Program-made: the position numbers and the translations under genes
Shown here: piece by piece, positions 1 through 64,000 of the stretch
Layout: the number at the start of each line of letters is the position of its first letter
Position numbering within the stretch: position 1 is the first letter of the stretch
NCBI GenBank assembly: GCA_900320515.1
Contig: ONSJ01000008.1
Coordinates: 1 to 64,000, forward strand
Source: an uncultured Methanobrevibacter sp.
GTDB taxonomy: Archaea > Methanobacteriota > Methanobacteria > Methanobacteriales > Methanobacteriaceae
DNA: 64,000 bases
Reading direction: 5' to 3'
Notes under the pieces: model-generated
What the model saw: only the letters and a program-made list of their open reading frames with translations
The model's database searches: none
Told to the model about the DNA's origin: nothing

Positions 1-482
1 AGGAAAAAAATTAACTTATTGAAGTTTTTCCCCCATCTTTCTATATTACATATTATTAACCTACATATAATATAGCATTTATCCGAGAGCATTTGAAAAC
101 TAATCTCACCACCCCATCCACATAAAAAAAAATATAGACACTATCCACTAAAATGTACAATTCATCCCCCGGCTTAAAGAAGCCGGAGAATTCTTGCACA
201 ATAAAGTTAAAAATCACTTCTTCTTATTTAACCAAGAAAAAAGATCTTTTTTCAACAAATTTGAGCGATATAGGCTCATTAAATCCTAATATGCACAATG
301 GAATTGGTTTTCGATTAACGGACAGGATTTGAATCCTGTCCAATCAATAATTTGGATTCCGCATTAAATACAATTATTTGAAGTGCAAAAATGCGGGAAA
401 ACGCAAAAGCACGACTGTGAAAAAGAACATAGCATCATCAAAAATACAAAATTATTTAAAAATTAACATCAAATTAAGTTAT
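1..482. other. Long non-coding stretch upstream of surE
   Basis: No convincing gene is seen. The stretch holds the solo hairpin at 155-202, a perfect 16-base palindrome AAAAAAGATCTTTTTT at 237-252, and a perfect 9-bp inverted repeat at 320-341 (GGACAGGAT, 4-base loop, ATCCTGTCC). Open codons run upstream of the surE ATG from 378, but the peptide there has no resemblance to SurE N-termini, so it is treated as leader. Confidence 0.5.
155..202 (-). repeat. Solo IS200/IS605-type right-end hairpin (omegaRNA-like)
   Basis: On the minus strand this reads GCAAGAAT, a stem-loop (7 bp stem CCGGCTT/AAGCCGG at 169-175 and 180-186), then GGATGAATTGTACA. The hairpin at 26387-26428 has the same layout: GCAAGAAT, stem, GGGATGAACTGCAC. 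Stem sequences differ while flanks and geometry are kept, which suggests compensatory change in a structured RNA or transposon end. The layout resembles right ends of IS200/IS605 (IS1341-type) tnpB elements, which also form the guide RNA scaffold. No tnpB reading frame was seen beside it, so it looks like a solo end. The family assignment is an inference. Confidence 0.5.
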
Positions 483-1259
483 ATGAAAGCATTAATCAGC
501 AATGACGATGGGATAACCGCTTCAGGAATACTTGCCTCTAAAAAGGCGGTTGAAGACTTATGTGAAACCTATGTGGTGGCTCCCGAAACCCAGCAAAGCG
601 GAATCGGCCATGCATTAACATTATATGAACCGTTGAGAGTTAACGAACACATTCTCAAGGACGGAAGCATAGGCTATGGTGTGGGAGGAACACCGACAGA
701 TGCGGTGACAATAGCCTTGTTTGAAATAATGGATGAAAGACCTGACATCATGATTTCAGGAATAAACACCGGATTCAATCTGGGCCAGGCCGAACTGACA
801 ACATCCGGAACACTGGGTGCCGCAATCGAGGCCGCAAGCTTCGGCATTCCGACAATTGCAATCTCAAAGGAAGTGACAAGGGACGACATAAAGTTCGAAA
901 ACGGCCATGTGGAAATCGACTTTGACTTTGCCCAAAAGATGCTTAATAAACTGGCTAAAATCGTTTTAAAAAAAGGTTTGCCTGAAGGAATTGACCTTTT
1001 GAATGTCAACATTCCGGAAAATCCTTCAGATGATGAATTTGAAGTTGTCAAACTCGGAAACAGAATGTATACACCTGTGATTGAAAAACGTTTGGATCCA
1101 AGAGACAAGCCCTACTACTGGATTGGCGGCGAGTCATACGAGTTTGATGAGCCTGGAAGCGATGGTTATGAACTTAAAAAAATGCAAAAAACTACAATAA
1201 CACCATTAAAAATAGATTTAACCAGTGATATGAGTTTATTAAAAGAATGGTTAAGATAA
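483..1259 (+). CDS. surE: 5'/3'-nucleotidase SurE
   Basis: SurE is a metal-dependent phosphatase acting on nucleoside 5'- and 3'-monophosphates. The protein of 258 residues begins MKALISNDDGI, where the NDDG motif carries the Asp-Asp metal ligands typical of the family, and continues with SGIGHALTL and SGINTGFNLG (the SGxNxG motif). Length fits the family (about 250-265). The ATG at 483 is chosen because the family starts just before the NDDG strand; the 35 upstream in-frame codons look like leader. It stands alone, converging on a small minus-strand gene at 1265-1408. Identity is secure; the physiological substrate is not known from sequence. Confidence 0.95.
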   Translation: MKALISNDDGITASGILASKKAVEDLCETYVVAPETQQSGIGHALTLYEPLRVNEHILKDGSIGYGVGGTPTDAVTIALFEIMDERPDIMISGINTGFNLGQAELTTSGTLGAAIEAASFGIPTIAISKEVTRDDIKFENGHVEIDFDFAQKMLNKLAKIVLKKGLPEGIDLLNVNIPENPSDDEFEVVKLGNRMYTPVIEKRLDPRDKPYYWIGGESYEFDEPGSDGYELKKMQKTTITPLKIDLTSDMSLLKEWLR

Positions 1260-1264
1260 GATAC

Positions 1265-1408
1265 CTATAAGTTTAGGTCTTTAAGTATCTTTTCTCTTTC
1301 GGCCCTGAGTTCGCCTAAAATTTTTTCGTCAGTACATCCGTCCTTTTTAAGTTGAGCTATTGTACGAGTAATAGCTTCCAAATTGCTTTCTAATTGATTA
1401 ATTGCCAT
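1265..1408 (-). CDS. Small conserved-looking protein, 47 aa
   Basis: A 47-codon frame begins MAINQLESNLEAITRTIAQL and ends with EREKILKDLNL. It is highly charged and predicted by eye to be one helical hairpin or coiled coil, with a leucine/isoleucine heptad-like pattern. The stop lies 5 bases from the surE stop in convergent orientation. AT-rich sequence upstream (1410-1440) could hold a promoter in the divergent spacer with the Sm-like gene. No function is assigned. Coding status rests on the clean frame, the coiled-coil pattern and the lack of any competing gene. Confidence 0.6.
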   Translation of the reverse strand: MAINQLESNLEAITRTIAQLKKDGCTDEKILGELRAEREKILKDLNL

Positions 1409-1484
1409 ACTATATAATATAAACATTAAAGTATTTAAAGTTGAAAGACTAATGTAAAAGTAGAATATTCAAGGATTTGAAATA

Positions 1485-1682
1485 ATGAGCGAAGATAATG
1501 TAAACAAACTTTTTACTCAATTTAAAAACAAATATGTAAGTGTTGATTTAAGAGGAGATTATCAAACCGAAGGTAAAGTAATAGCAATTGACAATTACTT
1601 GAATCTTGTTTTGGAAAATGAAAACGGTATTGAAACACTTAAAGGCGGAAACATAATTTTTATAAGCTTAAAAGAAGATTAG
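1485..1682 (+). CDS. Sm-like RNA-binding protein (LSm)
   Basis: A 65-residue protein with an Sm fold. The Sm1 motif is visible as YVSVDLRGDYQTEGKVIAID followed by NYLNLVLEN (conserved D-x-N loop), and Sm2 as LKGGNIIFISL. Archaeal Sm proteins form heptameric rings that bind U-rich RNA and are thought to act in RNA processing or as chaperones. The length is slightly short for the family (70-80) because the N-terminal helix is brief. Its 3' end overlaps the mmp12 gene by 4 bases in convergent orientation. Binding partners cannot be told from sequence. Confidence 0.88.
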   Translation: MSEDNVNKLFTQFKNKYVSVDLRGDYQTEGKVIAIDNYLNLVLENENGIETLKGGNIIFISLKED

Positions 1683-2683
1683 ATATTAACCTTAATACCT
1701 AATATCTCTTTTTCACCATTAAAGACATCCATCGCTATTTGAGCAGCACCAATAGCTCCAGAATCAAATGATATCACTTTCAAGTCATATTTGCCTTTAA
1801 AGTATTTGTCAATCTCTTTTTTAAAGTCAAAAGGTTCGGTTGATGATCCGATGGAACCTGTCAGGACAATGCCCTCGATATCGTTTTCGCACACAACGTC
1901 AAGGCCTGCAATCTCCATTGCTACGGTCATTATCAATGTGTCGATTGCAAGTTTCGCATTTTCATCGCCCTGGCGATAATTGTCCAGAAGCTGATTTTTC
2001 ATGTCGGCAACTTTTCCGTCAATTCCTGCAATCTTGACTGCTCCGGCATTTGAAAAGCATCCGTTAGCTGATGCCCCGTTCTCGTCAATGTCCCTAATCA
2101 TTTCCAAATCAAGCGGTCCGTGAACAACACCCATAGCGCCCAGACATGCATCAACTGCACCTTTAATCTTGCCGTTTTCAATTAAGATATCCACACTGTT
2201 TGAAGAGATATCCGCAACGATGAAATTGCTCCATCCGGTTTCCTTTAAAGCATTATAGGATATGCTGACCTTTTCGGGACTTGCCTGATGGGAATATGCT
2301 GCCCTGAACAATTCGTCAAGAGATTCTGAGTCCTTGTGAAGTCCCGGAATCATTACTGACGGCAGATTCAATTCTTCAAGCTCATCGAAAACGCTTGTTC
2401 CGCCACCGGTAACCTTGCCGGCACCGTTGATTGACAGAATCCCTCTATCTTCGACTTTATCTGTTGGTAAAATCTGGCTTATGCCATCGCCCATTGCGTA
2501 TGTGATTGCCATTAATTTAACATCTTCTAAATTAACACGTTTTTTAAGTTCTTCTGAGGCAGAAACTAGACCCTGTTTACTTTCCTCCCTTCCGATTTTA
2601 AATACATCGACAACATCCCCCTCATCGGACATTATGCAAAAAGAGATTCCGGTTGTACCATGGTCCATACCAATAAATACCAT
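1679..2683 (-). CDS. Methanogenesis marker protein 12
   Basis: A 334-residue member of the methanogenesis marker 12 family, found in methanogens and built on the acetate-kinase/Hsp70 (ASKHA) ATPase fold. The start MVFIGMDHGTTGISF holds the phosphate-1 loop (DHGTTG), and a second glycine-rich loop GIVLTGSIGSS lies near the C-terminus. The frame is open upstream into ilvC, but ATG 2683 is preferred: it lies directly before the family N-terminus and is preceded by GTGGTAATA as a weak ribosome binding site. It lies 55 bases downstream of ilvC and may be cotranscribed. The biochemical role is unknown. Confidence 0.87.
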   Translation of the reverse strand: MVFIGMDHGTTGISFCIMSDEGDVVDVFKIGREESKQGLVSASEELKKRVNLEDVKLMAITYAMGDGISQILPTDKVEDRGILSINGAGKVTGGGTSVFDELEELNLPSVMIPGLHKDSESLDELFRAAYSHQASPEKVSISYNALKETGWSNFIVADISSNSVDILIENGKIKGAVDACLGAMGVVHGPLDLEMIRDIDENGASANGCFSNAGAVKIAGIDGKVADMKNQLLDNYRQGDENAKLAIDTLIMTVAMEIAGLDVVCENDIEGIVLTGSIGSSTEPFDFKKEIDKYFKGKYDLKVISFDSGAIGAAQIAMDVFNGEKEILGIKVNI

Positions 2684-2738
2684 TATTACCACACAAAAAA
2701 TATTAAAAATAAAAATAAAAAAAGAAAAAAAGACGTGT

Positions 2739-3731
2739 CTAATCGTCTTTTTGTAATCCACAAGCTTTTCTGAGTCTTTCACCGACAATTTCGATTTCCA
2801 TCTGACTTTCAGCAGCTCTCATTTCTTTTAGGTTAGCGCCGTTGGTAGCGTTTTCGTCAGCCCATTGTTTTTTGAAGGTGCCGTCCTGGATTTCTTTTAA
2901 GGTTTTTCTCATACCTTCTTTTGCTTCTTCAGTAATGACTGCTTTACCTTTGGTTAATCCACCATATTCAGCAGTGTTACTTACATCATGCCACATTCCG
3001 GCAAAACCTTTTTCATAGATTAAGTCAACGATGAGTTTTACTTCGTGACAGGTTTCAAAGTAAGCGATTTCAGGCTGGTAACCTGCTTCGACCAAGGTAG
3101 TGAATCCTGCATTGATCAATTCGGTAAGACCACCGCATAAAACGGTCTGTTCACCGAAGAGGTCGGTTTCGGTTTCTTCTTTGAAAGTGGTTTCCAATAC
3201 ACCTGCTTTGGTTAAACCACAAGCCTTTGCCATACCTAATGCCAATTGCAATGCGTCACCGGTTGCATCCTGTTCGACTGCAACAAGACCTGGAATACCG
3301 AATCCTTCTTCGTAAGTTCTTCTTACCATGGATCCTGGTCCTTTTGGTGCAAACATTACAACGTTTACGGTTTCATCAGGTTTGATTAATTCAAAGTGGA
3401 TGTTGTAACCGTGAGAGAATGAAATGGTGTTGCCAGCTTCAACATAAGGTGCAATCTGTTCATTGTAGACTTTTTCCTGGATTTCATCAGGAAGCAAAAT
3501 GTGAATGATATCTGCTTCTTTTGCAGCATCTTCAATAGATTTGACATTCATTCCATCTTCTTTTGCTACATTCCAAGAACTACCGTTTTCTCTTAAACCT
3601 ACAATAACGTTAGCTCCACTATCAGCCATATTTCTAGATTGTGCTCTTCCTTGTGAACCATAACCGATTACTGCTATGGTTTTACCTTCAAGAGCATCTG
3701 TATTTACATCATTGTCGTAATACATTTTCAT
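2739..3731 (-). CDS. ilvC: Ketol-acid reductoisomerase
   Basis: IlvC converts acetolactate or acetohydroxybutyrate to the dihydroxy acids of valine and isoleucine synthesis using NAD(P)H and Mg2+. The 330-residue class I protein shows the Rossmann loop [11 protein letters not shown] near residue 22, the Mg2+ binding [12 protein letters not shown], and the C-terminal knotted domain with [18 protein letters not shown]. It is the last biosynthetic gene of the minus-strand cluster ilvB-ilvN-carbonic anhydrase-ilvC. A 125-base spacer before it with AT-rich stretches may hold an internal promoter. Identification is secure; NADH or NADPH preference was not judged. Confidence 0.96.
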
Positions 3732-3856
3732 TTAAAATCATCTCTTAAATATCAATTATAATAAAAATTAAGATATCCAATAAAATATCATTTAATAATT
3801 TTGATTTTCAATGTTAATAAAAGTAACTTAAAAAAAGAAAAAAATTATAGATGGAA

Positions 3857-4384
3857 TCAGTAACCATCTACTAAAACTTTCAACTCACCGGTGACAATGT
3901 CAATTATAAGACCGTGCACAGGCACATCAGGTATCAGTGGGTGGTTTTTAATCTTTTCAACAACGTCCTTGACGTTTTGTTCTTCTGATTCGAATCCACC
4001 GATCCATTCTGCAAGGTCATATTTTGCGATGTCCTCTTCGGCAATGCCCCTTGCAATCATTTTTTCCTTTAATGCATCAGCATCGGCACCTGCCATACCA
4101 CATTCTGTGTGGCCTACAACCATCACTTCTTCAGCACCAAGGTTATATAAAGCTGCACCGATTGATCTAATTGCGTCTTCGCCTACAATGGAGTTTCCTG
4201 CGTTTCTGACGATTTTTGCATCTCCTCTTTTAAGACCGAGAGCCGGTTCGAAAAAGTCGATGAGTCTGCAGTCCATACAGGTCAGGATAGCTAATTTCTT
4301 AGCCGCATGGTGAGACATTTCTTCGCCTTCAAAGTTATCTACAAATTCCTTATTGTCTTTTAATACGTCTTCTAAAATAGTCAT
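3857..4384 (-). CDS. Beta-class carbonic anhydrase
   Basis: A 175-residue zinc enzyme interconverting CO2 and bicarbonate. Zinc ligands are visible in LTCMDCRL (residues about 33-40, with the Asp-Arg dyad) and in VVGHTECGM (His and Cys). It resembles the small beta enzyme of Methanothermobacter (Cab type). It follows ilvN with a 3-base gap, so it is almost certainly in the ilvBN transcript. A CO2-handling enzyme is plausible there because acetolactate synthase releases CO2, but the link is an inference. Length is normal for the archaeal branch. Confidence 0.92.
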   Translation of the reverse strand: MTILEDVLKDNKEFVDNFEGEEMSHHAAKKLAILTCMDCRLIDFFEPALGLKRGDAKIVRNAGNSIVGEDAIRSIGAALYNLGAEEVMVVGHTECGMAGADADALKEKMIARGIAEEDIAKYDLAEWIGGFESEEQNVKDVVEKIKNHPLIPDVPVHGLIIDIVTGELKVLVDGY

Positions 4385-4387
4385 AAT

Positions 4388-4873
4388 TTATACTCCCCTT
4401 GACATAGCTGTAAGGCCAGTACGGGCTATTCTTTTTATTCCATAGCTTTCTACTAAAGATATGAATGCATTAATCTTTTTCTTATCTCCAGTCAGCTCAA
4501 TCATTAATGTCTGCTCTGTGACATCCAGAATATGTGCCCTGAAGATATTTGAATATTGCATTATTTCTGCTCTTGCCTTAGCATTGGGAATATTTACCTT
4601 TACAAGGCATAATTCCCTTTTAACGGCAGTTTTAGTGATATCTTTAATCTTGATAACATCAACCAATTTATTTAGTTGCTTTGTAACTTGCTCCAAACCT
4701 TTTTTATCGGCGTGCACTGAAATGACCATGCGGGATTGTCCTTCCACTTCTGAACTTCCGACGGTTATGCTGTCAATGTTGAATCCTCTTCTATTGAACA
4801 TTCCGGCCACTTTCTGCAAAACTCCAGGTTTATCTTCAACGAGTGTTGATATAACGTGATAATCTGAATCCAT
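4388..4873 (-). CDS. ilvN: Acetolactate synthase small (regulatory) subunit
   Basis: A 161-residue regulatory subunit with an N-terminal ACT domain (ISTLVEDKPGVLQKVAGMF, then RRGFNIDSITVG) that binds valine for feedback inhibition, followed by the conserved C-terminal domain (RELCLVKVN onward). It directly abuts ilvB and ends 3 bases from the carbonic anhydrase start, indicating one operon. Length is normal (about 160). The assignment to the IlvN/IlvH family is secure. Confidence 0.95.
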   Translation of the reverse strand: MDSDYHVISTLVEDKPGVLQKVAGMFNRRGFNIDSITVGSSEVEGQSRMVISVHADKKGLEQVTKQLNKLVDVIKIKDITKTAVKRELCLVKVNIPNAKARAEIMQYSNIFRAHILDVTEQTLMIELTGDKKKINAFISLVESYGIKRIARTGLTAMSRGV

Positions 4874-6568
4874 TTAAATCACATCCTTTTCAAGCTTATA
4901 TTCACCAATCATCTCATTAATTCCGGCTCCAGGCGGAAGCATAGGCAGAGCTTCCTCAGAGTCTATGACAACATTCAATAAGATAGGTTCATTATCCTTT
5001 ATTGCACTTGATAAAGCTTCTTTAGTCTCGCCAGGTTCTGTAATTCTAACTGCATTTACTCCAAAACTTTCTGCAAGCTTTACAAAATCAGGACTATTGC
5101 CCAACAAGGTTTGAGAATGTCTATTATTATACAATAAGCTTTGCCATTGGTATACCATTCCCAGGGTTCTGTTTTCAAGAACAACAGCAATGACCGGCAA
5201 ATCATATTCACGAACGGTAGCCAATTCCTGACAGACCATCAGGAATCCTCCGTCACCATTTATTGATACGACAGGGTCTTCAGGACAGGCAACTTTGGCT
5301 CCAATAGCTGCAGGGAATCCGAATCCCATTGTTCCAAGACCTCCTGATGATATGAACTTGCGAGGCTTTTGAGTGTCAAAGAAATGGGCTGCCCACATCT
5401 GGTTTTGACCCACATCAGTAGTTAATATTGCTTCAGGTGTCAATGCCTCTGCAATCTCTTTTATGACAGTTTGAGGTTTTAAAGGCACATCATCATAACT
5501 TACACGCGGAAGCAATTCCTGTTTTTTGACCTTAATCATATTTGTCCAATCATTTACATCATTTGATGGAGCATACCCATCCAATACTTTATTTAATGAT
5601 TCTAAAATGTTTCTGGCATCTCCAACGATCGGCAAGTCAACGTCAACGTTCTTGCCTATTTCAGCAGGATCAATGTCAATGTGAATGATTTTGGTGTCGG
5701 GTGCAAAACTGTCCAGTCTTCCGGTTGTTCTGTCTGAAAACCTTATACCGATAGCAATCAATAAATCTGATTCGTTAATGTAATCGTTTGAAACTTTTCT
5801 TCCATGCATACCAAGCATTCCCAATGCCAAATCATCAGTTTCATCAAAAGCGCCTTTACCTAAAAGTGAAGTCATGACCGGAGCGTTGATGGTTTCAGCC
5901 AATTTCTTTAACTCGCAGCATGCGTTAGCTATGATGACACCGGCACCGGCCAAAATCATTGGTCTTTTAGATTCCTTAATCAAGTCAAATGCCTTCTTGA
6001 TTTGCTTGATGTTGCCCTTAACTGTCGGATTGTATCCGGGTGTCTGGATTAAATCGTCCCTGAACTCTGTCAATTCTCCTTCCTGTACCTCTTTTGGAAC
6101 GTCTATCAAAACAGGACCTGGCCTTCCAGTTGAAGCAATTTCAAAACTTGATTTAATCATAGAAGGAATTAAATCCGGGTCTTTAGGTTGGTAGCTATGT
6201 TTGGTTATAGGCATTGTTATTCCAATAATGTCTGCCTCTTGGAATGCATCATTTCCGATTAAATGAGTAGGAACTTGACCTGTAATTGCCACAATTGGAG
6301 AAGAATCCATGTAAGCTGTTCCTATACCAGTTACAAGATTGGTTGCTCCAGGACCTGAAGTTGCCAAACACACTCCCACACGACCGGATGCCCTTGCATA
6401 ACCGTCTGCAGCATGAGCAGCAGCCTGTTCGTGTCTAACCAGTATATGATCCATATCCGCATCATATAACATGTCATAGAATGGTATGGTCTGTCCGCCA
6501 GGATAACCAAATATCGTTTTGACCCCCATATTTTTGAGGGATTCTATTATCGCTTCTCCGCCTCTCAT
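4874..6568 (-). CDS. ilvB: Acetolactate synthase large (catalytic) subunit
   Basis: A 564-residue thiamine diphosphate enzyme condensing two pyruvates, or pyruvate and 2-oxobutyrate, at the start of branched-chain amino acid synthesis. The catalytic glutamate lies in LVRHEQAAAHAADGYA (residues about 43-58), and the ThDP/Mg2+ motif is SINGDGGFLMVCQELATV near residue 435, closed by an asparagine in VVLENRTLGM. Central FAD domain features such as GMLGMHG are present. It is first in the ilvBN-carbonic anhydrase-ilvC run; the AT-rich region 6570-6650 is the divergent promoter zone with the DUF2085 gene. Confidence 0.96.
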   Translation of the reverse strand: MRGGEAIIESLKNMGVKTIFGYPGGQTIPFYDMLYDADMDHILVRHEQAAAHAADGYARASGRVGVCLATSGPGATNLVTGIGTAYMDSSPIVAITGQVPTHLIGNDAFQEADIIGITMPITKHSYQPKDPDLIPSMIKSSFEIASTGRPGPVLIDVPKEVQEGELTEFRDDLIQTPGYNPTVKGNIKQIKKAFDLIKESKRPMILAGAGVIIANACCELKKLAETINAPVMTSLLGKGAFDETDDLALGMLGMHGRKVSNDYINESDLLIAIGIRFSDRTTGRLDSFAPDTKIIHIDIDPAEIGKNVDVDLPIVGDARNILESLNKVLDGYAPSNDVNDWTNMIKVKKQELLPRVSYDDVPLKPQTVIKEIAEALTPEAILTTDVGQNQMWAAHFFDTQKPRKFISSGGLGTMGFGFPAAIGAKVACPEDPVVSINGDGGFLMVCQELATVREYDLPVIAVVLENRTLGMVYQWQSLLYNNRHSQTLLGNSPDFVKLAESFGVNAVRITEPGETKEALSSAIKDNEPILLNVVIDSEEALPMLPPGAGINEMIGEYKLEKDVI

Positions 6569-6656
6569 TGTAAAAACCTTTTTTCATATATTATACAATT
6601 ACTTATGAATACAAAAATATATATAATTATCTTAATGATATTAACTGTGTAGACTT

Positions 6657-6989
6657 ATGAATTTAACAAAATATTTATGTCACAGAAAACCCGAGAGAAG
6701 TTTCTTCATCAAAGGCCACCAATTCCCCGTTTGCGCAAGATGCACCGGCTTTTACACCGGTTTGGTTGTCTATCTAATCGTGAACTTCTTTTACAGGCAT
6801 CCATATGACATGAAAATGCTGTTCATTTCAATGATTCTTATGATGCCTGCAGCAATTGACGGTTTGACACAATATTTTGGACCGAGAGAAAGCACAAACA
6901 ATTTAAGATTTATTACAGGATTTATCGGCGGTATAGGCCTTATAATCTTTTTAAAAATAATAATAAGGTGGATTTTTAATGTTTTGTAG
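6657..6989 (+). CDS. DUF2085 small membrane protein
   Basis: A 110-residue membrane protein with the DUF2085 signature: CHRKPERSFF then FPVCARCTGFYTG, giving a His and three Cys residues that could hold a metal. Three hydrophobic segments follow (about residues 33-48, 56-70 and 88-105). Its 3' end overlaps the next gene by 11 bases, so the two are translationally coupled. No function is known for the family; the conserved Cys/His cluster on the cytoplasmic side before the first helix is the only clue. Confidence 0.85.
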   Translation: MNLTKYLCHRKPERSFFIKGHQFPVCARCTGFYTGLVVYLIVNFFYRHPYDMKMLFISMILMMPAAIDGLTQYFGPRESTNNLRFITGFIGGIGLIIFLKIIIRWIFNVL

Positions 6990-7224
6990 AAAATGCGGTG
7001 AAGAAAATCCAGACAATGCAGTTTTCTGTAGAAATTGCGGTGAAAGACTAAAAGAAGAAGAAGTTAAAAAAGCAGAAGTGATTGAAAAAACTGTACATAC
7101 ACGCGAGCAAGGCACATCAACAGAAACCTCTTCCGGAAAAAGTAACGACTGGACAAGCTGCTGCTTATGTATTGTTGCCGTATTTATTGTATTTGCGATT
7201 CTTGGAGCGATATTCCGCTTCTAA
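6979..7224 (+). CDS. Zinc-ribbon protein with C-terminal membrane anchor
   Basis: An 81-residue protein with an N-terminal double CxxC zinc ribbon, CRKCGEENPDNAVFCRNCG (residues 3-21), a charged linker, then a cysteine-containing hydrophobic segment (about residues 60-80) that should anchor it in the membrane. It overlaps the DUF2085 gene upstream and meets argF convergently with a 4-base overlap. Proteins of this layout are common in methanogens and lack a known role. Pairing with another Cys-rich membrane protein suggests a joint function. Confidence 0.8.
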   Translation: MFCRKCGEENPDNAVFCRNCGERLKEEEVKKAEVIEKTVHTREQGTSTETSSGKSNDWTSCCLCIVAVFIVFAILGAIFRF

Positions 7225-8129
7225 TCTTTCATATAATAGTACAAGACAGCCTTTTGAGCGTGCATCCTGTTTTCAGCCTCATCAAAAACCACTGATTGAG
7301 GTCCATCAATGACCTCAGCAGACACTTCCTGGCCTCTGACGGCAGGCAGACAATGCAGGAAAATAGCTCCATCATTAGCTAAGCTCATTAAATCAGAATT
7401 AACTTGGAATGGCGCAAAATCAATTTCCCTTTTGGCCTTTTCGGCCTCATCACCCATACTTACCCAGACATCGGTGAAAACCGCATCAACATTCTGCAAT
7501 GCAAAGCCGATATCATCAGTTATTGTTATTTTGGTATTATTTTCATCTGCGTATTCAAGGGCGGTCTTTAAAATATCTTCGCACGGTTCATAGCCTTTAG
7601 GACAGGCCACAGACATGTCCATTCCCAAAAGGGGAGCGATTAATAAAAGGGAATTGGATACATTATTGCCATCACCGACAAAACAAATCTTTTTACCTTC
7701 CCAGTCACCCAAATGTTCCTTGATTGTCAAAACATCGGCAAGGGCCTGGCAAGGGTGTTCCAAATCGGTTAATCCATTGATGACGGGTACATCAGAGTGT
7801 TTGGCCAGCTCCACAACATCGGAATGTTTGATAGCCCTTATCATTATTCCGTCAACGAAGCGGCTTAAAACCTTTGCGGTATCTGAAATCGGTTCGCCTC
7901 TACCCATCTGCAAGTCATTGGAAGACAAAAAGATTGCTCTTCCGCCAAGCTGATACATTCCAACGTCAAAAGAAACCCTTGTACGGGTTGATGACTTCTG
8001 AAAAATCATTGCCAAAGTCTTGCCTTCAAGAGGCTTATCTTCCATTTCGCCCGCTTTGATTTTAATAGCCAAATCTAAAATATACTTAACATCATCCTTA
8101 ATGTCTGTTATTGACAACAAACTATTCAT
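7221..8129 (-). CDS. argF: Ornithine carbamoyltransferase
   Basis: ArgF makes citrulline from ornithine and carbamoyl phosphate in arginine synthesis. The 302-residue protein has the carbamoyl phosphate motif SSTRTRVSF (about residues 46-54), the HPCQALADVLT motif in the middle, and the ornithine-side loop FLHCLPAVRG near the C-terminus (catalytic Cys). Length fits. It is preceded by an AT-rich promoter region (8130-8190) and stands as a single gene. It is distinguished from aspartate carbamoyltransferase (pyrB at 50973) by the HCLP motif. Confidence 0.95.
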   Translation of the reverse strand: MNSLLSITDIKDDVKYILDLAIKIKAGEMEDKPLEGKTLAMIFQKSSTRTRVSFDVGMYQLGGRAIFLSSNDLQMGRGEPISDTAKVLSRFVDGIMIRAIKHSDVVELAKHSDVPVINGLTDLEHPCQALADVLTIKEHLGDWEGKKICFVGDGNNVSNSLLLIAPLLGMDMSVACPKGYEPCEDILKTALEYADENNTKITITDDIGFALQNVDAVFTDVWVSMGDEAEKAKREIDFAPFQVNSDLMSLANDGAIFLHCLPAVRGQEVSAEVIDGPQSVVFDEAENRMHAQKAVLYYYMKD

Positions 8130-8213
8130 ACAAATTCCCCTTAGTAGTATAAAAAAAGATATTTGTAGAATATATATATTAAATGTTTCTATGAAAAAAA
8201 AGAAAAAGAAATT

Positions 8214-9524
8214 TTAGTTCAAAATTTCTTTCATGTGTTCAACACGTTTGTTTACAAGGTCCGCTGTACCGACATCCCTTCTGTGGTAAACATTACCTTT
8301 AACAAACTCGCATGCCTTTTCAGCTATCTTTTCAGCCTCTTCGATAGATTCGCCGCTGGCCACAATACCCAATGCCCTTGAACCTGACAGGTGAATTCCG
8401 TCATCTTCCTCGGACACTGCCGCATAAAATACCTTAGCGCCCATATCTTCAATGGCCTCTTCATCCACTTCAATCAGTTCTCCGGCATATTTTGTTTCAG
8501 GATATCCGTCAGGCACGATGTATTTGCACACGCTGGCCTTGTCTTCGAATTCGACCTCATTGAGATTGCCGTCAACAATGGCCTGACAGACGTCTGCCAA
8601 TGGGGTTTTCAAAAGAGGCAATACGTTCATAGCTTCAGGGTCTCCGAATCTTGCATTGTATTCAATCAGTTTAGGTCCGTCAGCGGTAAGCATGAACTGG
8701 CCATAGAGGATACCTTTGTAAGGTTCTGCCTCTTCAGCAATGGCCTTAAGAGTAGCTTTCATTATATCTACAGCCCTATCATAATCATCCTGGCTTAAGA
8801 ACGGCAGCAATCCTCCAACATCGGAATATGATCCCATTCCACCGGTGATTGCACCGACATCGCCTTCAAATGCATGAGGATGGTCCTGAGCTGCAGGCAT
8901 TGGAGCTAAATTTTCACCGTCACAGAATGCCTGGATGGTAAATTCCTCACCAATCAATCTCTCTTCAATAATTACCTGGGCAAATCCGCCCATAACATTG
9001 TCAATAACTTCGCATGAGTATTCTTTTGCCTCTTCATTATCCTTTAAGTGGTCACCGACAATTTTTACTCCCTTACCTCCTGTCAATCCGACAGGTTTCA
9101 CTACAACGTCACGGTCAAACTCATCCAAAAATGCGGATACGTCATCTGAGTTGTCAAAGACTTTGTAGACCAGTGATCCTTCGATTTCGTAGTCTTCAAA
9201 GAGTTTTCTCATAAATGACTTGTCGGTTTCGATTCTTGCGGCACTTTGGGTAGGTCCGACACATTTTATTCCGTTTTTGTTAAGTTCGTCGACGATTCCT
9301 TTTCCAAGCGGAGCTTCAGGGCCGATGAATGCAATGTCAATGTCATTTTCAACCGCATATTCGGCAACCTTTTCGACTTCCCCTTCATCTCCTTGCTTAA
9401 ACTCGGCAATCTTACTCATTCCAGGGTTAACTTTACTCATGTAAACATATAATTCCACATCATCCTTGAGGGCGTCAGCGATAGCATGTTCACGGGCACC
9501 GGTTCCAACAACTAAAACTTTCAT
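8214..9524 (-). CDS. purD: Phosphoribosylamine--glycine ligase
   Basis: PurD joins phosphoribosylamine and glycine with ATP in purine synthesis. The 436-residue ATP-grasp protein starts [19 protein letters not shown], has [15 protein letters not shown], the ATP-grasp segment [18 protein letters not shown] (about residues 138-155) and the metal-binding [18 protein letters not shown] near residue 300. Length is normal. Its stop lies 84 bases upstream of the argF start region, with A-rich sequence between, so separate transcription is likely. Confidence 0.95.
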
Positions 9525-9735
9525 GATAAAATTCTCCTTTATATAAACTATATTCCTAAAAATATTTAAATTATTTCAAAATCGAAAAGATAGATAAAAA
9601 TCAATTGTGCCTCCATCGGATAGAAAGCAAGCACTTGCATTCGATTAACTTTATATAGATTTAAATTCATACCTAAAATCGGATAAAACCCATAATAAAG
9701 TCCTCAATGATATTTATAATTAGTCGGTGATTCAA

Positions 9736-10386
9736 ATGAACAAAAATATAATTATTGCAATATTGATTATTATCATCATCGCAGTTGTCGGTGCTTTTGT
9801 ATTCTCCCAACAACAACACGCCCCAGATGGTAAAATCAACACTCAAATCAATTTTTTAAGCCAAACAACATTAAAAAATGGAGACCAGGTACAATTCGAA
9901 CTTAAAGATGCACAAGGTGCCGTAATCGCAGGTCAAACCGTTACAATTTCATATGATGACGGTTCCGGAAACGTCCAGAATTATACAGTCAATACAGACC
10001 AAAACGGTAAAGGATACCTCACTATAAGTGGTGAAGATGCAGGAAAATACACTGTAACAGTCAGCTTTGCCGGAAACAGCAAATACAATGCATGCACTGC
10101 AAAACAAACAATAACTATTGAAGACGGCACATCAGACGCTGAAGAAACAGTTTCACAAAATTCAACTGCAAACACCGTAATGTACAACAACAACAGCGGC
10201 AGTTCCTCAAGTTCAGGCAACAGTTCAGGATCATCATCCCAGTCATATTACGATGCTAACCTGAACGTATACTATGATTCAAACGGTAAGGTTATTGGCG
10301 GTCAGGACCCTGGAGCCAGCATATATGAGCTCAGAGAAAGATACAACAATCCTGACATGATTGACGAAGACGGTAACTTGCAATGA
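9736..10386 (+). CDS. Membrane-anchored surface protein with Ig-like domain
   Basis: A 216-residue exported protein. Residues 1-25 (MNKNIIIAILIIIIIAVVGA) form an uncleaved anchor or signal. Residues about 38-130 look like a bacterial Ig-like fold (FELKDAQGAVIAGQTVTISY, GKYTVTVSFAGNSKYN), as in Methanobrevibacter adhesin-like proteins. A Ser/Gly/Asn-rich linker (about 155-175) and a short acidic tail follow. ATG 9736 is chosen over GTG 9727 because GGTGA at 9726-9730 is the ribosome binding site and overlaps the GTG. A strong hairpin terminator follows. Binding partner unknown. Confidence 0.78.
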   Translation: MNKNIIIAILIIIIIAVVGAFVFSQQQHAPDGKINTQINFLSQTTLKNGDQVQFELKDAQGAVIAGQTVTISYDDGSGNVQNYTVNTDQNGKGYLTISGEDAGKYTVTVSFAGNSKYNACTAKQTITIEDGTSDAEETVSQNSTANTVMYNNNSGSSSSSGNSSGSSSQSYYDANLNVYYDSNGKVIGGQDPGASIYELRERYNNPDMIDEDGNLQ

Positions 10387-10390
10387 ACTT

Positions 10391-10430
10391 AAAATAAGTA
10401 TTTTTCAAATACTTATTTTCCTATTTTTTT
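10391..10430 (+). terminator. Hairpin plus T-run after the Ig-like protein gene
   Basis: A perfect 13-bp inverted repeat (AAAATAAGTATTT at 10391-10403 and AAATACTTATTTT at 10407-10419) with a 3-base loop, followed by CCTATTTTTTT. It starts 5 bases after the stop codon at 10386. Archaea usually terminate on T-runs alone, so the hairpin may instead protect the mRNA 3' end. Confidence 0.65.
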
Positions 10431-10467
10431 AAAATTATTTTGCCACCATTACCTTGAAATACCAAAA

Positions 10468-10503
10468 CTTGCATATACAAGAGTATAATTGCATATGCAA
10501 GAG
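10468..10503 (+). promoter_or_regulatory. Tandem dyad operator before the MATE exporter gene
   Basis: Two copies of CTTGCATAT(A/G)CAAGAG begin 20 bases apart: CTTGCATATACAAGAG at 10468-10483 and TTGCATATGCAAGAG at 10489-10503. Each is (nearly) palindromic, TTGCATATGCAA exactly so. They end 8 bases before the start codon at 10512 and overlap the likely promoter and start. Two helical turns between sites suggests cooperative binding of a dimeric regulator, probably controlling drug export. The regulator is not adjacent. Confidence 0.6.
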
Positions 10504-10511
10504 GACATACA

Positions 10512-11900
10512 ATGGAAAAGAATGAAAACATTGAAATGATAACGGGAGATCCAAAAAAGGCCATCAACAAATTATCACTGCCCATTATAGCAAGCATGTT
10601 TCTGATATTTGCAAACAACATCATTGACAGCATTTGGGTGGCCGGACTTGGTGCAGAACCCTTGGCCGCACTTGGATATACCACACCATTATTCCTGATA
10701 ATGGTCGGGTTTGGAAACGGCCTTGGAGCCGGTGGAAATTCAGTAATTTCAAGATACATCGGAGCCGAAGACAAGCATTCGGCAAACAACGCCGCAATAC
10801 ACAATCTGATTTTAAGTGCGGTAGCGTCAATTATCATTACAATACTTTTCACGGTCTTTCTCAAGCCACTGCTCATTATGATGGGAGCAACATCCGTAAT
10901 AGACTATGCAATGGAATATGGACTGATCATATTTGCCTGGACATTTGGCCTTCTGATGCCGCCAATTGTCGGAGGAGCATTCAGGGCGGAAGGAGACATA
11001 AAAAGGGCAACAATACCAATAGCTATAGCCGCAATAATAAACATGATTCTAGACCCGATTTTCATCTACACATTCAATATGGGAATCGCAGGAGCAGCAT
11101 GGGCAACAGCTCTGGGACCATTCATAAGCCTGCTTGTGATGTTTTACTGGATATTTGTTAAAAAGGACACCTACCTCTCATACAACAGAAAAGACTTCCA
11201 CAATGACCTTAAAATGTACAAGGACATACTGGTGGTTGGAATTCCGGCTAGCCTTGAGCAGCTGGTGCTTTCAGTTTTGACAATCTTTGTTAACTACATG
11301 CTGACAATAGTGTCCGGACCTATGGCAGTAGCGGTTTATACGGCAGGCTGGAGAATAGTCAACATAGGAATGCTTCCGGCAATAGGAGTTGGAACGGCGG
11401 CAATATCAGTGGCCGGAGTGGCATTCGGGTCCAGGAAATATGAAAACCTGAGAGTGACCGCAAGATATGCCGTTAAAGTGGCACTGATAGCTTCGATAAT
11501 AGTGTGCATCATCCTATATGTATTTGCAAATCAAATTGCATTCATTTTCTCATATTCTGAAAGCAGTGCCGATTTGGCGCCTTCAATAGCTAGTTTCCTG
11601 CAGATAATGTGCATGTTTATCCTGTATGTTCCCTTCGGGGCAAGTGCAGGTAATGTGTTTCAGGGAGTCGGCAAAGGGACCATATCATTTGTTCTGACAA
11701 CATTCAGGGAATTCATATTGGTGCTGATATTCGCATATCTTTTGGGATTCGTCTTCAATATGGGAGAAACCGGAATCTATTACGGAATGCTTTTAGGAGG
11801 AGGAATAGGGTCACTGATATGTTATGCATGCATCGAACTGTACATCAACAGGCTAATTAGGAGTCGGGACCAACAAAATGAGGCAAAAAGCTCAATTTAA
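10512..11900 (+). CDS. MATE family multidrug exporter
   Basis: A 462-residue cation-coupled efflux protein with 12 hydrophobic segments. Characteristic features include KLSLPIIASMFLIF-like helix 1, the GLGAEPLAALGYTTPLF stretch, GNGLGAGGNSVISRYIGA, and a repeat of this pattern in the second half (VGIPASLEQLVLS, GVGTAAISVAGVAFGS). Length is typical (440-470). It is followed 26 bases later by a nitroreductase, probably in one transcript, and is preceded by a tandem dyad operator, so it is likely an inducible detoxification unit. Substrates cannot be read from sequence. Confidence 0.92.
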   Translation: MEKNENIEMITGDPKKAINKLSLPIIASMFLIFANNIIDSIWVAGLGAEPLAALGYTTPLFLIMVGFGNGLGAGGNSVISRYIGAEDKHSANNAAIHNLILSAVASIIITILFTVFLKPLLIMMGATSVIDYAMEYGLIIFAWTFGLLMPPIVGGAFRAEGDIKRATIPIAIAAIINMILDPIFIYTFNMGIAGAAWATALGPFISLLVMFYWIFVKKDTYLSYNRKDFHNDLKMYKDILVVGIPASLEQLVLSVLTIFVNYMLTIVSGPMAVAVYTAGWRIVNIGMLPAIGVGTAAISVAGVAFGSRKYENLRVTARYAVKVALIASIIVCIILYVFANQIAFIFSYSESSADLAPSIASFLQIMCMFILYVPFGASAGNVFQGVGKGTISFVLTTFREFILVLIFAYLLGFVFNMGETGIYYGMLLGGGIGSLICYACIELYINRLIRSRDQQNEAKSSI

Positions 11901-11926
11901 TTATTAAAAAATAGTGAGGAGTTAAT

Positions 11927-12460
11927 ATGAACGAAACTATCGAAAACCTAAAGACAAGAAGAAGCATCAGAAAATTCAAGGACGAACAGATCTCCGACGA
12001 AGAGCTGAAGACCATTCTTGAAGCGGGAACATACGCCCCAACCGCAAGGGGCCTGCAGTCACCGAAAATTGTTGTAATACAAAACCCCGAGACCATCAAG
12101 GAACTGTCAGCATGGAACAGAAGCTTCTTTCCAGTGGATGTTCCGGATGACATGGACCCCTTCTATGGTGCAAAGACATTGCTGATTGTTTTGGCTGACG
12201 GTGAAATTCCAACATGGAGAGAGGACGGTTCAAGCGTATTGACAGTGCTTGTAAACGCTGCACATGCAGTAGGTGTCGGATCATGCTGGATTCATAGGGC
12301 CTATGATGAATTTCAAAGCGAAAAAGGAAAAGAGCTTTTAAAAGAATGGGGAATTCCTGAAACCTATGAGGGAATAGGCCATGTAGTGTTAGGATATCCT
12401 GACATGGAAGCGCCTGAGCCTTTGCCTAGAAAAGAGGATTACATTCTCTATGTGGATTGA
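11927..12460 (+). CDS. Nitroreductase family flavoprotein
   Basis: A 177-residue FMN oxidoreductase. The family N-terminus is clear: IENLKTRRSIRKFKDEQISD with the FMN phosphate-binding Arg residues, then APTARGLQSPKIVVIQN, and near the C-terminus GVGSCWIHRAYDEF and GIGHVVLGYPD. It follows the MATE gene with an AGGAG ribosome binding site and probably shares its transcript and operator. It may reduce nitro-compounds or quinones or act in flavin chemistry. A T-run at 12469-12476 just after the stop is a likely terminator. Confidence 0.9.
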   Translation: MNETIENLKTRRSIRKFKDEQISDEELKTILEAGTYAPTARGLQSPKIVVIQNPETIKELSAWNRSFFPVDVPDDMDPFYGAKTLLIVLADGEIPTWREDGSSVLTVLVNAAHAVGVGSCWIHRAYDEFQSEKGKELLKEWGIPETYEGIGHVVLGYPDMEAPEPLPRKEDYILYVD

Positions 12461-12646
12461 ATCTTCGCTTTTTTTTCCTTTTTTGGAATTAATGTAATGT
12501 TTTTTGAAATTGTAGCTTTTCAATAAGTCGCTACAGTCATCCTCAAACAAGTCACTGTAATATTCATTGAATGTTTTTGTGGGTAATGTTTGGTTAGTCT
12601 CTTTGAGAATTCTTTGCCAAACTAATTCTATTTCCTTTTTAGACAT
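12389..12646 (-). CDS. Small third gene of the Xre-ImmA/PIN cassette (85 aa, odd 3' end)
   Basis: An 85-residue frame starting MSKKEIELVWQRILKETNQT, 5 bases after the PIN gene stop, so probably cotranscribed. The N-terminal 55 residues look like a normal soluble helical protein. The last 24 codons lie antisense to the nitroreductase 3' end, after runs of six and eight A in the coding strand. A one-base shift in these runs would end the frame at a TAG just outside the nitroreductase gene, so the true product may be shorter (about 65-70 residues). No family is recognised. Confidence 0.5.
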   Translation of the reverse strand: MSKKEIELVWQRILKETNQTLPTKTFNEYYSDLFEDDCSDLLKSYNFKKHYINSKKGKKSEDSIHIENVILFSRQRLRRFHVRIS

Positions 12647-12651
12647 TAAAT

Positions 12652-13080
12652 TTAATTCAAAGCAAAAGACATAATCATAGAAAATGTTAAAATTGGTATT
12701 TCTTCCAATCTAGTTAAATCATCGATATCTGATAGATTATTACTAGCTACAATACCAAAATGTTTAATGGCTAGGGCTATAGTAGCAGCTTCACCAAATC
12801 CTATAGGTTGGTCATTTGTCCAGTAACCTTCAATCATGCATGTATAGTCATAATATTCCGGAGTTGCAAATTCGATTTTTTCAATTTCAACAAATCCCTC
12901 ACCAATTAATACTTTTAAGTTATCCTTAACATTTTGAGGAGAATTCTTTCTATTCAATTCCACATAGACTATTTCCGGAACTATAACCTTAGAAAACAAT
13001 TTTTTTAGAATTTTCTGCCCATCTATTTCTAAAAAACATATTAATACATCTGAATCATAGAAAATAGGTTTGTTGGACAT
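12652..13080 (-). CDS. PIN-domain putative ribonuclease toxin
   Basis: A 142-residue PIN protein. The acidic metal-binding residues are visible: D9 in IFYDSDVLICFL, E41 in EIVYVELNRK, E97 in GFGEAATIALA, and Asp residues in ASNNLSDIDDL (118-120). PIN proteins are Mg2+-dependent RNases, often toxins. It lies 14 bases after an Xre-ImmA gene, a recognised antitoxin/regulator type, and 5 bases before a small third gene. The layout suggests a toxin-antitoxin or phage-defence cassette; activity is inferred. Confidence 0.8.
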   Translation of the reverse strand: MSNKPIFYDSDVLICFLEIDGQKILKKLFSKVIVPEIVYVELNRKNSPQNVKDNLKVLIGEGFVEIEKIEFATPEYYDYTCMIEGYWTNDQPIGFGEAATIALAIKHFGIVASNNLSDIDDLTRLEEIPILTFSMIMSFALN

Positions 13081-13094
13081 AAGTCACCTCACCA

Positions 13095-14114
13095 TTAATA
13101 TGCAATTTCATCCCTGAAAAGATCAAGTAGAATATCTTTTCTTCTGCCTTTAGAAATTAATTTATTTTCATATGCGTTATTTGAAAGGGGAATCATGTGT
13201 CCTACAGAAAGATACTCCCTATCTTTAGGAGGACAATACAATGAAGTATCATAACCTAAATTTGCAGCTTGTTTAATAATATCAAATGAAAATTCGGCAA
13301 ATTGAGACCCATCAATTAATTCATCGCGATACAACCTGCGAATGAAATCAGTATGGCTAAGGCCAAAATATTGTTCACATTTAACAACATCCTCAATTGT
13401 CCAGCATTCAATGTTATTAGATTCTATGAAATCATTTAAAGCAAGCTCGCCCATTAAAAAATTAGATGCAAACTCATCGGCTTTTCTTTCAACATCTTCA
13501 TTAAAACCCTCTGAACAAATGAAAAAATTTTCATCATCATCCAATAAATGATATAATTCATGGGCCAATGTAAAATTTTGACGCCCTTTAGAGTGAATTG
13601 AATTAACTAAAATTATTGAATCGATATTATTCTTAAAACAACAACCACTAACACTGCTTTTCATTGGAAAAAAAGAGATTGTCAAATTTGGGATTTTCTG
13701 TTGAATTAAAGTTAAGACATTAATCGGGCAATATTCATCAATACCCCACTGTCGTTTTAAATTAATAGTCAATTTAGGTCTATTAATTTTATAATTTTTA
13801 GCTTCCTTTCTCCTTAAAACACTTAAATGATATGAAAGTTGATTGATTTTAGCAATCACAGACAAATCCACATCTCGACCGGATTTAAAAGAAATTTTAG
13901 GTTTATGATATTCATCCGTTTTTCCCAACAGATAATTTGGAGTACAATTATACAAGTAACAAATTTTATCCAATACTACTAAATTTAATTTTCTCTTATC
14001 ATTTTCTATTTTTGAAAGGTTGCTTTGGTCTATTTCAAGATACTCCGCAATTTGTCTCTGTGAATATCCATTTTCCTCTCTTAATTTTTTTAATTTAGCT
14101 CCAATAGTTGTCAT
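13095..14114 (-). CDS. Xre-type HTH regulator fused to ImmA/IrrE metallopeptidase
   Basis: A 339-residue two-domain protein. Residues 8-60 form a Cro/C1 helix-turn-helix (GYSQRQIAEYLEIDQSNLSK). Residues about 125-240 form an ImmA/IrrE (COG2856) peptidase with HELYH at 185-189 and the third-ligand region RKADEFASNFLMGE. In ICEBs1 and Deinococcus, relatives cut a repressor after DNA damage. Here HTH and peptidase are fused and precede a PIN RNase, so it likely represses the cassette and may relieve repression by cleavage. The gene is noticeably AT-rich, in keeping with transfer. Confidence 0.85.
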   Translation of the reverse strand: MTTIGAKLKKLREENGYSQRQIAEYLEIDQSNLSKIENDKRKLNLVVLDKICYLYNCTPNYLLGKTDEYHKPKISFKSGRDVDLSVIAKINQLSYHLSVLRRKEAKNYKINRPKLTINLKRQWGIDEYCPINVLTLIQQKIPNLTISFFPMKSSVSGCCFKNNIDSIILVNSIHSKGRQNFTLAHELYHLLDDDENFFICSEGFNEDVERKADEFASNFLMGELALNDFIESNNIECWTIEDVVKCEQYFGLSHTDFIRRLYRDELIDGSQFAEFSFDIIKQAANLGYDTSLYCPPKDREYLSVGHMIPLSNNAYENKLISKGRRKDILLDLFRDEIAY

Positions 14115-14384
14115 GAATAATCACCTTTTCAATTGTATATATTTTTTGTCATCAATATATTTAAAATTTTCTTAATTTTTAAGGTCAATTTAAGAAAATA
14201 TTAAAATAAATAATAATAAACTACCTTATTGATTAAAATAGAAAAATTAATTTTAGAGATTAAAAAAAAACTAATTTTTAAATGTTTTGAACTTAAAATA
14301 TCAAAAAACCGAATGAAACAAATAAAAATAACTAAAAAAGACCAATATTACAAAAAAGAAATTAAAGATGAGTCAACAACTCAT
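14115..14384. other. AT-rich spacer between argS and the cassette
   Basis: Apart from the cassette promoter (14130-14170), the 270 bases hold only very AT-rich sequence with A- and T-runs. No gene or structured RNA was seen. Confidence 0.5.
14130..14170 (-). promoter_or_regulatory. Promoter region of the Xre-ImmA cassette
   Basis: Read on the minus strand, TTTAAATATATTGATG (about 14153-14167) is a good TATA box 40-50 bases before the ATG at 14114, and a second TATA-like AAATATATACAATT lies at 14133-14146. AGGTGAT just before the start is the ribosome binding site. The Xre domain probably binds here, but no clear dyad was seen. Confidence 0.4.
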
Positions 14385-16085
14385 CTACATTTTTTCAGGT
14401 GCTGAAACACCCAAAATATCTAAAGCGTTTTTAATGGTTGTCTTGGCCCTGTCAACCAAAATCAGCCTGGTGTCTTCAACATCAGAACCAATTACCTGTT
14501 CTGACTTGTAGAACTTGTTGAATGATCCTGCCAAATCATGACAGTACTGTGTGATATTGTGAACTCTCTTTTTGTTTGCACAGTCTTCAACAACCTGCGG
14601 GAACTTGGCGATTTGCCTAATCAAATCCTGTTCCGCATCATCAGGAGTCCAGTCATCATCGACTTTCAAGGAACTGACATCCTTGCCTGATCTTGCAAGC
14701 AGCTTGCATGCCCTTGCATGAGCGTATTGGATTGAAGCGCAACCCCTTTCAAAGCTTAATGCCTGATCCCATTTGAAAATCAAGTGTTTTTCAGGGGACA
14801 ACCTGGCAATGAAGAATCTTATGGCTCCAACACCAATCTCCTCGGCCATCGGTGCAATTTCCTCATCGGTCAAGTCAGGGTTTCTTGATTTAATCTCATC
14901 GGTTGCCCTTGATACTGCCTCATCAATGAGTTCATCAACGGATACGAATTTGCCCCTACGGGTTGACATTGAACCTTCAGGAAGTGAGATGAATTCATAA
15001 AAGATCACTTCAGGAGGAGCTTGCCTGAATATTTCCTCGAATATTATTCTGATTTGTTCAGCCGCCAGCTTGTGGTCTGAACCTAAAATGTCAAGCACAG
15101 TATCTCCCAGGGTGGCCTTGTATTTGTGGTAAGCCAAATCCCTTGTGGAATACAGTGAAGTGCCGTTGGAACGTCTCAAGACAAATTCCTTTTCTATGTT
15201 GAAGTCAGTCAGGTCAATGTAGAGGACATCATCCTCACGAGTGAAACCTTCCCTTTGAATATAGTGGACAAGCTCATCGACTTCACCGCTTCTTACAAAC
15301 TGTCCTTCCCATACAAAATCATCATGATTTATATTCATTCTTTGAAGTGATTCCTTCATTCCAGAGATACAAGTTGAAACTACTTGCTCGAATATTGCAT
15401 TTAATTCATCGTCGGAACCTTCTTCATATTTTTGAATCAGTTCATCTACCTTGATTGCCAAATTTTCATCTTCTTCGACAGCCTTGTTGGCATCAAAGTA
15501 TAGCTTTCCGACTTTGTGGTCAACTTTTTCTCCTTCATAGTCTTCAATCTTTAATCCGAGCTCAGTTATGCCGCAAACGATGATTGCAATCTGTCTTCCC
15601 ATATCATTCACATAGTATTGGGTTGTTACATCCCTTCCGGCTAATCTTAAAAGTCTTGAAAGGGAATCTCCGAAAATGGAGTTTCTGATATGGCCAATGT
15701 GCAATGGGCCATTCGGATTAGCTGAAGTATGTTCCAAAACGATTTTTTCGCCGGTAGCCGGAAGCTGACCATAACTGTCATCCACCTTCTCCAGCAACAT
15801 TTTTGAAAACACTTCATAATCTATGAAGAAATTTACATAAGGTCCGAAGTTCTGAACCTTAGAGAATATTTCAGGAACTTCAATCTTTTCAACCAATCCT
15901 GCAGCTACTTCAGGAGGTGAAGTTCTCAACTTCTTAGTAAGCGCAAATGCAATGGTACTTGCAAGGTCCCCCAATTTCGGATTAGGAGGAAACTCCAACT
16001 TAAAATTCCTGTCAATCTCTACATCATATTGATCCAATGCCTTGTTGATGGCATCAATAGCTTGTTTTTCAATTTCAAAATACAT
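14385..16085 (-). CDS. argS: Arginyl-tRNA synthetase
   Basis: A 566-residue class I synthetase charging tRNA-Arg. The HIGH motif is in SANPNGPLHIGHIRNSIFGD (about residues 113-132), and the KMSK-equivalent loop is degenerate, GSMSTRRGKFVSVDEL, as usual in ArgRS. The C-terminal all-helical anticodon domain (RACKLLAR, FNKFYKSEQVIG) is present. It is the last gene of a minus-strand run cbiC-hemL-sec11-argS with spacers of 9, 5 and 19 bases, so cotranscription is likely. Length is normal. Confidence 0.95.
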   Translation of the reverse strand: MYFEIEKQAIDAINKALDQYDVEIDRNFKLEFPPNPKLGDLASTIAFALTKKLRTSPPEVAAGLVEKIEVPEIFSKVQNFGPYVNFFIDYEVFSKMLLEKVDDSYGQLPATGEKIVLEHTSANPNGPLHIGHIRNSIFGDSLSRLLRLAGRDVTTQYYVNDMGRQIAIIVCGITELGLKIEDYEGEKVDHKVGKLYFDANKAVEEDENLAIKVDELIQKYEEGSDDELNAIFEQVVSTCISGMKESLQRMNINHDDFVWEGQFVRSGEVDELVHYIQREGFTREDDVLYIDLTDFNIEKEFVLRRSNGTSLYSTRDLAYHKYKATLGDTVLDILGSDHKLAAEQIRIIFEEIFRQAPPEVIFYEFISLPEGSMSTRRGKFVSVDELIDEAVSRATDEIKSRNPDLTDEEIAPMAEEIGVGAIRFFIARLSPEKHLIFKWDQALSFERGCASIQYAHARACKLLARSGKDVSSLKVDDDWTPDDAEQDLIRQIAKFPQVVEDCANKKRVHNITQYCHDLAGSFNKFYKSEQVIGSDVEDTRLILVDRAKTTIKNALDILGVSAPEKM

Positions 16086-16104
16086 TAACTCACCTAAATA
16101 ACAA

Positions 16105-16530
16105 TCATAAACCTCTTAACCAGAGGGAAAGATATCCAATTTTTGGAATAACGGCCAGATTATCCCCAAGTGTAACGACCTTTTCCTGAATTTGACTTGG
16201 TTTGACATAATAAGGGTCGGGCCGGTCATTATTGTCCCCCTTGATGACATACATCGTACTTCCGTTGATATCCGTAATATTAATAATTCTATGAATCACC
16301 GGCTGGTCATACCATGCGGCATTATAAACAACAACATCACCAACTTCAACGCTGTTAGGGTCAAATTCATGGATGCCGAAGAAATTTGCCTTTTCGACAA
16401 CTACAATATCTCCCCTGTAGAATGCAGGTTCCATACTTCCTGAAACAACAACATTCAGGTGTTGGGCGGCAATTAAAACAATTATAAGAATTATTGCATA
16501 TGATAGAATTTCTTTATAATCAATTTCCAT
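16105..16530 (-). CDS. Signal peptidase I, archaeal Sec11 type
   Basis: A 141-residue membrane peptidase that removes signal peptides. A single N-terminal transmembrane segment (about residues 9-24) precedes the catalytic serine in VVSGSMEPAFYRGDIVVVEK. The second catalytic residue is a His (PVIHRIINI) rather than the bacterial Lys, and Asp residues follow (KGDNNDRPD), which marks the ER/archaeal class. A short C-terminal hydrophobic stretch ends it. It is tightly spaced between hemL and argS. Confidence 0.92.
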   Translation of the reverse strand: MEIDYKEILSYAIILIIVLIAAQHLNVVVSGSMEPAFYRGDIVVVEKANFFGIHEFDPNSVEVGDVVVYNAAWYDQPVIHRIINITDINGSTMYVIKGDNNDRPDPYYVKPSQIQEKVVTLGDNLAVIPKIGYLSLWLRGL

Positions 16531-16535
16531 TTAAA

Positions 16536-17810
16536 TTACCTTCTTCTTTTTTTAAATGCAGCTTCCAGAGCCAATTCAATGGCATCGGAAGTCTTCTGTA
16601 AATCTTCCATACTATGGGCGTTTGAAATGAAATTACATTCAAACTGTGAAGGCGGTATGAAAACACCTTCCTTCAATAAAGTTTTAAAGTATCTGAGGAA
16701 TTTCTTCCTGTCAGATTCCTGTGCATCGGCATAATTGTTAACCGGAACAGGATTGAAATAAATCTGAAACATTGAAGCAAGTCCGACCGGCTGGATGTTA
16801 TATCCTTGCTCATCAATGATGGATGCGATATTTCCTCTAAGGAAGTTTCCTTTTCTTTCAAGCTCCTTATAGAACGCATCATCCAATTGTGCCATGGTGG
16901 AAAGTCCCGCCTGGACAGAAACAGGGTTTCCTGAAAATGTTCCTGCCTGATAGACCGGACCCTGTGGCGCAATCAATTCCATTATCTCTTTCTTACCGCA
17001 GAATGCTCCCATCGGAAGGCCTCCACCGACAATCTTACCTAATGTGGTCAGGTCGGGAGTGACGCCATAATATTGCTGTGCCCCGCCACGGGATGCTCTA
17101 AAACCGGTGATTACTTCGTCAAATATTAAAATGATATTATTTTCTTCAGTTATTTTTCTGATAAACTCTAAAAACCCAGGTTTAGGTTCAATACAACCGA
17201 CATTGCCCATGACAACTTCCATAATAATACAGGCAATGTTTTCCCCTTCTTTTTCGATTAGCTCAGTCAAAGCTTCCTCATCATTGAACGGGACGGATAA
17301 AGTGTTTTTGGTGGTGTCTTCAGGTATGCCCGGGGAGTCAGGCAATGTTGCGGCTCCGGAACCGCCTTTAACCAACACATAATCATGTGCCCCATGATAT
17401 GCGCCTTCAAATTTGACTATCTTGTCCCTGCCGGTAAAGCCTCTTGCAAGCCTGATTGCACTCATTGTGGCTTCTGTACCACTGTTACAGAACCTTACCA
17501 TTTCGGCGCAAGGAATTCTCTCAATAACCTCTTTTGCCAATTTGATTTCGTTTTCTGTTGGTGTGCCGTAAGCGGTACCAATGGTCAATTGGTTGGAAAC
17601 TTCCCTTACGACTTTAGGATTTGCATGGCCCAATATCAAAGGTCCATAAGCCAGACAATAGTCAATGTATGTCTGACCATCCTCATCTGTAAGTTTAGAT
17701 CCTCCAGCGCTTTTAACAAAAAACGGATAAGGTTTGAAAGCTCTGACCGGAGAGTTTACCCCTCCAGGGAAATATTTTTTTGATTCATTGAACAATTCTT
17801 CTGAATACAT
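16536..17810 (-). CDS. hemL: Glutamate-1-semialdehyde 2,1-aminomutase
   Basis: HemL makes 5-aminolevulinate, the precursor of sirohaem, cobamides and coenzyme F430. The 424-residue PLP enzyme shows [20 protein letters not shown] at the N-terminus, [21 protein letters not shown], the Asp motif [12 protein letters not shown], and the PLP lysine in [16 protein letters not shown]. Length is typical. It follows cbiC with a 9-base gap, linking tetrapyrrole entry with corrin synthesis. Confidence 0.96.
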
Positions 17811-17819
17811 TTTATCACA

Positions 17820-18449
17820 CTACAAATGTTGTATTAATGAGTTTACACATGCTACAGCAATCGGTGTTCCACCTTTTGGCCCTTCAACGATGATATTTGG
17901 AATATCTGAGTTATGCAGAGCTTCTTTTGAATCAGCAGCACCTACAAAACCAACAGGAACTCCGACAATTGCCTTAAGATTCATTTCGCCTTTGGCATAT
18001 AAATCCATAGCTTCAAAAACAGCGGTTGGAGCGTTACCTGAAACGACGATTCCTTCAAAATCATTTAAAGCCGCATACCTCATGGCAGCCGCAGCCCTTG
18101 TAATCTGATTTTCCTTTGCGATTTTGACTACTTCCTCGTTTTTGATGTAACACTCAACTTCCCCCTCATATCTTGTGATACCGTATCTGACCATGTTGAT
18201 ATCGGTTAAGATGGTTTCGTTATTTTTAAGGGAAGTCATAGCTGCATCTACAAAATCGGGACTTATTTTCACCAATTTTGCATACTCGGGGTCTGCAGTT
18301 GAGTGAACGATTCTCTCAACGATGTCTCTTTCTATAGGTTGTAAATCTTTGACATCTTCACCAATAAGGCCACGGATAATTTCACGACTTTTGTTTGCAA
18401 TATCCAAACCTTGTTTAGTTGATGCACCCATGAACATTTTGTCTGTCAT
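17820..18449 (-). CDS. cbiC: Cobalt-precorrin-8 methylmutase
   Basis: CbiC moves the C11 methyl group to C12 to give cobyrinate in the corrin pathway. The 209-residue protein has VERIVHSTADPEYA with the catalytic His, GAVIFT-like DINMVRYGI, and the conserved C-terminal GVPVGFVGAADSKEAL. Length fits (about 205-220). It starts the cbiC-hemL-sec11-argS run; three more cobalamin genes (cbiB, cbiG, cbiH) lie at 54-61 kb in this window. Confidence 0.94.
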   Translation of the reverse strand: MTDKMFMGASTKQGLDIANKSREIIRGLIGEDVKDLQPIERDIVERIVHSTADPEYAKLVKISPDFVDAAMTSLKNNETILTDINMVRYGITRYEGEVECYIKNEEVVKIAKENQITRAAAAMRYAALNDFEGIVVSGNAPTAVFEAMDLYAKGEMNLKAIVGVPVGFVGAADSKEALHNSDIPNIIVEGPKGGTPIAVACVNSLIQHL

Positions 18450-18572
18450 AATGTAAGATTTGTATTAAATAAATATTAAATATTTTGTTATATTATTACA
18501 AAGTGGAAAATTGCAGTGAGATTGAAAAATTGATGCGATTCAAAAGTGGTGATTTAAAAAAAAAAATAGAAT

Positions 18573-18698
18573 CTATTTGTCGCCTTTGTAGACATAGTTT
18601 TTGACTAATTCTTCACTAGCTTTCAATCTGCGTTTTCTACGCTCTTCACGAAGTTTTTTATTAACTTCCGCAGCTCTTTCTTTAGATAAAAAAATCAT
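18573..18698 (-). CDS. Small basic protein, 41 aa
   Basis: A 41-codon frame with a good ribosome binding site (GGTGA, 6 bases before the ATG). The peptide MIFLSKERAAEVNKKLREER runs into RKRRLKASEELVKNYVYKGDK: a strongly basic helix (K/R about one third) suited to nucleic acid or ribosome binding. It sits alone between cbiC and the proteasome-like gene. No family is recognised. The clean start signal and amphipathic basic helix argue for a real gene. Confidence 0.6.
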   Translation of the reverse strand: MIFLSKERAAEVNKKLREERRKRRLKASEELVKNYVYKGDK

Positions 18699-18736
18699 GA
18701 TTTTCACCTTATTTCATAATTAGAATTTTAAAATAT

Positions 18737-19843
18737 TTAAACCCTTTTATTACTATTTTTCACCCATTTAAAACTATTGTACTTTGTAATTAAAGTAACA
18801 TCAGCCTCCATACTGACAGATTCAATTTCAGAGGAAATTTTCTGTTTTAAACCAGTTATTTGAATTAAATAATCGGCTAAATCACAAAGCAACCAACGAG
18901 GCAGATATTCTATTGCAAATGAAGTAGATTCAACAGTATTCATTCTGTAATAATTAAAATATTCACTAAAATCAGAATATTCCTCGTTAATTACGTTTTT
19001 AAATATTTCAATAATATCCTCTACTCTCTCAATATTTTCTCTTTCTAAAAGATTCCTAACATTTTTAATAATAACCTGATTAGAGTCATCAATATAATCT
19101 TTTAAAAAAATTTCAAAGTTAGAATTGACACCTGTGATAAAAGTATATGCCTCTTCGTTAATTGCAAAAACTTTTAAATATGGATTTTCACAATTAACAG
19201 CTGAATCAACTTCCTCATAGACTATTTCTCCATGATTGTTGCAGTGAATGTTAATCTCAAAAAAGGAAGGAAAATCATGGCCAATATCAAAACCGGCAAA
19301 AATTACTCCAGTTCCCTCAAATGACAACTCATGGCAGAACATCTCCCAAATAACAAGGCTGAATTCCTGTTTATCCCTATCCTCTGGGATGATATCAACA
19401 AATTCATCGGGAAAACCGGGATACTCTTCAACGAAAGGGAGAATTTCCTTTCTTCTTGCATTTGAAATGACATTGTCAAAGCCTTCAGCATCTATTTTGG
19501 AAATCATATCATCTTTAAAATATTCCAAAACATCTTTCAAATACCCATTGACATCCCCTGATTGAGTGTTTTTAGAGAGAAACCGGATGAACTCATCCTT
19601 AACGTTTTCAATAGTTTTTAGCTTTTCAAAGTCTGCGGTACTTCTGAATTTTGAAATCAATGTCTCCATTGAAAAGTTTTCAAAATCCGCATTTCCGTTA
19701 AACATTATCTCGGCCGGAAGCGAATCTGTCAGTTTGAAGATTTTCCTCATGCCCTCGTATGTTTTGCCGTCTGACATTGTTGCAGCCTGATCTGACGAAC
19801 ATACTATACATTCTTTCGTTATTATCAAAACCTGTGCGGTCAA
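18737..19843 (-). CDS. Proteasome beta-like (Ntn hydrolase fold) protein with long C-terminal extension
   Basis: A 368-residue protein starting M-T-A-Q-V-L-I-I-T-K. Once Met is removed, Thr is residue 1, Asp is 17 (IVCSSDQAATMS) and Lys is 33 (MRKIFKLTD), exactly the Thr1/Asp17/Lys33 spacing of proteasome beta subunits, and FKLTDSLPAEIMFNGNADFE matches their next strands. Residues beyond about 200 form an acidic helical region with no recognised family. Translation starts at TTG with GGTG 6 bases upstream, supporting Thr at position 2. Not next to any proteasome gene. The fold is inferred from pattern; activity and autoprocessing are unproven. Confidence 0.6.
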   Translation of the reverse strand: MTAQVLIITKECIVCSSDQAATMSDGKTYEGMRKIFKLTDSLPAEIMFNGNADFENFSMETLISKFRSTADFEKLKTIENVKDEFIRFLSKNTQSGDVNGYLKDVLEYFKDDMISKIDAEGFDNVISNARRKEILPFVEEYPGFPDEFVDIIPEDRDKQEFSLVIWEMFCHELSFEGTGVIFAGFDIGHDFPSFFEINIHCNNHGEIVYEEVDSAVNCENPYLKVFAINEEAYTFITGVNSNFEIFLKDYIDDSNQVIIKNVRNLLERENIERVEDIIEIFKNVINEEYSDFSEYFNYYRMNTVESTSFAIEYLPRWLLCDLADYLIQITGLKQKISSEIESVSMEADVTLITKYNSFKWVKNSNKRV

Positions 19844-19973
19844 TTTAACACCTCAGAAATTTGCTAAATATTAAATTAAACCACTTAAAATATATAGTTT
19901 TGGTATTATAGACTTCAAAATTGATTTTAGAATAAATTATTGTATTCAAAGATAAATATTGATGTTTAAATAA

Positions 19974-21164
19974 CTATTTCAAACCAGCTGACAATCCCGC
20001 CAGATACCCTGTCGAAAAGGCAATTTTCAAATTATACCCTCCGGTTGGACCATGCAAGTCCAAGACTTCACCTGCAAAATAAAGTCCAGGAATCAAGGTT
20101 GACTCCATCGTTTTAGGATTAATGTTTCCAAGATCAACACCACCAATGGTCACCTTGGCCAGGTCTCCATTAAAATCTGTTATTTCAAAAGTGAACCTTT
20201 TCAAATTTTCAATCAGTCGATTTTTGGATTTTTTATTTATTCTGGACAGTTGTACATTACCGTCAAGGCCACATCTATCCAAATAATACTCAATGAAACT
20301 GTTGGTTAAAAACTGCTTCAAATAATTCTTTATAAAGGTTTTACCCTTTGATTGAAAGTCATTTGTAAACCTGTTAAGCAATTCTTCACGCGAAAGGTTA
20401 GGACATAAGTCAATTGCAATTTCCAAGTCAACATCAGGTTTTCTAACTAATAAGTTATAACTTATACCTTCCGAGATTTCATTGCTCAAGTTGATTATGC
20501 CGGGACCTGTCAGGCCCACATGAGAAACCAAGACATTTCCGCGAACCTTGGATTTCTTATAACTTATAACAACATCATTTAGTGTCACACCGGCAATGCC
20601 GGATAAGTCTTCACGGGTAACCAAAGGGGACAGACCGTATTTGATGTCAGTTATCGGCTGTGAGGTTAAAGAATAGTTATCAGGACTGCATCCGGTCTGC
20701 GGATATGTCACACCTCCTGTGGCTATGATAATTCTTTCGGCCTTGATGCAGTCATTGATTACAAAGTCCTCTGAAATCGTTTTAACTTCAAAGTTATAAC
20801 TTATAACCACATCTTCCAACTTATCACTTAGACCTTTTAAGATATCACTCGCCCTTTCGGTTTCGGGAAACATCCTGTTGTCATCCTCCTCAATAAAACC
20901 AAAATCAAAAAGAGAAAACAGGTCATCATTGGTAAATGTGTAAAAAGAGTGCTTTAAAAAATTCTTGTTGTTAAAAAAAGTTAATAGCTGTTTTATTGGC
21001 TTGTCGTTGGTAATGTTGCATCTTCCGCCGCCGGTCATCAATAGCTTGCGACCTAAAGACGGGTTTTTCTCAAGCAAAATAACACGTGAAGTCCCGCTTG
21101 CGGCAATTGCTGCCATAATTCCTGCAGGACCTCCGCCAATAATAGCTATATCGTATTCTTTCAT
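19974..21164 (-). CDS. NAD(P)/FAD-dependent flavoprotein, HI0933 family
   Basis: A 396-residue flavoprotein. The N-terminal FAD motif is YDIAIIGGGPAGIMAAIAA, followed by LLEKNPSLGRKLLMTGGGRCN, the family hallmark (HI0933/YhiN). The C-terminal FAD loop is GLYFAGEVLDLHGPTGGYNL. ATG 21164 is chosen because it directly precedes the Rossmann strand; the longer open frame runs into aspS. It starts 2 bases after the aspS stop. The gene carries three copies of AAGTTATAACTTATA on its antisense strand, the motif of the array beside parA. Substrate unknown. Confidence 0.88.
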   Translation of the reverse strand: MKEYDIAIIGGGPAGIMAAIAASGTSRVILLEKNPSLGRKLLMTGGGRCNITNDKPIKQLLTFFNNKNFLKHSFYTFTNDDLFSLFDFGFIEEDDNRMFPETERASDILKGLSDKLEDVVISYNFEVKTISEDFVINDCIKAERIIIATGGVTYPQTGCSPDNYSLTSQPITDIKYGLSPLVTREDLSGIAGVTLNDVVISYKKSKVRGNVLVSHVGLTGPGIINLSNEISEGISYNLLVRKPDVDLEIAIDLCPNLSREELLNRFTNDFQSKGKTFIKNYLKQFLTNSFIEYYLDRCGLDGNVQLSRINKKSKNRLIENLKRFTFEITDFNGDLAKVTIGGVDLGNINPKTMESTLIPGLYFAGEVLDLHGPTGGYNLKIAFSTGYLAGLSAGLK

Positions 21165-21166
21165 AT

Positions 21167-22486
21167 TTAAGGAGTTAATCTGTGTCTGTCTCTTGGGAAA
21201 AGTACACATTCACGGATGTTTTCAGAACCGGTAAGCACCATGGTCAATCTGTCGGCACCTACACCCCATCCTGCATGTGGAGGCATACCGTATTCGAACG
21301 CTTTCAAGTAGCTTCCAAATCCTGCAGGGTTCAATCCTCTTTCCTCGATTTGTTTTACAAGCAAGTCATACTGGTGTACACGGGTAGCACCTGAAGATAA
21401 TTCCAGGTTGGCATACATTAAATCGAATGCGTGGGAGTATTGCTCTTCGCCTTCAACAGGCATTACATAGAACGGCTTGATTTCGGAAGGCCATCTGGTT
21501 AAGAAGTAGAATCCTCCCATGGTGTCTCCTAAAGCCTTTTCAGCTTCACGGGACAGGTCTTCTCCCCATTCCATTGCAACATCTTTTGAGTTTACGATGT
21601 CAACAGCCTCATCATATGTAACTACAGGGAAATCGCCTTTAGGAACTTCCAGTTCATGACCTAAGATTTCCAATTCGTCAGCACAGTTTTCGTTGACATC
21701 TTTTAAAACATTGATCAGCATGTCGTTCAGGATCTTCATTACGTCCTCATCATCTGCAAATGAAGCTTCAGCATCTATTGATACAGCTTCGTTCAGGTGT
21801 CTGAGTGTATCGTGCTCTTCTGCCCTGAAAATCTGACCGATTTCAAATACCTTATCCATTCCGGCAGCCATCATCATCTGCTTGTACAATTGTGGAGATT
21901 GGCCGAGGAATGCCTCTTTTTCAAAGTAGGTAATTGGGAATAATTCTGTTCCTCCTTCAGTAGCTGATGCCACCAGTTTAGGAGTGTTGATTTCATAAAA
22001 TCCATTATCATAGAAGTAATCTCTTATAGTATGGAACATTTGACCTTTAATTTTGAAAATTGCAGAAACATTTTCCTTTCTGATATCCAAGAATCTTGAA
22101 TCTAATCTTGTGTCAATTCCTGCTTTAACTTTTTCTGTCGGATCCATCGGTAAAGGCTGGTTAGCCAAGTTCAAGACTTTAACTTCTTTAGGAATGATTT
22201 CAACACCGTTTGGTGCTTTTCCAGCTTCTTGAACTAAACCTTTTATTGCTACAACGGATTCTTTTCTGAATTCTCTTAATTCTTCCATAATTTTTTCGTC
22301 TACTTTTTTACTTGGAGCGGTTACCTGAACTCTGCCGGTGACATCACGAATGATGACAAACATGATTCCACCGAAATCACGGATTTCGTGCACCCAACCC
22401 ATGATTGTGATGTCTTCTCCTGCAATTTCAGGAGTGCAGCCACTAGCATAGTTTGTTCTTCTCCAATCGTTTAATAAACCTTGCAA
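21167..22486 (-). CDS. aspS: Aspartyl-tRNA synthetase (archaeal type, possibly non-discriminating)
   Basis: A 439-residue class II synthetase. The N-terminal OB fold ([20 protein letters not shown]) binds the anticodon, and class II motif 2 ([15 protein letters not shown]) and motif 3 ([15 protein letters not shown]) follow. TTG 22486 is preferred over GTG 22495 because GAGGTGA, the ribosome binding site, overlaps the GTG and lies 5 bases before the TTG. Many archaeal AspRS also charge tRNA-Asn; a GatA homologue lies at 41.8 kb, consistent with that route. Charging specificity was not judged. Confidence 0.94.
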
Positions 22487-22580
22487 AATATTCACCTCGG
22501 TTATAAAAATAAAAATAATGATAAAATTTTCATTATAATTTTAATATTATATTTAATAATAAAAAATAAATTTGAATTAA

Positions 22581-23126
22581 TTATTCATCAAATTTATCCT
22601 TATCCAAAGTTTTAACGATTTTAGCGGGAACGCCGACAGCAACCTCATAGTCGCCGACATCCTTTGTAACGATAGCTCCGGCGCCTACGATAGCATATTT
22701 GCCTATTGTAACCCCCGGAAGTATGCTTGCTCCCGCACCGATCCATGCTCCCCTCTTAATATGGATTGGCTTGCAGGTCAGGACCTGCCTGTCGTACTCG
22801 TCATGGTTGTTTGAGAGCAATTGGACATTGGCGGCCAACATCACATCATCTTCAATTGTTATTCCGCCACGGGCCATTAAAAGAGAGTTGGAATTAATGT
22901 AAACATTGTTTCCAATCTTTATATGGTCAAAGGCAGCACCTGCAATGGGAGCCATTACGGTACTGTTTTCACCTATATTATCACCGAACAGCTGCTTTAT
23001 TATCTCATTATACTCCTCGCTGTTGGGTAAAGTATGATTAAGTTTAAATACAATTTCTGCCATCTCGGTCATTTTAATCATTTCATCGGGAGTCATTTCC
23101 CTCATGTCAACTCTTTCGAAATCCAT
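22581..23126 (-). CDS. Hexapeptide-repeat O-acetyltransferase (maltose/galactoside acetyltransferase type)
   Basis: A 181-residue left-handed beta-helix acyltransferase. Hexapeptide repeats run from about residue 60, with APIAGAAFDHIKIGNNVYIN, the catalytic-type His in SNNHDEYDR, and GAWIGAGASILPGVTIGKYA. It directly abuts hisD (one base apart), so it is probably the third gene of ilvD-hisD. Its substrate is unknown; a sugar or amino compound is likely. The N-terminal 50 residues match the Mac domain region of the family only loosely. Confidence 0.88.
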   Translation of the reverse strand: MDFERVDMREMTPDEMIKMTEMAEIVFKLNHTLPNSEEYNEIIKQLFGDNIGENSTVMAPIAGAAFDHIKIGNNVYINSNSLLMARGGITIEDDVMLAANVQLLSNNHDEYDRQVLTCKPIHIKRGAWIGAGASILPGVTIGKYAIVGAGAIVTKDVGDYEVAVGVPAKIVKTLDKDKFDE

Positions 23127-24404
23127 CTAATCGTCCCTTAATCTTGTCTTGAATGAATTTGCATGTGCAAAGAATCCTTCATATTCCGCAATCGGAACGG
23201 AGGTTTTTGAAAGTTCTTTCAAACCGTCTCTAGTAAGTCTTTGAACAGTCGGCTTTTTAATGAAGGCTTCAGTGGAGAGTCCTGAATACATTTTTGCACC
23301 GCCGCCGGTAGGCAAGACATGATTTGTTCCAGATCCATAATCCCCGGCTGCAACAGGTGAATAAGCACCTAAAAAGATTGAACCTGCATTGTTGATTCGT
23401 GATAATGTCTCATCATCATCTTCAGTGGATATGATTAAATGTTCAGGAGCATATTCGTTTGTAACGTGAATCGCTTCCGCTAATGTGTCTGTGATAATGA
23501 TTTTGCCACTTTTAGATAATGACTCCTCAATAATTTCACGCCTTGGTGCAGTTTCAGTCAACCGTTTAACGAATTCATCGGTTTTAATTGCCAATTCTTC
23601 TGAATCAGTTACCAAAAAGCAGGATGCATTTGGATCATGTTCAGCCTGTGCCAAAATGTCAGTTGCCAAAAATTCAGGATTTGCAGTTTCGTCAGCTAAA
23701 ATCAGAACTTCAGACGGTCCTGCCGGAAACTCAATATCTACTTGACCATAGACAAGTTTCTTTGCGGCTGTAACGAATATATTACCCGGACCTACAATCT
23801 TTTCTACTCGAGGCACAGATTCTGTTCCATAAGCAAGCGCTGCAATAGCCTGTGCACCACCGACCTTATATATCTCATCGGCACCTGCAATGTCTGCCGC
23901 AACCAAAATTGCATCTAAAATTTTGCCATCCTTTTGAGGTGGAGTCACACACACAACCTTGCGAACTCCTGCAATCTTTGCAGGGATAACGGTCATCAAT
24001 ATTGATGAAGGGTATGCCGCTCGCCCACCGGGTATGTAGCATCCGGCTGAGTTGATTGGCCTTACAATCTGGCCTGCAACAATGCCTGGATTTACTTCCA
24101 TCTCCCACTCTTCCGGAATTTGCCTTTTATGAAACCTTTCAATATTGTCCGCAGCATTTTTCAAGGCATCCAACAGTTCATCGTCTAAAGTGTCATAGGC
24201 CTCTTCAATTTCATCTTTCGATACTTTCAAATTTTCTATTAGAACCCCGTCAAATTTTTCGGTATATTCCCTGACGGCCTGATCATGATTTACACGAACA
24301 TTTTCCAAAATCTCTGATACAGTCCCCAAAACATTGTTTACATCCTGTTCTGACCTTTTAATTGTATCTTCCAAATCGATTTCAGAGTATTTTAAAATAT
24401 CCAT
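23127..24404 (-). CDS. hisD: Histidinol dehydrogenase
   Basis: HisD oxidises histidinol to histidine in two NAD-dependent steps. The 425-residue zinc enzyme shows [48 protein letters not shown], the zinc-ligand region [11 protein letters not shown], and the catalytic Glu-His pair in [12 protein letters not shown]. Length is normal. It is 7 bases after ilvD and abuts an acetyltransferase, so the three are probably cotranscribed; hisG lies far away at 50.1 kb. Confidence 0.96.
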
Positions 24405-24411
24405 CTTAACA

Positions 24412-26061
24412 CTACCTCATTATAGCACCGGTGTCTGCAGAGTGAACAAGTTTTTGATATATTGCCAGCCATCCTGAAACATCACTTTCAGGGTGTTTTA
24501 CCTCTTTTAACCTTTTGGCGATTTCCTCATCAGACAACTCCACGTTGATGGCCCTGTTTTCAATGTCGATTTCTATTATATCACCGTTTCTAATTGCAGC
24601 GATCGGGCCGTCCTCTCTTGCCTCAGGTGATACATGTCCTATACAAGGTCCGCGTGTTCCTCCGGAAAATCTGCCATCAGTTATCAAACCCACATCCTTA
24701 ATGTTCATTCCCGCAAGTGCGGATGTTGGATTTAGCATCTCACGCATTCCAGGTCCGCCTTTAGGTCCTTCATATCTGATTACGACAATGTCTCCCTCTT
24801 CAATTTCATGGTCAAATATAGCTTTTGTGACATCCTCTTCGGAATTATAAACCTTTGCAGGTCCTTTAAGATGCATCAGGTGGTCTGCAACCGCACCTTT
24901 CTTAACGACACTGCCGTCAGGTGCAAGATTACCTTTAAGGATTGCAATACCTCCATCGGCATGTACGGGATTGTCTAAAGTGTGAATGACATCAGTGTTT
25001 TTGTTTTCCACATTTTCCAAGTTTTCAGCAATGGTTTTTCCAGTTACTGTCAATTGGCTAGTGTCAATCTTGTCGCCTAAGGTCTTAAGCACGGCCTGGA
25101 TACCGCCGGCCAAGTGCAAGTCCATCATTGAATCCTCACCGGCAGGAGATATTAGTGTAAGATGTGGAACGTTTCTTGATATCTCATCAAACAGTTCCAA
25201 ATCAACTTCCATGCCTTCAACTTCATTGGCGATTGCAGGTATGTGAAGTGCGGTATTGGATGATCCTCCCAATGCCATATCGACCGCAATTGCATTGTTG
25301 AAAGCCTCCTGAGTCAAAATGTCTGAAGGCTTGATATCGTCTTCAACAAGTTTTATGATTTGTTTTCCGGATTCAAATGCAATCTGGTTGTTCTCTTCGG
25401 TTCTTGCATGGGTTGTAGCGCAAGTTGGAAGGGACAGGCCAAAAGTTTCGGTAATGCAGGCCATGGTATTTGCTGTAAACAATCCGGAACAGCTTCCGGC
25501 TCCAGGACATGCACATTTTTCAAGTTCCAAAACATCCTCTTCACTCATTTTACCGGCAGAATAAGCGCCTACAGCTTCAAACACTGTTATCAAATCGGCA
25601 GGTTTGCCATCATATTCACCGGATGCCATCGGCCCGCCGGTAACGACAATTGACGGCACGTTTACACGTGCTGCACCCATAATCATTCCAGGAACTACCT
25701 TATCACAGCTTGGAATCAATACAAGACCGTCAAAAGCATGGCCCTTGGTCATGGATTCAACTGTTGCGGCAATGATTTCCCTTGAAGGAAGTGAATATTT
25801 CATTCCCTCGTGGTTCATGCTGATTCCGTCACAAACCGCCATTGTATCAAATTCGAATGGGATACCTCCGGCAGCTATTATTCCCTCTTTTACAAACTCG
25901 ACCAATTCCTTAAGGTGAATGTGGCCTGGAACAATATCTGTGAAACTGTTGGCTATTCCAATGAACGGTTTTTTAAAATCTTCATCGTCAAGTCCACAAG
26001 CTCTAAGTAAAGACCTGTGTGGAGCTCTTTGAATTCCTTTTTTTACACTATCACTTTTCAT
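24412..26061 (-). CDS. ilvD: Dihydroxy-acid dehydratase
   Basis: IlvD dehydrates the dihydroxy acids from IlvC to 2-oxo acids for valine, leucine and isoleucine. The 549-residue Fe-S protein shows cluster cysteines in [11 protein letters not shown] and [18 protein letters not shown], plus the C-terminal [19 protein letters not shown]. Length is normal. It lies upstream of hisD in a tight run, separate from the ilvBNC genes at 2.7-6.6 kb. Confidence 0.96.
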
Positions 26062-26386
26062 TTAATCACACAAATAATTTAATCATTAATATATATTTAC
26101 CTAATAACTATTAAAGTGTTTGAATATGGAAAAAATGACTCATTCAAAAAACTTTGTTGATTTTCAAAATCAGTTTTCCAATTTTGGTTACAAATTAAAT
26201 ATCTGTGATATTATCAGTTTAAAACACTCTGTTTGATTTTAAATGTTCGTTTTCTTTATTTTAGCGTTTTTCGAAAAGAATTCTCAAATTTGTTACTTGA
26301 ATTAAAAAAAATGTTTAAAGTTTTAGTATGAAAATGCATGATTGGTGTTTGAAACAAAGTTCTGTATACAAATTTATCCCAATAAT

Positions 26387-26428
26387 GCAAGAATGCCCTA
26401 ACTTCTATAAGTTAGGGATGAACTGCAC
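26387..26428 (+). repeat. IS200/IS605-type end hairpin, copy 1
   Basis: GCAAGAATG, a perfect 9-bp stem (CCCTAACTT at 26396-26404, AAGTTAGGG at 26409-26417) with a 4-base loop, then ATGAACTGCAC. The same flanks surround a different stem on the minus strand at 155-202. This pattern of constant flanks and covarying stem matches IS605/IS1341 right ends and omegaRNA scaffolds. Confidence 0.5.
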
Positions 26429-26492
26429 AAGAGTATTAATTGTCAAATGCTCTCTGATTAAATTTAAATATAAACAATGCCTAAAATAATAA

Positions 26493-26660
26493 ATGGCAAT
26501 GCCGAAGTTAATAAAAACTCTTTTTAAACTAAAAAGGAAAAACATTAACATTGTAAAATTGCCTGAACCTTTGGAACGAGGGGATAGCATGGTAATCCTA
26601 TACAAATTAGAGTATACAGCCCATGAAGCAAAAATCCTCAACTTCTATATGTTGAGGTAG
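26493..26660 (+). pseudogene. tnpB 3'-end relic (IS200/IS605 family)
   Basis: A 55-codon frame from ATG 26493 whose C-terminal half reads LPEPLERGDSMVILYKLEYT then AHEAKILNFYMLR. The end has the typical layout of tnpB genes: the C-terminal HEA-like tail with the DNA run CCATGAAGCA leads straight into the right-end hairpin, and the stop lies in that hairpin's 3' flank. None of the TnpB catalytic domain (RuvC, zinc ribbon) remains, so nuclease function is lost. The assignment rests on end architecture, not on sequence search. Confidence 0.4.
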
Positions 26661-26668
26661 TTCAATAA
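26620..26668 (+). repeat. IS200/IS605-type right-end hairpin, copy 2 (omegaRNA-like)
   Basis: CCCATGAAGCA AAAAT followed by a 7-bp stem (CCTCAAC at 26636-26642, GTTGAGG at 26651-26657; 8-base loop) and TAGTTCAA. The CCATGAAGCA-stem-GGTAGTTCA layout is the usual right end of archaeal IS1341-type elements, which doubles as the 3' scaffold of the TnpB guide RNA. It ends about 22 bases before the radical SAM ATG, so it must overlap that gene's promoter. Confidence 0.5.
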
Positions 26669-26689
26669 ATATAAGAGATATAATATAAT

Positions 26690-27802
26690 ATGAGCAGTTT
26701 AGAAAAGATGAAGATTTTGACAGATTCGGCACAATACGACTTATGCGACTATGTCAGTCATAACAAGTCATCACAGGTGAATCTTCCCGGAATTTACGAA
26801 GCAACCGGCCATAACGGATGTAAAATTCCTCTTTTCAAAACATTGCTTACAAACAAGTGCAAAAACGATTGCAAATATTGCATCAACCAGTCAAAAAGAA
26901 ACTTCACACGGCTTGAACTGTCACCTGAAGAGCTTGCAAAGGCATTTCTCGGATACTATAACAGGGGAATGGTCAACGGTTTGTTTTTGAGTTCTGGAAT
27001 CACAGGCGATGTGGACTCCACAATGGAAAAGGAAATAGAAACCATCAGACTTTTGAGAAAAAAATACGGCTATGATGACTATATACACCTGAAAGTGGTT
27101 CCGGGTGCCAGCAGAGACTCAATCAAAAGGGCTATGGCTCTTGCAAATAGGGTAAGCATAAACATTGAAGCTGCAACACCGTCCGGCCTTGCAGAACTAT
27201 CATCCACTAAGGATTACAATAAAGACATACTGAAAAGGCTATCATGGATCAACAGATACCAGCACAAAAGCACAACATATCCAAATTCTACTCACACCAC
27301 CCAGTTGATTGTCGGTGCAAATGACGAAAGCGACAGGGAAATACTCAGTAGAATGGAAAAAATCTACAAAAATTCAGAATTGAAAAGAACATATTTTTCA
27401 GCATTTACTCCAATTGAAGAAACTGAATTTTCAAATAAGGAGGCATGTTCAACTGACAGAACCGCAAAATTATATAATGCAGACAGCCTGCTTAACGATT
27501 ACCACTACAGCGTTAAGGAGCTGGTATTTGACAATGATGATAATCTATTGTTGAACCAAGATCCAAAAATACTGGCAGCAAAAAATATGAATATATTCCC
27601 TGTAGAAATAAATTCGGCACCACTGATAGAATTGATACGCGTTCCAGGTATCGGTATAAAATCTGCAAAACAAATAATTTCTATTCGGAAAAAAACACCA
27701 TTCTCCAATAAAGAACAACTTAGGAAATTGGGTGTTGTAGTAGATAGAGCAGAGCCATATATCAAAATAAGTGGTGAATATCAGACTACTTTTGATTTTT
27801 AA
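26690..27802 (+). CDS. Radical SAM protein of the putative DNA modification/repair family
   Basis: A 370-residue radical SAM enzyme. The 4Fe-4S cysteines are in TNKCKNDCKYCINQ (CX3CX2C, residues about 62-69), and a C-terminal helix-hairpin-helix (LIRVPGIGIKSAKQIISIRK, about 318-337) should bind DNA. It matches the family described as putative DNA modification/repair radical SAM protein (TIGR03916 type), normally paired with a uracil-DNA-glycosylase-like partner; no partner lies beside it here. The start ATG comes only about 20 bases after an IS-like end, so transcription may be leaderless. Confidence 0.85.
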   Translation: MSSLEKMKILTDSAQYDLCDYVSHNKSSQVNLPGIYEATGHNGCKIPLFKTLLTNKCKNDCKYCINQSKRNFTRLELSPEELAKAFLGYYNRGMVNGLFLSSGITGDVDSTMEKEIETIRLLRKKYGYDDYIHLKVVPGASRDSIKRAMALANRVSINIEAATPSGLAELSSTKDYNKDILKRLSWINRYQHKSTTYPNSTHTTQLIVGANDESDREILSRMEKIYKNSELKRTYFSAFTPIEETEFSNKEACSTDRTAKLYNADSLLNDYHYSVKELVFDNDDNLLLNQDPKILAAKNMNIFPVEINSAPLIELIRVPGIGIKSAKQIISIRKKTPFSNKEQLRKLGVVVDRAEPYIKISGEYQTTFDF

Positions 27803-28007
27803 ATTTTATAAAGCATTAAATAATAATTGAATCAAATATCATCAAAAATAATATTCATGAAATTAACTAAAATAATAGAAAAAATTTATTATCGAATAGA
27901 TATTGTAAAATATAGCAAGTATCATTTCAAGTGAAAAATAGATTCTAGAGAACAATTTCAAGTGCAAAAAAATATATTAAAAAAAGTGGAGTATATTTGA
28001 TAATATA
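27803..28007. other. Convergent spacer with two ORB-like sites
   Basis: Between the convergent radical SAM and ParB-like genes are TTTCAAGTGAAAA (27925-27937) and TTTCAAGTGCAAAAA (27956-27970), 31 bases apart. They resemble the origin repeats at 53.3-53.7 kb. A 25-codon frame in the spacer is not considered a gene. Confidence 0.5.
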
Positions 28008-28577
28008 CTATTCATCATCAAACAATGCCCATATTTCAGGGTATTTTTTAGAAACGGCTTCATCAATCAAAATGGAAGCCTCTTTTGAAATACTGAATTC
28101 CGGTTCGGTTTTTCTTAAGTATCTCAATACTGCAGAAGATCTTGAAGACCACAAAGTAATCCTTGGATTCTTATCAACAATCTTTTTAACTTCATCTAGA
28201 TGTTCCTTTTGTACTTGGATTTCCGGTGATGCTTGTACACTTTCTTCGCTGCCGTTATCGTCAGGTAACTCTTCGGATGGGTCATCAGTTTCCTCATCTT
28301 CCGGGCTTCCTTCAGCATCTGCATCATCACTTTCAATTTCTTCTTCTGGAGCTAAATCTTCTTCAACGTTAGTTTCCTCTTCAGAATCATCTTCAACAAC
28401 TTCCTCAGTTGTAGATTCTTCTTCAGAAGCAATATCATCAACAACTTCCTCAACAGTAACTTCCTCATCATTTAACATATCCTCAAGGGACTGAGGTGAA
28501 TTACTATCAAAATCTTCATTATAAAAATCAGGGGGAATTAAAGAGTCCAATCCTTTTCCAAGACCTTTCCTAGGCAT
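28008..28577 (-). CDS. ParB-like partner protein of ParA, acidic linker
   Basis: A 189-residue protein. The N-terminus MPRKGLGKGLDSLIPPDF matches the short basic motif with which bacterial ParB proteins stimulate the ParA ATPase. Residues about 25-115 are a very acidic Ser/Glu/Asp linker of low complexity. The C-terminal 70 residues (ITLWSSRSSAVLRYLRKTEP, then helices EASILIDEAVSKKYPEIWAL) could be a ribbon-helix-helix or similar DNA-binding unit. There is no canonical ParB nuclease/HTH domain. It overlaps parA by 8 bases. Role in chromosome segregation is inferred from motif and partner. Confidence 0.7.
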   Translation of the reverse strand: MPRKGLGKGLDSLIPPDFYNEDFDSNSPQSLEDMLNDEEVTVEEVVDDIASEEESTTEEVVEDDSEEETNVEEDLAPEEEIESDDADAEGSPEDEETDDPSEELPDDNGSEESVQASPEIQVQKEHLDEVKKIVDKNPRITLWSSRSSAVLRYLRKTEPEFSISKEASILIDEAVSKKYPEIWALFDDE

Positions 28578-29430
28578 TAGTTACCCTCCCGGTCTTTTTA
28601 GAATCTCTATTTAATTCAGCTTTAGTTTTAATATTTGTCTTAGCATCTTTCAAATTAACATTTTCATCCCTTTGAATAATCTCTTTTGCCAATTTAAGGT
28701 AAGCCTTTGTTCCGGTACTGTCGGGATCATAAACGAGGCATGGTTTTCCAAAACTAGGGGCTTCAGCCAATCGGATGTTTCTTGGAATGACTGTTTTGAA
28801 CAATAAGTCGGTTTCGCCAAAGTAACTTTTAAGCTCTTTGTAAACGTCTTTGCTAAGTCTAGTTCTCTTATCATATAGAGTGAGGAGAATTCCTTTAATT
28901 GGAGTGGGACTTCTAAGCCTTTGTTCGACTAATTTAATGGTATTAATCAAATCGGCTACACCTTCTAGTGCATAATACTCAGCTTGGATAGGTATTAAAA
29001 CGCTATCGGAAGCTACTAATGCATTGACTGTTATGACACCTAATGAAGGAGGTAAATCAATGAAAATGTAATCAAATAATGGTACAACATCCTTAAGAGT
29101 TTCCTTCAAGATAATATGGTAATTTTCTCTTCTGGAAAGCTCCATACCAGCACCACTGAGGGATATATTACTTGGGATAATAAACAAATTTTTAATAAAC
29201 GTAGGAATTGTTGCTTTTTTTACATTTATATCCCCAATGATAGCATCGTATATTGTATTTTCTATCTTAGTTTTATCAATGCCAAAGCTTGTAGTAGCAT
29301 TGGCCTGAGGATCCATATCGACCACTAAAACAGATTTTCCCATTACCGCTAGAGATGTTGCAGTATTCACAACAGTTGTTGTTTTACCACAGCCTCCCTT
29401 TTGATTCATCACTGCAATTACTTCACTCAT
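28570..29430 (-). CDS. parA: ParA/Soj-type chromosome partitioning ATPase
   Basis: A 286-residue ParA ATPase. The deviant Walker A is NQKGGCGKTTTVVNTA (residues 9-24), Walker A' is VLVVDMDPQANATTSFG, and Walker B is DYIFIDLPPSLG. These ATPases pattern the nucleoid and move DNA bound by a ParB-like partner. The partner gene follows with an 8-base overlap. The 410 bases upstream are packed with AAGTTAT/ATAACTT copies, likely its centromere or operator. A basic tail (last 35 residues) may add non-specific DNA binding. Confidence 0.92.
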   Translation of the reverse strand: MSEVIAVMNQKGGCGKTTTVVNTATSLAVMGKSVLVVDMDPQANATTSFGIDKTKIENTIYDAIIGDINVKKATIPTFIKNLFIIPSNISLSGAGMELSRRENYHIILKETLKDVVPLFDYIFIDLPPSLGVITVNALVASDSVLIPIQAEYYALEGVADLINTIKLVEQRLRSPTPIKGILLTLYDKRTRLSKDVYKELKSYFGETDLLFKTVIPRNIRLAEAPSFGKPCLVYDPDSTGTKAYLKLAKEIIQRDENVNLKDAKTNIKTKAELNRDSKKTGRVTNA

Positions 29431-29439
29431 TAAAGAATT

Positions 29440-29820
29440 CTCCTATTTATGATAAGTTTTAAGTTACCAGTTATGAATTATAACTTAAAATTTCAAAGCT
29501 CTAAAGAATAACATTTAAGTTATCCAGTATAAGTTAAAAGGATTAAGTTATTTCTTCTAAATTAAAACTTAAAGGAAATAACTTATCAGTTCCAACTTCT
29601 AAGGGATAGGAAATAAGGTTTAAGTTAGAACTTCTAAATTATAAAAAATAAGTTTTAAGAAATAACTTATCATAACTAACTTTTAACAAATAAGTTATAT
29701 TTTATAACTTCTTCCTTATAAAGTATTTGTTTTCACAAATAAGTTATTAGTTATTTATTATCACTTATAACTTATAACTGATAAAAAAAATTATAAGTTA
29801 TAACTTATAACTAAAAAAAA
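29440..29820. repeat. Dense AAGTTAT/ATAACTT array upstream of parA (candidate centromere)
   Basis: The spacer between parA and trpB2 holds many copies of AAGTTAT and its complement ATAACTT, loosely spaced in the left part (for example 29538-29550, 29575-29590, 29640-29700) and merging on the right (29761-29811) into near-continuous TTATAAGTTATAACTTATAA. Adjacency to parA/parB-like genes suggests sites bound by the ParB-like partner, acting as centromere, as autoregulatory operator, or both. Low GC alone does not explain the repeated heptamer. The same motif recurs at 39673-39761 and three times inside 20451-20807. Confidence 0.65.
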
Positions 29821-29841
29821 TCAAAAAAAAATAAGAAAGGA

Positions 29842-31143
29842 TTATTTAGCGTTTTGCATGGTTCCAGCAAAATAGCTAGCATATCCTTTTAAGTCCAACA
29901 TTCCATGGCCTGAGAAGTTCATGACAATAGTTTTCTCTTCGCCGGTTTCTTTACATTTCAATGCTTCATCAATTGTGGCTCTGATTGCATGAGTGGTCTC
30001 AGGAGCAGGAACAATGCCCTGATTACGTGCAAAAAGAATTCCTGCATTGAAACAGTCCTTTTGATGAACAGCCTTAGGGGTGATATAACCTTCTTTAGCT
30101 AAAAGAGAAACAATTGGTGACATACCGTGGTATCTTAAACCGCCTGCATGAACTGAAGGGGCAACAAAGTCATGTCCTAAGGTAAACATCTTAAGCATTG
30201 GAGTAAATCCGTTGGAATCACCAAAGTCATAATCATAAGATCCTTCAGTTAAAGTTGGACAGGCACTAGGCTCTACTGCAATGAATTCTGTGTCTGAATT
30301 TCCATCAATTTTGTCTTTAATGAATGGGAAAAGAGATCCAGCAAGGTTACTTCCTCCACCGGCGCATGCAATCATTACATCAGGAGTCTCTTCAGCAATT
30401 TCCAATTGGGTCTTCAATTCCTGACCGATAACGGTTTGATGAAGCATCACATGGTTCAAGACACTTCCCAAGGAATATTTGACTTCATCATTTTCCAAGG
30501 CCTCTTCCATAGCTTCGGAAATGGCAACTCCAAGAGAACCGGGATGATCTGGATTATCTGCTAAAATTTCACGTCCCACTTTGGTGTTTTCACTAGGTGA
30601 GGCAAAAACATTTGAGTCGTAGATGTCCATGATATTTTTCCTGTCAGGCTTTTGATTGAATGAAACCTTAACCATATATACAGTACATTCAATGTCCAGC
30701 AAATTACATGCAAGTGATAAGGCAGTACCCCATTGACCTGCACCGGTTTCAGTAGTTAATCTTTCCACACCTTCCTTTTTGGCAAAATATGCCTGAGGAA
30801 TAGCGGAATTAAGCTTATGTGAACCGGTTGGTGAAGAGTCTTCCCTTTTGAAATAGATTTTAGCGGGAGTATTCAAGTATTCTTCCAACTTATTGGCTCT
30901 AACCAATGGAGAAGGTCTTCCCATTTCCATATATAATTCTCTAACTTCATTTGGTATAGTAATATAGCGGTCGGTTGCAAATTCTTGTTCTAAAGCAGAT
31001 TTAGTAAAAGCTAACTGTAAAGATGAAATCTGGTCCTTTCCCTCACTGTTTTTAGGAGCAGGAAGTGGAACAGGCAAATCGGCAAGCATATTATACCATT
31101 GCTTTGGCACTTCATCTGATGATAATTCAATTTTATAAGTCAT
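29842..31143 (-). CDS. trpB: Tryptophan synthase beta chain, TrpB2 type
   Basis: A 433-residue PLP enzyme of the TrpB2 class, longer than TrpB1 (about 400). The PLP lysine lies in GSHKLNSAIPQAYFA (residue about 114), the glycine-rich phosphate loop is CAGGGSNLAG, and ETGAGQWGTALS is conserved. TrpB2 makes tryptophan from indole and serine, and in some species uses phosphoserine. No trpA lies nearby. Three TRP boxes flank its TATA box, as at the TrpY-controlled trpB2 gene of Methanothermobacter, so it is likely repressed by tryptophan. Confidence 0.92.
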   Translation of the reverse strand: MTYKIELSSDEVPKQWYNMLADLPVPLPAPKNSEGKDQISSLQLAFTKSALEQEFATDRYITIPNEVRELYMEMGRPSPLVRANKLEEYLNTPAKIYFKREDSSPTGSHKLNSAIPQAYFAKKEGVERLTTETGAGQWGTALSLACNLLDIECTVYMVKVSFNQKPDRKNIMDIYDSNVFASPSENTKVGREILADNPDHPGSLGVAISEAMEEALENDEVKYSLGSVLNHVMLHQTVIGQELKTQLEIAEETPDVMIACAGGGSNLAGSLFPFIKDKIDGNSDTEFIAVEPSACPTLTEGSYDYDFGDSNGFTPMLKMFTLGHDFVAPSVHAGGLRYHGMSPIVSLLAKEGYITPKAVHQKDCFNAGILFARNQGIVPAPETTHAIRATIDEALKCKETGEEKTIVMNFSGHGMLDLKGYASYFAGTMQNAK

Positions 31144-31160
31144 AATAATACTTACATCAA

Positions 31161-31196
31161 TGTACTATATAAAGCTTTGTTGTACAAAAATGTACA
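31161..31196 (-). promoter_or_regulatory. TRP boxes around the trpB2 promoter
   Basis: TGTACT (31161-31166), TGTACA (31181-31186) and TGTACA (31191-31196) flank the minus-strand TATA box CTTTATATAG (31166-31175). TGTACA is the binding element of TrpY in Methanothermobacter thermautotrophicus, which controls its trp operon and trpB2. The last two boxes are 10 bases apart, one helical turn, upstream of the TATA box. Because the divergent DUF1786 gene starts at 31234, its promoter may share the sites. Confidence 0.75.
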
Positions 31197-31233
31197 GTTT
31201 AATTATTAATATTATAAGGGACAATCTAAAATC

Positions 31234-32262
31234 ATGAGAATTTTAGCTATTGATGTTGGAACCGGAACACAGGACATAATGATATATGATACAGAAAAGG
31301 AACTGGAAAACTCAATTAAACTGGTTCTGCCCTCCCCACACCTGTACATCTCCCAACAGATAAGGGAAACAGAAAATGACATTTACTTTACCGGAGAGAT
31401 AATGGGCGGGGGAAAAATCAAAAAAAGCCTGTTGGAACATATGGAAAAAGGATATAAAGTGGTTATGGAACCGACATGCGCAAAGACAATACGAGACAAT
31501 ATCGAACAGGTAAAATCATTGGGAATAGAAATTGCCGATGAAAACAAAGACTACAAAGACTATAGCAAAATAAAACTTGGCGACATCAATATTAAAAAAT
31601 TATCTGAATTCTTATTGGGTTATGACCTGGATTTAGATTTCGATGAAATTGCAATAGCTGTGCAGGATCATGGTTATAACGAAAACATGGGTGACCGTGA
31701 CTTCAGGTTTGAAAAAATCAGACAGAAGGTATCACATCCCATCTCCCCATTGGAATTCGGATTCAAAGAGGATATGCCTGAATACTTCACAAGAATGCAG
31801 GCCGTCAGAAGGCAAATAAAGGATGAGGGAATAGAAAAGCCTCCGCTGGTGATGGATACGAAATTCGCATCAATTGCCGGAATGTGCTATGATGAGGTGG
31901 CAAGCAGGCTTGACAGCTTCATTGTAATCGACATTGGAAACGGCCACACAACAGCCGCATCAATTGAAAACGGAAAAATTCAAGGAGTATTTGAACATCA
32001 CACATCAAGCCTGACTGGCGAATCACTTGAAAGATACATTAAAAGGCTTGCATCAGGAGAAATAACCCATGAGGAAGTTCATGAGGACTTTGGACATGGC
32101 GCACATGTTCTAAACCCAATAACTGAAATAGAAAAGGTAATAGTAAGCGGACCGAAAAGGGAACTGATCGAAAAGACAAATCTTGATTGGCATCATGCGG
32201 CTCCAGGGGGAGACGTGATGATGACAGGAACAATTGGACTAATCAAAACAATACTTGGATAG
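31234..32262 (+). CDS. DUF1786 protein with ASKHA-type nucleotide-binding loops
   Basis: A 342-residue protein of the archaeal DUF1786/COG4012 family. Two glycine-rich loops, MRILAIDVGTGTQDIM at the N-terminus and FIVIDIGNGHTTAASI near residue 230, match phosphate-1 and phosphate-2 motifs of the actin/hexokinase fold, so an ATP-binding role is likely. Annotations elsewhere sometimes mention pyruvate formate-lyase activation; nothing here supports it. It is divergent from trpB2 and followed 5 bases later by a PHP protein, probably as an operon. Confidence 0.8.
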   Translation: MRILAIDVGTGTQDIMIYDTEKELENSIKLVLPSPHLYISQQIRETENDIYFTGEIMGGGKIKKSLLEHMEKGYKVVMEPTCAKTIRDNIEQVKSLGIEIADENKDYKDYSKIKLGDINIKKLSEFLLGYDLDLDFDEIAIAVQDHGYNENMGDRDFRFEKIRQKVSHPISPLEFGFKEDMPEYFTRMQAVRRQIKDEGIEKPPLVMDTKFASIAGMCYDEVASRLDSFIVIDIGNGHTTAASIENGKIQGVFEHHTSSLTGESLERYIKRLASGEITHEEVHEDFGHGAHVLNPITEIEKVIVSGPKRELIEKTNLDWHHAAPGGDVMMTGTIGLIKTILG

Positions 32263-32267
32263 ATAAT

Positions 32268-32927
32268 ATGCTAAAAATGGACTCCCATATTCACAGTGAA
32301 TATTCTCCGGACTCACATTCACGAATTGACGACATTTTAAAGACAGCGCAAGAAAGAGATTTGGACATCATAGCAATAAGTGACCACAATACCGTTGATG
32401 GAACAAGCGAAGTTATGGCTAAAACTAGAAACACAGATATATTGGCAATACCCTCCATTGAAATTTCTTCAGCACTAGGTCATATTCTTGGTTTTGGGTG
32501 TGAGGAAAATATACCTCGAGACCTTTCGCCACAGGATACTATAGACAGAATCCATGATTTAGGGGGTCTTGCAATTATACCCCACCCGTACTGTTTTTAT
32601 CGACATGGGCTTTTATGCAAGAGTGACTATAAGGAATTGAAAATTGATGCTATAGAGACAAAAAATGCCAGATTCGTTATAGGATACTGTAACAACAAGG
32701 CAAAAAAATTAGCAAAAAAAGAAAATATTCCAACATTGGGTGCAAGCGATGCCCATTACTGGAAATTCGTTGGCGATTGCTTCAGTCTGATTGATTGTGA
32801 AAAGGATATCGACAGCGTACTAAAAGCAATACGAAAAGGAAAAGTAGAGGCTCATGGAAAGGGAACATCAAATATATTGCTTTCCAAATACCTATTTGAT
32901 AAAAATGTATTAAAGAAATTTGATTAA
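32268..32927 (+). CDS. PHP-domain metal-dependent phosphoesterase
   Basis: A 219-residue PHP protein. Metal ligands are visible as DSHIHSEYSPDS (motif 1), ISDHNTVDG (motif 2), IPHPYCF (motif 3) and LGASDAHY (motif 4), so all four motifs are intact. ATG 32268 is chosen because it begins just before motif 1; the frame is open further upstream but lies inside the DUF1786 gene. Such stand-alone PHP proteins hydrolyse small phosphoesters or nucleotides. It is likely cotranscribed with the DUF1786 gene. Confidence 0.88.
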   Translation: MLKMDSHIHSEYSPDSHSRIDDILKTAQERDLDIIAISDHNTVDGTSEVMAKTRNTDILAIPSIEISSALGHILGFGCEENIPRDLSPQDTIDRIHDLGGLAIIPHPYCFYRHGLLCKSDYKELKIDAIETKNARFVIGYCNNKAKKLAKKENIPTLGASDAHYWKFVGDCFSLIDCEKDIDSVLKAIRKGKVEAHGKGTSNILLSKYLFDKNVLKKFD

Positions 32928-32933
32928 AAAGAG

Positions 32934-33209
32934 TTATTCACTCTTTTCAATTAAAATTTCTATAATGGAAACGTTTGTTTTTTCATTGTTAAAGTTTTCA
33001 ATTTCTTCAGTAGAAATTTGAATATCTGTAACGTCCGCATCCGGAACAAACCTATTTCTAACAATTTCAGCAGCATCAACAGCACGACTGATAGCTTTTC
33101 CTCTAGCTCTTAAAAGAACACTATCAGATCCTTCATTAAATTGTGTAACAACTGCTAAAACATAATTCATAACAGGTTTGCTACCTACAAAAATTGTATT
33201 ATTCTCCAT
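32934..33209 (-). CDS. albA: Alba chromatin protein
   Basis: A 91-residue Alba-family DNA/RNA-binding protein: [20 protein letters not shown], with the conserved basic K after VGSKP that binds DNA in relatives (acetylation target Lys16 in Sulfolobus), then [20 protein letters not shown]. Alba dimers coat DNA and RNA. It sits downstream of a very AT-rich spacer and converges on the PHP gene. The window therefore has two chromatin proteins, Alba and a histone (49.7 kb). Confidence 0.93.
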
Positions 33210-33516
33210 ATTTATTTCACCATATTAAAGTTTAGCAATTAATGTATATAAAATTTTACATAAAATTTTAATAATAAGTATAAACATTTAAATAAAAAAA
33301 ATAAAATTTATATTAACAAAATAAAAAAATAAATAGAAAATTATAAACAATTAATATACAAATAAAAAATAAATAAAAAAAATAAATAAAAAATAAAAAT
33401 TCAACTAAAATTTTTCATAATAAATCAATTAATCTATAATAAAAAAATTATAGATTGTAAAATAAAAATTACAAAATTTTGAAAAAGTGAAAAAAATAGA
33501 AAATTTAAAAAAAAAA
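33210..33516. other. Extremely AT-rich spacer upstream of alba
   Basis: 307 bases made almost wholly of A and T, with AAATAAAAAATAAA-like runs. It must hold the alba promoter and the end of the isopropylmalate synthase transcript, but boxes cannot be picked out with confidence. No gene was seen. Confidence 0.5.
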
Positions 33517-35052
33517 TTAATAATTTGTTCGATTAATTAGCAACAATTTATTGATTGAATCCAAAACTGCCAAAATACTTGCCATTACTATGTCCTGATG
33601 AATTGACCTGCCTGTAGATTTATTTCCATCAGGGTCGGAACAAATTACAAATACATCAGCCAATGCATCGGTACCGCCGTTAATAGCTTCAAGATTATAT
33701 TCCTCAAGCTCAATATGAAGAGTATCCTCTATCAATGTACTTATAGCATTTAATGCAGCATCAACAGGACCTACACCTGTACTTGCAGTTTCCTTTTCTA
33801 CACCATCGATTGCAAGCTTAACTGTAGCGGTTGGAGAAACATTAGCGCCCATTGAAATGCTCATGCCCTTTATTTCAATTGGGGTTTCACGAGCTGAAGC
33901 GAGCTCAGTAATAGCAATAGCCACCAAATCATCATCAGTAACACATTTGCCGCTGTCACCCAAAGATTTGATTTCATTGAAGACCTTATAAAATTGGTCG
34001 TCAGTCAAATCTATGTGATATTCCTTGAGTTTTGATTTCAAAGCATTGGCTCCAGTATGTTTTCCCAACACTATGCGCCTGGAATGGCCAACCATTTCCG
34101 GAGAGATCGGTTCGTAAGTGGAAGAGTTGTTAAGGATTCCGTGAACATGAATTCCGGATTCATGGGCAAATGCATTATCTCCAACAATCGGCTTGTTGAC
34201 AGGCATTTTTACCCCAGTCAGACGCCCCACCAAATTGGACAGGCTATATAAACGGGTAGTATCCAAGCCCAAATCAACATTGTAAGCTGATTTTAAAGTC
34301 ATCACAAGTTCTTCAAGTGAACAGTTACCTGTTCTCTCACCTAAACCGTTGACAGTGACATGGGCCTGGTCGGCACCGCATTCCAAAGCGGTTAGGGTAT
34401 TGGCTGTTGCAAGACCGAAATCATTATGGAAATGAACACTAACAGGAACTGAGAAGCTTTCCTTAATATCGCTGATCAATTCGCGAGTCATGACAGGAGT
34501 CAAAATTCCAACGGTATCCGGGACATCCAAAAAGTCAACACCGGCATCAATGACCTGACTGAATACATCATAAAGAAAACCCTTTTCTGTTCTGGTTGCA
34601 TCCTCAGCTGAAAACTCAACTGTCAAACCGTGGTCCTTAGCATATTCAACAGTTTCAACGGCTTTAGTGATGATTTCGGATTTTGACATTTTAAGCTTAT
34701 ATTCACGATGCAAAGGGGAAGTGCCAATAAATGTGTGTATATAGTCCAAATCCGCATCCAATACCGCATCAACATCAATTGTTAAAGATCTGGAAAGACC
34801 GGCCAGGGTCGAATCCAAATCCAAAGCTTTAATTTTTCTGGCTGACTCTATTTCACCTTTTGATGATGCCGGAAATCCGACTTCTATTTTGTCAACGCCC
34901 AAATTATTGAGCTTTTGGGCAATCTGGATTTTTTCATCGACTGTCAATGCAACACCAGGGGTTTGTTCACCGTCCCTGAGTGTTGTATCAAAAATATATA
35001 TCTTTTCTGCTAAATTCATGTTCTCATTCTTAATAGTTTCAATATCGTGCAT
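33517..35052 (-). CDS. 2-isopropylmalate synthase / (R)-citramalate synthase family enzyme
   Basis: A 511-residue enzyme joining acetyl-CoA to a 2-oxo acid. The TIM barrel begins [19 protein letters not shown], with metal-binding [17 protein letters not shown] and [17 protein letters not shown]. The C-terminal 130 residues carry the LeuA allosteric domain ([20 protein letters not shown]). A full regulatory domain argues for LeuA or CimA rather than homocitrate synthase AksA. ATG 35052 is preferred over ATG 35064 because GGTGA lies 4 bases before it. LeuA and CimA cannot be separated safely by eye. Confidence 0.9.
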
Positions 35053-35097
35053 CGCATCACCCATTTAAAATTTAAAAAATGAAGTTAATAAGGTTAA

Positions 35098-36300
35098 TTA
35101 TTTTTTACGCTTAACCTTAACAACCACAACAATAGCTACAATCATAATAACGATTAAAATTCCTAAGGACAAGTATAACTGTGTAGAACCTGGAACTTCA
35201 TATTTTTCTATGTTCAAGGAATAAATTTGGCCTGAATGATCACCAAAAAACAGGGAGTTGCCGTTTATTACAGGTGAGGATGTAATGGCTGAATTAAATA
35301 GGAATGTGCCAGGATTATATGTGAACTCTTCCAATCCTGTGTATTTATTTAAAACATAGAGATTGCCATTGTTTGACCCGAATGCAACCAGGTTGTTTTT
35401 TAAAGCGGCTGTGGACTGAACCTTGTCGCCTGTCTTATGGGACCATTTTACGGTACCGTCGCGAATGTCAAGACATGTCATGTTTCCCTCGTCGCTTCCA
35501 ATGAAGACACTGTTTTCATGCTCATCGATTGTAGGAGAGGACAAGACCTTATTGTCAAGGTCCTTTTTCCAGACCAAATCCCCGTCGGATTCATTTAAAC
35601 AATAAACGTTGCCATCGCATGAACCGAAGATGACTGTTTCATTCACATAGCTTGGTGAAGACAATATCTCATCGCCTGTGGTAAAATCCCAGTTTTTGGA
35701 TTTGTCAGTATCGAAGCTGTACATTTTAGAATTGGTTGAACCAATATAAATTGTATCGTCCACCACCACCGGAGATGATTTAAGGTCACCATCCAGTTTC
35801 TTGTTGAATTCGACTTTTCCGTCATCATTCAATCCGTATAAATGTCCGTCGTCACTTCCAAAGTAAACTACATCCTCATAATAAAATGGAGTTGACTCCA
35901 CATTGTCGCAGTCATAGTCCCAAACGACCTTGTGGGAGTTGATGTTGATTGCTTTAAGGCCGTCTTCACAACCGACATAGAGCCTGTTTTTATGAACAAT
36001 CGGGGAAGAATTAGTAGGAGATTTCAAATCCAGATCCCATTCCTCTACACCTTTTTCCATATCAATGGCCTTTAGGATACCATCACTTGATACGATATAA
36101 ACATAATCGCCATAGATGGCCGGTGAAGAATGAACCGGAGACTGGACGTTAAATATCCATAAATTAGTTACGAAATCTGAATTTCCTTCCCTATATCCAT
36201 TGTGGGTTACATCTCCAGCAAATGAATTCCAATTTTCAGCCGCTATTGGAGACAGGCACAAAAGCGCTATAACCAATCCGATCAATAATTTTTTATACAT
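35098..36300 (-). CDS. Exported PQQ-like beta-propeller protein
   Basis: A 400-residue surface protein. Residues 1-21 are a signal peptide (MYKKLLIGLVIALLCLSPIA), followed by about eight propeller blades, each with a pattern such as SSPAIYGDYVYIVSSDGILKA or SSPTIDEHENSVFIGSDEGN, and a C-terminal transmembrane helix with a basic tail (about 375-400, ending KVKRKK). The PQQ-type repeat does not imply the cofactor. It follows the ABC permease by 11 bases on the same strand, so it may be the last gene of the PadR-controlled operon. Ligand unknown. Confidence 0.88.
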   Translation of the reverse strand: MYKKLLIGLVIALLCLSPIAAENWNSFAGDVTHNGYREGNSDFVTNLWIFNVQSPVHSSPAIYGDYVYIVSSDGILKAIDMEKGVEEWDLDLKSPTNSSPIVHKNRLYVGCEDGLKAININSHKVVWDYDCDNVESTPFYYEDVVYFGSDDGHLYGLNDDGKVEFNKKLDGDLKSSPVVVDDTIYIGSTNSKMYSFDTDKSKNWDFTTGDEILSSPSYVNETVIFGSCDGNVYCLNESDGDLVWKKDLDNKVLSSPTIDEHENSVFIGSDEGNMTCLDIRDGTVKWSHKTGDKVQSTAALKNNLVAFGSNNGNLYVLNKYTGLEEFTYNPGTFLFNSAITSSPVINGNSLFFGDHSGQIYSLNIEKYEVPGSTQLYLSLGILIVIMIVAIVVVVKVKRKK

Positions 36301-36311
36301 TTGAAAACCTC

Positions 36312-37466
36312 CTATACATCCCTGTTAAATCGTTTTACACCTATTATAAAGAATAATATGGTAAATCCTAAAAGTACGACCAAATCAACCCAAACATCGC
36401 CTAATGTCTGGCCTTTAAGCATTATCCCTCTCATTGCATCGTTGAGATAAGTCAATGGAAATACATATGCCAGTTTCTGTAAAATCCAAGGCATTGTCTC
36501 AATCGGATAGAATACCCCTGAAACAAACATCATAGGCATTGAGAACGGCAGTGAAATCTGGGCGTAATCCTCCTGAGTCTGTGTTCTTGCCGAAAGCATG
36601 ATTCCAAATCCGACAAAACACAACGCTCCAATTACCAAAACGATAAACGTCTGCAGGAATCCACCCTTGATGCTCACATTAAAGAGCAATACCGCCATGA
36701 ATATCAGTATCAGAGCCCGTACAAGTTCAATCAGTAATTTCGCCGCAATCTTTCCTCCGATAACTGTGGAAACAGAAGTCGGTGTCATAAAGAGTCTTGC
36801 AAGCTCACCGGTCTCACGCTCACCGGCAATAGTTGCACCCATTCCCATCATACAGCTCATCATGATTGTCATGCCCAAAATAGCCGGAACCAAAAAGTCG
36901 ATATATTTGATGTTTCCATAAATGCGGTTAATGTGAAGGCTAATATCATCCTTGAAATTGTCCAGGGAATGAGCAATGCTCGGCTTGATGTGTGCATCCT
37001 GAGTTGAAACGCTGGTCTGGGAAGCCACCATGTTGGAAATTCTGTAAAATATTCCTTGTGTTGATGATTCAAGAATCTGTGAAGCCATCTGGTCTGACGA
37101 GTCAATATAAAGCGTTACACCCTTCTGCTGAGACGAATCCTTATCATAGTCCGACGGCAGTATGATTGCCGCTTTAACTTCTCCCGAATCAACGCGCTGC
37201 TTTCCTTCATCCAAACTGTCGATTACCTCAACGACATGATATGTCTCGGTCGATTTGATGGTATCCAATGTCAAGTCGGTCAAATCACCGTCTGACTGTG
37301 ACACTACAACTATAGGCAAGTCTGTCATTTCCCCACCCATTCCATAACCAAAGAGCAAAATCATGATTATCGGAAAGGCAAGGATTGAAACCAGCCTTGC
37401 AGGGTGCCTTTTAAGGGAAATCAGTTCCTTCTTTATCATCCACCAGAATTTTTTAGGCTCTATCAT
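36312..37466 (-). CDS. ABC-2 type transporter permease
   Basis: A 384-residue permease with an N-terminal transmembrane helix, a large extracytoplasmic domain (about residues 45-180), and five C-terminal helices with PILGMTIMMSCMMGMG and TGELARLFMTPTSV, typical of ABC-2 exporters (YhhJ/DrrB type). ATG 37466 is preferred over ATG 37472 because GAGGTGA lies 6 bases before it. It overlaps the ATPase gene by about 14 bases. Substrate is unknown; drug, lipid or polymer export are options. Confidence 0.92.
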   Translation of the reverse strand: MIEPKKFWWMIKKELISLKRHPARLVSILAFPIIMILLFGYGMGGEMTDLPIVVVSQSDGDLTDLTLDTIKSTETYHVVEVIDSLDEGKQRVDSGEVKAAIILPSDYDKDSSQQKGVTLYIDSSDQMASQILESSTQGIFYRISNMVASQTSVSTQDAHIKPSIAHSLDNFKDDISLHINRIYGNIKYIDFLVPAILGMTIMMSCMMGMGATIAGERETGELARLFMTPTSVSTVIGGKIAAKLLIELVRALILIFMAVLLFNVSIKGGFLQTFIVLVIGALCFVGFGIMLSARTQTQEDYAQISLPFSMPMMFVSGVFYPIETMPWILQKLAYVFPLTYLNDAMRGIMLKGQTLGDVWVDLVVLLGFTILFFIIGVKRFNRDV

Positions 37467-38502
37467 CTTCATTCACCTCGGATGTTGCTTTGATAAATAC
37501 ATCTTCCAATGATGGCTCTTCTGTAAAAATTGAAGTGATGATGCCGCCTGAGGATATGATATCATTCAATACATTCTGAACGGCCATGTCATCAAAGCTG
37601 TCAATTCTCAAATTGATACGGCCATTGTGGGTCACTTCGACACTTTTGACATTTTCAGATTCGGAAATTGTTTCAATGATCTCCTCATTCTGGTTTTTCA
37701 AAAGCATAGACATCTTCTTCAAGCTAAGATTTTCCAAATCTTCATCTGATGAATCGGAATCTTCGCCTTCCTCGGAAATTTTGCTTAAAGCGTCAGTCAG
37801 TTCCTGCTTGTTGCTTTCCAAAAGAGCATCCTTAAGCCCCTGAGGAGTGTCATAGGCAACCAAATTACCGGTATTGATGATTCCCACATTGTCACAAAGC
37901 ATGTCAACTTCATGCATGTCATGGGAACATAAAATTATCGTGTGACCGTTGTCGTTAAGTTCTCTTATCAAATCCCAAAGGGTTCGCTTGGTGGTAGGGT
38001 CAAGGCCGATTGTAGGCTCATCCAAAAAGAGAATATCCGGCCTGTGAACCAAACTTGCAACAAGGGAAGCCTTTTGCTTTTGGCCTCCTGAAAGCTGACC
38101 GACACGCTTATCCTTGGCATATTTGATGTCAACAAGCTCCATCAAATCTTCGATTCGTGAATCACGCTCGTCCTGAGGCACACCATAGTAGTCAGCACAC
38201 ATCTGTGAGTTTTCCATTACGGTCAAATCCTTATACAGGCTAACCTGCTGAGGAACCATCCCAAGAAGGTTTCGCACCTCATCGGGATTTTTCTGAACAT
38301 CGTATCCGCCGACAGTGGCTTTGCCGGAAGTTGGCTGAATAAGGCAGGTGAGCATCTTGATTGTGGTTGTCTTTCCGGCTCCATTGGGACCTAACATGCC
38401 AAAAATACTTTCGTTTGGAATTTCCAGGTTAAGAGAATTAACAGCAGTAAAGTTATTATTGTAAACTTTTGTTAAATTTTCAGTTTCAATTGCGTTTTTC
38501 AT
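37453..38502 (-). CDS. ABC transporter ATP-binding protein
   Basis: A 349-residue ATPase. Walker A is MLGPNGAGKTTTIKML (residues about 34-49), the signature is VGQLSGGQKQKASLV, Walker B is DILFLDEPTIGLDP, and the switch His lies in ILCSHDMHEV. The C-terminal 130 residues form an acidic extension (SEEGEDSDSSDEDLENLSLK) with an ACT-like end, as in exporters of the CcmA/DrrA group. It overlaps the PadR gene (17 bases) and the permease gene, forming one operon. Confidence 0.93.
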   Translation of the reverse strand: MKNAIETENLTKVYNNNFTAVNSLNLEIPNESIFGMLGPNGAGKTTTIKMLTCLIQPTSGKATVGGYDVQKNPDEVRNLLGMVPQQVSLYKDLTVMENSQMCADYYGVPQDERDSRIEDLMELVDIKYAKDKRVGQLSGGQKQKASLVASLVHRPDILFLDEPTIGLDPTTKRTLWDLIRELNDNGHTIILCSHDMHEVDMLCDNVGIINTGNLVAYDTPQGLKDALLESNKQELTDALSKISEEGEDSDSSDEDLENLSLKKMSMLLKNQNEEIIETISESENVKSVEVTHNGRINLRIDSFDDMAVQNVLNDIISSGGIITSIFTEEPSLEDVFIKATSEVNEDDRA

Positions 38503-38902
38503 TGTTAATCTCCATTCCAGTCATGTCTTTGAAAAAATTCACCCAAGAGGGATTATTAAAAATAACATTAATGTGAGACTGCATTTCATTCAGGAATTGC
38601 TGTCCGTCTTCAGTTATTGAATAATATTTAACCCTTTTATTATTTTCGTTAACTTTCCATTCCCCAAAAATCAATCCTTCATTCTCCATTTTAGACAATA
38701 TCGGATATATCTTACTTGAATTAATTTTCATGCCACATTTTGAATCTTCAAAGCTAAAGAATTCCTCCAACTTTTTCATGATTCCATAGCCATGAATGTT
38801 TTCCTTTGAAATTATCCATAAGATCAGTTTATGGATTATTCCGTTGGTAAAATGCTTGAGGAACTTTTCATGAGTTTTTTCAAAATCCTTTTCGTCTGTC
38901 AT
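38486..38902 (-). CDS. PadR family transcriptional regulator
   Basis: A 138-residue winged-helix regulator. The PadR pattern is visible in ISKENIHGYGIMKKLEEFF and ILSKMENEGLIFGEWKVNEN, then VKYYSITEDGQQFLNEM. It starts the operon padR-ATPase-permease-(PQQ protein) and so most likely represses it and itself. A strong inverted repeat overlaps its promoter (38911-38931). PadR repressors are typically released by phenolics, drugs or bile-type compounds; the inducer here is unknown. Confidence 0.88.
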   Translation of the reverse strand: MTDEKDFEKTHEKFLKHFTNGIIHKLILWIISKENIHGYGIMKKLEEFFSFEDSKCGMKINSSKIYPILSKMENEGLIFGEWKVNENNKRVKYYSITEDGQQFLNEMQSHINVIFNNPSWVNFFKDMTGMEINNEKRN

Positions 38903-38910
38903 ATTTCACC

Positions 38911-38931
38911 ATATGTCAATTTTTGATATAT
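38911..38931 (-). promoter_or_regulatory. Inverted-repeat operator at the padR promoter
   Basis: ATAT-G-TCAA-TTT-TTGA-T-ATAT: two 9-base half-sites around a 3-base centre with one mismatched pair. It lies 9-29 bases before the padR start and overlaps the minus-strand TATA-like ACATATATC. Similar AT-rich dyads are bound by PadR dimers. It also sits 40 bases before the divergent isomerase gene (38971), which might be co-regulated. Confidence 0.6.
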
Positions 38932-38970
38932 GTTAACATTTATTATATTTGCATTACCAAATATTTAAAT

Positions 38971-39684
38971 ATGAAATTAGGTTTTACAACACTGGCTTTA
39001 TTCATGGAACCTAACAACGACATCATCGATTTAGCTAAAAAATATGGATTTGAAATAATAGAAATTCTTGCTGAAGGCCCCTTTTTTGAAAAGGACAATG
39101 GTGAATTCAAGGACTGTGGCCTGGACATGAGAATGCATGCGGCAACTGTAGACATCAACATCGCAAGCCTTAACAAAGGAATAAGAGCTGAAAGCGTTAA
39201 GCAAATGATTCATTGCGGGCAATATGCCGAAAGCATTAATGCAAATACGATTACAGTGCATCCTGGGATAATAGGCAGAAACGAACCGCATTTAAGAAAA
39301 TGGGCATTGGAAATAGCTATCGAAAGCATTGGAGAAATAATAGACAACACAAATGTTGAAATTTCAGTCGAAAACATGCCTGTCCGTGGCAAATTCTTAG
39401 GAAACACCGTTGAGGAAATAGAGATGATACAGGAGGCAACCGGATGCAGTCTGACAATCGACACCGGCCACGGAAATACCTGCGGAAACCTTGAGGAGAT
39501 GCTTAACCTAAAAAACATCAGCTACTGTCACTTGAATGATAATGATGGCATTAAAGACCAGCACATTGCATTGGGTGAAGGCACAATGGACCTGAATTTA
39601 TTGAAAAAGATTGATACCGCAATAATAGAGCTGAACAACTTCGATAACATCCTTAAAAGCAAAGAGGTCATTGATAACTTATAA
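38971..39684 (+). CDS. Sugar phosphate isomerase/epimerase (AP endonuclease 2 fold)
   Basis: A 237-residue TIM-barrel protein. It begins MKLGFTTLALFMEPNNDIID and shows the metal-site strands ITVHPGIIG, ISVENMPVRG, TIDTGHGNTCG and YCHLNDNDG, the pattern of the xylose-isomerase-like/AP endonuclease 2 superfamily. ATG 38971 is chosen over the upstream frame, which reads through the padR promoter. Function may be sugar isomerisation or DNA repair (endonuclease IV-like); the short length favours the former. Confidence 0.85.
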   Translation: MKLGFTTLALFMEPNNDIIDLAKKYGFEIIEILAEGPFFEKDNGEFKDCGLDMRMHAATVDINIASLNKGIRAESVKQMIHCGQYAESINANTITVHPGIIGRNEPHLRKWALEIAIESIGEIIDNTNVEISVENMPVRGKFLGNTVEEIEMIQEATGCSLTIDTGHGNTCGNLEEMLNLKNISYCHLNDNDGIKDQHIALGEGTMDLNLLKKIDTAIIELNNFDNILKSKEVIDNL

Positions 39685-39761
39685 CTTATTCATTATTTTT
39701 TTATAAGTTATTAGTTATAAGTTATAACTTATAAGTTATTAGTTATAAAAAAATAACTTAG
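39673..39761. repeat. Second AAGTTAT/ATAACTT cluster
   Basis: The convergent gap between the isomerase and HAD genes is nearly filled with TTATAACTTATT, TATAAGTTATTAGTTATAAG, TTATAACTTATAAGTTATT and AATAACTTA. The motif and the TTATTAGTTAT spacer pattern match the array beside parA (29700-29811). The cluster's left edge overlaps the last codons of the isomerase gene. It may be another ParB-like binding site 10 kb away, or a bidirectional terminator formed by the strong dyads. Confidence 0.55.
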
Positions 39762-40552
39762 AAGTCAATCAGGGTGACCTCGAAAATGTCCTCGATAATG
39801 TAATCTGTCTTGTCCATCATCTTAGGGGAGACTTCCTCCTGCTGTTCTATGGTTAAAACGCTGACATCAGCCTTTTTGAATGCCAAAATATCATTGAGTC
39901 CGTCACCTACCATCATGACCTTATAGCCACTGTCCTTGAGGATGGATACCACTTCACACTTTCCACGGGTTGAAACGGTGCCGAAGGCATTGTCCTCTGG
40001 AACATCAAGCATATTGGCAAGCCTGTTGATAGCTCCCTTTCTGTCTCCTGAAGCTATATATATTTCAATGCCACGGGATTTCAACGTTTCGACGGTTTCA
40101 AATACCTTTGGGAAAAACTTGCCTGCTGAAGTGATTGTATATGCAACAACACCCAAATCCATGTCAACAATGAGAGCAGATCCGTTGCACAGCTCCATAT
40201 GGGAAATCTTTTCCCGCAATATGTCAAAACCGTCGGTAATGTCTGAAATTGTGGTTGACTTTTCGTTGTCAAGAATCTCCTTGACCTCAACTTTGGAAAC
40301 CGGATTTGTTGAAAAGCTAATGTCAAAATCGATGTCATATTCCTTGATGACATCAGAAATCAATGTGTCTGAATCCAATTTTAGAAGCTTATTGGTATTG
40401 AACTGAAGAACCACCAAGGCCAGGGCATCGGCCTGGTCGATCAAATCAAGTGAATTGATATCGGTGAATATATTACCGTTTATAACATCCTTAATGACCC
40501 TAAACCTTTCGATCAATGTTCCTGAGTTATCAAATACGACAGCCTTTTTCAT
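39758..40552 (-). CDS. HAD-superfamily phosphatase-like protein
   Basis: A 264-residue HAD protein. Motif I is VVFDNSGTLIER, with DNSGT in place of the usual DxDGT or DKTGT; the nucleophile Asp is kept but the acid/base Asp at +2 is Ser, as in P-type ATPase-like proteins where it is Thr. Motif II/III are IYIASGDRKGAINRLA and VMMVGDGLNDILAFKKADVS, close to soluble P-type ATPase cores. About 100 residues of cap lie between. Substrate is unknown. It abuts the second AAGTTAT cluster. Confidence 0.8.
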   Translation of the reverse strand: MKKAVVFDNSGTLIERFRVIKDVINGNIFTDINSLDLIDQADALALVVLQFNTNKLLKLDSDTLISDVIKEYDIDFDISFSTNPVSKVEVKEILDNEKSTTISDITDGFDILREKISHMELCNGSALIVDMDLGVVAYTITSAGKFFPKVFETVETLKSRGIEIYIASGDRKGAINRLANMLDVPEDNAFGTVSTRGKCEVVSILKDSGYKVMMVGDGLNDILAFKKADVSVLTIEQQEEVSPKMMDKTDYIIEDIFEVTLIDF

Positions 40553-40561
40553 AGTACCAAT

Positions 40562-40852
40562 TTACATGAATGTTAAATCTAAACCTTCCGGACTAAAATA
40601 ATCAAAGTTTAGTTTTTTAATTTTTCCATCTAGCCAGTCAAAATAAATTTGCTTTAAATTAGGGGTTCTCATTTCGACCTTTTGTTTATATTCTAAAAAA
40701 TCTGTGAATTCTTTAGGATATAACTCTTTAATATGTTTTTCATAAGTTATTTTATCTTCAATTGACTTTTTCTCATTTCTATACGAATGTAAAAGAATTT
40801 CTACAACATTAATAGTAAATTCATCATCAAAAGAATTTAATTCATCAAACAT
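40562..40852 (-). CDS. Unknown 96-aa partner of the JAMM-like gene
   Basis: A 96-residue acidic, AT-rich gene product (MFDELNSFDDEFTINVVEIL at the start, DWLDGKIKKLNFDYFSPEGL near the end), predicted soluble and helical with no recognised family. It follows the JAMM-like gene by 13 bases and precedes the HAD gene by 9, so it is likely cotranscribed with the former. Unrecognised small partners of JAMM proteins may be substrates or adaptors, but nothing here shows that (no C-terminal Gly-Gly). Confidence 0.65.
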   Translation of the reverse strand: MFDELNSFDDEFTINVVEILLHSYRNEKKSIEDKITYEKHIKELYPKEFTDFLEYKQKVEMRTPNLKQIYFDWLDGKIKKLNFDYFSPEGLDLTFM

Positions 40853-40865
40853 ATTAAAATCCTCC

Positions 40866-41597
40866 CTATAATTTTATATATAAAAAGTATACATTAAATT
40901 TTTCCATTCTGGAATTGAATTCAACTACGAATCTTTCAATGTTTTGAGCAACATAATTATCAAAAAGAAATTCTCTTTGCCTTTTAAATTCTTCTCCTTC
41001 AAATGAATTTTCAAGTAGTTTAATCTTATCAAATTCATCATTAGAAAAACAAAAATTCAAATAAACTTCAAATAATTTAAAATCATTGATTAAGCGTTGA
41101 AAAATTTTAGGATTTAATTCATAATTATCATTAATAATGATACCGATTAAGTTTTTTGAAGTAATAACAGTAAATTTAAGTTTAGGAAGAATAGAATTGT
41201 TGAAATCATTAATAGATGGGATAATCGCCCCTTCAAAATGATTATGAAAAGTAGCTAAAATATTTCCTTTTTTATATTCTTTTTTCACAAAATTTGGAAC
41301 AGAAACCATTCTATCATCTCCAGGCAACAAATCAACAATTAACTCAAAGTTATTATTCAAAACAGTTAAACATTCATTTTCAAATTTAAAGGTATTTAAA
41401 CAATGATATATTCCAATCCAAAGAATTTCTTTCAATTCAGAATGATTTTCAACCTCTTTTTGAAATAAAACAATATTATCTTTATATTCACTTTCGCCAA
41501 TGTTTTCTTCATCAAAATCAAAATTTTTAATCGGATCCATTTCATTAAACGGAAGTAAATTTTGAAATTTGACTTTAATTTTACTAAAAAAATTCAT
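40866..41597 (-). CDS. JAMM/MPN-like putative metalloprotease
   Basis: A 243-residue protein with a complete zinc-binding motif HxH-x7-S-x2-D: H118, H120, S128 and D131 in ATFHNHFEGAIIPSIND, preceded by strand KGNILATFH and followed by LKFTVITSKNLIGIII, the beta-strand order of JAMM/MPN+ domains. An upstream catalytic Glu is likely (E85 or nearby). ATG 41597 is chosen as the point where hydrophobic, unlikely codons stop; GTGAT lies just upstream. The gene is markedly AT-rich. Deubiquitinase-like or RadC-like activity is possible; substrate unknown. Confidence 0.65.
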   Translation of the reverse strand: MNFFSKIKVKFQNLLPFNEMDPIKNFDFDEENIGESEYKDNIVLFQKEVENHSELKEILWIGIYHCLNTFKFENECLTVLNNNFELIVDLLPGDDRMVSVPNFVKKEYKKGNILATFHNHFEGAIIPSINDFNNSILPKLKFTVITSKNLIGIIINDNYELNPKIFQRLINDFKLFEVYLNFCFSNDEFDKIKLLENSFEGEEFKRQREFLFDNYVAQNIERFVVEFNSRMEKFNVYFLYIKL

Positions 41598-41679
41598 AAA
41601 AATCACTAATTTAATTTTAAAATACATTTTACAAAATATTATTAAATTATAAAGTATATAAATGATTAAGTTATAAATC

Positions 41680-41711
41680 AAAGCAATTTTACAAGCTTAA
41701 AGCAATTTTAC
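41680..41711. repeat. Direct repeat AAAGCAATTTTAC upstream of gatA
   Basis: Two exact 13-base copies (41680-41692 and 41699-41711), 19 bases apart, with a weaker third (AAAACAATTTTT near 41718). They lie between the divergent JAMM-like gene and gatA promoters and may be operators for either. Confidence 0.45.
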
Positions 41712-41744
41712 GAAGTGAAAACAATTTTTCTTTTAGAAAAAAAA

Positions 41745-41760
41745 CAAGTATATAAACATT
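41745..41760 (+). promoter_or_regulatory. gatA promoter (TATA box)
   Basis: AAGTATATAAACATT is a strong archaeal TATA box preceded by an A-rich BRE-like stretch. Transcription would start about 25 bases downstream, near 41780, leaving a leader of about 30 bases before the ATG at 41812. Confidence 0.55.
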
Positions 41761-41811
41761 GAAAAATAAAGTAATAATATTATAATTTACGATTACATTT
41801 AAGGTGTTTTA

Positions 41812-43182
41812 ATGAACGTTATTGAAAAGTTAAACTCCATTAAAAATGGAGAAATGACAGCTAAAGAAAATGTAGAAGGCTTCATTAAAGTTATCGATGA
41901 AAATAACGAAGAAATTAATGCATTTATTGAATTAAACTATGAAAATGCATTAAAGCAAGCAGAAGCCATTGATGAAAAAATCGCTAACGGCGAAGATGTC
42001 GGCGCTTTAGCTGGTTTGGTATTCGGTATAAAAGCAAACATTAATGTTGAAGATCTGATTATTTCCGCAGCTTCCAAAACCCTGGAAGACTACTACGGAA
42101 GCTACAATGCTACCGTTGTTGATGAAATCCTTAAGGAAGATGGAATAATCATCGGTATTTTAAATATGGATGAATTCGCAGCCGGAAGTTCAACTGAAAC
42201 TTCCTACTACGGACCTACCCAAAACCCTGCTGCAATGGGAAGAATCCCTGGCGGTTCATCAGGCGGATGTGCAGCGGCAATAGCAGCTGAAATGTGTGAC
42301 ATTTCAATCGGTTCCGATACAGGCGGATCCATCAGAAACCCTGCATCACACTGTGGTGTTGTCGGATTCAAACCTACTTACGGTGCCGTTTCAAGACAGG
42401 GTCTTTTAGACTTATCCATGAGTCTGGACCAAATCGGACCGCTGGCAAACGATGTAAGCGGTATTGCAGTCGCATTAAATACAATTGCAAAATATGATGA
42501 AACCGAATGTACCACACTTGACTGGGAAAAACCTGACTTTACCGAAGTGCTTGAAGACAAATCTTTAGAAGGCATGAAAATAGCCGTGTGTCAGGAGTTC
42601 ATTGATGTTACAGATGACGAAATCAACAAAACCGTCAACAAAGCTATTCAAAAGTTAGTAGATGCAGGTGCAGAGCTTGTGGAAGTGAGTTTCGACTACA
42701 TTGACTTATGTCTGCCAACCTACTACCTAATCAACTATGTTGAATTCTTCTCAGCAACAAGAAAATACGACGGAAGAGATTACGGTTCAAGAATCGAAGA
42801 AGTGTGCGGAGAAGAGGTCTTAAGAAGAATCAAAATCGGTTCACATATTGCAGAAGCTGAATTCAGCGGCAAATACTACAAGCAAGCTTTAAAGGCAAGA
42901 TCAGTAATCAGAGCTGAAATCACCTCAATGCTTGAAAATGTCGATTTGATTGTAGGACCAACCGTTCCTAAGCTCCCTCACGAAATCGGCGCTGAATTGG
43001 AGCCAATGGAAATGTATGCCTACGACGTATTGACAGTAATTGCAAACCTGGCAGGTATTCCAGCAGCAAGCATACCAGCAGGTGAGGTCGACGGCATTCC
43101 AGTGGGATTGCAGATTCAGGCTAAACCATTGGATGACGAAAAAATTATCAAAGCTATGAGTGTTTTCGAAAACACTCAATAA
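41812..43182 (+). CDS. gatA: Aspartyl/glutamyl-tRNA amidotransferase subunit A
   Basis: A 456-residue amidase. The Ser-cisSer-Lys triad is visible: Lys in VFGIKANINVE, and serines in PGGSSGGCAAAIAAE and GSDTGGSIRNPASHCG. GatA supplies ammonia from glutamine to convert Asp-tRNA-Asn (and in bacteria Glu-tRNA-Gln). Archaea keep GatCAB for Asn-tRNA and use GatDE for Gln-tRNA. The neighbouring gatB/gatC are not in the window. Length is slightly short but complete. Identification over other amidases is supported by GatA-like core and size. Confidence 0.9.
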   Translation: MNVIEKLNSIKNGEMTAKENVEGFIKVIDENNEEINAFIELNYENALKQAEAIDEKIANGEDVGALAGLVFGIKANINVEDLIISAASKTLEDYYGSYNATVVDEILKEDGIIIGILNMDEFAAGSSTETSYYGPTQNPAAMGRIPGGSSGGCAAAIAAEMCDISIGSDTGGSIRNPASHCGVVGFKPTYGAVSRQGLLDLSMSLDQIGPLANDVSGIAVALNTIAKYDETECTTLDWEKPDFTEVLEDKSLEGMKIAVCQEFIDVTDDEINKTVNKAIQKLVDAGAELVEVSFDYIDLCLPTYYLINYVEFFSATRKYDGRDYGSRIEEVCGEEVLRRIKIGSHIAEAEFSGKYYKQALKARSVIRAEITSMLENVDLIVGPTVPKLPHEIGAELEPMEMYAYDVLTVIANLAGIPAASIPAGEVDGIPVGLQIQAKPLDDEKIIKAMSVFENTQ

Positions 43183-43204
43183 ACTCTTTTTTTTTACGAA
43201 TTTT

Positions 43205-43226
43205 TTTACACTTGAAATGCACCTCT
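43205..43226 (+). repeat. ORB-like site after gatA
   Basis: TTTACACTTGAAATGCACCTCT matches the core (TTTACACTTGAAA) and the extended right flank (TGCACCCCT) of the origin-edge site at 53676-53697. It lies 22 bases after the gatA stop, 10 kb from the origin. Confidence 0.6.
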
Positions 43227-43275
43227 AAAATTTTATTATATATAAAAATACAATAGAATATCAAGAGGTATTTTT

Positions 43276-44769
43276 ATGACAAAAATTGGACTTGCCTATA
43301 TCAATGGAGCGGTTCCGGGATTTGAGGATTTTGGAAACTTGCCAACCGACATCGTTAAGGAAAACGGACTTGTAAACGGTAACAAGGCTTCAGATGAACT
43401 TGATGCATTAATCATTCCCGGCGGAACACTGATAGAATCAAATGACATCAACATGGGACTGAACACGGAAATTAAAAAGATGGTAAAAGCCGGAAAACCT
43501 ATCATCGGAATATGTGCGGGCTTTCAGCTATTGTCCAATCAGATAGACATCGGAAGAAAATCCCCAGTGCCGATTGTTAAGGACGGCCTTGGAATAATCG
43601 ATGTTAATTTCTCGCCATTGATTACAAGCGACCGTGTGAAGGCAAAGGTGTTTGACAACTCTTTTCTAGTGAAGGGCCAGACTGAAGACGTTGACGGCTT
43701 TCACACCCATACCTATGGTAAGGTTGAAGGGGATGCAAAACCGCTGTTCTATTCAAAAGTTCAAAGGATGAATTACGGCGACACCAACGAAAAGGGAGAG
43801 TATAACATCTTTTCAGGTGCATGCAACGATGACGGCAATGTTATCGGAACCATGATTCACGGCATTCTGGATGAAAATCCCATTATTGTAGAAAATTTAT
43901 TAGAACAGATAGACGCTACAGATACCGATGAGATTTACAATAGAAACAAAGAAGTCAAAAAATTCCTTCAAAGCGAAGTCGGAATAAACACAGGAATAAG
44001 AATACCTGAAATTGAACCAAACAAAAGACCTAAGTACCTTATGATTGGAAGCAATGGATCCGACAGCGGAAAGACTTTCATTGTAACCGGTCTTGCCGGC
44101 GCCCTAAGAAAAAGGGGATATAAAGTGGCCCTTTTAAAGGTAGGTCCCGATGTGCGTGACATAATACCCGGGCTTTACCTGACAAAAGGCAAAATGGAAG
44201 ATTTCGCATCAATAAAAATAGGGCATTTAGGCTGGAGCGACATAGAATCTACTGTTGCGAAACTCAACTCATCAGACTATGATATAGTGCTTATCGAGGG
44301 TGTAATGAGCGTGTTTACAGGTTTATTGAACGAAAAGGTTCCGTTTTCAGCTGCAGAAATTGCAATGTCCTCAAACATTCCGATGATACTTGCTTCAGGC
44401 GTCAACAAGGGTGGAATAGAATCGGCCGCCGTTGATCTTGTTTCACATGCAAACATGCTTGAAAAATTCGGAGTTTCTGTAGAAGCAATCCTTTTAAACA
44501 AAGTCTACAATGACAATATATTCGATCAGGTGGTGCCTTACATCAAAAACAACACAAAGGTCGAAAACGTTTTAAAGCTTCCTAAGCTAAAGTCAGCAGA
44601 CATGCGCGGATTCATTCCTGAAGTTGAAATAAGATACGAGCTGTTCACTTCACATGCAATGGATCTGATTGAAAGCAATCTGGATATTGATTTAATAATA
44701 AAAATGGCCCGTGAAGTCGAGTTTGAAAAAATCTACACATTTGATGAAATCAAAAGCAAGGTGATTTAA
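43276..44769 (+). CDS. CobQ/CobB-like protein with swapped domain order
   Basis: A 497-residue protein of two halves. Residues 1-235 are a class I glutamine amidotransferase (nucleophile Cys in GICAGFQLLS, catalytic His in GTMIHGILDE). Residues 250-497 are a dethiobiotin synthetase-like P-loop domain (IGSNGSDSGKTFIVTGLAGA, LIEGVMSVFTGL). In CobB, CobQ and CfbB the ATPase comes first and the amidotransferase last, so the order here is reversed. It may amidate a tetrapyrrole or cell-wall precursor. It overlaps the next gene by one base. Confidence 0.8.
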   Translation: MTKIGLAYINGAVPGFEDFGNLPTDIVKENGLVNGNKASDELDALIIPGGTLIESNDINMGLNTEIKKMVKAGKPIIGICAGFQLLSNQIDIGRKSPVPIVKDGLGIIDVNFSPLITSDRVKAKVFDNSFLVKGQTEDVDGFHTHTYGKVEGDAKPLFYSKVQRMNYGDTNEKGEYNIFSGACNDDGNVIGTMIHGILDENPIIVENLLEQIDATDTDEIYNRNKEVKKFLQSEVGINTGIRIPEIEPNKRPKYLMIGSNGSDSGKTFIVTGLAGALRKRGYKVALLKVGPDVRDIIPGLYLTKGKMEDFASIKIGHLGWSDIESTVAKLNSSDYDIVLIEGVMSVFTGLLNEKVPFSAAEIAMSSNIPMILASGVNKGGIESAAVDLVSHANMLEKFGVSVEAILLNKVYNDNIFDQVVPYIKNNTKVENVLKLPKLKSADMRGFIPEVEIRYELFTSHAMDLIESNLDIDLIIKMAREVEFEKIYTFDEIKSKVI

Positions 44770-45182
44770 TGGCACTTAATTTGAGTCCTGAAAAAGGCGT
44801 TAAACTAACCAAAAAAGACAGAGCACATGTTATGAAGAAAATGAAACAGGGTTGGAAGGCAACATGCCTGATACCTGACTATGTCTTTGACGAAAACGGC
44901 AACATTCAAATTGCAAGCGACAAAAACCGCAGAATCGTTAGAATCGTTAAGTTCAAGGATGACGGAATCCACATTGAAAATGCCCTAAAAAGCAAAAACC
45001 TTAGAATCAACTGGAAAAAAATAGCTGCAATAAACAAATCAAAAGAAGTAAAAAACGGTTTAGAAATTAAAATGAGAGACGGAAGATACGTCTCATTCAG
45101 CATTTATAATTCCTACAAATATAATCAGATAATGGAATTCATTGCGAATTATATAGTTAAAAAGTGTGAAGAAACACCTTAA
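44769..45182 (+). CDS. Small PH-like domain protein, 137 aa
   Basis: A 137-residue basic protein whose stretch from about residue 45 (RIVRIVKFKDDGIHIENALK, then NWKKIAAINKSKEVKNGLEI) looks like a bacterial/archaeal PH-like beta domain ending in a helix (NQIMEFIANYIVKKC). Its start overlaps the stop of the CobQ-like gene, so the two are coupled. Function is unknown. It meets ribB convergently with no gap. Confidence 0.65.
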   Translation: MALNLSPEKGVKLTKKDRAHVMKKMKQGWKATCLIPDYVFDENGNIQIASDKNRRIVRIVKFKDDGIHIENALKSKNLRINWKKIAAINKSKEVKNGLEIKMRDGRYVSFSIYNSYKYNQIMEFIANYIVKKCEETP

Positions 45183-45866
45183 CTATTCTTTTAAGTATTC
45201 ATTAATGATGTCTTCGCCTCTAAGTAAAACCAGTCCGTTTTCTTCGGCGTATTTGCGGGCATCAGCCACTGATGTTGCCTGACCGGTTTCACCATCCATC
45301 ATTTCGCACACTACACAGACAGGAGTAACGCCTGCAAGCTCACATAATGCAAGACCTATTTCTGTATGTCCTTGCCTGTTTTTAACAAGTCCTTCTGCTC
45401 CTCTTAAAAGACATACGTGACCAGGAGACCTGAATGTTGCACCGAACTCATCAAATCTTTCTTCTTTCATCATTATGGCCATTTCAGATATTGTCATTGC
45501 TCTGTCATGGTCTGTTACGCCTGTGAAAGATTTTCTGTGGTTTGCCCAAACTGAAAATGATGATCTTTCATCGTATGGAATGTCTGTTGGTGCAAGTTTT
45601 GCAAGTTCCGGATATTTTTCAGTTGCGGCTTTCATGATGTCCACCATAAACGGCAAATGAATCGCATCACAGAAATCATCGTGAAGGCAATTGCAGATTA
45701 AACCGCCTGCGTCATTTCTCATTGTTGCAATTGATTTGGGGGTTACGAATTCGGAAGCGATGATCATGTCGACTTCCCCTTCCCTGTCGTCATCGTCAAA
45801 AACAAGTACAAATTGACCATTTCTTATAGCTTCTAAAGCTTTATCTAAATCTGTTTCTTGATTCAT
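45183..45866 (-). CDS. ribB: 3,4-dihydroxy-2-butanone 4-phosphate synthase
   Basis: RibB makes the four-carbon unit of riboflavin from ribulose 5-phosphate. The 227-residue protein has the acidic loop DDDREGEVDMIIASEF, RNDAGGLICN, and the His region GHVCLLRGAEGLVKNRQGHT ending in HTEIGLALCELAG. AAGGAGAT precedes the ATG by 5-8 bases. An FMN riboswitch lies in its leader (45923-46048), so it is most likely switched off by FMN. ribK lies just upstream on the same strand. Confidence 0.96.
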   Translation of the reverse strand: MNQETDLDKALEAIRNGQFVLVFDDDDREGEVDMIIASEFVTPKSIATMRNDAGGLICNCLHDDFCDAIHLPFMVDIMKAATEKYPELAKLAPTDIPYDERSSFSVWANHRKSFTGVTDHDRAMTISEMAIMMKEERFDEFGATFRSPGHVCLLRGAEGLVKNRQGHTEIGLALCELAGVTPVCVVCEMMDGETGQATSVADARKYAEENGLVLLRGEDIINEYLKE

Positions 45867-45922
45867 AGTAATATCTCCTTATATACTAGAACCAGGGCTA
45901 AAAATAACTAAATAACTATTAT

Positions 45923-46048
45923 CTTCTCTTCCATCCGGACTATCACCGTCGGTTTTGGAATCTCACCAAATCAACACGTTTTTTGTGCTCGTGGACTTAT
46001 TTTATCAAAATCACCACCGGTGGGGAATTGCACCCCGCCCCGAGAACG
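45923..46048 (-). ncRNA. FMN riboswitch (RFN element) in the ribB leader
   Basis: The minus strand shows the RFN element in order: GGGGCGGGGTGCAATTCCCC then ACCGGTGGT, AGTCCACGAGC, GATTTGGTGAGATTCCAAAA, CCGACGGTGATAGTC and GGATGGAAGAGAA. These are the strongly conserved blocks of the six-helix FMN aptamer. It ends about 55 bases before the ribB ATG; the ribosome binding site AAGGAGAT lies within AGTATAT...ATATTACT, a possible weak hairpin, so control of translation is likely. FMN riboswitches are overwhelmingly bacterial; transfer into this archaeal lineage is inferred. Confidence 0.93.
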
Positions 46049-46054
46049 TATTAA

Positions 46055-46082
46055 AAAATATATTCATCATGTATAAAATACT
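46055..46082 (-). promoter_or_regulatory. Promoter of the riboswitch-ribB transcript
   Basis: Minus-strand TATA candidates TTTTATACAT (about 46071-46080) and GAATATATTTT (about 46055-46065) lie between the ribK stop and the aptamer. The former would start transcription near 46048-46050, at the aptamer edge. This implies ribB has its own promoter besides any read-through from ribK. Confidence 0.45.
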
Positions 46083-46090
46083 TTATGGTA

Positions 46091-46465
46091 TCAAAATTCC
46101 AAAGTTACAATGTCGCCGTCTTCAAGGCCCAGCTCATCCCTCAATCGGACTTCGGCGATGAACTCAAGATAGTTCATGTCATGAACCGTTTTGGCCGGAA
46201 AGACTATTGCCCCTTTAACTTCATCGTTTAATACGGCTTCAATGTATTTAACGGCCCCGAATCCTTCACCCGGCTTGATTATGTTTTGACAGTTATCCTT
46301 GATTTCATTGATTTCATCAAGATACTCGTCGCTGACAACAACATTCAATGTTCCGGGATATGGAACGAAACCCAGATTTTTCCTGAACTCGTTTGAGTAG
46401 AATTCCTGTGATATGAAAAATGCGCCCTTTCCCAAACCGGCCTTAACTTCACCATCGATTTTCAT
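46091..46465 (-). CDS. ribK: CTP-dependent riboflavin kinase
   Basis: A 124-residue archaeal riboflavin kinase that uses CTP to make FMN. The cradle-loop barrel pattern is visible: GEVKAGLGKGAFFISQEFY with the nucleotide loop, FVPYPGTLNVVVSDEY, and C-terminal IAEVRLRDELGLEDGDIVTL. Length matches MJ0056-type enzymes (about 130). It lies just upstream of the FMN riboswitch and ribB on the same strand, so FMN synthesis and FMN sensing are placed together. The kinase itself is not downstream of the switch. Confidence 0.93.
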   Translation of the reverse strand: MKIDGEVKAGLGKGAFFISQEFYSNEFRKNLGFVPYPGTLNVVVSDEYLDEINEIKDNCQNIIKPGEGFGAVKYIEAVLNDEVKGAIVFPAKTVHDMNYLEFIAEVRLRDELGLEDGDIVTLEF

Positions 46466-46676
46466 TAAATAACCTCAAATTAAATGATATCAAATTAAAT
46501 AAGTATCAAAATTTTAAACTATATTTTCAATTTAATCAAAGCATCAAATAAATGTTTTAAATTTGCTTTAAGAAATATAGATTCGACACTATACATTTAA
46601 TTTTTTTTGATTAATAAATATTTTTAACAATGAAGAATATAGTAATACTATAATAAAATTTTACAGGGTAATCGAA

Positions 46677-48320
46677 ATGGAAATAAAAACTATCTCTACA
46701 GATGTGTTAATAATTGGATCCGGAGGAGCAGGTTCAAGAGCGGCTATCGAAGTTGACGATGCGGGCCTAAATGCAATCATAGTATCAAAAGGATTGTCAT
46801 TCAGGTCAGGCTGTACAGGAATGGCGGAAGGAGGATACAATGCAGTATTCAAAACCGTCGATAAGGATGATTCCATAGACGCTCACTTTAACGACACTCT
46901 AAAAGGTGGAAGCTATCTAAACGACAAGAAACTGGTCGAAATACTCGTCAGTGAGTCACCAAAAAGATTGGTTGACCTTGAAAACTACGGCGCACTGTTC
47001 GACAGACAGGAATCTGGTGAAATAGACCAGAGACCATTCGGAGGTCAAAGCTTCAGAAGAACCTGCTATCAGGGAGACAGAACAGGAGCGGAGCTGTTGA
47101 ATGCCCTTAAAGAGGAGATCATCAGAAGAGATATAGAATGCATCGATGAGGTAATGATTACATCCCTTGTCACTGACGGCAATCAGGTTATAGGTGCAAC
47201 CGGCCTGAACCTGAAAGATTCAAGCCTGATATACTTCAAGGCAAAAGCAACCATCCTTGCAAGCGGAGGAGCCGGACAACTGTACCCTGTAACATCCAAT
47301 ACCTTCCAAAAAAACGGAGACGGCTATGCAATATCCTACCGTGCCGGAGCAAACCTTGTTGATATGGAACAGGTTCAGTTCCACCCGACAGGAATGGTGG
47401 CACCCGAATCCAAAAAGGGAGTTCTTGTAACCGAAGCCGTAAGGGCCGAAGGCGGAAAGCTCATAAACAGCGAAGGCGAAAGATTCATGAGCAAATATGC
47501 CCCTGAAAAGATGGAGCTCGCTACACGTGATGTCGTTGCAAGATCAATCTATCAGGAAATCATTGAAGGAAGAGGAACCGAAAACGGCGGAGTATATCTG
47601 GACATTTCACACCTGGATGACGATTATATAGATGAAAAGCTCGAAACAATGGTTCTGCAGTTTGAAAATGTTGGAGTGGACATCAAACACGGTCCGATAG
47701 AAGTGGCACCGACCGCACACCACTTTATGGGCGGGCTTAAAATAAATACCGATGCATCAAGTTCCCTTGACAACCTCTTTGGAGCCGGAGAGGTCTGCGG
47801 CGGAGTCCATGGAGCGAACCGTTTGGGCGGCAATGCACTGGCTGATACCCAGGTGTTCGGTAGGATTGCCGGTGTGAGCGCATCAAAGGCCGCAAAGGAA
47901 AGCGAACTCAAAAGCAATGAGGAAATGGTTCGTGAAGAAGCCTCAAGAATTGAGGGCCTGATTAAAAAAGGGTCCATAAAACCGAAGGAATTCAAAAACA
48001 GAATCAAAAACCTGATGTGGGAAAAGGTTGCAATAGTCCGTGAAGAAAAGACTTTGAACGAGGCATTGGGCCAGCTTCAGGAAATGCAGAAGGAACTTGC
48101 TGATTTGGATGTCAGCGACAAAAAACAATACAATACTGATTTAGTAACCGCCCTTGAAGTAATAAACATGATTGAAATCTGTATCTTAACTGTTAAATCA
48201 GCGATCATACGCAGAGAAAGCCGTGGTGCACACTTCAGAAGCGATTTTCCTGAAACTAAGGATGAATGGAAAAAGAGTATAATAATAAATAAAAATAAAA
48301 TAGAATTTGAAGCTAGATAG
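46677..48320 (+). CDS. tfrA: Thiol:fumarate reductase subunit A / fumarate reductase flavoprotein
   Basis: A 547-residue flavoprotein. The FAD motif is VLIIGSGGAGSRAAIEVDDA, with GCTGMAEGGYNAVF (His of SdhA replaced in this group), active-site stretches FGGQSFRRTCYQGDRTG and MEQVQFHPTGMV, RAEGGKLINSEGERFM, and APTAHHFMGGLKI. In Methanobacteriales this enzyme oxidises coenzymes M and B to the heterodisulphide while reducing fumarate to succinate. Subunit B is not in the window. The C-terminus overlaps the deaminase gene by 8 bases, convergently. Other SdhA-like roles are less likely. Confidence 0.88.
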   Translation: MEIKTISTDVLIIGSGGAGSRAAIEVDDAGLNAIIVSKGLSFRSGCTGMAEGGYNAVFKTVDKDDSIDAHFNDTLKGGSYLNDKKLVEILVSESPKRLVDLENYGALFDRQESGEIDQRPFGGQSFRRTCYQGDRTGAELLNALKEEIIRRDIECIDEVMITSLVTDGNQVIGATGLNLKDSSLIYFKAKATILASGGAGQLYPVTSNTFQKNGDGYAISYRAGANLVDMEQVQFHPTGMVAPESKKGVLVTEAVRAEGGKLINSEGERFMSKYAPEKMELATRDVVARSIYQEIIEGRGTENGGVYLDISHLDDDYIDEKLETMVLQFENVGVDIKHGPIEVAPTAHHFMGGLKINTDASSSLDNLFGAGEVCGGVHGANRLGGNALADTQVFGRIAGVSASKAAKESELKSNEEMVREEASRIEGLIKKGSIKPKEFKNRIKNLMWEKVAIVREEKTLNEALGQLQEMQKELADLDVSDKKQYNTDLVTALEVINMIEICILTVKSAIIRRESRGAHFRSDFPETKDEWKKSIIINKNKIEFEAR

Positions 48321-49614
48321 CTTCTTTTAATTCTTTTATGGCCTGTTTGGCTTTAGCATATATTTCATCCTCATCCAAAGTAGTCAATTTCTTATTTTCC
48401 ATTAATATTTTACCGTTACAAATGGTAGTGTCTACATTTGAACCGTTAGCGGAATAAATTACATTGGAGGACAAAGATGAACTGTCCGGAACCATATTGG
48501 CACTGTTGGTGTCTATTAAAATAATGTCTGCCTTTTTACCGACTTCAATAGAACCTATCTCATCGTCTAATCCCAAAGCTTCGGCACCTTTAATGGTAGC
48601 CATTTCAATGGCTTCATCGGAAGTCAATACCTTAGGATCCAAGGTTGAAACCTTTTGAAGCAAACTGGCAGTCTTCAACTCTTCAATCAAGTCAAGATTG
48701 TTGTTTGAAGAAGCACCATCGGTACCTATGGAAACACAGATATCATTTTCGATCAGTTTTGAAACCGGAGCAACACCTGAAGCCAATTTCATGTTACTGC
48801 AAGGGTTGTGTGACACTTTTACACCATGCTTTTTGATTATTTCGATTTCCTCATCACTTAACCATACACAGTGTGCAGCAACAACATCAGAACCTAAAAA
48901 TCCGATTTTTTCCAAGTATTCGAATGGCCTTATGCCTCTTTCATCCAAACTGTCATTGATTTCCTTCTGGGTTTCAGAAACATGTATATGAATTCCAATG
49001 TTATGCTCATCAGCCAGTTCACGTACTTTAACGAGGAGTTCCTCTGAAGCTGTATATGGGGAGTGTGGACCGAAAAATACCTTGATTCTTCCGTCAGCCA
49101 TTCCATTGCAGGTATCATATAGCGCCATGTTTTCCTTAATTTCAGCTTCTCTCCTTTCGGCATCGCTAAAGTCTATCATTCCATATGACAGGACTGCCCT
49201 GATTCCAGCATCATCAACTGCACGGGCAACATCTTCCATGTAGAAGTACATGTCAGAAAATGTTGTTGTTCCTGATTTTATTAACTCAACAGCTCCCAAA
49301 AGGGCGCCAATATAACAGTAATCACCATTGAGATTTGCTTCCATCGGCCATATATGATCGTTCAGCCAACTGTCAAGGCTCAAGTCATCGGCAAGGCCTC
49401 TGAATAATGTCATTGACAAATGAGTGTGAGTGTTGATTAATCCCGGAAGTAGTATTTTGCCTTCCGCATCGATTATCTTATCAGCATTGCTGTCGTCGAT
49501 TTCATCGGAAATTTCAGCGATTAAATCGTCTTTAATTAATAAGCATTGCTTTTTGTTTTCAAAATTATTCGGGTTTAAAATTAATGCGTTTTTAATCAAA
49601 ATAGTATTATTCAT
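48313..49614 (-). CDS. dadD: 5'-deoxyadenosine deaminase / S-adenosylhomocysteine deaminase family
   Basis: A 433-residue amidohydrolase. Zinc ligands are visible as NTHTHLSMTLFRG (HxH), HIHVSET, AHCVWLSDEE and IGTDGASSNNNLDL (Asp). This MtaD/SsnA-type subgroup in methanogens deaminates 5'-deoxyadenosine, SAH and methylthioadenosine, salvaging products of radical SAM enzymes and methyl transfer. Length is normal. It precedes the histone gene on the same strand, with 43 bases between them. Preferred substrate not determined. Confidence 0.88.
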   Translation of the reverse strand: MNNTILIKNALILNPNNFENKKQCLLIKDDLIAEISDEIDDSNADKIIDAEGKILLPGLINTHTHLSMTLFRGLADDLSLDSWLNDHIWPMEANLNGDYCYIGALLGAVELIKSGTTTFSDMYFYMEDVARAVDDAGIRAVLSYGMIDFSDAERREAEIKENMALYDTCNGMADGRIKVFFGPHSPYTASEELLVKVRELADEHNIGIHIHVSETQKEINDSLDERGIRPFEYLEKIGFLGSDVVAAHCVWLSDEEIEIIKKHGVKVSHNPCSNMKLASGVAPVSKLIENDICVSIGTDGASSNNNLDLIEELKTASLLQKVSTLDPKVLTSDEAIEMATIKGAEALGLDDEIGSIEVGKKADIILIDTNSANMVPDSSSLSSNVIYSANGSNVDTTICNGKILMENKKLTTLDEDEIYAKAKQAIKELKEAI

Positions 49615-49657
49615 GATAACACCTTAAAAAAAATAAAAAAAAGTTAGCTAAAAATAT

Positions 49658-49873
49658 TTATAAGTTTTTGATAGCTAATTTAATATCATCTGCTTTAACA
49701 GTTTTACGTTTTGCGATTTTTGCAACATTGTTTGCTTCTTTAGCAACATCACGAGCTACTTCTTCTAAGTAGTCAGCTAATGCAGCTTTTGCATCTTCGC
49801 TAACTCTTTCTGCACCAGATTCTTTGATGATTCTTGCGATAGGAGCTTTTGGTATTTCAGACATAATTTTCAC
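49658..49873 (-). CDS. Archaeal histone (HMf family)
   Basis: A 71-residue histone fold: SEIPKAPIARIIKESGAERV, helix 2 EDAKAALADYLEEVARDVAK, and the final helix KADDIKLAIKNL. Basic residues K and R at loops fit DNA contact (RKTVKADD). Such proteins form dimers that stack into hypernucleosomes on DNA. A GAGGTGA ribosome binding site lies 7 bases before the start. Two stacked perfect dyads lie in the promoter region (49893-49942), unusual for a single-gene promoter and perhaps autoregulatory. Confidence 0.95.
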   Translation of the reverse strand: MKIMSEIPKAPIARIIKESGAERVSEDAKAALADYLEEVARDVAKEANNVAKIAKRKTVKADDIKLAIKNL

Positions 49874-49892
49874 CTCACATAAATTCTGTTAA

Positions 49893-49942
49893 AACTTATT
49901 ATTATCAACTAATAATAAGTTAAATAAGATATAATATATCTT
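49893..49942 (-). promoter_or_regulatory. Two stacked dyads at the histone promoter
   Basis: AACTTATTATTA (49893-49904), centre TCAAC, TAATAATAAGTT (49910-49921) is a perfect 12-bp inverted repeat, and AAGATATA-A-TATATCTT (49926-49942) a perfect 8-bp one. They lie 20-70 bases upstream of the histone start, over the likely TATA box (GATATATTATATC). AT-rich sequence makes chance dyads more common, but two perfect ones side by side is notable. Confidence 0.5.
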
Positions 49943-50104
49943 AATATTTAAATATTTCGCTAAATTATGCCATGATTTAAAAATCGATGATAAAAATTTC
50001 CAAATTCTTAAAAATAAAAGTAGTAATATTTATTATAAATCAATAAAGATTATTAATAACAATATTTAAATAATATTATCAGATAAAAAAAATTTTGAGA
50101 AGAT

Positions 50105-50968
50105 ATGATGAAAATTAAAATTGCGGTTCCTTCAAAAGGAAGAATCAGTGAACCATCTATAAACATCTTGGAAAAGGCAGGACTTGGATTAATCGATAAA
50201 AGCAATCGTAAACTAATTTCAAAAACATTCAACGAAAATATAGAAGTTATGTTTGCAAGAGCATCCGACATACCTGAATTTGTCAATGACGGTGTGGCTG
50301 ACATTGGAATAACAGGTGTGGATTTGATAAGGGAAAATGAAGCGGATGTATGTGAACTGCTTGACCTAAGATTCGGACAGACAAAACTGGTCCTGGCGGC
50401 TCCTGAAGAATCAAACATCAATTCAATAAATGACATCACAGAAGACATGAAAGTGGCTACCGAATTTCCTGTCTTAACAAAAAAATATTTGCAGGAAAAA
50501 GGTTTGGATTTGAAAATCGTCAAATTGAGCGGATCAACCGAAGCGGCTCCTTTCATTGGTATTGCAGACTTGATAACAGACCTTACAAGTACAGGAACTA
50601 CTCTTAAAATGAATCATTTGGAAATCATTGATATAATACTGGAAAGTTCCATTAAGCTCATCGCAAATCATGACAGCCTAAAAGATAAAAGGGAATTGAT
50701 TGAAGCTGTAAGCACAAGTATAAAAGGTGTGCTTGATGCAGACAGAAAGAAACTGATCATGATGAACGTTGATGAAAGCGATTTGAATAAAGTAAAAGAA
50801 GTGATGCCATCAATGGGTGGCCTGACAATATCCGAAGTATTATCCGATAAAAAGACTGTTGCCGTGCAAGCGGTGATTGATGAAAAAGAGGTTTTTGAAC
50901 TTGTCAATGATTTGAGAAATGCCGGTGCCCGTGATATTCTCGTTGTGCCAATTGAAAGAATAATCTAA
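50105..50968 (+). CDS. hisG: ATP phosphoribosyltransferase, long form
   Basis: HisG starts histidine synthesis by joining ATP and PRPP. The 287-residue protein is the long form: [20 protein letters not shown], the PRPP loop region [15 protein letters not shown], and [18 protein letters not shown], with a C-terminal ACT-like regulatory domain ([30 protein letters not shown]) that binds histidine. No HisZ is needed. It is followed 5 bases later by pyrB, probably cotranscribed. The second Met (50108) could also be the start. Confidence 0.95.
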
Positions 50969-50972
50969 AAAG

Positions 50973-51908
50973 GTGGTTAAAATTTTCAAACTGAAAAACA
51001 TTATTTCAATTAAAGACTTTGAAAGAGAAGACATAGAATATATTCTTGATGAAGCTTCCACATTAGAAGATATCGCTCAATCCAAAGCGATTTCAGATGA
51101 ATTAAAAGGAAAAGTATTAGGTTTGATGTTTTTTGAACCATCAACAAGAACAAGAATATCCTTTGAAACTGCGATGAAACGTTTCAATGGGCAATGCATT
51201 GGATTTGCAAGCAGCGACTCAAGTTCTGTTTCAAAAGGTGAAAGCATTGCAGATACCGCCAAAATGTTTGAAGCATACAGCGATGCGCTTGTAATCAGAC
51301 ACGAGCTTGAGGGAGTATCAAAATTCATATCAGACCTAGTAGATGTTCCTGTCATAAATGCCGGTGACGGTGCAGGACAGCATCCTACACAGACACTGCT
51401 CGACCTATACACCATAAGAGATGAAATCGGATCAATCGACAATTTAAATATCGCTTTGATTGGAGATTTGAAATTCGGCCGTACTGTGCATTCACTAGCC
51501 CAATCCTTAACCTTATTCAATAACATTAAAATTTATCTTGTATCTCCTCAGGAACTCAGAATGCCTCAGGAGATTCTGCATGACTTAAACAAAACCAATG
51601 TCGAGTATGTAGAGGTTGATAACATTGAGGATATTATCGATGACGTTGACGTGCTGTATGTAACCAGAATCCAAAAAGAGCGTTTTGTCGACATTGACGA
51701 TTATTTAAAAATAAAAGGCGCCTATATCATCAACAAAAAAATGTTGGAAGGCAAGGATTTGATTGTAATGCATCCACTGCCAAGAATTGATGAAATCGCC
51801 GGTGATGTTGACGATACCAAATATAATAAATATTTCAAACAAGCAGCAAATGCAGTACCGGTTAGGATGGCGATTTTAAAAACTTTAATTAAAAACAACC
51901 CTAAATAG
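50973..51908 (+). CDS. pyrB: Aspartate carbamoyltransferase catalytic subunit
   Basis: PyrB makes carbamoyl aspartate in pyrimidine synthesis. The 311-residue protein has [19 protein letters not shown] (carbamoyl phosphate loop), [17 protein letters not shown] and the C-terminal [11 protein letters not shown], which distinguishes it from ArgF. The start is uncertain: GTG 50973 falls within AAAGGTGG, which itself looks like the ribosome binding site, and no ATG follows before the conserved IISIKDF; a non-standard start a few codons on is possible. pyrI is not adjacent. It converges on cdc6 with an 8-base overlap. Confidence 0.94.
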
Positions 51909-53067
51909 AGTAAAGAGCTGTTTCAAGTAAAGTTTCATCACATTGAAGTTTAATTATGTTAGTTCTACCTTTTCCACGGCCACGTGAAACTGTGTTTGTA
52001 GAAATTATACCGAGCAATTCAAGCTCATTTATGAAATCAAATATCCTTCTGTAAGTCACAGCATCCTTTTTGGAAATCTCAGTGTATGACTCATAAAGTT
52101 TTCCGGATGTTATTTCCTCTTTTTGTTTTGTCAATGTTAATATGGCTAACAGAAGCCTTTGCTGCTGAAGCGGAAGGGTAGATAAGATTTCACTGACTTT
52201 ATTGTGTTCTATTCTTTCCTTAGCTCTTTTTACATGATCGCTTGTCACTTTTTCACTGGCTTCATCAAAAGCCAATTCACCAGCATTCTTTAAAAGGTCC
52301 AATGCATATCTTGCATCGCCTTCCTCTTTAGCGGCCATTGCAGAACATAGCGGAATGACATCGCCATTCAATACATCATCATTGAATGACAATCCAGCCC
52401 TTTCGGATAAAATGTCTGACAATTGATCCGCTCCATAAGGTGGAAATACGATTTCCTTGTCGTTTAGACTGCTTGTAACCCTTGATTTGATTAAATTTTT
52501 AAAGTCAAGATAGTTACTGATTGACAGGACTGCAACATTGTCTGTTCTGGTTAATGTGTATAATATCCCGTCACCATCCTTATCAAGCAATATATCGATT
52601 TCGTCCAAAATAACAATCAGCTGCAGCTTTTTGCCATAGGCATTTGTTCTGAATAAGCTTCTGAATGCATTGACAACTTCCGCCTTGGTCCATCCACGAT
52701 TTGGAACATCACGTCCGAGCCTGTTACATAACTCTGCAATAACCTGATATTCTGTGGTGAAGTCCGTGCATCTGATATATTCTATTTTTACGAAGATGTT
52801 TTCGTTGTCTGCAACTTCCATCAGCTGTTCACGTGCAAATTTAGATGCAGCTGTTTTTCCTGTTCCTGTCTTACCGTATAAAGTAACATTGGATGGAGTG
52901 ACATTATCCAAAACATCAACCCAGTTTCTAGCAATTTCCCTGATTTGCACATCCCTGTGCACTAACTTTTCAGGCAAAAATCTGTGATCCAACGGTTTCT
53001 TGTTTTTAAATATATGATTTTTCCTTCTGTTTGAAATAAGTTCTTCATCCTCAAAAATATTCGCCAT
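51901..53067 (-). CDS. cdc6: Orc1/Cdc6 replication initiator
   Basis: A 388-residue AAA+ initiator. Walker A is [15 protein letters not shown] (residues about 60-74), Walker [13 protein letters not shown], sensor 1 [11 protein letters not shown], and sensor 2 in the [12 protein letters not shown] stretch; the C-terminal 90 residues form a winged helix ([20 protein letters not shown]). ATG 53067 is preferred over GTG 53076 since GGTGG overlaps the GTG and lies 7 bases before the ATG. The initiator gene points away from the adjacent origin at 53.1-53.7 kb, as in other archaea. Confidence 0.95.
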
Positions 53068-53364
53068 CTTTACCACCTAAAAAAATAAGTAAATAACAAA
53101 AATGTCATGAGTATAATTTCCAGTGTTATTATTATTAAATAGCTAATAAATAAAGCTTTTTATTACAAGCTATGAAAATTGTATTAACAATTGAAAAATG
53201 TCATGAATTTAATTTGATTAAATTAAGTTAAATTAAATAAAAATAATTATTTATCGTTAAAATAAAAAATTAATGAATATTAAGTTTTATAATAAAAAAA
53301 TATTCGATTTTTGAAGTTTAATTTTTAAATGTGAAATAGTGTTATTTCAAATATAAGATAATGA

Positions 53365-53376
53365 TTTCAAGTGTAA
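53365..53376 (-). repeat. ORB copy 1
   Basis: TTTCAAGTGTAA (plus strand) in the origin. A weaker TTTCAAATATAA precedes it at 53345-53356, 20 bases upstream. Confidence 0.8.
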
Positions 53377-53474
53377 TTATTTCTAAAAAAAATGAATTCA
53401 CACCCGCCAAATCACTCAATGAACATCAACATCATAAAATTTATCATGATTCTTCACAAAGACAGAGAGGTCCG

Positions 53475-53486
53475 TTTCAAGTGTAA
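53475..53486 (-). repeat. ORB copy 2
   Basis: TTTCAAGTGTAA preceded by GAGAGGTCCG, which supplies a short G-run on the left similar to the extended sites. Confidence 0.8.
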
Positions 53487-53522
53487 CATATTTTGTCGAA
53501 AAGCCCAAAATGAAGACATATA

Positions 53523-53535
53523 TTTCAAGTGTAAA
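53523..53535 (-). repeat. ORB copy 3
   Basis: TTTCAAGTGTAAA, an exact complement of TTTACACTTGAAA. It lies 48 bases from copy 2. Confidence 0.8.
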
Positions 53536-53619
53536 AAATCAATTATTGCACTATTATTATGAAAAAAAGGAATATTAACATGTCAAATCAGCAAAACAAG
53601 TAAAAAAATAAAAGATAAA

Positions 53620-53640
53620 TTTCAAGTGTTACAGTTGAAA
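53620..53640. repeat. ORB inverted pair
   Basis: TTTCAAGTGTTA and TTACAGTTGAAA overlap head to head, making a 21-base palindrome-like site that could bind two Cdc6 molecules facing each other. Confidence 0.75.
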
Positions 53641-53675
53641 TAGACCCCTTCAGTCTTACAATATCAACGAAAACG

Positions 53676-53700
53676 TTTCACTTGAAATGCACCCCTCCCT
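53676..53700 (+). repeat. ORB extended copy at origin right edge
   Basis: TTTCACTTGAAA followed by TGCACCCCTCCCT. The same core and flank recur at 43205-43226 (TTTACACTTGAAATGCACCTCT) and, less exactly, at 63317-63339. The C-rich flank (G-string on the other strand) resembles the extension of full-length archaeal ORB elements. Confidence 0.75.
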
Positions 53701-53702
53701 CT

Positions 53703-54185
53703 CTAAACGAACATGTCATTTTGGTTGGAAGGTGTGACGTTGATTTGAACTGATCCGAAAGTTTTGTCGATTAGCCAAATGCAGTGAAGTTTAGCCTTAA
53801 AAATACGTTTGAGGGTTCTGAAAAATTCATTTTTAGTAATTCCATCCTCAAATATTTGTTCAGTAACGACAAATTGCTGCAGGATGTCCTGTGCAACCTG
53901 AAGCTCAAAATCAACCAGGAAATTATTCAAACCAAAGTTCAAATCCATGATGAAATCCTTTTGAGTCTTATTGTCAGCTTGCTTCATCAAGTCCAAATGT
54001 TGTGGAGCAACTTGGGTAGCGCATGCAACAATCAGGCAGTCCTTACCTTCTGGCTTTACAACATCCATGATATTTTCCTTTGGAAACTCAATGATATAGT
54101 GAAAATCAGCATTTTCATCGTATTTGACTTCCCTTAACAAATCTTCTTCAGATAACCATTGTCTAACATTTTCTTCAAGATTCAT
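53703..54185 (-). CDS. DUF2299 family protein
   Basis: A 160-residue archaeal protein (MNLEENVRQWLSEEDLLREV at the start, then FHYIIEFPKENIMDVVKPEG) of the DUF2299 type, all methanogen or euryarchaeal as far as is known. Predicted fold is alpha+beta, soluble, similar to type III secretion chaperone-like folds. Its position beside cdc6 and the origin is conserved in Methanothermobacter, from memory. Its stop lies only a few bases from the last ORB copy. No function is known. Confidence 0.75.
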   Translation of the reverse strand: MNLEENVRQWLSEEDLLREVKYDENADFHYIIEFPKENIMDVVKPEGKDCLIVACATQVAPQHLDLMKQADNKTQKDFIMDLNFGLNNFLVDFELQVAQDILQQFVVTEQIFEDGITKNEFFRTLKRIFKAKLHCIWLIDKTFGSVQINVTPSNQNDMFV

Positions 54186-54249
54186 AATATCATCATTTAA
54201 TTAAAAATTTATAATAAATTATTTATTTTTTAATTATATAAATTAAACT

Positions 54250-55287
54250 ATGATAGATTTTAATAATTTGATTAATGATATAATAACAACAAAAATAAGC
54301 TGCATTACATCATTAAAATTATTTTTATTTATTATATTTGCACTGATAATATCATTGATAATAGATATGGCTTTTGGGGAGCTTCCAACAAGAATACATC
54401 CTGTTGTTGTGATGGGATCAATTATCAATTTCTTTAAAAGAATGTTTATAGGAATTAAAAACAGGATATCAGGATTGTTTGTTGTTGTTGGAGTTTATCT
54501 AGTGTCTATTATTATATTATATTTAATTTATTTAATTTGCAGTTGGAATTTCGTTTTGTTTTTCATTGTTTTTGCAATACTATTGTCATCGACATTTTCA
54601 GTCAATATGCTGTTGAAGACCGCAGATGATGTGAAATGTGCGCTTGATGAAAGCATTGGCAAGGCAAGGCAAATGGTATCCTATCTGGTTAGTCGTGACA
54701 CTGATGAGCTGACGGAATCCTTCATCGTTTCAGCCACTATTGAAAGCCTGACTGAAAACATAACGGATTCATATGTTGCACCTGTTTTATATTATTTCAT
54801 CTTTGGTGTTGTCATTTTATTGCATCCTATAGACAATCAGCTGTTTTATCTGCTTTTGATTCCAATGGCATACAGAATTTCAAACACCCTTGATGCAATG
54901 CTTGGATACAAGACTGACGAGCTTATTGACATTGGTTTTGTCCCTGCAAAGATAGATGACATATTGAATTTCATTCCTTCACGAATAGCAGGAGTATTCA
55001 TTGTCATTTCGGCTTATCTGCTAAATCTTGACGGTAAAAATGCATATAAGGTAATGATGAGAGATGCAAGAAAATGCCCGTCACCTAATTCAGGTTATAC
55101 CATGGCAACAACAGCCGGAGCATTGAACATTCAGTTGATTAAAAAGGATACCTATATTTTAGGTGATGACAATAAAGTTATAACAAAAGAGGATATTTCA
55201 AAAGCGGTAAGCCTGTCAAAAATAACAATTAACCTGTTTACGATTGTCATTATATTTTTACTTTCTTTAATTTATGTGATATTATGA
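54250..55287 (+). CDS. cbiB: Adenosylcobinamide-phosphate synthase (CbiB)
   Basis: CbiB attaches aminopropanol phosphate (or its analogue) to adenosylcobyric acid. The 345-residue membrane protein has 5-7 hydrophobic segments and the family motifs DMAFGELPTRIHPVVVMG, LVSRDTDELTESFIVSATIE and CPSPNSGYTMATTAGAL. Translation overlaps cbiG by 4 bases, so the two genes are coupled. The 5' end is about 40-60 bases from the divergent DUF2299 gene. Confidence 0.94.
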   Translation: MIDFNNLINDIITTKISCITSLKLFLFIIFALIISLIIDMAFGELPTRIHPVVVMGSIINFFKRMFIGIKNRISGLFVVVGVYLVSIIILYLIYLICSWNFVLFFIVFAILLSSTFSVNMLLKTADDVKCALDESIGKARQMVSYLVSRDTDELTESFIVSATIESLTENITDSYVAPVLYYFIFGVVILLHPIDNQLFYLLLIPMAYRISNTLDAMLGYKTDELIDIGFVPAKIDDILNFIPSRIAGVFIVISAYLLNLDGKNAYKVMMRDARKCPSPNSGYTMATTAGALNIQLIKKDTYILGDDNKVITKEDISKAVSLSKITINLFTIVIIFLLSLIYVIL

Positions 55288-56297
55288 AAATAGCAATAAT
55301 TTCTGTATCAAAAAAGGGCCAGGAATTGGCATTTGATTTAAAGAATAAATTAGATTCAGATTCCACAATAATAAAATGTGATTTATATCATAAAAATGTC
55401 AAGAAATGCATTCCTATTTTATTTTATGAATATGATGCAATCATTGCCGTCATGGCTTCAGGCATATTAATCAGATCGATTGCACCTCTAGTTGAATCCA
55501 AAGTCACAGACCCTGCCGTGATAAACATAGACGATAACGGAAAATTTGTGATATCTGCATTATCAGGGCATTTGGGCGGTGCCAATGAGCTTGCTGGTAA
55601 GGTTGCCGGTTTGATTGATGCAACACCTGTCATAACAACTTCAACTGACGTCAACAAAAAATTGGGAATTGACGTTCTGGCAAAGGATCTGTATTTATCC
55701 ATTGACAATACAAAGGAGATCTTGCACTTCAATAAAGCCATATTGGAAGGCCGTGAAATCTCACTAACTGTCAATCCAGACATGAATTTTGATTATTTGT
55801 TTGATTATCTGAATAATGTTACACTTGAAATCGATGTTTCAATTGAATATTCGCCAAAAGTCAATACAGATGAAATACATGTCAGTTTTGATGACCATGA
55901 AATGACATTGAAAGAGAGAAAGATAGTTGTCGGAATAGGATGCAGGCGTGGAAAGGAATGTAGGTTCATTTATGATGGGCTTAAAAAATCATTGGATGAT
56001 TTGAAAATACTTCATTCAAGAGTTAACTTGCTTGCTTCAGCTGAAATAAAGAAAGATGAAAAGGGCATTCTTGAATTGTCCAAAAAATTGAATATACCTG
56101 TTGAATTTGTTGAAATTGACAAATTGAAATTGTTTGAATCAAGTGATGTTTCCAAATCGGAATTTGTTTATTCGAAGTTTGGCATTTATGGCGTTTGCGA
56201 ACCGTCAGCATTGATAATGGCAGGTTTTGATTCAGAATTAATATACAAAAAAACTTCATATGAAGGCGTTACAATAGCGGTTGCCATCTCAAAATAA
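55284..56297 (+). CDS. cbiG: Cobalt-precorrin 5A hydrolase
   Basis: CbiG opens the lactone ring of cobalt-precorrin 5A with loss of acetaldehyde. The 337-residue protein has the N-terminal domain (MKIAIISVSKKGQELAFDLK, VMASGILIRSIAPLV, SALSGHLGGANELA) and the C-terminal CobE/CbiG domain (VVGIGCRRGKECRFIYDGL, SEFVYSKFGIYGVCEPSALI). The overlap with cbiB shows translational coupling. It carries an ORB-like sequence TTACACTTGAAA at 55819-55830 within the coding region. Confidence 0.93.
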   Translation: MKIAIISVSKKGQELAFDLKNKLDSDSTIIKCDLYHKNVKKCIPILFYEYDAIIAVMASGILIRSIAPLVESKVTDPAVINIDDNGKFVISALSGHLGGANELAGKVAGLIDATPVITTSTDVNKKLGIDVLAKDLYLSIDNTKEILHFNKAILEGREISLTVNPDMNFDYLFDYLNNVTLEIDVSIEYSPKVNTDEIHVSFDDHEMTLKERKIVVGIGCRRGKECRFIYDGLKKSLDDLKILHSRVNLLASAEIKKDEKGILELSKKLNIPVEFVEIDKLKLFESSDVSKSEFVYSKFGIYGVCEPSALIMAGFDSELIYKKTSYEGVTIAVAISK

Positions 56298-56326
56298 TAT
56301 TTTATAAAAAATAGTAAAAAACTAAA

Positions 56327-56575
56327 TTAGATTGCTTCTAATTTAGATAGAACTTCCCAAATTAAAGTTCTTGCATGCACTGGAATATTAGGATCATTAC
56401 TTATTTCATCTAATTTTCCAAGAACAGTACTTATTCTTACAGATTGGTCTTGTTCATCATCCTTTAACAATTCACAAGACTGACTTGCTGCTTCCCTGAT
56501 ATTACGAGGAACAGTGTTATTATCTGAAATATAGTCAAGAATTTCACATACTTCTTCAATTGCTTGATTACTCAT
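56327..56575 (-). CDS. UPF0147 family protein
   Basis: An 82-residue acidic all-helical protein of the archaeal UPF0147 family (LDYISDNNTVPRNIREAASQ, then ISTVLGKLDEISNDPNIPVH). It likely forms a four-helix bundle. It is widespread in archaea with unknown role. It stands alone near the cbiB-cbiG genes; the short spacer 56298-56326 separates convergent stops. Confidence 0.9.
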   Translation of the reverse strand: MSNQAIEEVCEILDYISDNNTVPRNIREAASQSCELLKDDEQDQSVRISTVLGKLDEISNDPNIPVHARTLIWEVLSKLEAI

Positions 56576-56720
56576 TTATTCTCCCTCCAAAATAAAATAA
56601 TTAAAATAAGTAAAAATAACTATTAAGATAATATTTGTCTGTAATAGATTTAAATAGTTTTTGGTAATGAGATGTATTTTATTAGAAAAATATATATTTT
56701 ATTAAAATGAATTATTATAC

Positions 56721-56888
56721 ATGTCAGATGTAAGCAAAACCACAATAAATTTACCAGTAGATTTAAAAAAAGAATTGAAAAAAATGGCAATTGATGAAGA
56801 CACTTCATTATCCGGATTAATCATTAAAATGATTGAAGAAGGAATGAAAAACAGAACTAAAACAAATGTAATTTCAGATGAAGATTAA
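56721..56888 (+). CDS. Ribbon-helix-helix (CopG-like) small DNA-binding protein, 55 aa
   Basis: A 55-residue protein: SKTTINLPVDLKKELKKMAI (beta strand then helix) and DTSLSGLIIKMIEEGMKN. The TTINLP strand and S-L-S-G-LI turn are typical of ribbon-helix-helix repressors, which bind DNA as dimers. A good TATA-like AAAAATATATATTTT (about 56686-56700) lies upstream, and the start is near or at the transcript start. It converges on the aldolase gene with a 4-base overlap. It is not an obvious antitoxin, as no toxin is adjacent. Target unknown. Confidence 0.75.
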   Translation: MSDVSKTTINLPVDLKKELKKMAIDEDTSLSGLIIKMIEEGMKNRTKTNVISDED

Positions 56889-57460
56889 TCATTATCTTCA
56901 ACTGAATTTAACATTAACGTAATAAATTGAGTTTTAGCGGTCTCTTCAACAAAAACTGCAAGCAACATCGCTTCTTTTAAACAGTCACTTACACAAATCA
57001 CACCATGATTTTTTAAAATAAGTACATCTTCCCTACCAAGGCCTTCACTAGCATTTTTTGCAAGTTCGTCACTTCCTGGCTTTTCATAGCCGATGGATTG
57101 AAGATATGGTGTTACTATAGGTCCGAAACCTTCTAGCCTTTTGAGCTTTTTGTTTGAAAAGGCAAATCCTGTTGCATAGGGGGAATGGGTGTGCACAATG
57201 GCATTAACGTCAGATCTTTTTTTATAAATTTCCAAATGCATGTTTACTTCAGAAGATGGCTTTCCCTTAGTCAGGACATTACCGTCCATGTCAACAAGAA
57301 CGATATCCTCTTCACATAAGTTTGATAGGGATTTCAATGTTGGAGTAATGGCAACCACATTTCCAAATCGTGCACTGATGTTTCCAGATTTTCCGGAAAC
57401 CAAACCCTTATCATAGATTTCATTAGAGACGTCAATAATCTCAGCAATATTCTTTTTCAT
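56885..57460 (-). CDS. fucA: L-fuculose-phosphate aldolase family (class II aldolase/adducin)
   Basis: A 191-residue zinc aldolase. VSGKSGNISARFGNVVAIT, zinc ligands in VHTHSPYATGFAF (two His) and ILKNHGVICVSD (third His) are clear. The Methanocaldococcus homologue makes lactaldehyde for coenzyme F420, so that is a likely role here. The start follows AGGTTATTTTT at 11 bases from the DP1 gene stop; the two are probably cotranscribed. Alternatives in the family include methylthioribulose-phosphate dehydratase, but the HTHSP motif and neighbours favour fucA. Confidence 0.85.
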   Translation of the reverse strand: MKKNIAEIIDVSNEIYDKGLVSGKSGNISARFGNVVAITPTLKSLSNLCEEDIVLVDMDGNVLTKGKPSSEVNMHLEIYKKRSDVNAIVHTHSPYATGFAFSNKKLKRLEGFGPIVTPYLQSIGYEKPGSDELAKNASEGLGREDVLILKNHGVICVSDCLKEAMLLAVFVEETAKTQFITLMLNSVEDND

Positions 57461-57471
57461 AAAAATAACCT

Positions 57472-59205
57472 CTATAAGAATTTAAAGTGTCTGTATTTTC
57501 CTTTATGAAGGACAGGTACTTCAGCAGGGGTAGGATTGATGTTGTAAATTTTCTGGAACTCTGTCTGAGTCTGGAATGTACCTGAATTAATCAGATGAAC
57601 TCCCTTATACTTTTTGTAGCTGTTAATGTGAATATGGCCTGTATGGAAAACATCAGGAACCTCATCAATAACAAGATAGTCTTCAAGTTCTGATGCCAGT
57701 GGAGTTCTTTCACCATAAATTGGAGCCAAATGTCTTTTTTGAAGTAATTCAACCATAATTTCATCACTTTTCTCATATTCAAAGCTCTTGATGGCCATAA
57801 CCAGATCGTCAAAACTGCGTCCGTGGTAGATTAATACATTGATTCCGTCAAGGGAAACTACACCCGGATTTGAAATGAATTCGACATTGTCAAGCTCATA
57901 CAGTGCCTTTGCATATTCCTCAGGCACGGCCGGCTGCGGCTCAGCGACTCTTGATGCATCGTGGTTTCCAGGAGCAATGATTATTTTGATGTCACTTCTG
58001 ATATTGCCTAAAAACCTTGCAGCTTCGTTATACTGTTCTGTAATATCCTTAATGGCGAGTTCCTTGTCCTGGTTAGGATATACTCCTATACCGTCCACGA
58101 TATCTCCGCCGATAATCAGGTATTTGACATCTTCAGCAACTCTTCTTTGCTCCTCATCACCGGCTTCACAGTTAATCCAGTCAATGAATCTTTGAAAAGC
58201 GTCCTCTAGAAATGTCAGACTTCCAATGTGAACATCTGAAAGAAATACGATACCGAAGTCCATTTCCTTTTCAGGTATGCTTAAAACACCAGGGTTTATT
58301 ATTTCCTGTCCAAAGGCGAAACCGGCATCATTGCTTTTGTTTGCAATGACTCCAACAACCTCGTCCCTGACAAGCTTTTCGGCTTCTGCAAATAATTCCT
58401 CATTTTTGTTTGAAAATAGAATGGAGATGTTTCCAGTGTCATCTTCAAATTCTACGATTTTATGACCATTTTTACTGGATCTGATTTCACGAACCATCAG
58501 AATCAGGCTTAAGCTATCCATTCCGTCATCAATATCAGCTATTTTCGTATAGTTTCTAAGGTCAGGTCGTCTGGACAGTATCTTAGCAAGCTTTTCATAT
58601 CTGCTTTTAAAATAGGAAATGAGGTTTTCAAGCTCACCGCTTGTGTATGATTTTTTACTGGTGTCCTGAATGATTTTAAAGTCATATTCGACATTTGTCT
58701 TTTGTTCATTTCTTTTGAATTTGATTTTAGTATTCTTAATGGTTTCAGAAGCTTTTTCAATGGCTTCGTTTACATAGTGCTCAGGCTCATCACTTTGCTT
58801 TTTAAGGTCATCAATGGAATCAGGCTTTTTGGCTTCGACTTCTTTATTGCCGGAGCTTTTAGGCTTTTCGTCCATGACCTTTTTAGGCGGCTGCGCTTTT
58901 GCATCTGAAACTTTTTTAGCAGGCTGTGGTGTTTTGTCAACAGTCTTTTCAGTTTCTTCTTTGGGCTTGATTAAGGTGTCCTGATTATCCTTTTCAGGTG
59001 CTGCCTTAATTCCGGTGATTTCATCTATGGTTTCGCCGCTGACGCAAACCAAATCCTTAGATGTAAATTTATCACTTTTCAATTTGACTATTAAATTAGA
59101 TGCAAAATCCAGAGGGTTATCTGCCTTCATGACCTTGTCATAAGCTTCAGGTGATAGGTTAATTCCTTTTTTTGCAAACTTTAATAGAATTTTATTAGTT
59201 GACAT
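57472..59205 (-). CDS. polB: DNA polymerase D (PolII) small subunit DP1
   Basis: The 577-residue small subunit of the euryarchaeal replicative polymerase D, a 3'-5' exonuclease. The N-terminal region (to about 190) is a charged linker rich in K/E/P ([20 protein letters not shown]) after a short helical domain; an OB fold follows ([20 protein letters not shown]). The calcineurin-like nuclease core shows [27 protein letters not shown] and HTGHIHIN, so exonuclease residues are intact. The large subunit (DP2) is not in the window. Proximity to the origin is conserved in Methanothermobacter. Confidence 0.95.
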
Positions 59206-59366
59206 ACTGATAGAAAATTTATTTCTCTATGTTAATAAACTTTGAGAATTTTAAAAATCAATATTGATTTAATTGTGTGAATTTGGGTTAGGTTTATTAT
59301 ATATTAGACATATAATTTAAAACATTATATAATCTATATTTATAAAAGATTAATGATTGTGATAAA

Positions 59367-59864
59367 ATGGCAAGTAAAATACTTAGAGTTATACTAATAA
59401 TAGTGTTATTTATCGTATTTTTTGAATTGGGTCTATTTAGTTCATATACCATCGTAACAGCTGAGGCTCCTAACTTCCATGGATTGGTAGATATGCAGAT
59501 TTCAAAAATACAGGAATTCTTCAATCCACAGAAGGTTAACGACGTTTTGATTAAAGACCCGACTCCAGTCAACATTTCAAACAAAAAGGATGTGGCGCTT
59601 AAGATGGAATCGCTGTCGAAAGTGGATGGAGTGAATGTTGATTCAATGAATATAACAACATTCGATGACCCTGATAACAAAAACATTACCATAAACGTTG
59701 AGGCATTGGGTTATGCTTCACCTAACCAGACATCAGGACAGATTGTCATCAGTCAGGATCCGTCGTACAAGGTCATGGCAACAGGTAAGGCGACATATGG
59801 TGAAAATGGTCTGAGAGCAGATAAAAATACAGTTACGATAACTTCTGTTTTAAAATTGTACTAG
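59367..59864 (+). CDS. Membrane-anchored protein of unknown function, 165 aa
   Basis: A 165-residue protein: an N-terminal transmembrane helix (SKILRVILIIVLFIVFFELG), then an extracytoplasmic beta-rich domain of about 130 residues (NKKDVALKMESLSKVDGVNV, NITINVEALGYASPNQTSG). No family is recognised, though its location between the DP1 gene and cbiH is shared with Methanothermobacter, as far as remembered. It is followed 8 bases later by cbiH and may be cotranscribed. Confidence 0.7.
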   Translation: MASKILRVILIIVLFIVFFELGLFSSYTIVTAEAPNFHGLVDMQISKIQEFFNPQKVNDVLIKDPTPVNISNKKDVALKMESLSKVDGVNVDSMNITTFDDPDNKNITINVEALGYASPNQTSGQIVISQDPSYKVMATGKATYGENGLRADKNTVTITSVLKLY

Positions 59865-59872
59865 TGATATAA

Positions 59873-60946
59873 ATGATTAATGTAATAGGAATTGGCCAAA
59901 ATAGGGACAATATGACTTTAGGGGCTATCAAAGCCATTGAAGAGTCCGACGTTATCATCGGCTACAAAAAATATGTAGACCAAATTGAGGACTTAATCGA
60001 AGGAAAGGAGATAGTCAAAAAAGGAATGGGCGACGAGATAGCCAGAGCTGAATTTGCCATTAAAAAAAGTCAGGAAGGCCAAACAGTTTCATTAATCAGT
60101 TCCGGGGACCCTGGTGTATTCGGAATGGCAAACGTATTATATCAGATAGTAAGCAAATATGATGATGTTGAAATAAAGGTTTATCCCGGAGTGTCAGCCC
60201 TGAACTATGCATCAAGTCATTTGGGCGCTCCATTACACGACTTTGCTGCAATAAGCTTGAGCAATATCCTCACTCCCTTATCAGAAATTGAAAAGAAGTT
60301 GAGATATGCGCTTGAAGCCAATTTAATAGTTGCAATCTATAATCCCATAAGCAAAACACGTAAGGAACCTTTCAGAAGATTCAAACAATGTGTTTTGGAT
60401 ATCAAGGGTGAAGATGCATTGATAGGCATCATCGACAGTACTTATGATCCTCCAAAAGCAACAATCGTTGAAGTTAAGGATTTGACAGAAGACCTTGTTA
60501 ACATGTCCTGCACATTGATTGTCGGAAATGACATAACCTATGTCCAGGACGGTAAGATGATAACACCGAGAGGATATGTAATCAGGTCCAAGATTCATCC
60601 ATTATCACAAAATCATTATGAAAAATTCTTGAATGGCGAAGTGGCCCATGGTCCGAACCGTGAATGCGAATTCTACCCTTGCCATTGGGATGGCCAATAC
60701 TGTGATTTCTGCTATTGTCCATTTTACCCCTGCGGTGATTCTGCAACAGGGGGAGAGTGGATTAAGGGCAAGGGAGTGTGGAACTGTACAAACTGCCATT
60801 GGCTACATCAAAAGGAAACCGTTGAATATATCAGAGGGCCTTTGGAAAACATTCTTGAAGACGTTGAAGATTTGAAAACCAAAAAGAAAACTTTATTGAA
60901 ACTTAGAAAATCATGCTTATTGAAAACAGACCCAAATGATCTATAG
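59873..60946 (+). CDS. cbiH: Cobalt-precorrin-3B C17-methyltransferase fused to cysteine-rich domain
   Basis: A 357-residue fusion. Residues 1-240 are CbiH/Cob[53 protein letters not shown] and [11 protein letters not shown]. Residues about 260-320 carry nine Cys and several His ([33 protein letters not shown]), the cysteine-rich small domain (PF04071 type), likely metal-binding. In cobJ-type proteins this extension may hold an Fe-S cluster or cobalt/zinc. The gene is downstream of the 165-residue membrane protein gene. Confidence 0.92.
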
Positions 60947-60957
60947 GGGAATTTGAA

Positions 60958-61554
60958 TTGACAATTAAAAATCTTTTAATAGAAATGAAAAACATGTCGG
61001 AGTTAATGGTGGATTTAGCTTATTCGGCTGTTTTATTCAACAGTAAAGCAGCAGCTGAAGAAGTTATTGCACTTGAAAATGAAGTCAACTCCATGAATTA
61101 CGAAATTAAAAAGGAATCGCTGGTAGCGGCCAGATCATATGAAGATGCAGAGAAACTAACAGCATTGATTGAAATTGCCGAAGCTGCTGAAACTATGGCA
61201 AATGCTGCTAAGGATTTGGCTGATTTAGTAATAACAGGGTTCAAACCACACCCTGTATTTAAGATGGTTATGGAAGAGTCTGACAAAAGCATTGTCAGGG
61301 TTTCCATTGACGAGTCATCAGAACTTGCCAATAATACTTTAGGAGATTTATTATTGGTAAACCGTACCGGTATGCGTGTTATTGCAATCAGAAGAGGTTC
61401 ATCATGGATTTATGGACCGGATAAACATACCACACTTTTACCGGACGATACATTAATTTTAAAAGGAACAGATGAAGGTGCCGATTTGCTTGAAAAATTA
61501 GCGGCAGGAACCTGTTCTTTAGAAGATATTCCAGAAGAATTAGAAGAAGACTAA
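60958..61554 (+). CDS. PhoU-like/TrkA-C domain protein, regulator of the MgtE-type transporter
   Basis: A 198-residue protein with N-terminal PhoU-like helices ([35 protein letters not shown]) and a C-terminal TrkA-C (RCK_C) ligand-binding domain ([40 protein letters not shown]). TTG 60958 is chosen as start with GGGGA about 8 bases upstream. It lies just before the membrane transporter (61.6-62.8 kb), suggesting it gates it. Similar small PhoU-TrkA_C proteins accompany divalent cation transporters in archaea. Confidence 0.85.
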
Positions 61555-61588
61555 GGAAGTGAAAAAATGATTATGGGTAGTGATATGT

Positions 61589-62848
61589 GTGACAGACAAA
61601 CAGAAGAAGATTCGCACTCCACTATCTGTAAAATGGTCTGAGTTTTACGCAGAGCATAAATCAGTCATTAAAGAAGGATTAATAGCCCTTTTAATTTGCG
61701 CTATTGGAGACCTATGTGCTGGTGTTATTCTGGGTAAGATGACCTTTTTCCTTGAAACATTTCCGGGATTGCTGGTGGTAATTCCTGGAGCTATTGGAAT
61801 GAGAGGAAATATTTTCGGTTCTTTTGCATCAAGATTATCAACCAACCTTCACATTGGTATAATATCACCGGAATTCGAGTTTTCAGAGCAGTTAAACTAT
61901 AACATATACTCATCTTTTGTTTTGACAATGGTATTGTCATTGTTTTTAGCAATTATAGCTAAGATTCTATGTATCTTACTGCATCAACCGTCCATGAGTC
62001 TAATAGATTTCATGCTAATCTGTGTGTTTGCAGGAATAATTTCAAACTTGATTATGCTTCCGATTACAATGTTCGTGTCATTTAAAAGCTATGAACATGG
62101 ATGGGACCCGGACAACATAACAAGCCCTATCATTGCTGCATTCGGAGATCTGCTTACACTTCCGGCTATAATTGCATCAATATTTATTCTACAGGCAATG
62201 AACTTCAGCTTCATTTTTAAGGATGCCGTTCTTGTCATCGTTTTAATTGCTGTCTGCATCAGCTTTATTTATTGTTATCGTCTATCATATGAGACAAATA
62301 CCATTTTAAAACAGTCTACACCTGTCCTGCTTTTATGTTCCTTTTTAGGAGGGGCAGCAGGAAGCATCTTGAACTCAGCACTTGAAACATTGCTTACAAA
62401 CGCAAGTCTACTGACCTTATTGCCGCTGTTTTCAGGAGAGAGCGGAAGTTTAATAAGTATTTTGGGAGCCAGATTATCTTCAGGACTTCACTCAGGTTTG
62501 GTTGAACCGTTCAACAAGCCGAAGGGTGAAGCTGTTCATAATTTTGTGATTTGCTTTATTTTGGCGATTATAGTCTTCCCGCTAATCGGTCTTTTGGCAG
62601 AAGGATCATCCTTCGCTTTGGGAGTGGTCGGTGTCGGATTCGATAAGATAGTTGAAATAAGCACAATGTCCGGGCTTATTTTAGTGGCTATAATGGTAAT
62701 TCTTGTATATTACGTTTCCATTACCTCATACAATCATAATTTGGACCCGGACAATATAGTGATTCCTATTTCAACCAGTATCACAGATTCAATTTCAAGT
62801 TTTGTCCTGATTTCAGTTTCACTGCTCCTGTTGGGCACTTTGATTTAA
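61589..62848 (+). CDS. MgtE/SLC41-type magnesium transporter (two MgtE domains)
   Basis: A 419-residue membrane protein in two homologous halves, each with about five helices. The MgtE signature recurs: FPGLLVVIPGAIGMRGNIFG then ASRLSTNLHIG, and in half 2 FSGESGSLISILGARLSSGL; the metal-binding DPDNITSPIIAAFGDLL and DPDNIVIPISTSITD are conserved. No CBS domains are present, so the preceding PhoU-TrkA_C protein may take the regulatory role. GTG 61589 is preferred over GTG 61580 because GGTAGTGAT fits as ribosome binding site. Confidence 0.88.
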   Translation: MTDKQKKIRTPLSVKWSEFYAEHKSVIKEGLIALLICAIGDLCAGVILGKMTFFLETFPGLLVVIPGAIGMRGNIFGSFASRLSTNLHIGIISPEFEFSEQLNYNIYSSFVLTMVLSLFLAIIAKILCILLHQPSMSLIDFMLICVFAGIISNLIMLPITMFVSFKSYEHGWDPDNITSPIIAAFGDLLTLPAIIASIFILQAMNFSFIFKDAVLVIVLIAVCISFIYCYRLSYETNTILKQSTPVLLLCSFLGGAAGSILNSALETLLTNASLLTLLPLFSGESGSLISILGARLSSGLHSGLVEPFNKPKGEAVHNFVICFILAIIVFPLIGLLAEGSSFALGVVGVGFDKIVEISTMSGLILVAIMVILVYYVSITSYNHNLDPDNIVIPISTSITDSISSFVLISVSLLLLGTLI

Positions 62849-63711
62849 TACCATGCCTTCATGACGAATTCGCATTCATTTGTTCTGAAATAGTCATACT
62901 CAAGGAGATCCTTATCAAAGTTTTTAGGGACTGACACCAGCAATGCCTTTGGATGTGGCTTGTCAAGATGAACAAACACTACAGCACTATCATCATCGTA
63001 AAAATCAAATTTATCATTTAGATAAATCACATCAGACATTGCGGTTTCCCAGTATTTATCCTTTACAACTCTTGTAGTGTCTACAATGTATGATAAGTCA
63101 TATTCCTCTGTCGTGTCAATCAGCAGATAGTAATCAGACTTTTTAAGGTTTCCCGGAAATACCTTAAAGTAGTTACAGCTGCATTTGTCCTGCGAATGGT
63201 GCTTGTTGCACTTTCCCTTGATTTCGAAATTTTTCAGGACATAACTTTTGTAGAATTCACATTTCACCAGTCTTGTAAGGGAAAAAACGTTTTCACCTTC
63301 ACCACTTTCACCGATTTTTACACTTGAAATGCAGCTCTCCTTCGGTATCAGTTCCATCGATGTGTGGATTTTAGATGTGAAGAGTTTTTCAAAAACCAGC
63401 TTGTCATAATCCTTTCCAAGGGCTATGAATTTTGAATATGAAACGCTGTTGGGAATTGTTTGACCTTCCTCATTGACGACTGCAAGGCCGGGGGTGCCCT
63501 TGCCATATTCATTCCAGTTATCAGGAATGCCCGGATTGTTTATAAGATTGTCAATGACTTCTGAGGTCAACTTTTCCATATTGTTCGCTTCAACTTCTTT
63601 TGTGGCCTTTTCGGTTGAATTTTCAATGGATGAAAGGATTGCACCAAAAATCACCAGGATTATGATGAGGATTATTCCGATTTCAATAGCTCTCATTGCC
63701 AACCAGCCCAT
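62845..63711 (-). CDS. Membrane-anchored protein of unknown function, 288 aa
   Basis: A 288-residue protein with an N-terminal hydrophobic anchor (MRAIEIGIILIIILVIFGAI) followed by a large outer domain with conserved-looking Cys (residues 130-180: NKHHSQDKCSCNYFKVFPG). No family is recognised. The layout resembles pilin-like or class III signal proteins, but the processing site is unclear. A second start (63696) directly before the hydrophobic segment is as likely. It carries an ORB-like sequence TTTTACACTTGAAATGCA at 63317-63333 within the gene. Confidence 0.65.
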   Translation of the reverse strand: MGWLAMRAIEIGIILIIILVIFGAILSSIENSTEKATKEVEANNMEKLTSEVIDNLINNPGIPDNWNEYGKGTPGLAVVNEEGQTIPNSVSYSKFIALGKDYDKLVFEKLFTSKIHTSMELIPKESCISSVKIGESGEGENVFSLTRLVKCEFYKSYVLKNFEIKGKCNKHHSQDKCSCNYFKVFPGNLKKSDYYLLIDTTEEYDLSYIVDTTRVVKDKYWETAMSDVIYLNDKFDFYDDDSAVVFVHLDKPHPKALLVSVPKNFDKDLLEYDYFRTNECEFVMKAWY

Positions 63712-64000
63712 ATTTCTTTCTGTGTGATGAGTCCAGAATCAAGCTGTCCCAGTCATTCGGATTTATCTTTTCGCCGTTATAGTGATCTGCAAAAACCACA
63801 TGGTCAGAACATGACAGCGATTCATTTCCAAGAGGCGTATGCGTCTGGATAAATACTTCCATGCCATAATGTGGACATTTTCCCTTTCCCTCCAGCCTGC
63901 ACAGATAACAGCTTCCGTCAGCGCTTTCATGGAAATAGCCGGTATCAAGACAATCCTTCAAGACTCCGGGGTCTCCATGGTGAACATATGGGTCATAAGG
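63683..64000 (-). CDS. Partial gene at the window edge (unknown protein)
   Basis: An open frame of 105 codons that continues beyond the window, since codons upstream of TTG 63961 remain open to base 64000 (PYDPYVHHGDPGVLKDCLDT). The visible part has CYLCRLEGKGKCPHYGMEVF, a CxxC cluster that may bind zinc, then a short hydrophilic tail. The 3' end overlaps the start of the neighbouring membrane protein gene by 29 bases, so they are coupled. Family not recognised; possibly longer N-terminally. Confidence 0.6.
   Translation of the reverse strand, partial: PYDPYVHHGDPGVLKDCLDTGYFHESADGSCYLCRLEGKGKCPHYGMEVFIQTHTPLGNESLSCSDHVVFADHYNGEKINPNDWDSLILDSSHRKKYGLVGNESY

Follow-up and report, generated by a model that had tools for sequence, protein, structure and literature searches.

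In the SegAB system of Saccharolobus solfataricus and other Sulfolobales, overlapping segA and segB genes encode an ATPase and a DNA-binding partner with a ribbon-helix-helix (RHH) domain, and the SegB sites lie upstream of segA and in part inside genes. Chromatin immunoprecipitation gave TCTAGA-S-TCTAGA (S = G or C) as the Sulfolobus SegB motif (PMC12284271), and the Sulfolobus SegA ATPase is stimulated by the N-terminal domain of SegB (PMC11229316). The superhelical structure that SegB adopts on DNA has been likened in a review to that of omega (PMC9178275), the RHH partner of a small ParA in the delta/omega system of plasmid pSM19035. Omega acts on contiguous 7-bp repeats (PMC4498918) spread over the operon promoter region, with 7-10 copies of the heptad WATCACW on the plasmid; each dimer occupies one heptad, and ParA is activated only when four or more heptads are contiguous (PMC9499535). 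In bacterial chromosomal ParABS systems a Soj-type ParA works with a ParB that has CTPase and HTH domains and an N-terminal LGxG motif, and the sites are clustered near the origin. The N-terminal segment MAKNKVLGRG of Helicobacter pylori ParB contacts ParA, and its Leu7 and Arg9 are conserved in bacterial ParB (PMC11229316). The presence of segAB in Euryarchaea, including Methanothermobacter, was already recorded in a 2016 review, which listed the appearance of archaeal centromeres, their clustering and the reach of SegAB into Euryarchaea among the outstanding questions (PMC5120986).

The window analyzed here, a stretch of 64,000 nucleotides from an uncultured Methanobrevibacter sp. (contig ONSJ01000008.1, assembly GCA_900320515.1), carries a gene pair of the same layout on its minus strand. 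The segA gene (28570..29430) encodes a ParA/Soj-type Walker ATPase of 286 amino acids with a KGGCGKTT P-loop (AAA_31, E=1.6e-62). It stands directly before segB (28008..28577), which encodes a putative centromere-binding partner of 189 amino acids, and the end of segA overlaps the start of segB by 8 bp. The nearest solved chains to SegA were the ParA family protein 8ray (E=3e-71) and Soj 6iub (E=4e-63), whereas the match to Sulfolobus SegA 7dut was far weaker (E=9e-17). By sequence, then, this SegA is closest to the bacterial Soj/ParA type and differs in this from its counterpart in Sulfolobales.

The partner gave no family above cut-off in Pfam and NCBIfam, and neither collection placed a ParB/Srx CTPase or HTH domain in it, which ruled out an identity as an HTH/CTPase ParB. 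Its relationship was found through homologues. A compact homologue of 99 amino acids from a related genome matched Saccharolobus SegB (7duv, E=5.3e-8; 7dv2, E=6.7e-8), and a profile of 40 relatives matched 7duv with E=3.5e-13, the next unrelated chain standing at E=0.098. The AlphaFold model of full-length SegB (mean pLDDT 61.5) returned 31 Foldseek matches, none at E<=0.001, and the C-terminal domain was therefore modelled alone. The domain model (mean pLDDT 79) shows an extended segment followed by helices at 28-40 and 46-61. Foldseek ranked Sulfolobus SegB (7dv2/7duv) first, with probability 1.00 and E=0.02, and a second structural comparison superposed 49 residues at 1.8 A with a modest Z of 4.4. 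Homology, AlphaFold and Foldseek thus place an RHH domain at about residues 136-187 (28017..28172, minus strand); a histone-like fold, considered for the C-terminus, was dropped because SegB homology and the model point to RHH. Since the C-terminal domain of the partner is homologous to Sulfolobus SegB, the pair is a euryarchaeal SegAB, the chromosomal system of a Methanobrevibacter-like archaeon.

The other end of SegB resembles a bacterial protein. Residues 1-16, MPRKGLGKGLDSLIPP (28530..28577, minus strand), hold the motif LGxGLxxLI, which by inspection corresponds to the LGxG of H. pylori ParB. Positions L6, G7, G9, L10 and I14 are invariant across the 40 SegB sequences of alignment A3, the members of which were picked for having LGxGL. 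Methanobacteria have the motif at the SegB N-terminus, as do three Thermococcales/Thermococci loci and one Archaeoglobaceae locus, and it is absent from the one Sulfolobus-type SegB examined (L125). Among 79 distinct SegBs it is missing in seven: truly so in L125, with none in frame in L144, while L133, L142, L194, L201 and L203 appear cut short or contain unknown residues. A phmmer search with the 20-residue N-terminus gave no match. These observations suggest that SegB of Euryarchaea is a composite, with the DNA-binding domain of an archaeal protein and a ParA contact of bacterial type. The initial annotation, made from the letters of the window, had described an overlapping ParA gene and a partner with a ParB-like ParA-contact motif, no ParB nuclease/HTH domain, and an acidic linker before a small C-terminal domain; each of these points was upheld, the middle of the protein being acidic and the small C-terminal domain conserved. 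Structure prediction of that C-terminal domain, which it had proposed as a check, ranked Sulfolobus SegB first, and this result together with the homology (E=5e-8 and 3.5e-13) contradicts its further claim that the system is distinct from SegAB of Sulfolobus.

The pair is widespread. A Soj-like SegA (E<1e-80) is present in 35 of 41 genomes, the source genome included, and the SegB profile matches 135 of the 151 genomes of the phylum; of the 16 genomes without a SegB match, 14 have no SegA match at E<=1e-30 either. One apparent absence concerns a 99% complete genome (G006), in which a contig stops inside a heptad array of the kind described below (L221, G006:C4:62001-80555), and segAB may therefore be undercounted in draft genomes. 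A contig titled 'Bacilli bacterium' (L196) bears a segAB pair and array of the Methanobrevibacter type, and that bin is probably mislabelled or contaminated.

The region upstream of segA is occupied by a heptad array, (TTATAAS)n with S = G or C, held in a single register (29434..29830). It comprises about 45-50 heptads over roughly 380 bp, ends about 20 bp from segA and has its longest in-register runs within 29450-29817. Read in the direction of segA, the array has half of its G/C bases (38 of 76) in a single one of the seven phases. For period 7 this gives a chi-square of 83.1, where 1000 dinucleotide shuffles averaged 5.0 and never exceeded 23.0; per degree of freedom the value is 13.85, and it is at most 1.37 at periods from 3 to 20 that are not multiples of 7. 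In the array phase 40 of 53 heptads depart from TTATAAS at two positions or fewer; in each of the other phases 0-4 of 53-54 do so. Tandem Repeats Finder reported periods of 7, 14, 14, 28, 28 and 35, plus one of 33. A 210-bp sliding test over the 64-kb window yielded one peak above 22, at this array. The unit averaged over 33 arrays (1765 units, from those arrays only whose chi-square per degree of freedom was at least 8, L162 among them) reads T.76 T.75 A.74 T.63 A.69 A.67, then C.37/G.28. The 12-mer palindrome AAGTTATAACTT has four copies in the whole draft genome, all inside the window.

Palindromic sites of the form hexamer-S-hexamer, spaced at 7 bp, therefore stand before segA here as palindromic hexamers with an S do in Sulfolobales, and the letters differ, TTATAA-S-TTATAA here and TCTAGA-S-TCTAGA there. 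The Sulfolobus motif itself was ruled out as the site: allowing up to three mismatches it has 5 matches in the window against 10 expected, and none in the array. The arrangement also shares with pSM19035 its runs of at least four contiguous 7-bp repeats over the operon promoter region, an RHH partner and a small ParA, whereas the unit is TTATAAS and does not carry the WATCACW letters; no sequence homology between omega and this SegB came out of the SegB homology searches. Compared with bacterial ParABS, the locus has in common the Soj-type ParA, the LGxG motif of the partner and sites clustered near the origin, and differs in its RHH partner with heptad sites. The crowding of AAGTTAT/ATAACTT in the 380 bases upstream, on which the first proposal of a minimal archaeal segregation system and a dedicated site array was partly founded, is real (39 copies of AAGTTAT in the window against 15.75 expected, 11 of them within 29480-29806), although the true unit is TTATAAS; the segAB genes and the heptad array bear out that proposal.

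A TATA-like element, TTTATAAG (29715..29722, minus strand), lies within the array about 290 bp upstream of segA and is a candidate segAB promoter; many relatives have related words at about -290. Should this element be the promoter, about 260 nt of the heptad array would be transcribed as a leader. An Rfam search of this leader gave no match, which ruled out a structured RNA leader of known family.

Period 7 recurs upstream of segA in other genomes. Chi-square per degree of freedom exceeded 3 at this period in 21 of 22 loci of the same genus and in 53 of 70 named loci; in 0 of the 70 was that value exceeded at any of ten other periods. The Methanobrevibacter loci are related, so that counts over them are not independent, and 10 of 80 named loci had been left out because the locus did not include a segA start preceded by 150 bp or more. 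The 17 named loci without strong period 7 mostly have short arrays, where tested, and 15 of 17 tested loci without a long array beat all 200 shuffles. So did four of four loci from other families of Methanobacteria. Outside that class, Thermococci locus L127 beat all 200 shuffles, and Thermococcales L126 and Archaeoglobaceae L180 did not; support in Thermococcales thus amounts to one of two independent loci. When the sliding test was run on 1.2 Mb from six relatives (60 stretches of 20 kb), peaks above 26 occurred only upstream of segA, in G010, G011 and G014.

Further heptad sites, absent from the initial annotation, lie 7-11 kb from the segA array; the window has runs of at least four in-register heptads at 20441-20848, 29450-29817 and 39701-39749 and nowhere else. 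On one side they fall inside a flavoprotein gene (19974-21209), as a site of four heptads (20441..20468), an exact copy of TTATAACTTATAA (20557..20569) and the runs 20780-20807 and 20814-20848 (together 20780..20848). On the other side a satellite array occupies a convergent intergenic gap (39672..39749), with seven in-register heptads at 39701-39749 and further sequence at 39672-39691. Palindromes 10-11 kb from segA, with an offset like that of this array, were found in G003, G016, G017 and G023. In a comparison of the flavoprotein gene with 15 relatives, the codon was kept at residues identical to those of the window in fractions of 0.80, 0.90 and 0.74 at the three sites; the figure for the whole gene is 0.506. 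Exchanges of Ser and Thr (AGT/ACT) within the sites preserve the S position of the heptad. The heptad sites in this gene are under synonymous constraint and conserved at the DNA level.

The replication initiator gene orc1/cdc6 (51901..53076, minus strand) and the segA array are about 23 kb apart. The AT-rich intergenic region upstream of orc1 (53077..53702) contains six TTACACTTGAAA-like elements with at most one mismatch, at 53365-53687, and on account of these repeats it was marked as the probable oriC. Two copies of an origin-type element, TTTCACTTGAAA / TTGCACTTGAAA, also lie directly after segB (27925-27967), 25 kb from the probable oriC, and further origin-type elements are at 43206, 55819, 61067 and 63318.

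The placement of strict sites was compared across 26 relatives. The 17-mer TTATAAGTTATAASTTA gave 63 rows in 20 of the 26 genomes, against one match for the reversed 17-mer, and was absent from the other six. After merging of rows, 33 of 42 strict sites had segB or orc1 no more than 50 kb away, where 4.7 would be expected under a uniform distribution (some genome lengths being rounded). The remaining nine lay more than 50 kb away, notably in genus g18 (G124, G129), which has dispersed sites, and in G079. The clustering near segAB and orc1, like the arrays of up to about 50 units and the LGxGLxxLI of SegB, sets these loci apart from Sulfolobales SegAB. In 23 genomes of another archaeal phylum neither the strict 17-mer nor its reversed control was found. 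The 12-mer palindrome AAGTTATAACTT shows no numerical excess (73 sites in 41 genomes against 93 for the reversed control), and only its placement is unusual: 51 of the 73 sites are near segA or orc1, or 59 when the flavoprotein-gene sites are added. A second control palindrome, ATAGTATACTAT, had 13 sites in the 41 genomes, two of them near segA or orc1. In G026, where segAB is about 309 kb from orc1, the sites in the sampled stretches stay by segAB.

We consider it likely that SegB dimers coat the heptad arrays and so form an origin-proximal, parS-like centromere that is moved by SegA. SegB dimers would bind the TTATAAS units through the RHH domain, presumably one dimer per heptad as for omega, and side-by-side coating of as many as about 50 in-register units would give a helical SegB-DNA complex. 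The smaller arrays, about 9 kb away on one side (within the gene) and 10 kb on the other, would extend this centromere in the manner of bacterial parS clusters. The complex would display the unstructured LGxGLxxLI N-termini, and these may contact SegA-ATP dimers bound to the nucleoid and stimulate their ATPase; with hydrolysis triggered, the origin region would follow the SegA gradient. Since the candidate segAB promoter region is covered by the array, autorepression of the operon by SegB is probable as well.

That coverage, which takes in the whole upstream region with the TATA-like box inside it, would also suit an array serving only as an operator, through which SegB or another regulator controls segAB transcription with no centromere role, and the 2016 review left such a possibility open for the two upstream sites in Sulfolobus (PMC5120986). 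We regard this as unlikely: TTATAAS sites also lie in the flavoprotein gene and the convergent gap, away from the segAB promoter, those within the gene are conserved as DNA, 33 of 42 strict sites cluster with segB or orc1, and some 50 units go far beyond the needs of an operator. It is very improbable that the heptads are bound by some different protein, such as a nucleoid protein, and that segAB is adjacent by chance, since the position of the array tracks segA across genera, the hexamer-plus-S grammar is shared with the known SegB motif, and the 1.2 Mb of sampled stretches contained no locus other than those before segA with so long an array; the link from SegB to the letters TTATAAS is itself drawn by inference, and the lack of enrichment of the Sulfolobus motif here would fit another binder. 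Neutral tandem-repeat expansion in an AT-rich spacer, as the Tandem Repeats Finder detections might suggest, is scarcely credible given that diverse units hold phase over about 380 bp, that the phase is retained in diverged loci and the period in most close relatives (21/22; 53/70), and that the scattered sites show synonymous constraint.

What is new is the long in-register TTATAAS array, the SegAB system itself being already known; judging by titles and the openings of abstracts, the literature searched on SegB or SegAB in Euryarchaeota, Methanobacteriales and Methanothermobacter describes no such arrays. By analogy with plasmid protein omega, the array points to a SegB that recognizes DNA at a 7-bp step. 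Extending the coated, SegA-moved centromere proposed above, we lean slightly towards a euryarchaeal regional centromere built of 7-bp SegB units near the origin, in which a promoter array of about 50 units would nucleate a continuous SegB helix, satellites would lie within tens of kb, and a Soj-type SegA would act through a ParB-type tail; the SegB code, in which a palindromic hexamer and an S recur at 7-bp intervals, may then be archaea-wide, with lineage-specific letters. For Thermococcus sibiricus, a 2025 ChIP-seq study could locate no sites around segAB with the Sulfolobus motif and anticipated that the sequences would be different in that species (PMC12284271). The TTATAAS heptad gives such a sequence for Methanobacteria, with coordinates, in a group that has cultured members.

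Follow-up and report, generated by a model that had tools for sequence, protein, structure and literature searches.

A proteobacterial-type FMN riboswitch on an archaeal ribB gene in Methanobrevibacter: likely import with a bacterial gene and graft onto the native one

The window analysed here, a stretch of 64,000 nucleotides of DNA from an uncultured Methanobrevibacter sp. (contig ONSJ01000008.1), carries, judged by its sequence, an FMN riboswitch in front of an archaeal-type ribB. With a probability of roughly three in four, we assume that the riboswitch entered the Methanobacteriaceae as part of a bacterial ribB cassette, that its leader was later grafted onto the native archaeal ribB, and that it represses this gene there in response to FMN. 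The homology of the aptamer, the conservation of leader and start codons, the two RibB lineages, the pairing potential and the covariation are direct observations. The graft as a historical event, and its order, are held as likely in view of the AT-rich composition of the archaeal leaders and an ambiguous AU test.

The aptamer, its neighbours and its distribution

The cmscan search matched the Rfam FMN model (RF00050) at positions 46051–45919 of the minus strand with 115.6 bits (gathering threshold 66.2) and an E-value of 3e-26, and the match covers all model positions (1–138). It is the sole Rfam match above gathering within the window, and the genome has a single copy of the riboswitch. The earlier note, which had described a complete RFN aptamer between ribK and ribB and proposed a search with this model, is thus borne out by a full-length match; its span of 45867–46048 takes in nearly the whole aptamer and the linker to the ATG, but misses the first 3 nt (46049–46051). 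The six stems of the RFN element and its conserved core are present, and just two pairs of P1 are non-standard. This helix, which spans 45924..46046 (minus strand), joins UUCUC (46046-46042) to GAGAA (45928-45924), as seen in both the Rfam match and a fold with P1 forced (−43.9 kcal/mol).

Both flanking genes, on the minus strand, are as the earlier note described them. The start codon of ribB (45866) lies 52 nt downstream of the aptamer, which places the element as the leader of a riboflavin synthesis gene; the putatively controlled gene (45183..45866) encodes an archaeal-type 3,4-dihydroxy-2-butanone-4-phosphate synthase of 227 aa, assigned by TIGR00506. The gene ribK (46091..46465), a native neighbour of archaeal ribB, ends 39 nt upstream of the aptamer and encodes a standalone CTP-dependent riboflavin kinase of 124 aa without the N-terminal winged-helix domain. 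A simple exchange of the regulator RbkR for a riboswitch was considered and rejected, because ribK is standalone across the family whether or not a switch is present; the family ribK open frames are about 125–160 aa long, with few longer or shorter. In one genome (G003), ribK and ribB lie in a single 356-aa open frame with no intervening stop, possibly a natural ribK-ribB fusion.

The FMN switch was matched in 94 of 139 genomes of the Methanobacteriaceae, 93 of them above the cut-off, and widening the search to order and phylum level (152 genomes in all) gave no riboswitch beyond the family. Its apparent absence from G069 and G072 was rejected as a true loss, being an artefact of contig ends. 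The horizontal gain proposed earlier therefore stands as far as a bacterial origin is concerned, but not as an isolated event, since the element is family-wide. The element of the window would be listed by any Rfam annotation. Moreover, G042, G019 and G123 are probably M. smithii ATCC 35061, M. ruminantium M1 and M. stadtmanae DSM 3091, and the Infernal user guide reportedly prints an FMN match in M. ruminantium at the coordinates found in G019; if so, that such an element occurs here is in itself no novelty.

Two genomes stand apart. In G077 the aptamer has a large internal deletion that leaves 53 nt, with linker and ribB intact, which may be a relic or an assembly error. The riboswitch and RibB of G001, assigned to genus g2, fall with those of g1, the genus of the window; its RibB is 91% identical to that of the window and its ribK just 48%, and since the contig is only 3.6 kb long, contamination or recent transfer is suspected.

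Expression platform, promoter and U-tract

Computed folds of the leader give two mutually exclusive structures (all positions on the minus strand). The fold of lowest energy without ligand (−48.4 kcal/mol) has CGGGGC at the 5' end of the aptamer (46037..46042) paired, as the left arm of an anti-sequestor, with GCCCUG in the linker (45893..45898), its right arm; one base is common to P1 and this anti-sequestor. In the P1-forced fold the linker pairs instead with the start-codon region. The left arm of this sequestor, UGGUUCUAGUA (45884..45894), overlaps GCCCUG by two bases, the right arm, UACUAUGAAUCA (45859..45870), holds the ribB start codon (45866-45864), the duplex between linker and start region has −10.0 kcal/mol, and the Shine-Dalgarno sequence AAGGAG (45875..45880) lies in the hairpin loop. 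The gap of 4.5 kcal/mol between the two folds is of a size that FMN binding could bridge. In the proposed mechanism, the FMN-bound aptamer would close P1 and leave the linker GCCCUGGUUCUAGUA available for pairing with UACUAUGAAUC around the start codon; the resulting hairpin would bury the start codon in its stem, hold the Shine-Dalgarno sequence in the loop and so block translation. Without FMN, GCCCUG would pair with CGGGGC, the start-codon hairpin would be broken and ribosomes could enter. High FMN would thus lower ribB expression; ligand binding and this direction of control, suggested by the folds, share the joint probability given above for import and graft.

The thermodynamic evidence differs between genera. 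Over 38 leaders of g1, the median cost of opening the start region is 8.8 kcal/mol in the P1 state vs 4.2 in the other, and the P1 state is the costlier, by about 4 kcal/mol, in all 38 with 13 or 24 coding nucleotides and in 34 with 36. The difference is weak in g9, where it appears in 6–7 of 15 leaders. In the window, the per-base accessibility of the AUG is alike in the two states (0.34 ON, 0.35 OFF) and the P1 state leaves the Shine-Dalgarno sequence more accessible, so that just the opening cost of the whole start region separates them. Given the equal AUG accessibility and the weak effect in g9, control of translation is what we infer from these folds. Furthermore, 105 of 20000 mononucleotide shuffles were as low in energy as the sequestor of the window, a weak separation, and the case for the sequestor is therefore carried by conservation and covariation. 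Among the ribB leaders compared, nearly all archaeal ones and most of the bacterial ones have the motif GCCCUG(A/G)UUC between aptamer and start, and likewise the start AUGAAUCA. The start-codon stem of g1, g9 and one g6 genome reads UAGUA/UACUA instead of the bacterial UGGUA/UACCA, and the two changes compensate each other. That the element is a decayed or non-functional relic is highly improbable: G096 of g1 has lost its switch and the copy in G077 is cut down to 53 nt, but the aptamer is complete, its core conserved and the complementarity of the platform kept in nearly all genomes.

The hairpin that the earlier note drew around the ribosome binding site (AGTATAT/ATATTACT) is real and lies within a more extended hairpin, UGGUUCUAGUAUAU–AAGGAG–AUAUUACUAUGAAUCA, that includes the start codon. 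The note had also suggested translational control adapted to archaeal signals; the platform does look translational, but its layout appears inherited from the proteobacterial ribB leader. As in that leader type, GCCCUG is complementary to the 5' end of the aptamer and the sequestor includes the AUGAAUC start. A hairpin with the start codon in its stem and the Shine-Dalgarno sequence in its loop is, on this comparison of leaders, not an archaeal invention; what archaea added is the putative promoter and, probably, a U-tract. Some archaeal leaders depart from the layout. In the M. smithii-like genomes G042 and G037, MSKND replaces the MNQE start, AAUC and most of the sequestor duplex are lost and the start-codon hairpin is weaker, so control may differ there; in two g6 leaders and that of G101, a local hairpin (e.g. 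GTTCTATTAAATAGAAC in G101) replaces the start-codon stem or stands next to it.

The putative archaeal promoter element AAAGTATTTTATA (46072..46084, minus strand), which is BRE/TATA-like, lies 33-34 nt upstream of the first base of the aptamer, a spacing at which transcription would begin about the aptamer 5' end. Among the leaders listed, most of g9 and many of g1 have a box AAAGTATTTTA at the same spacing.

The U-tract, UUUUU (45900..45904, minus strand), stands just upstream of GCCCUG and is a possible archaeal transcription terminator. At least five T directly precede GCCCUG in 77 of 84 archaeal leaders vs 2 of 61 bacterial ones, and the genus means of the T-run are 5.0–8.0 in archaea vs 2.6–4.0 in shuffled linkers. 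Archaea are not known to have Rho. The U-tract may therefore be an archaeal substitute for Rho-dependent termination, by which E. coli ribB is controlled in response to FMN (PMC10085680). On this alternative, the switch would work also or mainly at the level of transcription, the archaeal RNA polymerase stopping at the U-tract when FMN is bound. The counts in archaeal and bacterial leaders and the precedent of E. coli argue for it, as does the 8-T run in the leader of G137, which seems to have been acquired separately; the run in the window has just five bases, however, and T-runs are common in AT-rich genomes (mean 3.9 in shuffled g1 linkers). We regard termination as a tentative and less probable proposal. 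A fuller scheme is slightly more doubtful still: the switch would have been imported with its gene and captured by the native gene together with the start codons, since the start codon belongs to the switch, and an archaeal promoter and U-tract would have been added, giving an FMN switch at the two levels of transcription and translation.

Two RibB lineages and the history of the leader

When the RibB of the window was searched over the family, two classes of gene were found behind the switch. In g1 this gene is 73–100% identical to the window RibB; in g6, g9, g12 and g16 it encodes about 215 aa with 33–39% identity to it where the two align in one piece. Against PRK05773 the RibB of the window reaches 185 bits and that of g9 just 74; against TIGR00506 the former reaches 256. 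In the protein tree, the g1 RibBs nest among the switch-less native RibBs of methanogens as sister to g3 (96*), in agreement with the archaeal look that had been ascribed to ribB. The bacterial-type archaeal RibBs are 61–75% identical to those of Desulfuromonas, Geobacter, Shewanella, Photobacterium, relatives of Desulfovibrio, and Sporomusa; those of g6, g9 and g12 form one clade (99/97) nested among bacterial RibBs, with Desulfuromonas sp. BM522 as its sister (98/93). The proteobacterial leader type thus precedes a bacterial-type RibB in g6, g9 and g12, but not in the window. Three g12 genomes (G108–G110) have both RibB types, with the switch on the bacterial gene only.

G137 has a second, separate riboswitch-ribB cassette, located next to an RNase III gene on a contig of 257 kb; its RibB starts with MNQNLLAQFG, as in E. 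coli. Its RibB lies outside the bacterial-type archaeal clade in the protein tree, and a search of the genome for native ribB and ribK found neither; it may represent a separate transfer or a contaminated contig.

The tree built on the aptamer alone unites all aptamers of g1, g2, g6, g9 and g12 in one clade (100/99), g1 being nearest to g9, and that of G137 is the sole archaeal aptamer outside it. The closest aptamer to that of the window is 87% identical among archaea other than g1 and g2, and 80% among bacteria. Such a tree has few columns, and the archaeal aptamers are AT-rich. Once AT-rich bacterial aptamers (Fusobacterium, Acinetobacter, taken from plasmid records) are added, the archaeal clade has a lower support, 55/0 in the aptamer tree and 88/89 when the platform is included; with RY coding, 22 of the 23 archaeal rows still cluster (SH-aLRT 98.8, bootstrap 50). 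The AU test does not discriminate between a placement of g1 within g6+g9+g12 and one as their sister (p 0.18 and 0.56). The comparison of aptamer and ribB phylogenies that the earlier note had proposed thus gives grouped archaeal aptamers and two RibB lineages: the archaeal ribB held good for g1, but it is a whole bacterial cassette that appears to have moved.

We therefore also weighed an independent origin of the g1 leader, in which it came from a bacterium, either bare or with a bacterial ribB that was immediately lost, and no archaeal cassette was its source. The AU test leaves g1 separable from g6+g9+g12, and composition bias can pull AT-rich rows together. This origin is unlikely, though, given the clade of 100/99 obtained without the AT-rich controls and four features common to the type-B archaea (all four in g9) and not to the sampled bacteria, namely GAA at codon 4, UAGUA/UACUA, the U-tract and the promoter box. 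The fourth codon is GAA (ATGAATCAN-GAA) in 48 of 50 type-A and 28 of 29 type-B (g6, g9, g12) archaeal genes with this start, and in none of the sampled bacterial ribB genes with the ATGAATCA start.

The first codons of the window ribB, ATG AAT CAA GAA ACA (MNQET; 45852..45866, minus strand), would be part of the grafted leader and are missing in the RibBs of switch-less relatives, which start directly with M[IL]xKAL and have no MNQE. In g3, which has the nearest native RibBs, the gap between ribK and ribB is about 21 nt, with no trace of a leader. In contrast, G096 of g1 has lost the aptamer and kept AAGGAGATATTACTATGAATCAAGAC, the grafted Shine-Dalgarno and start region; it also keeps a scrap resembling part of an aptamer (TTTGGTGAAATTTCAAAC). 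An ancestral switch, lost in the switch-less genera, behind which only a bacterial ribB was imported, could appeal to such losses, but the plain native starts, the g3 gap lacking the trace seen in G096, and the native ribB of G108-G110, switch-less beside an imported ribB with its switch, make it very unlikely. Besides, the leader type belongs to bacterial ribB, the AUGAAUC start being found in most bacterial relatives. Riboswitch and bacterial ribB, then, were probably transferred as a whole cassette into the Methanobacteriaceae and kept in g6, g9 and part of g12. In g1 the native ribB beside ribK would have received the imported gene's promoter and leader together with its first codons, and the body of the bacterial gene would have been lost.

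Comparison with known systems

Taken together, a known riboswitch family is widespread in an archaeal lineage, where its probable transplantation makes for an unusual and apparently undescribed history. Archaeal riboswitches have been reported as a few bioinformatic candidates only (PMC11549558). Fluoride (crcB) and preQ1 candidates of the Thermococcales have been predicted without in vivo proof (PMC4247193), and proof of regulation in vivo by a natural archaeal riboswitch is absent from reports to 2014 and 2024 (PMC4247193; PMC11549558). In the part of the literature that was covered we found no description of an FMN switch in Methanobacteriales, and an earlier one is possible. With riboswitches seldom reported in archaea, this family-wide case offers a bacterial donor type, culturable gut species and genomes in each state: some with just the bacterial gene, some with both, some with the switch on the native gene, and one whose native gene no longer has it. 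The passage of a regulatory RNA from one domain to another, and from one gene to an unrelated one, thereby becomes open to experiment, as does the question whether a bacterial switch functions in the archaeal context of transcription and translation. A further prediction is that ligands of FMN riboswitches such as roseoflavin or ribocil may act on gut methanogens.

The closest known system is the proteobacterial ribB FMN riboswitch (E. coli, Vibrio, Shewanella, Desulfuromonadales), which shares with the window the RF00050 aptamer, the GCCCUGAUUCUGG linker, AGGAG, the AUGAAUCA start, the GAUUC...GAAUC start-codon hairpin and the target enzyme, DHBP synthase. The window differs in its archaeal RibB, its putative archaeal promoter, UAGUA/UACUA in place of UGGUA/UACCA, GAA at codon 4 and the U-tract before GCCCUG, and the Rho-dependent part of the proteobacterial system is inapplicable because archaea, as far as we know, lack Rho. 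The cassettes of g9 (Methanobrevibacter sensu stricto, e.g. G019) and g12 (Methanosphaera) resemble the window in aptamer, linker, stem, Shine-Dalgarno sequence and start codons, and in g9 also in the promoter box, but they stand at another locus before a bacterial RibB (33-39% identical), and the linker is longer in g9 (66-151 nt vs 8-22 in g1). The Thermococcales crcB and preQ1 candidates are likewise leader RNAs of archaea for which sensing of small molecules has been predicted (PMC4247193); their ligands and genes are others, whereas for the element of the window the type of bacterial donor can be traced and the platform looks like that of a switch.
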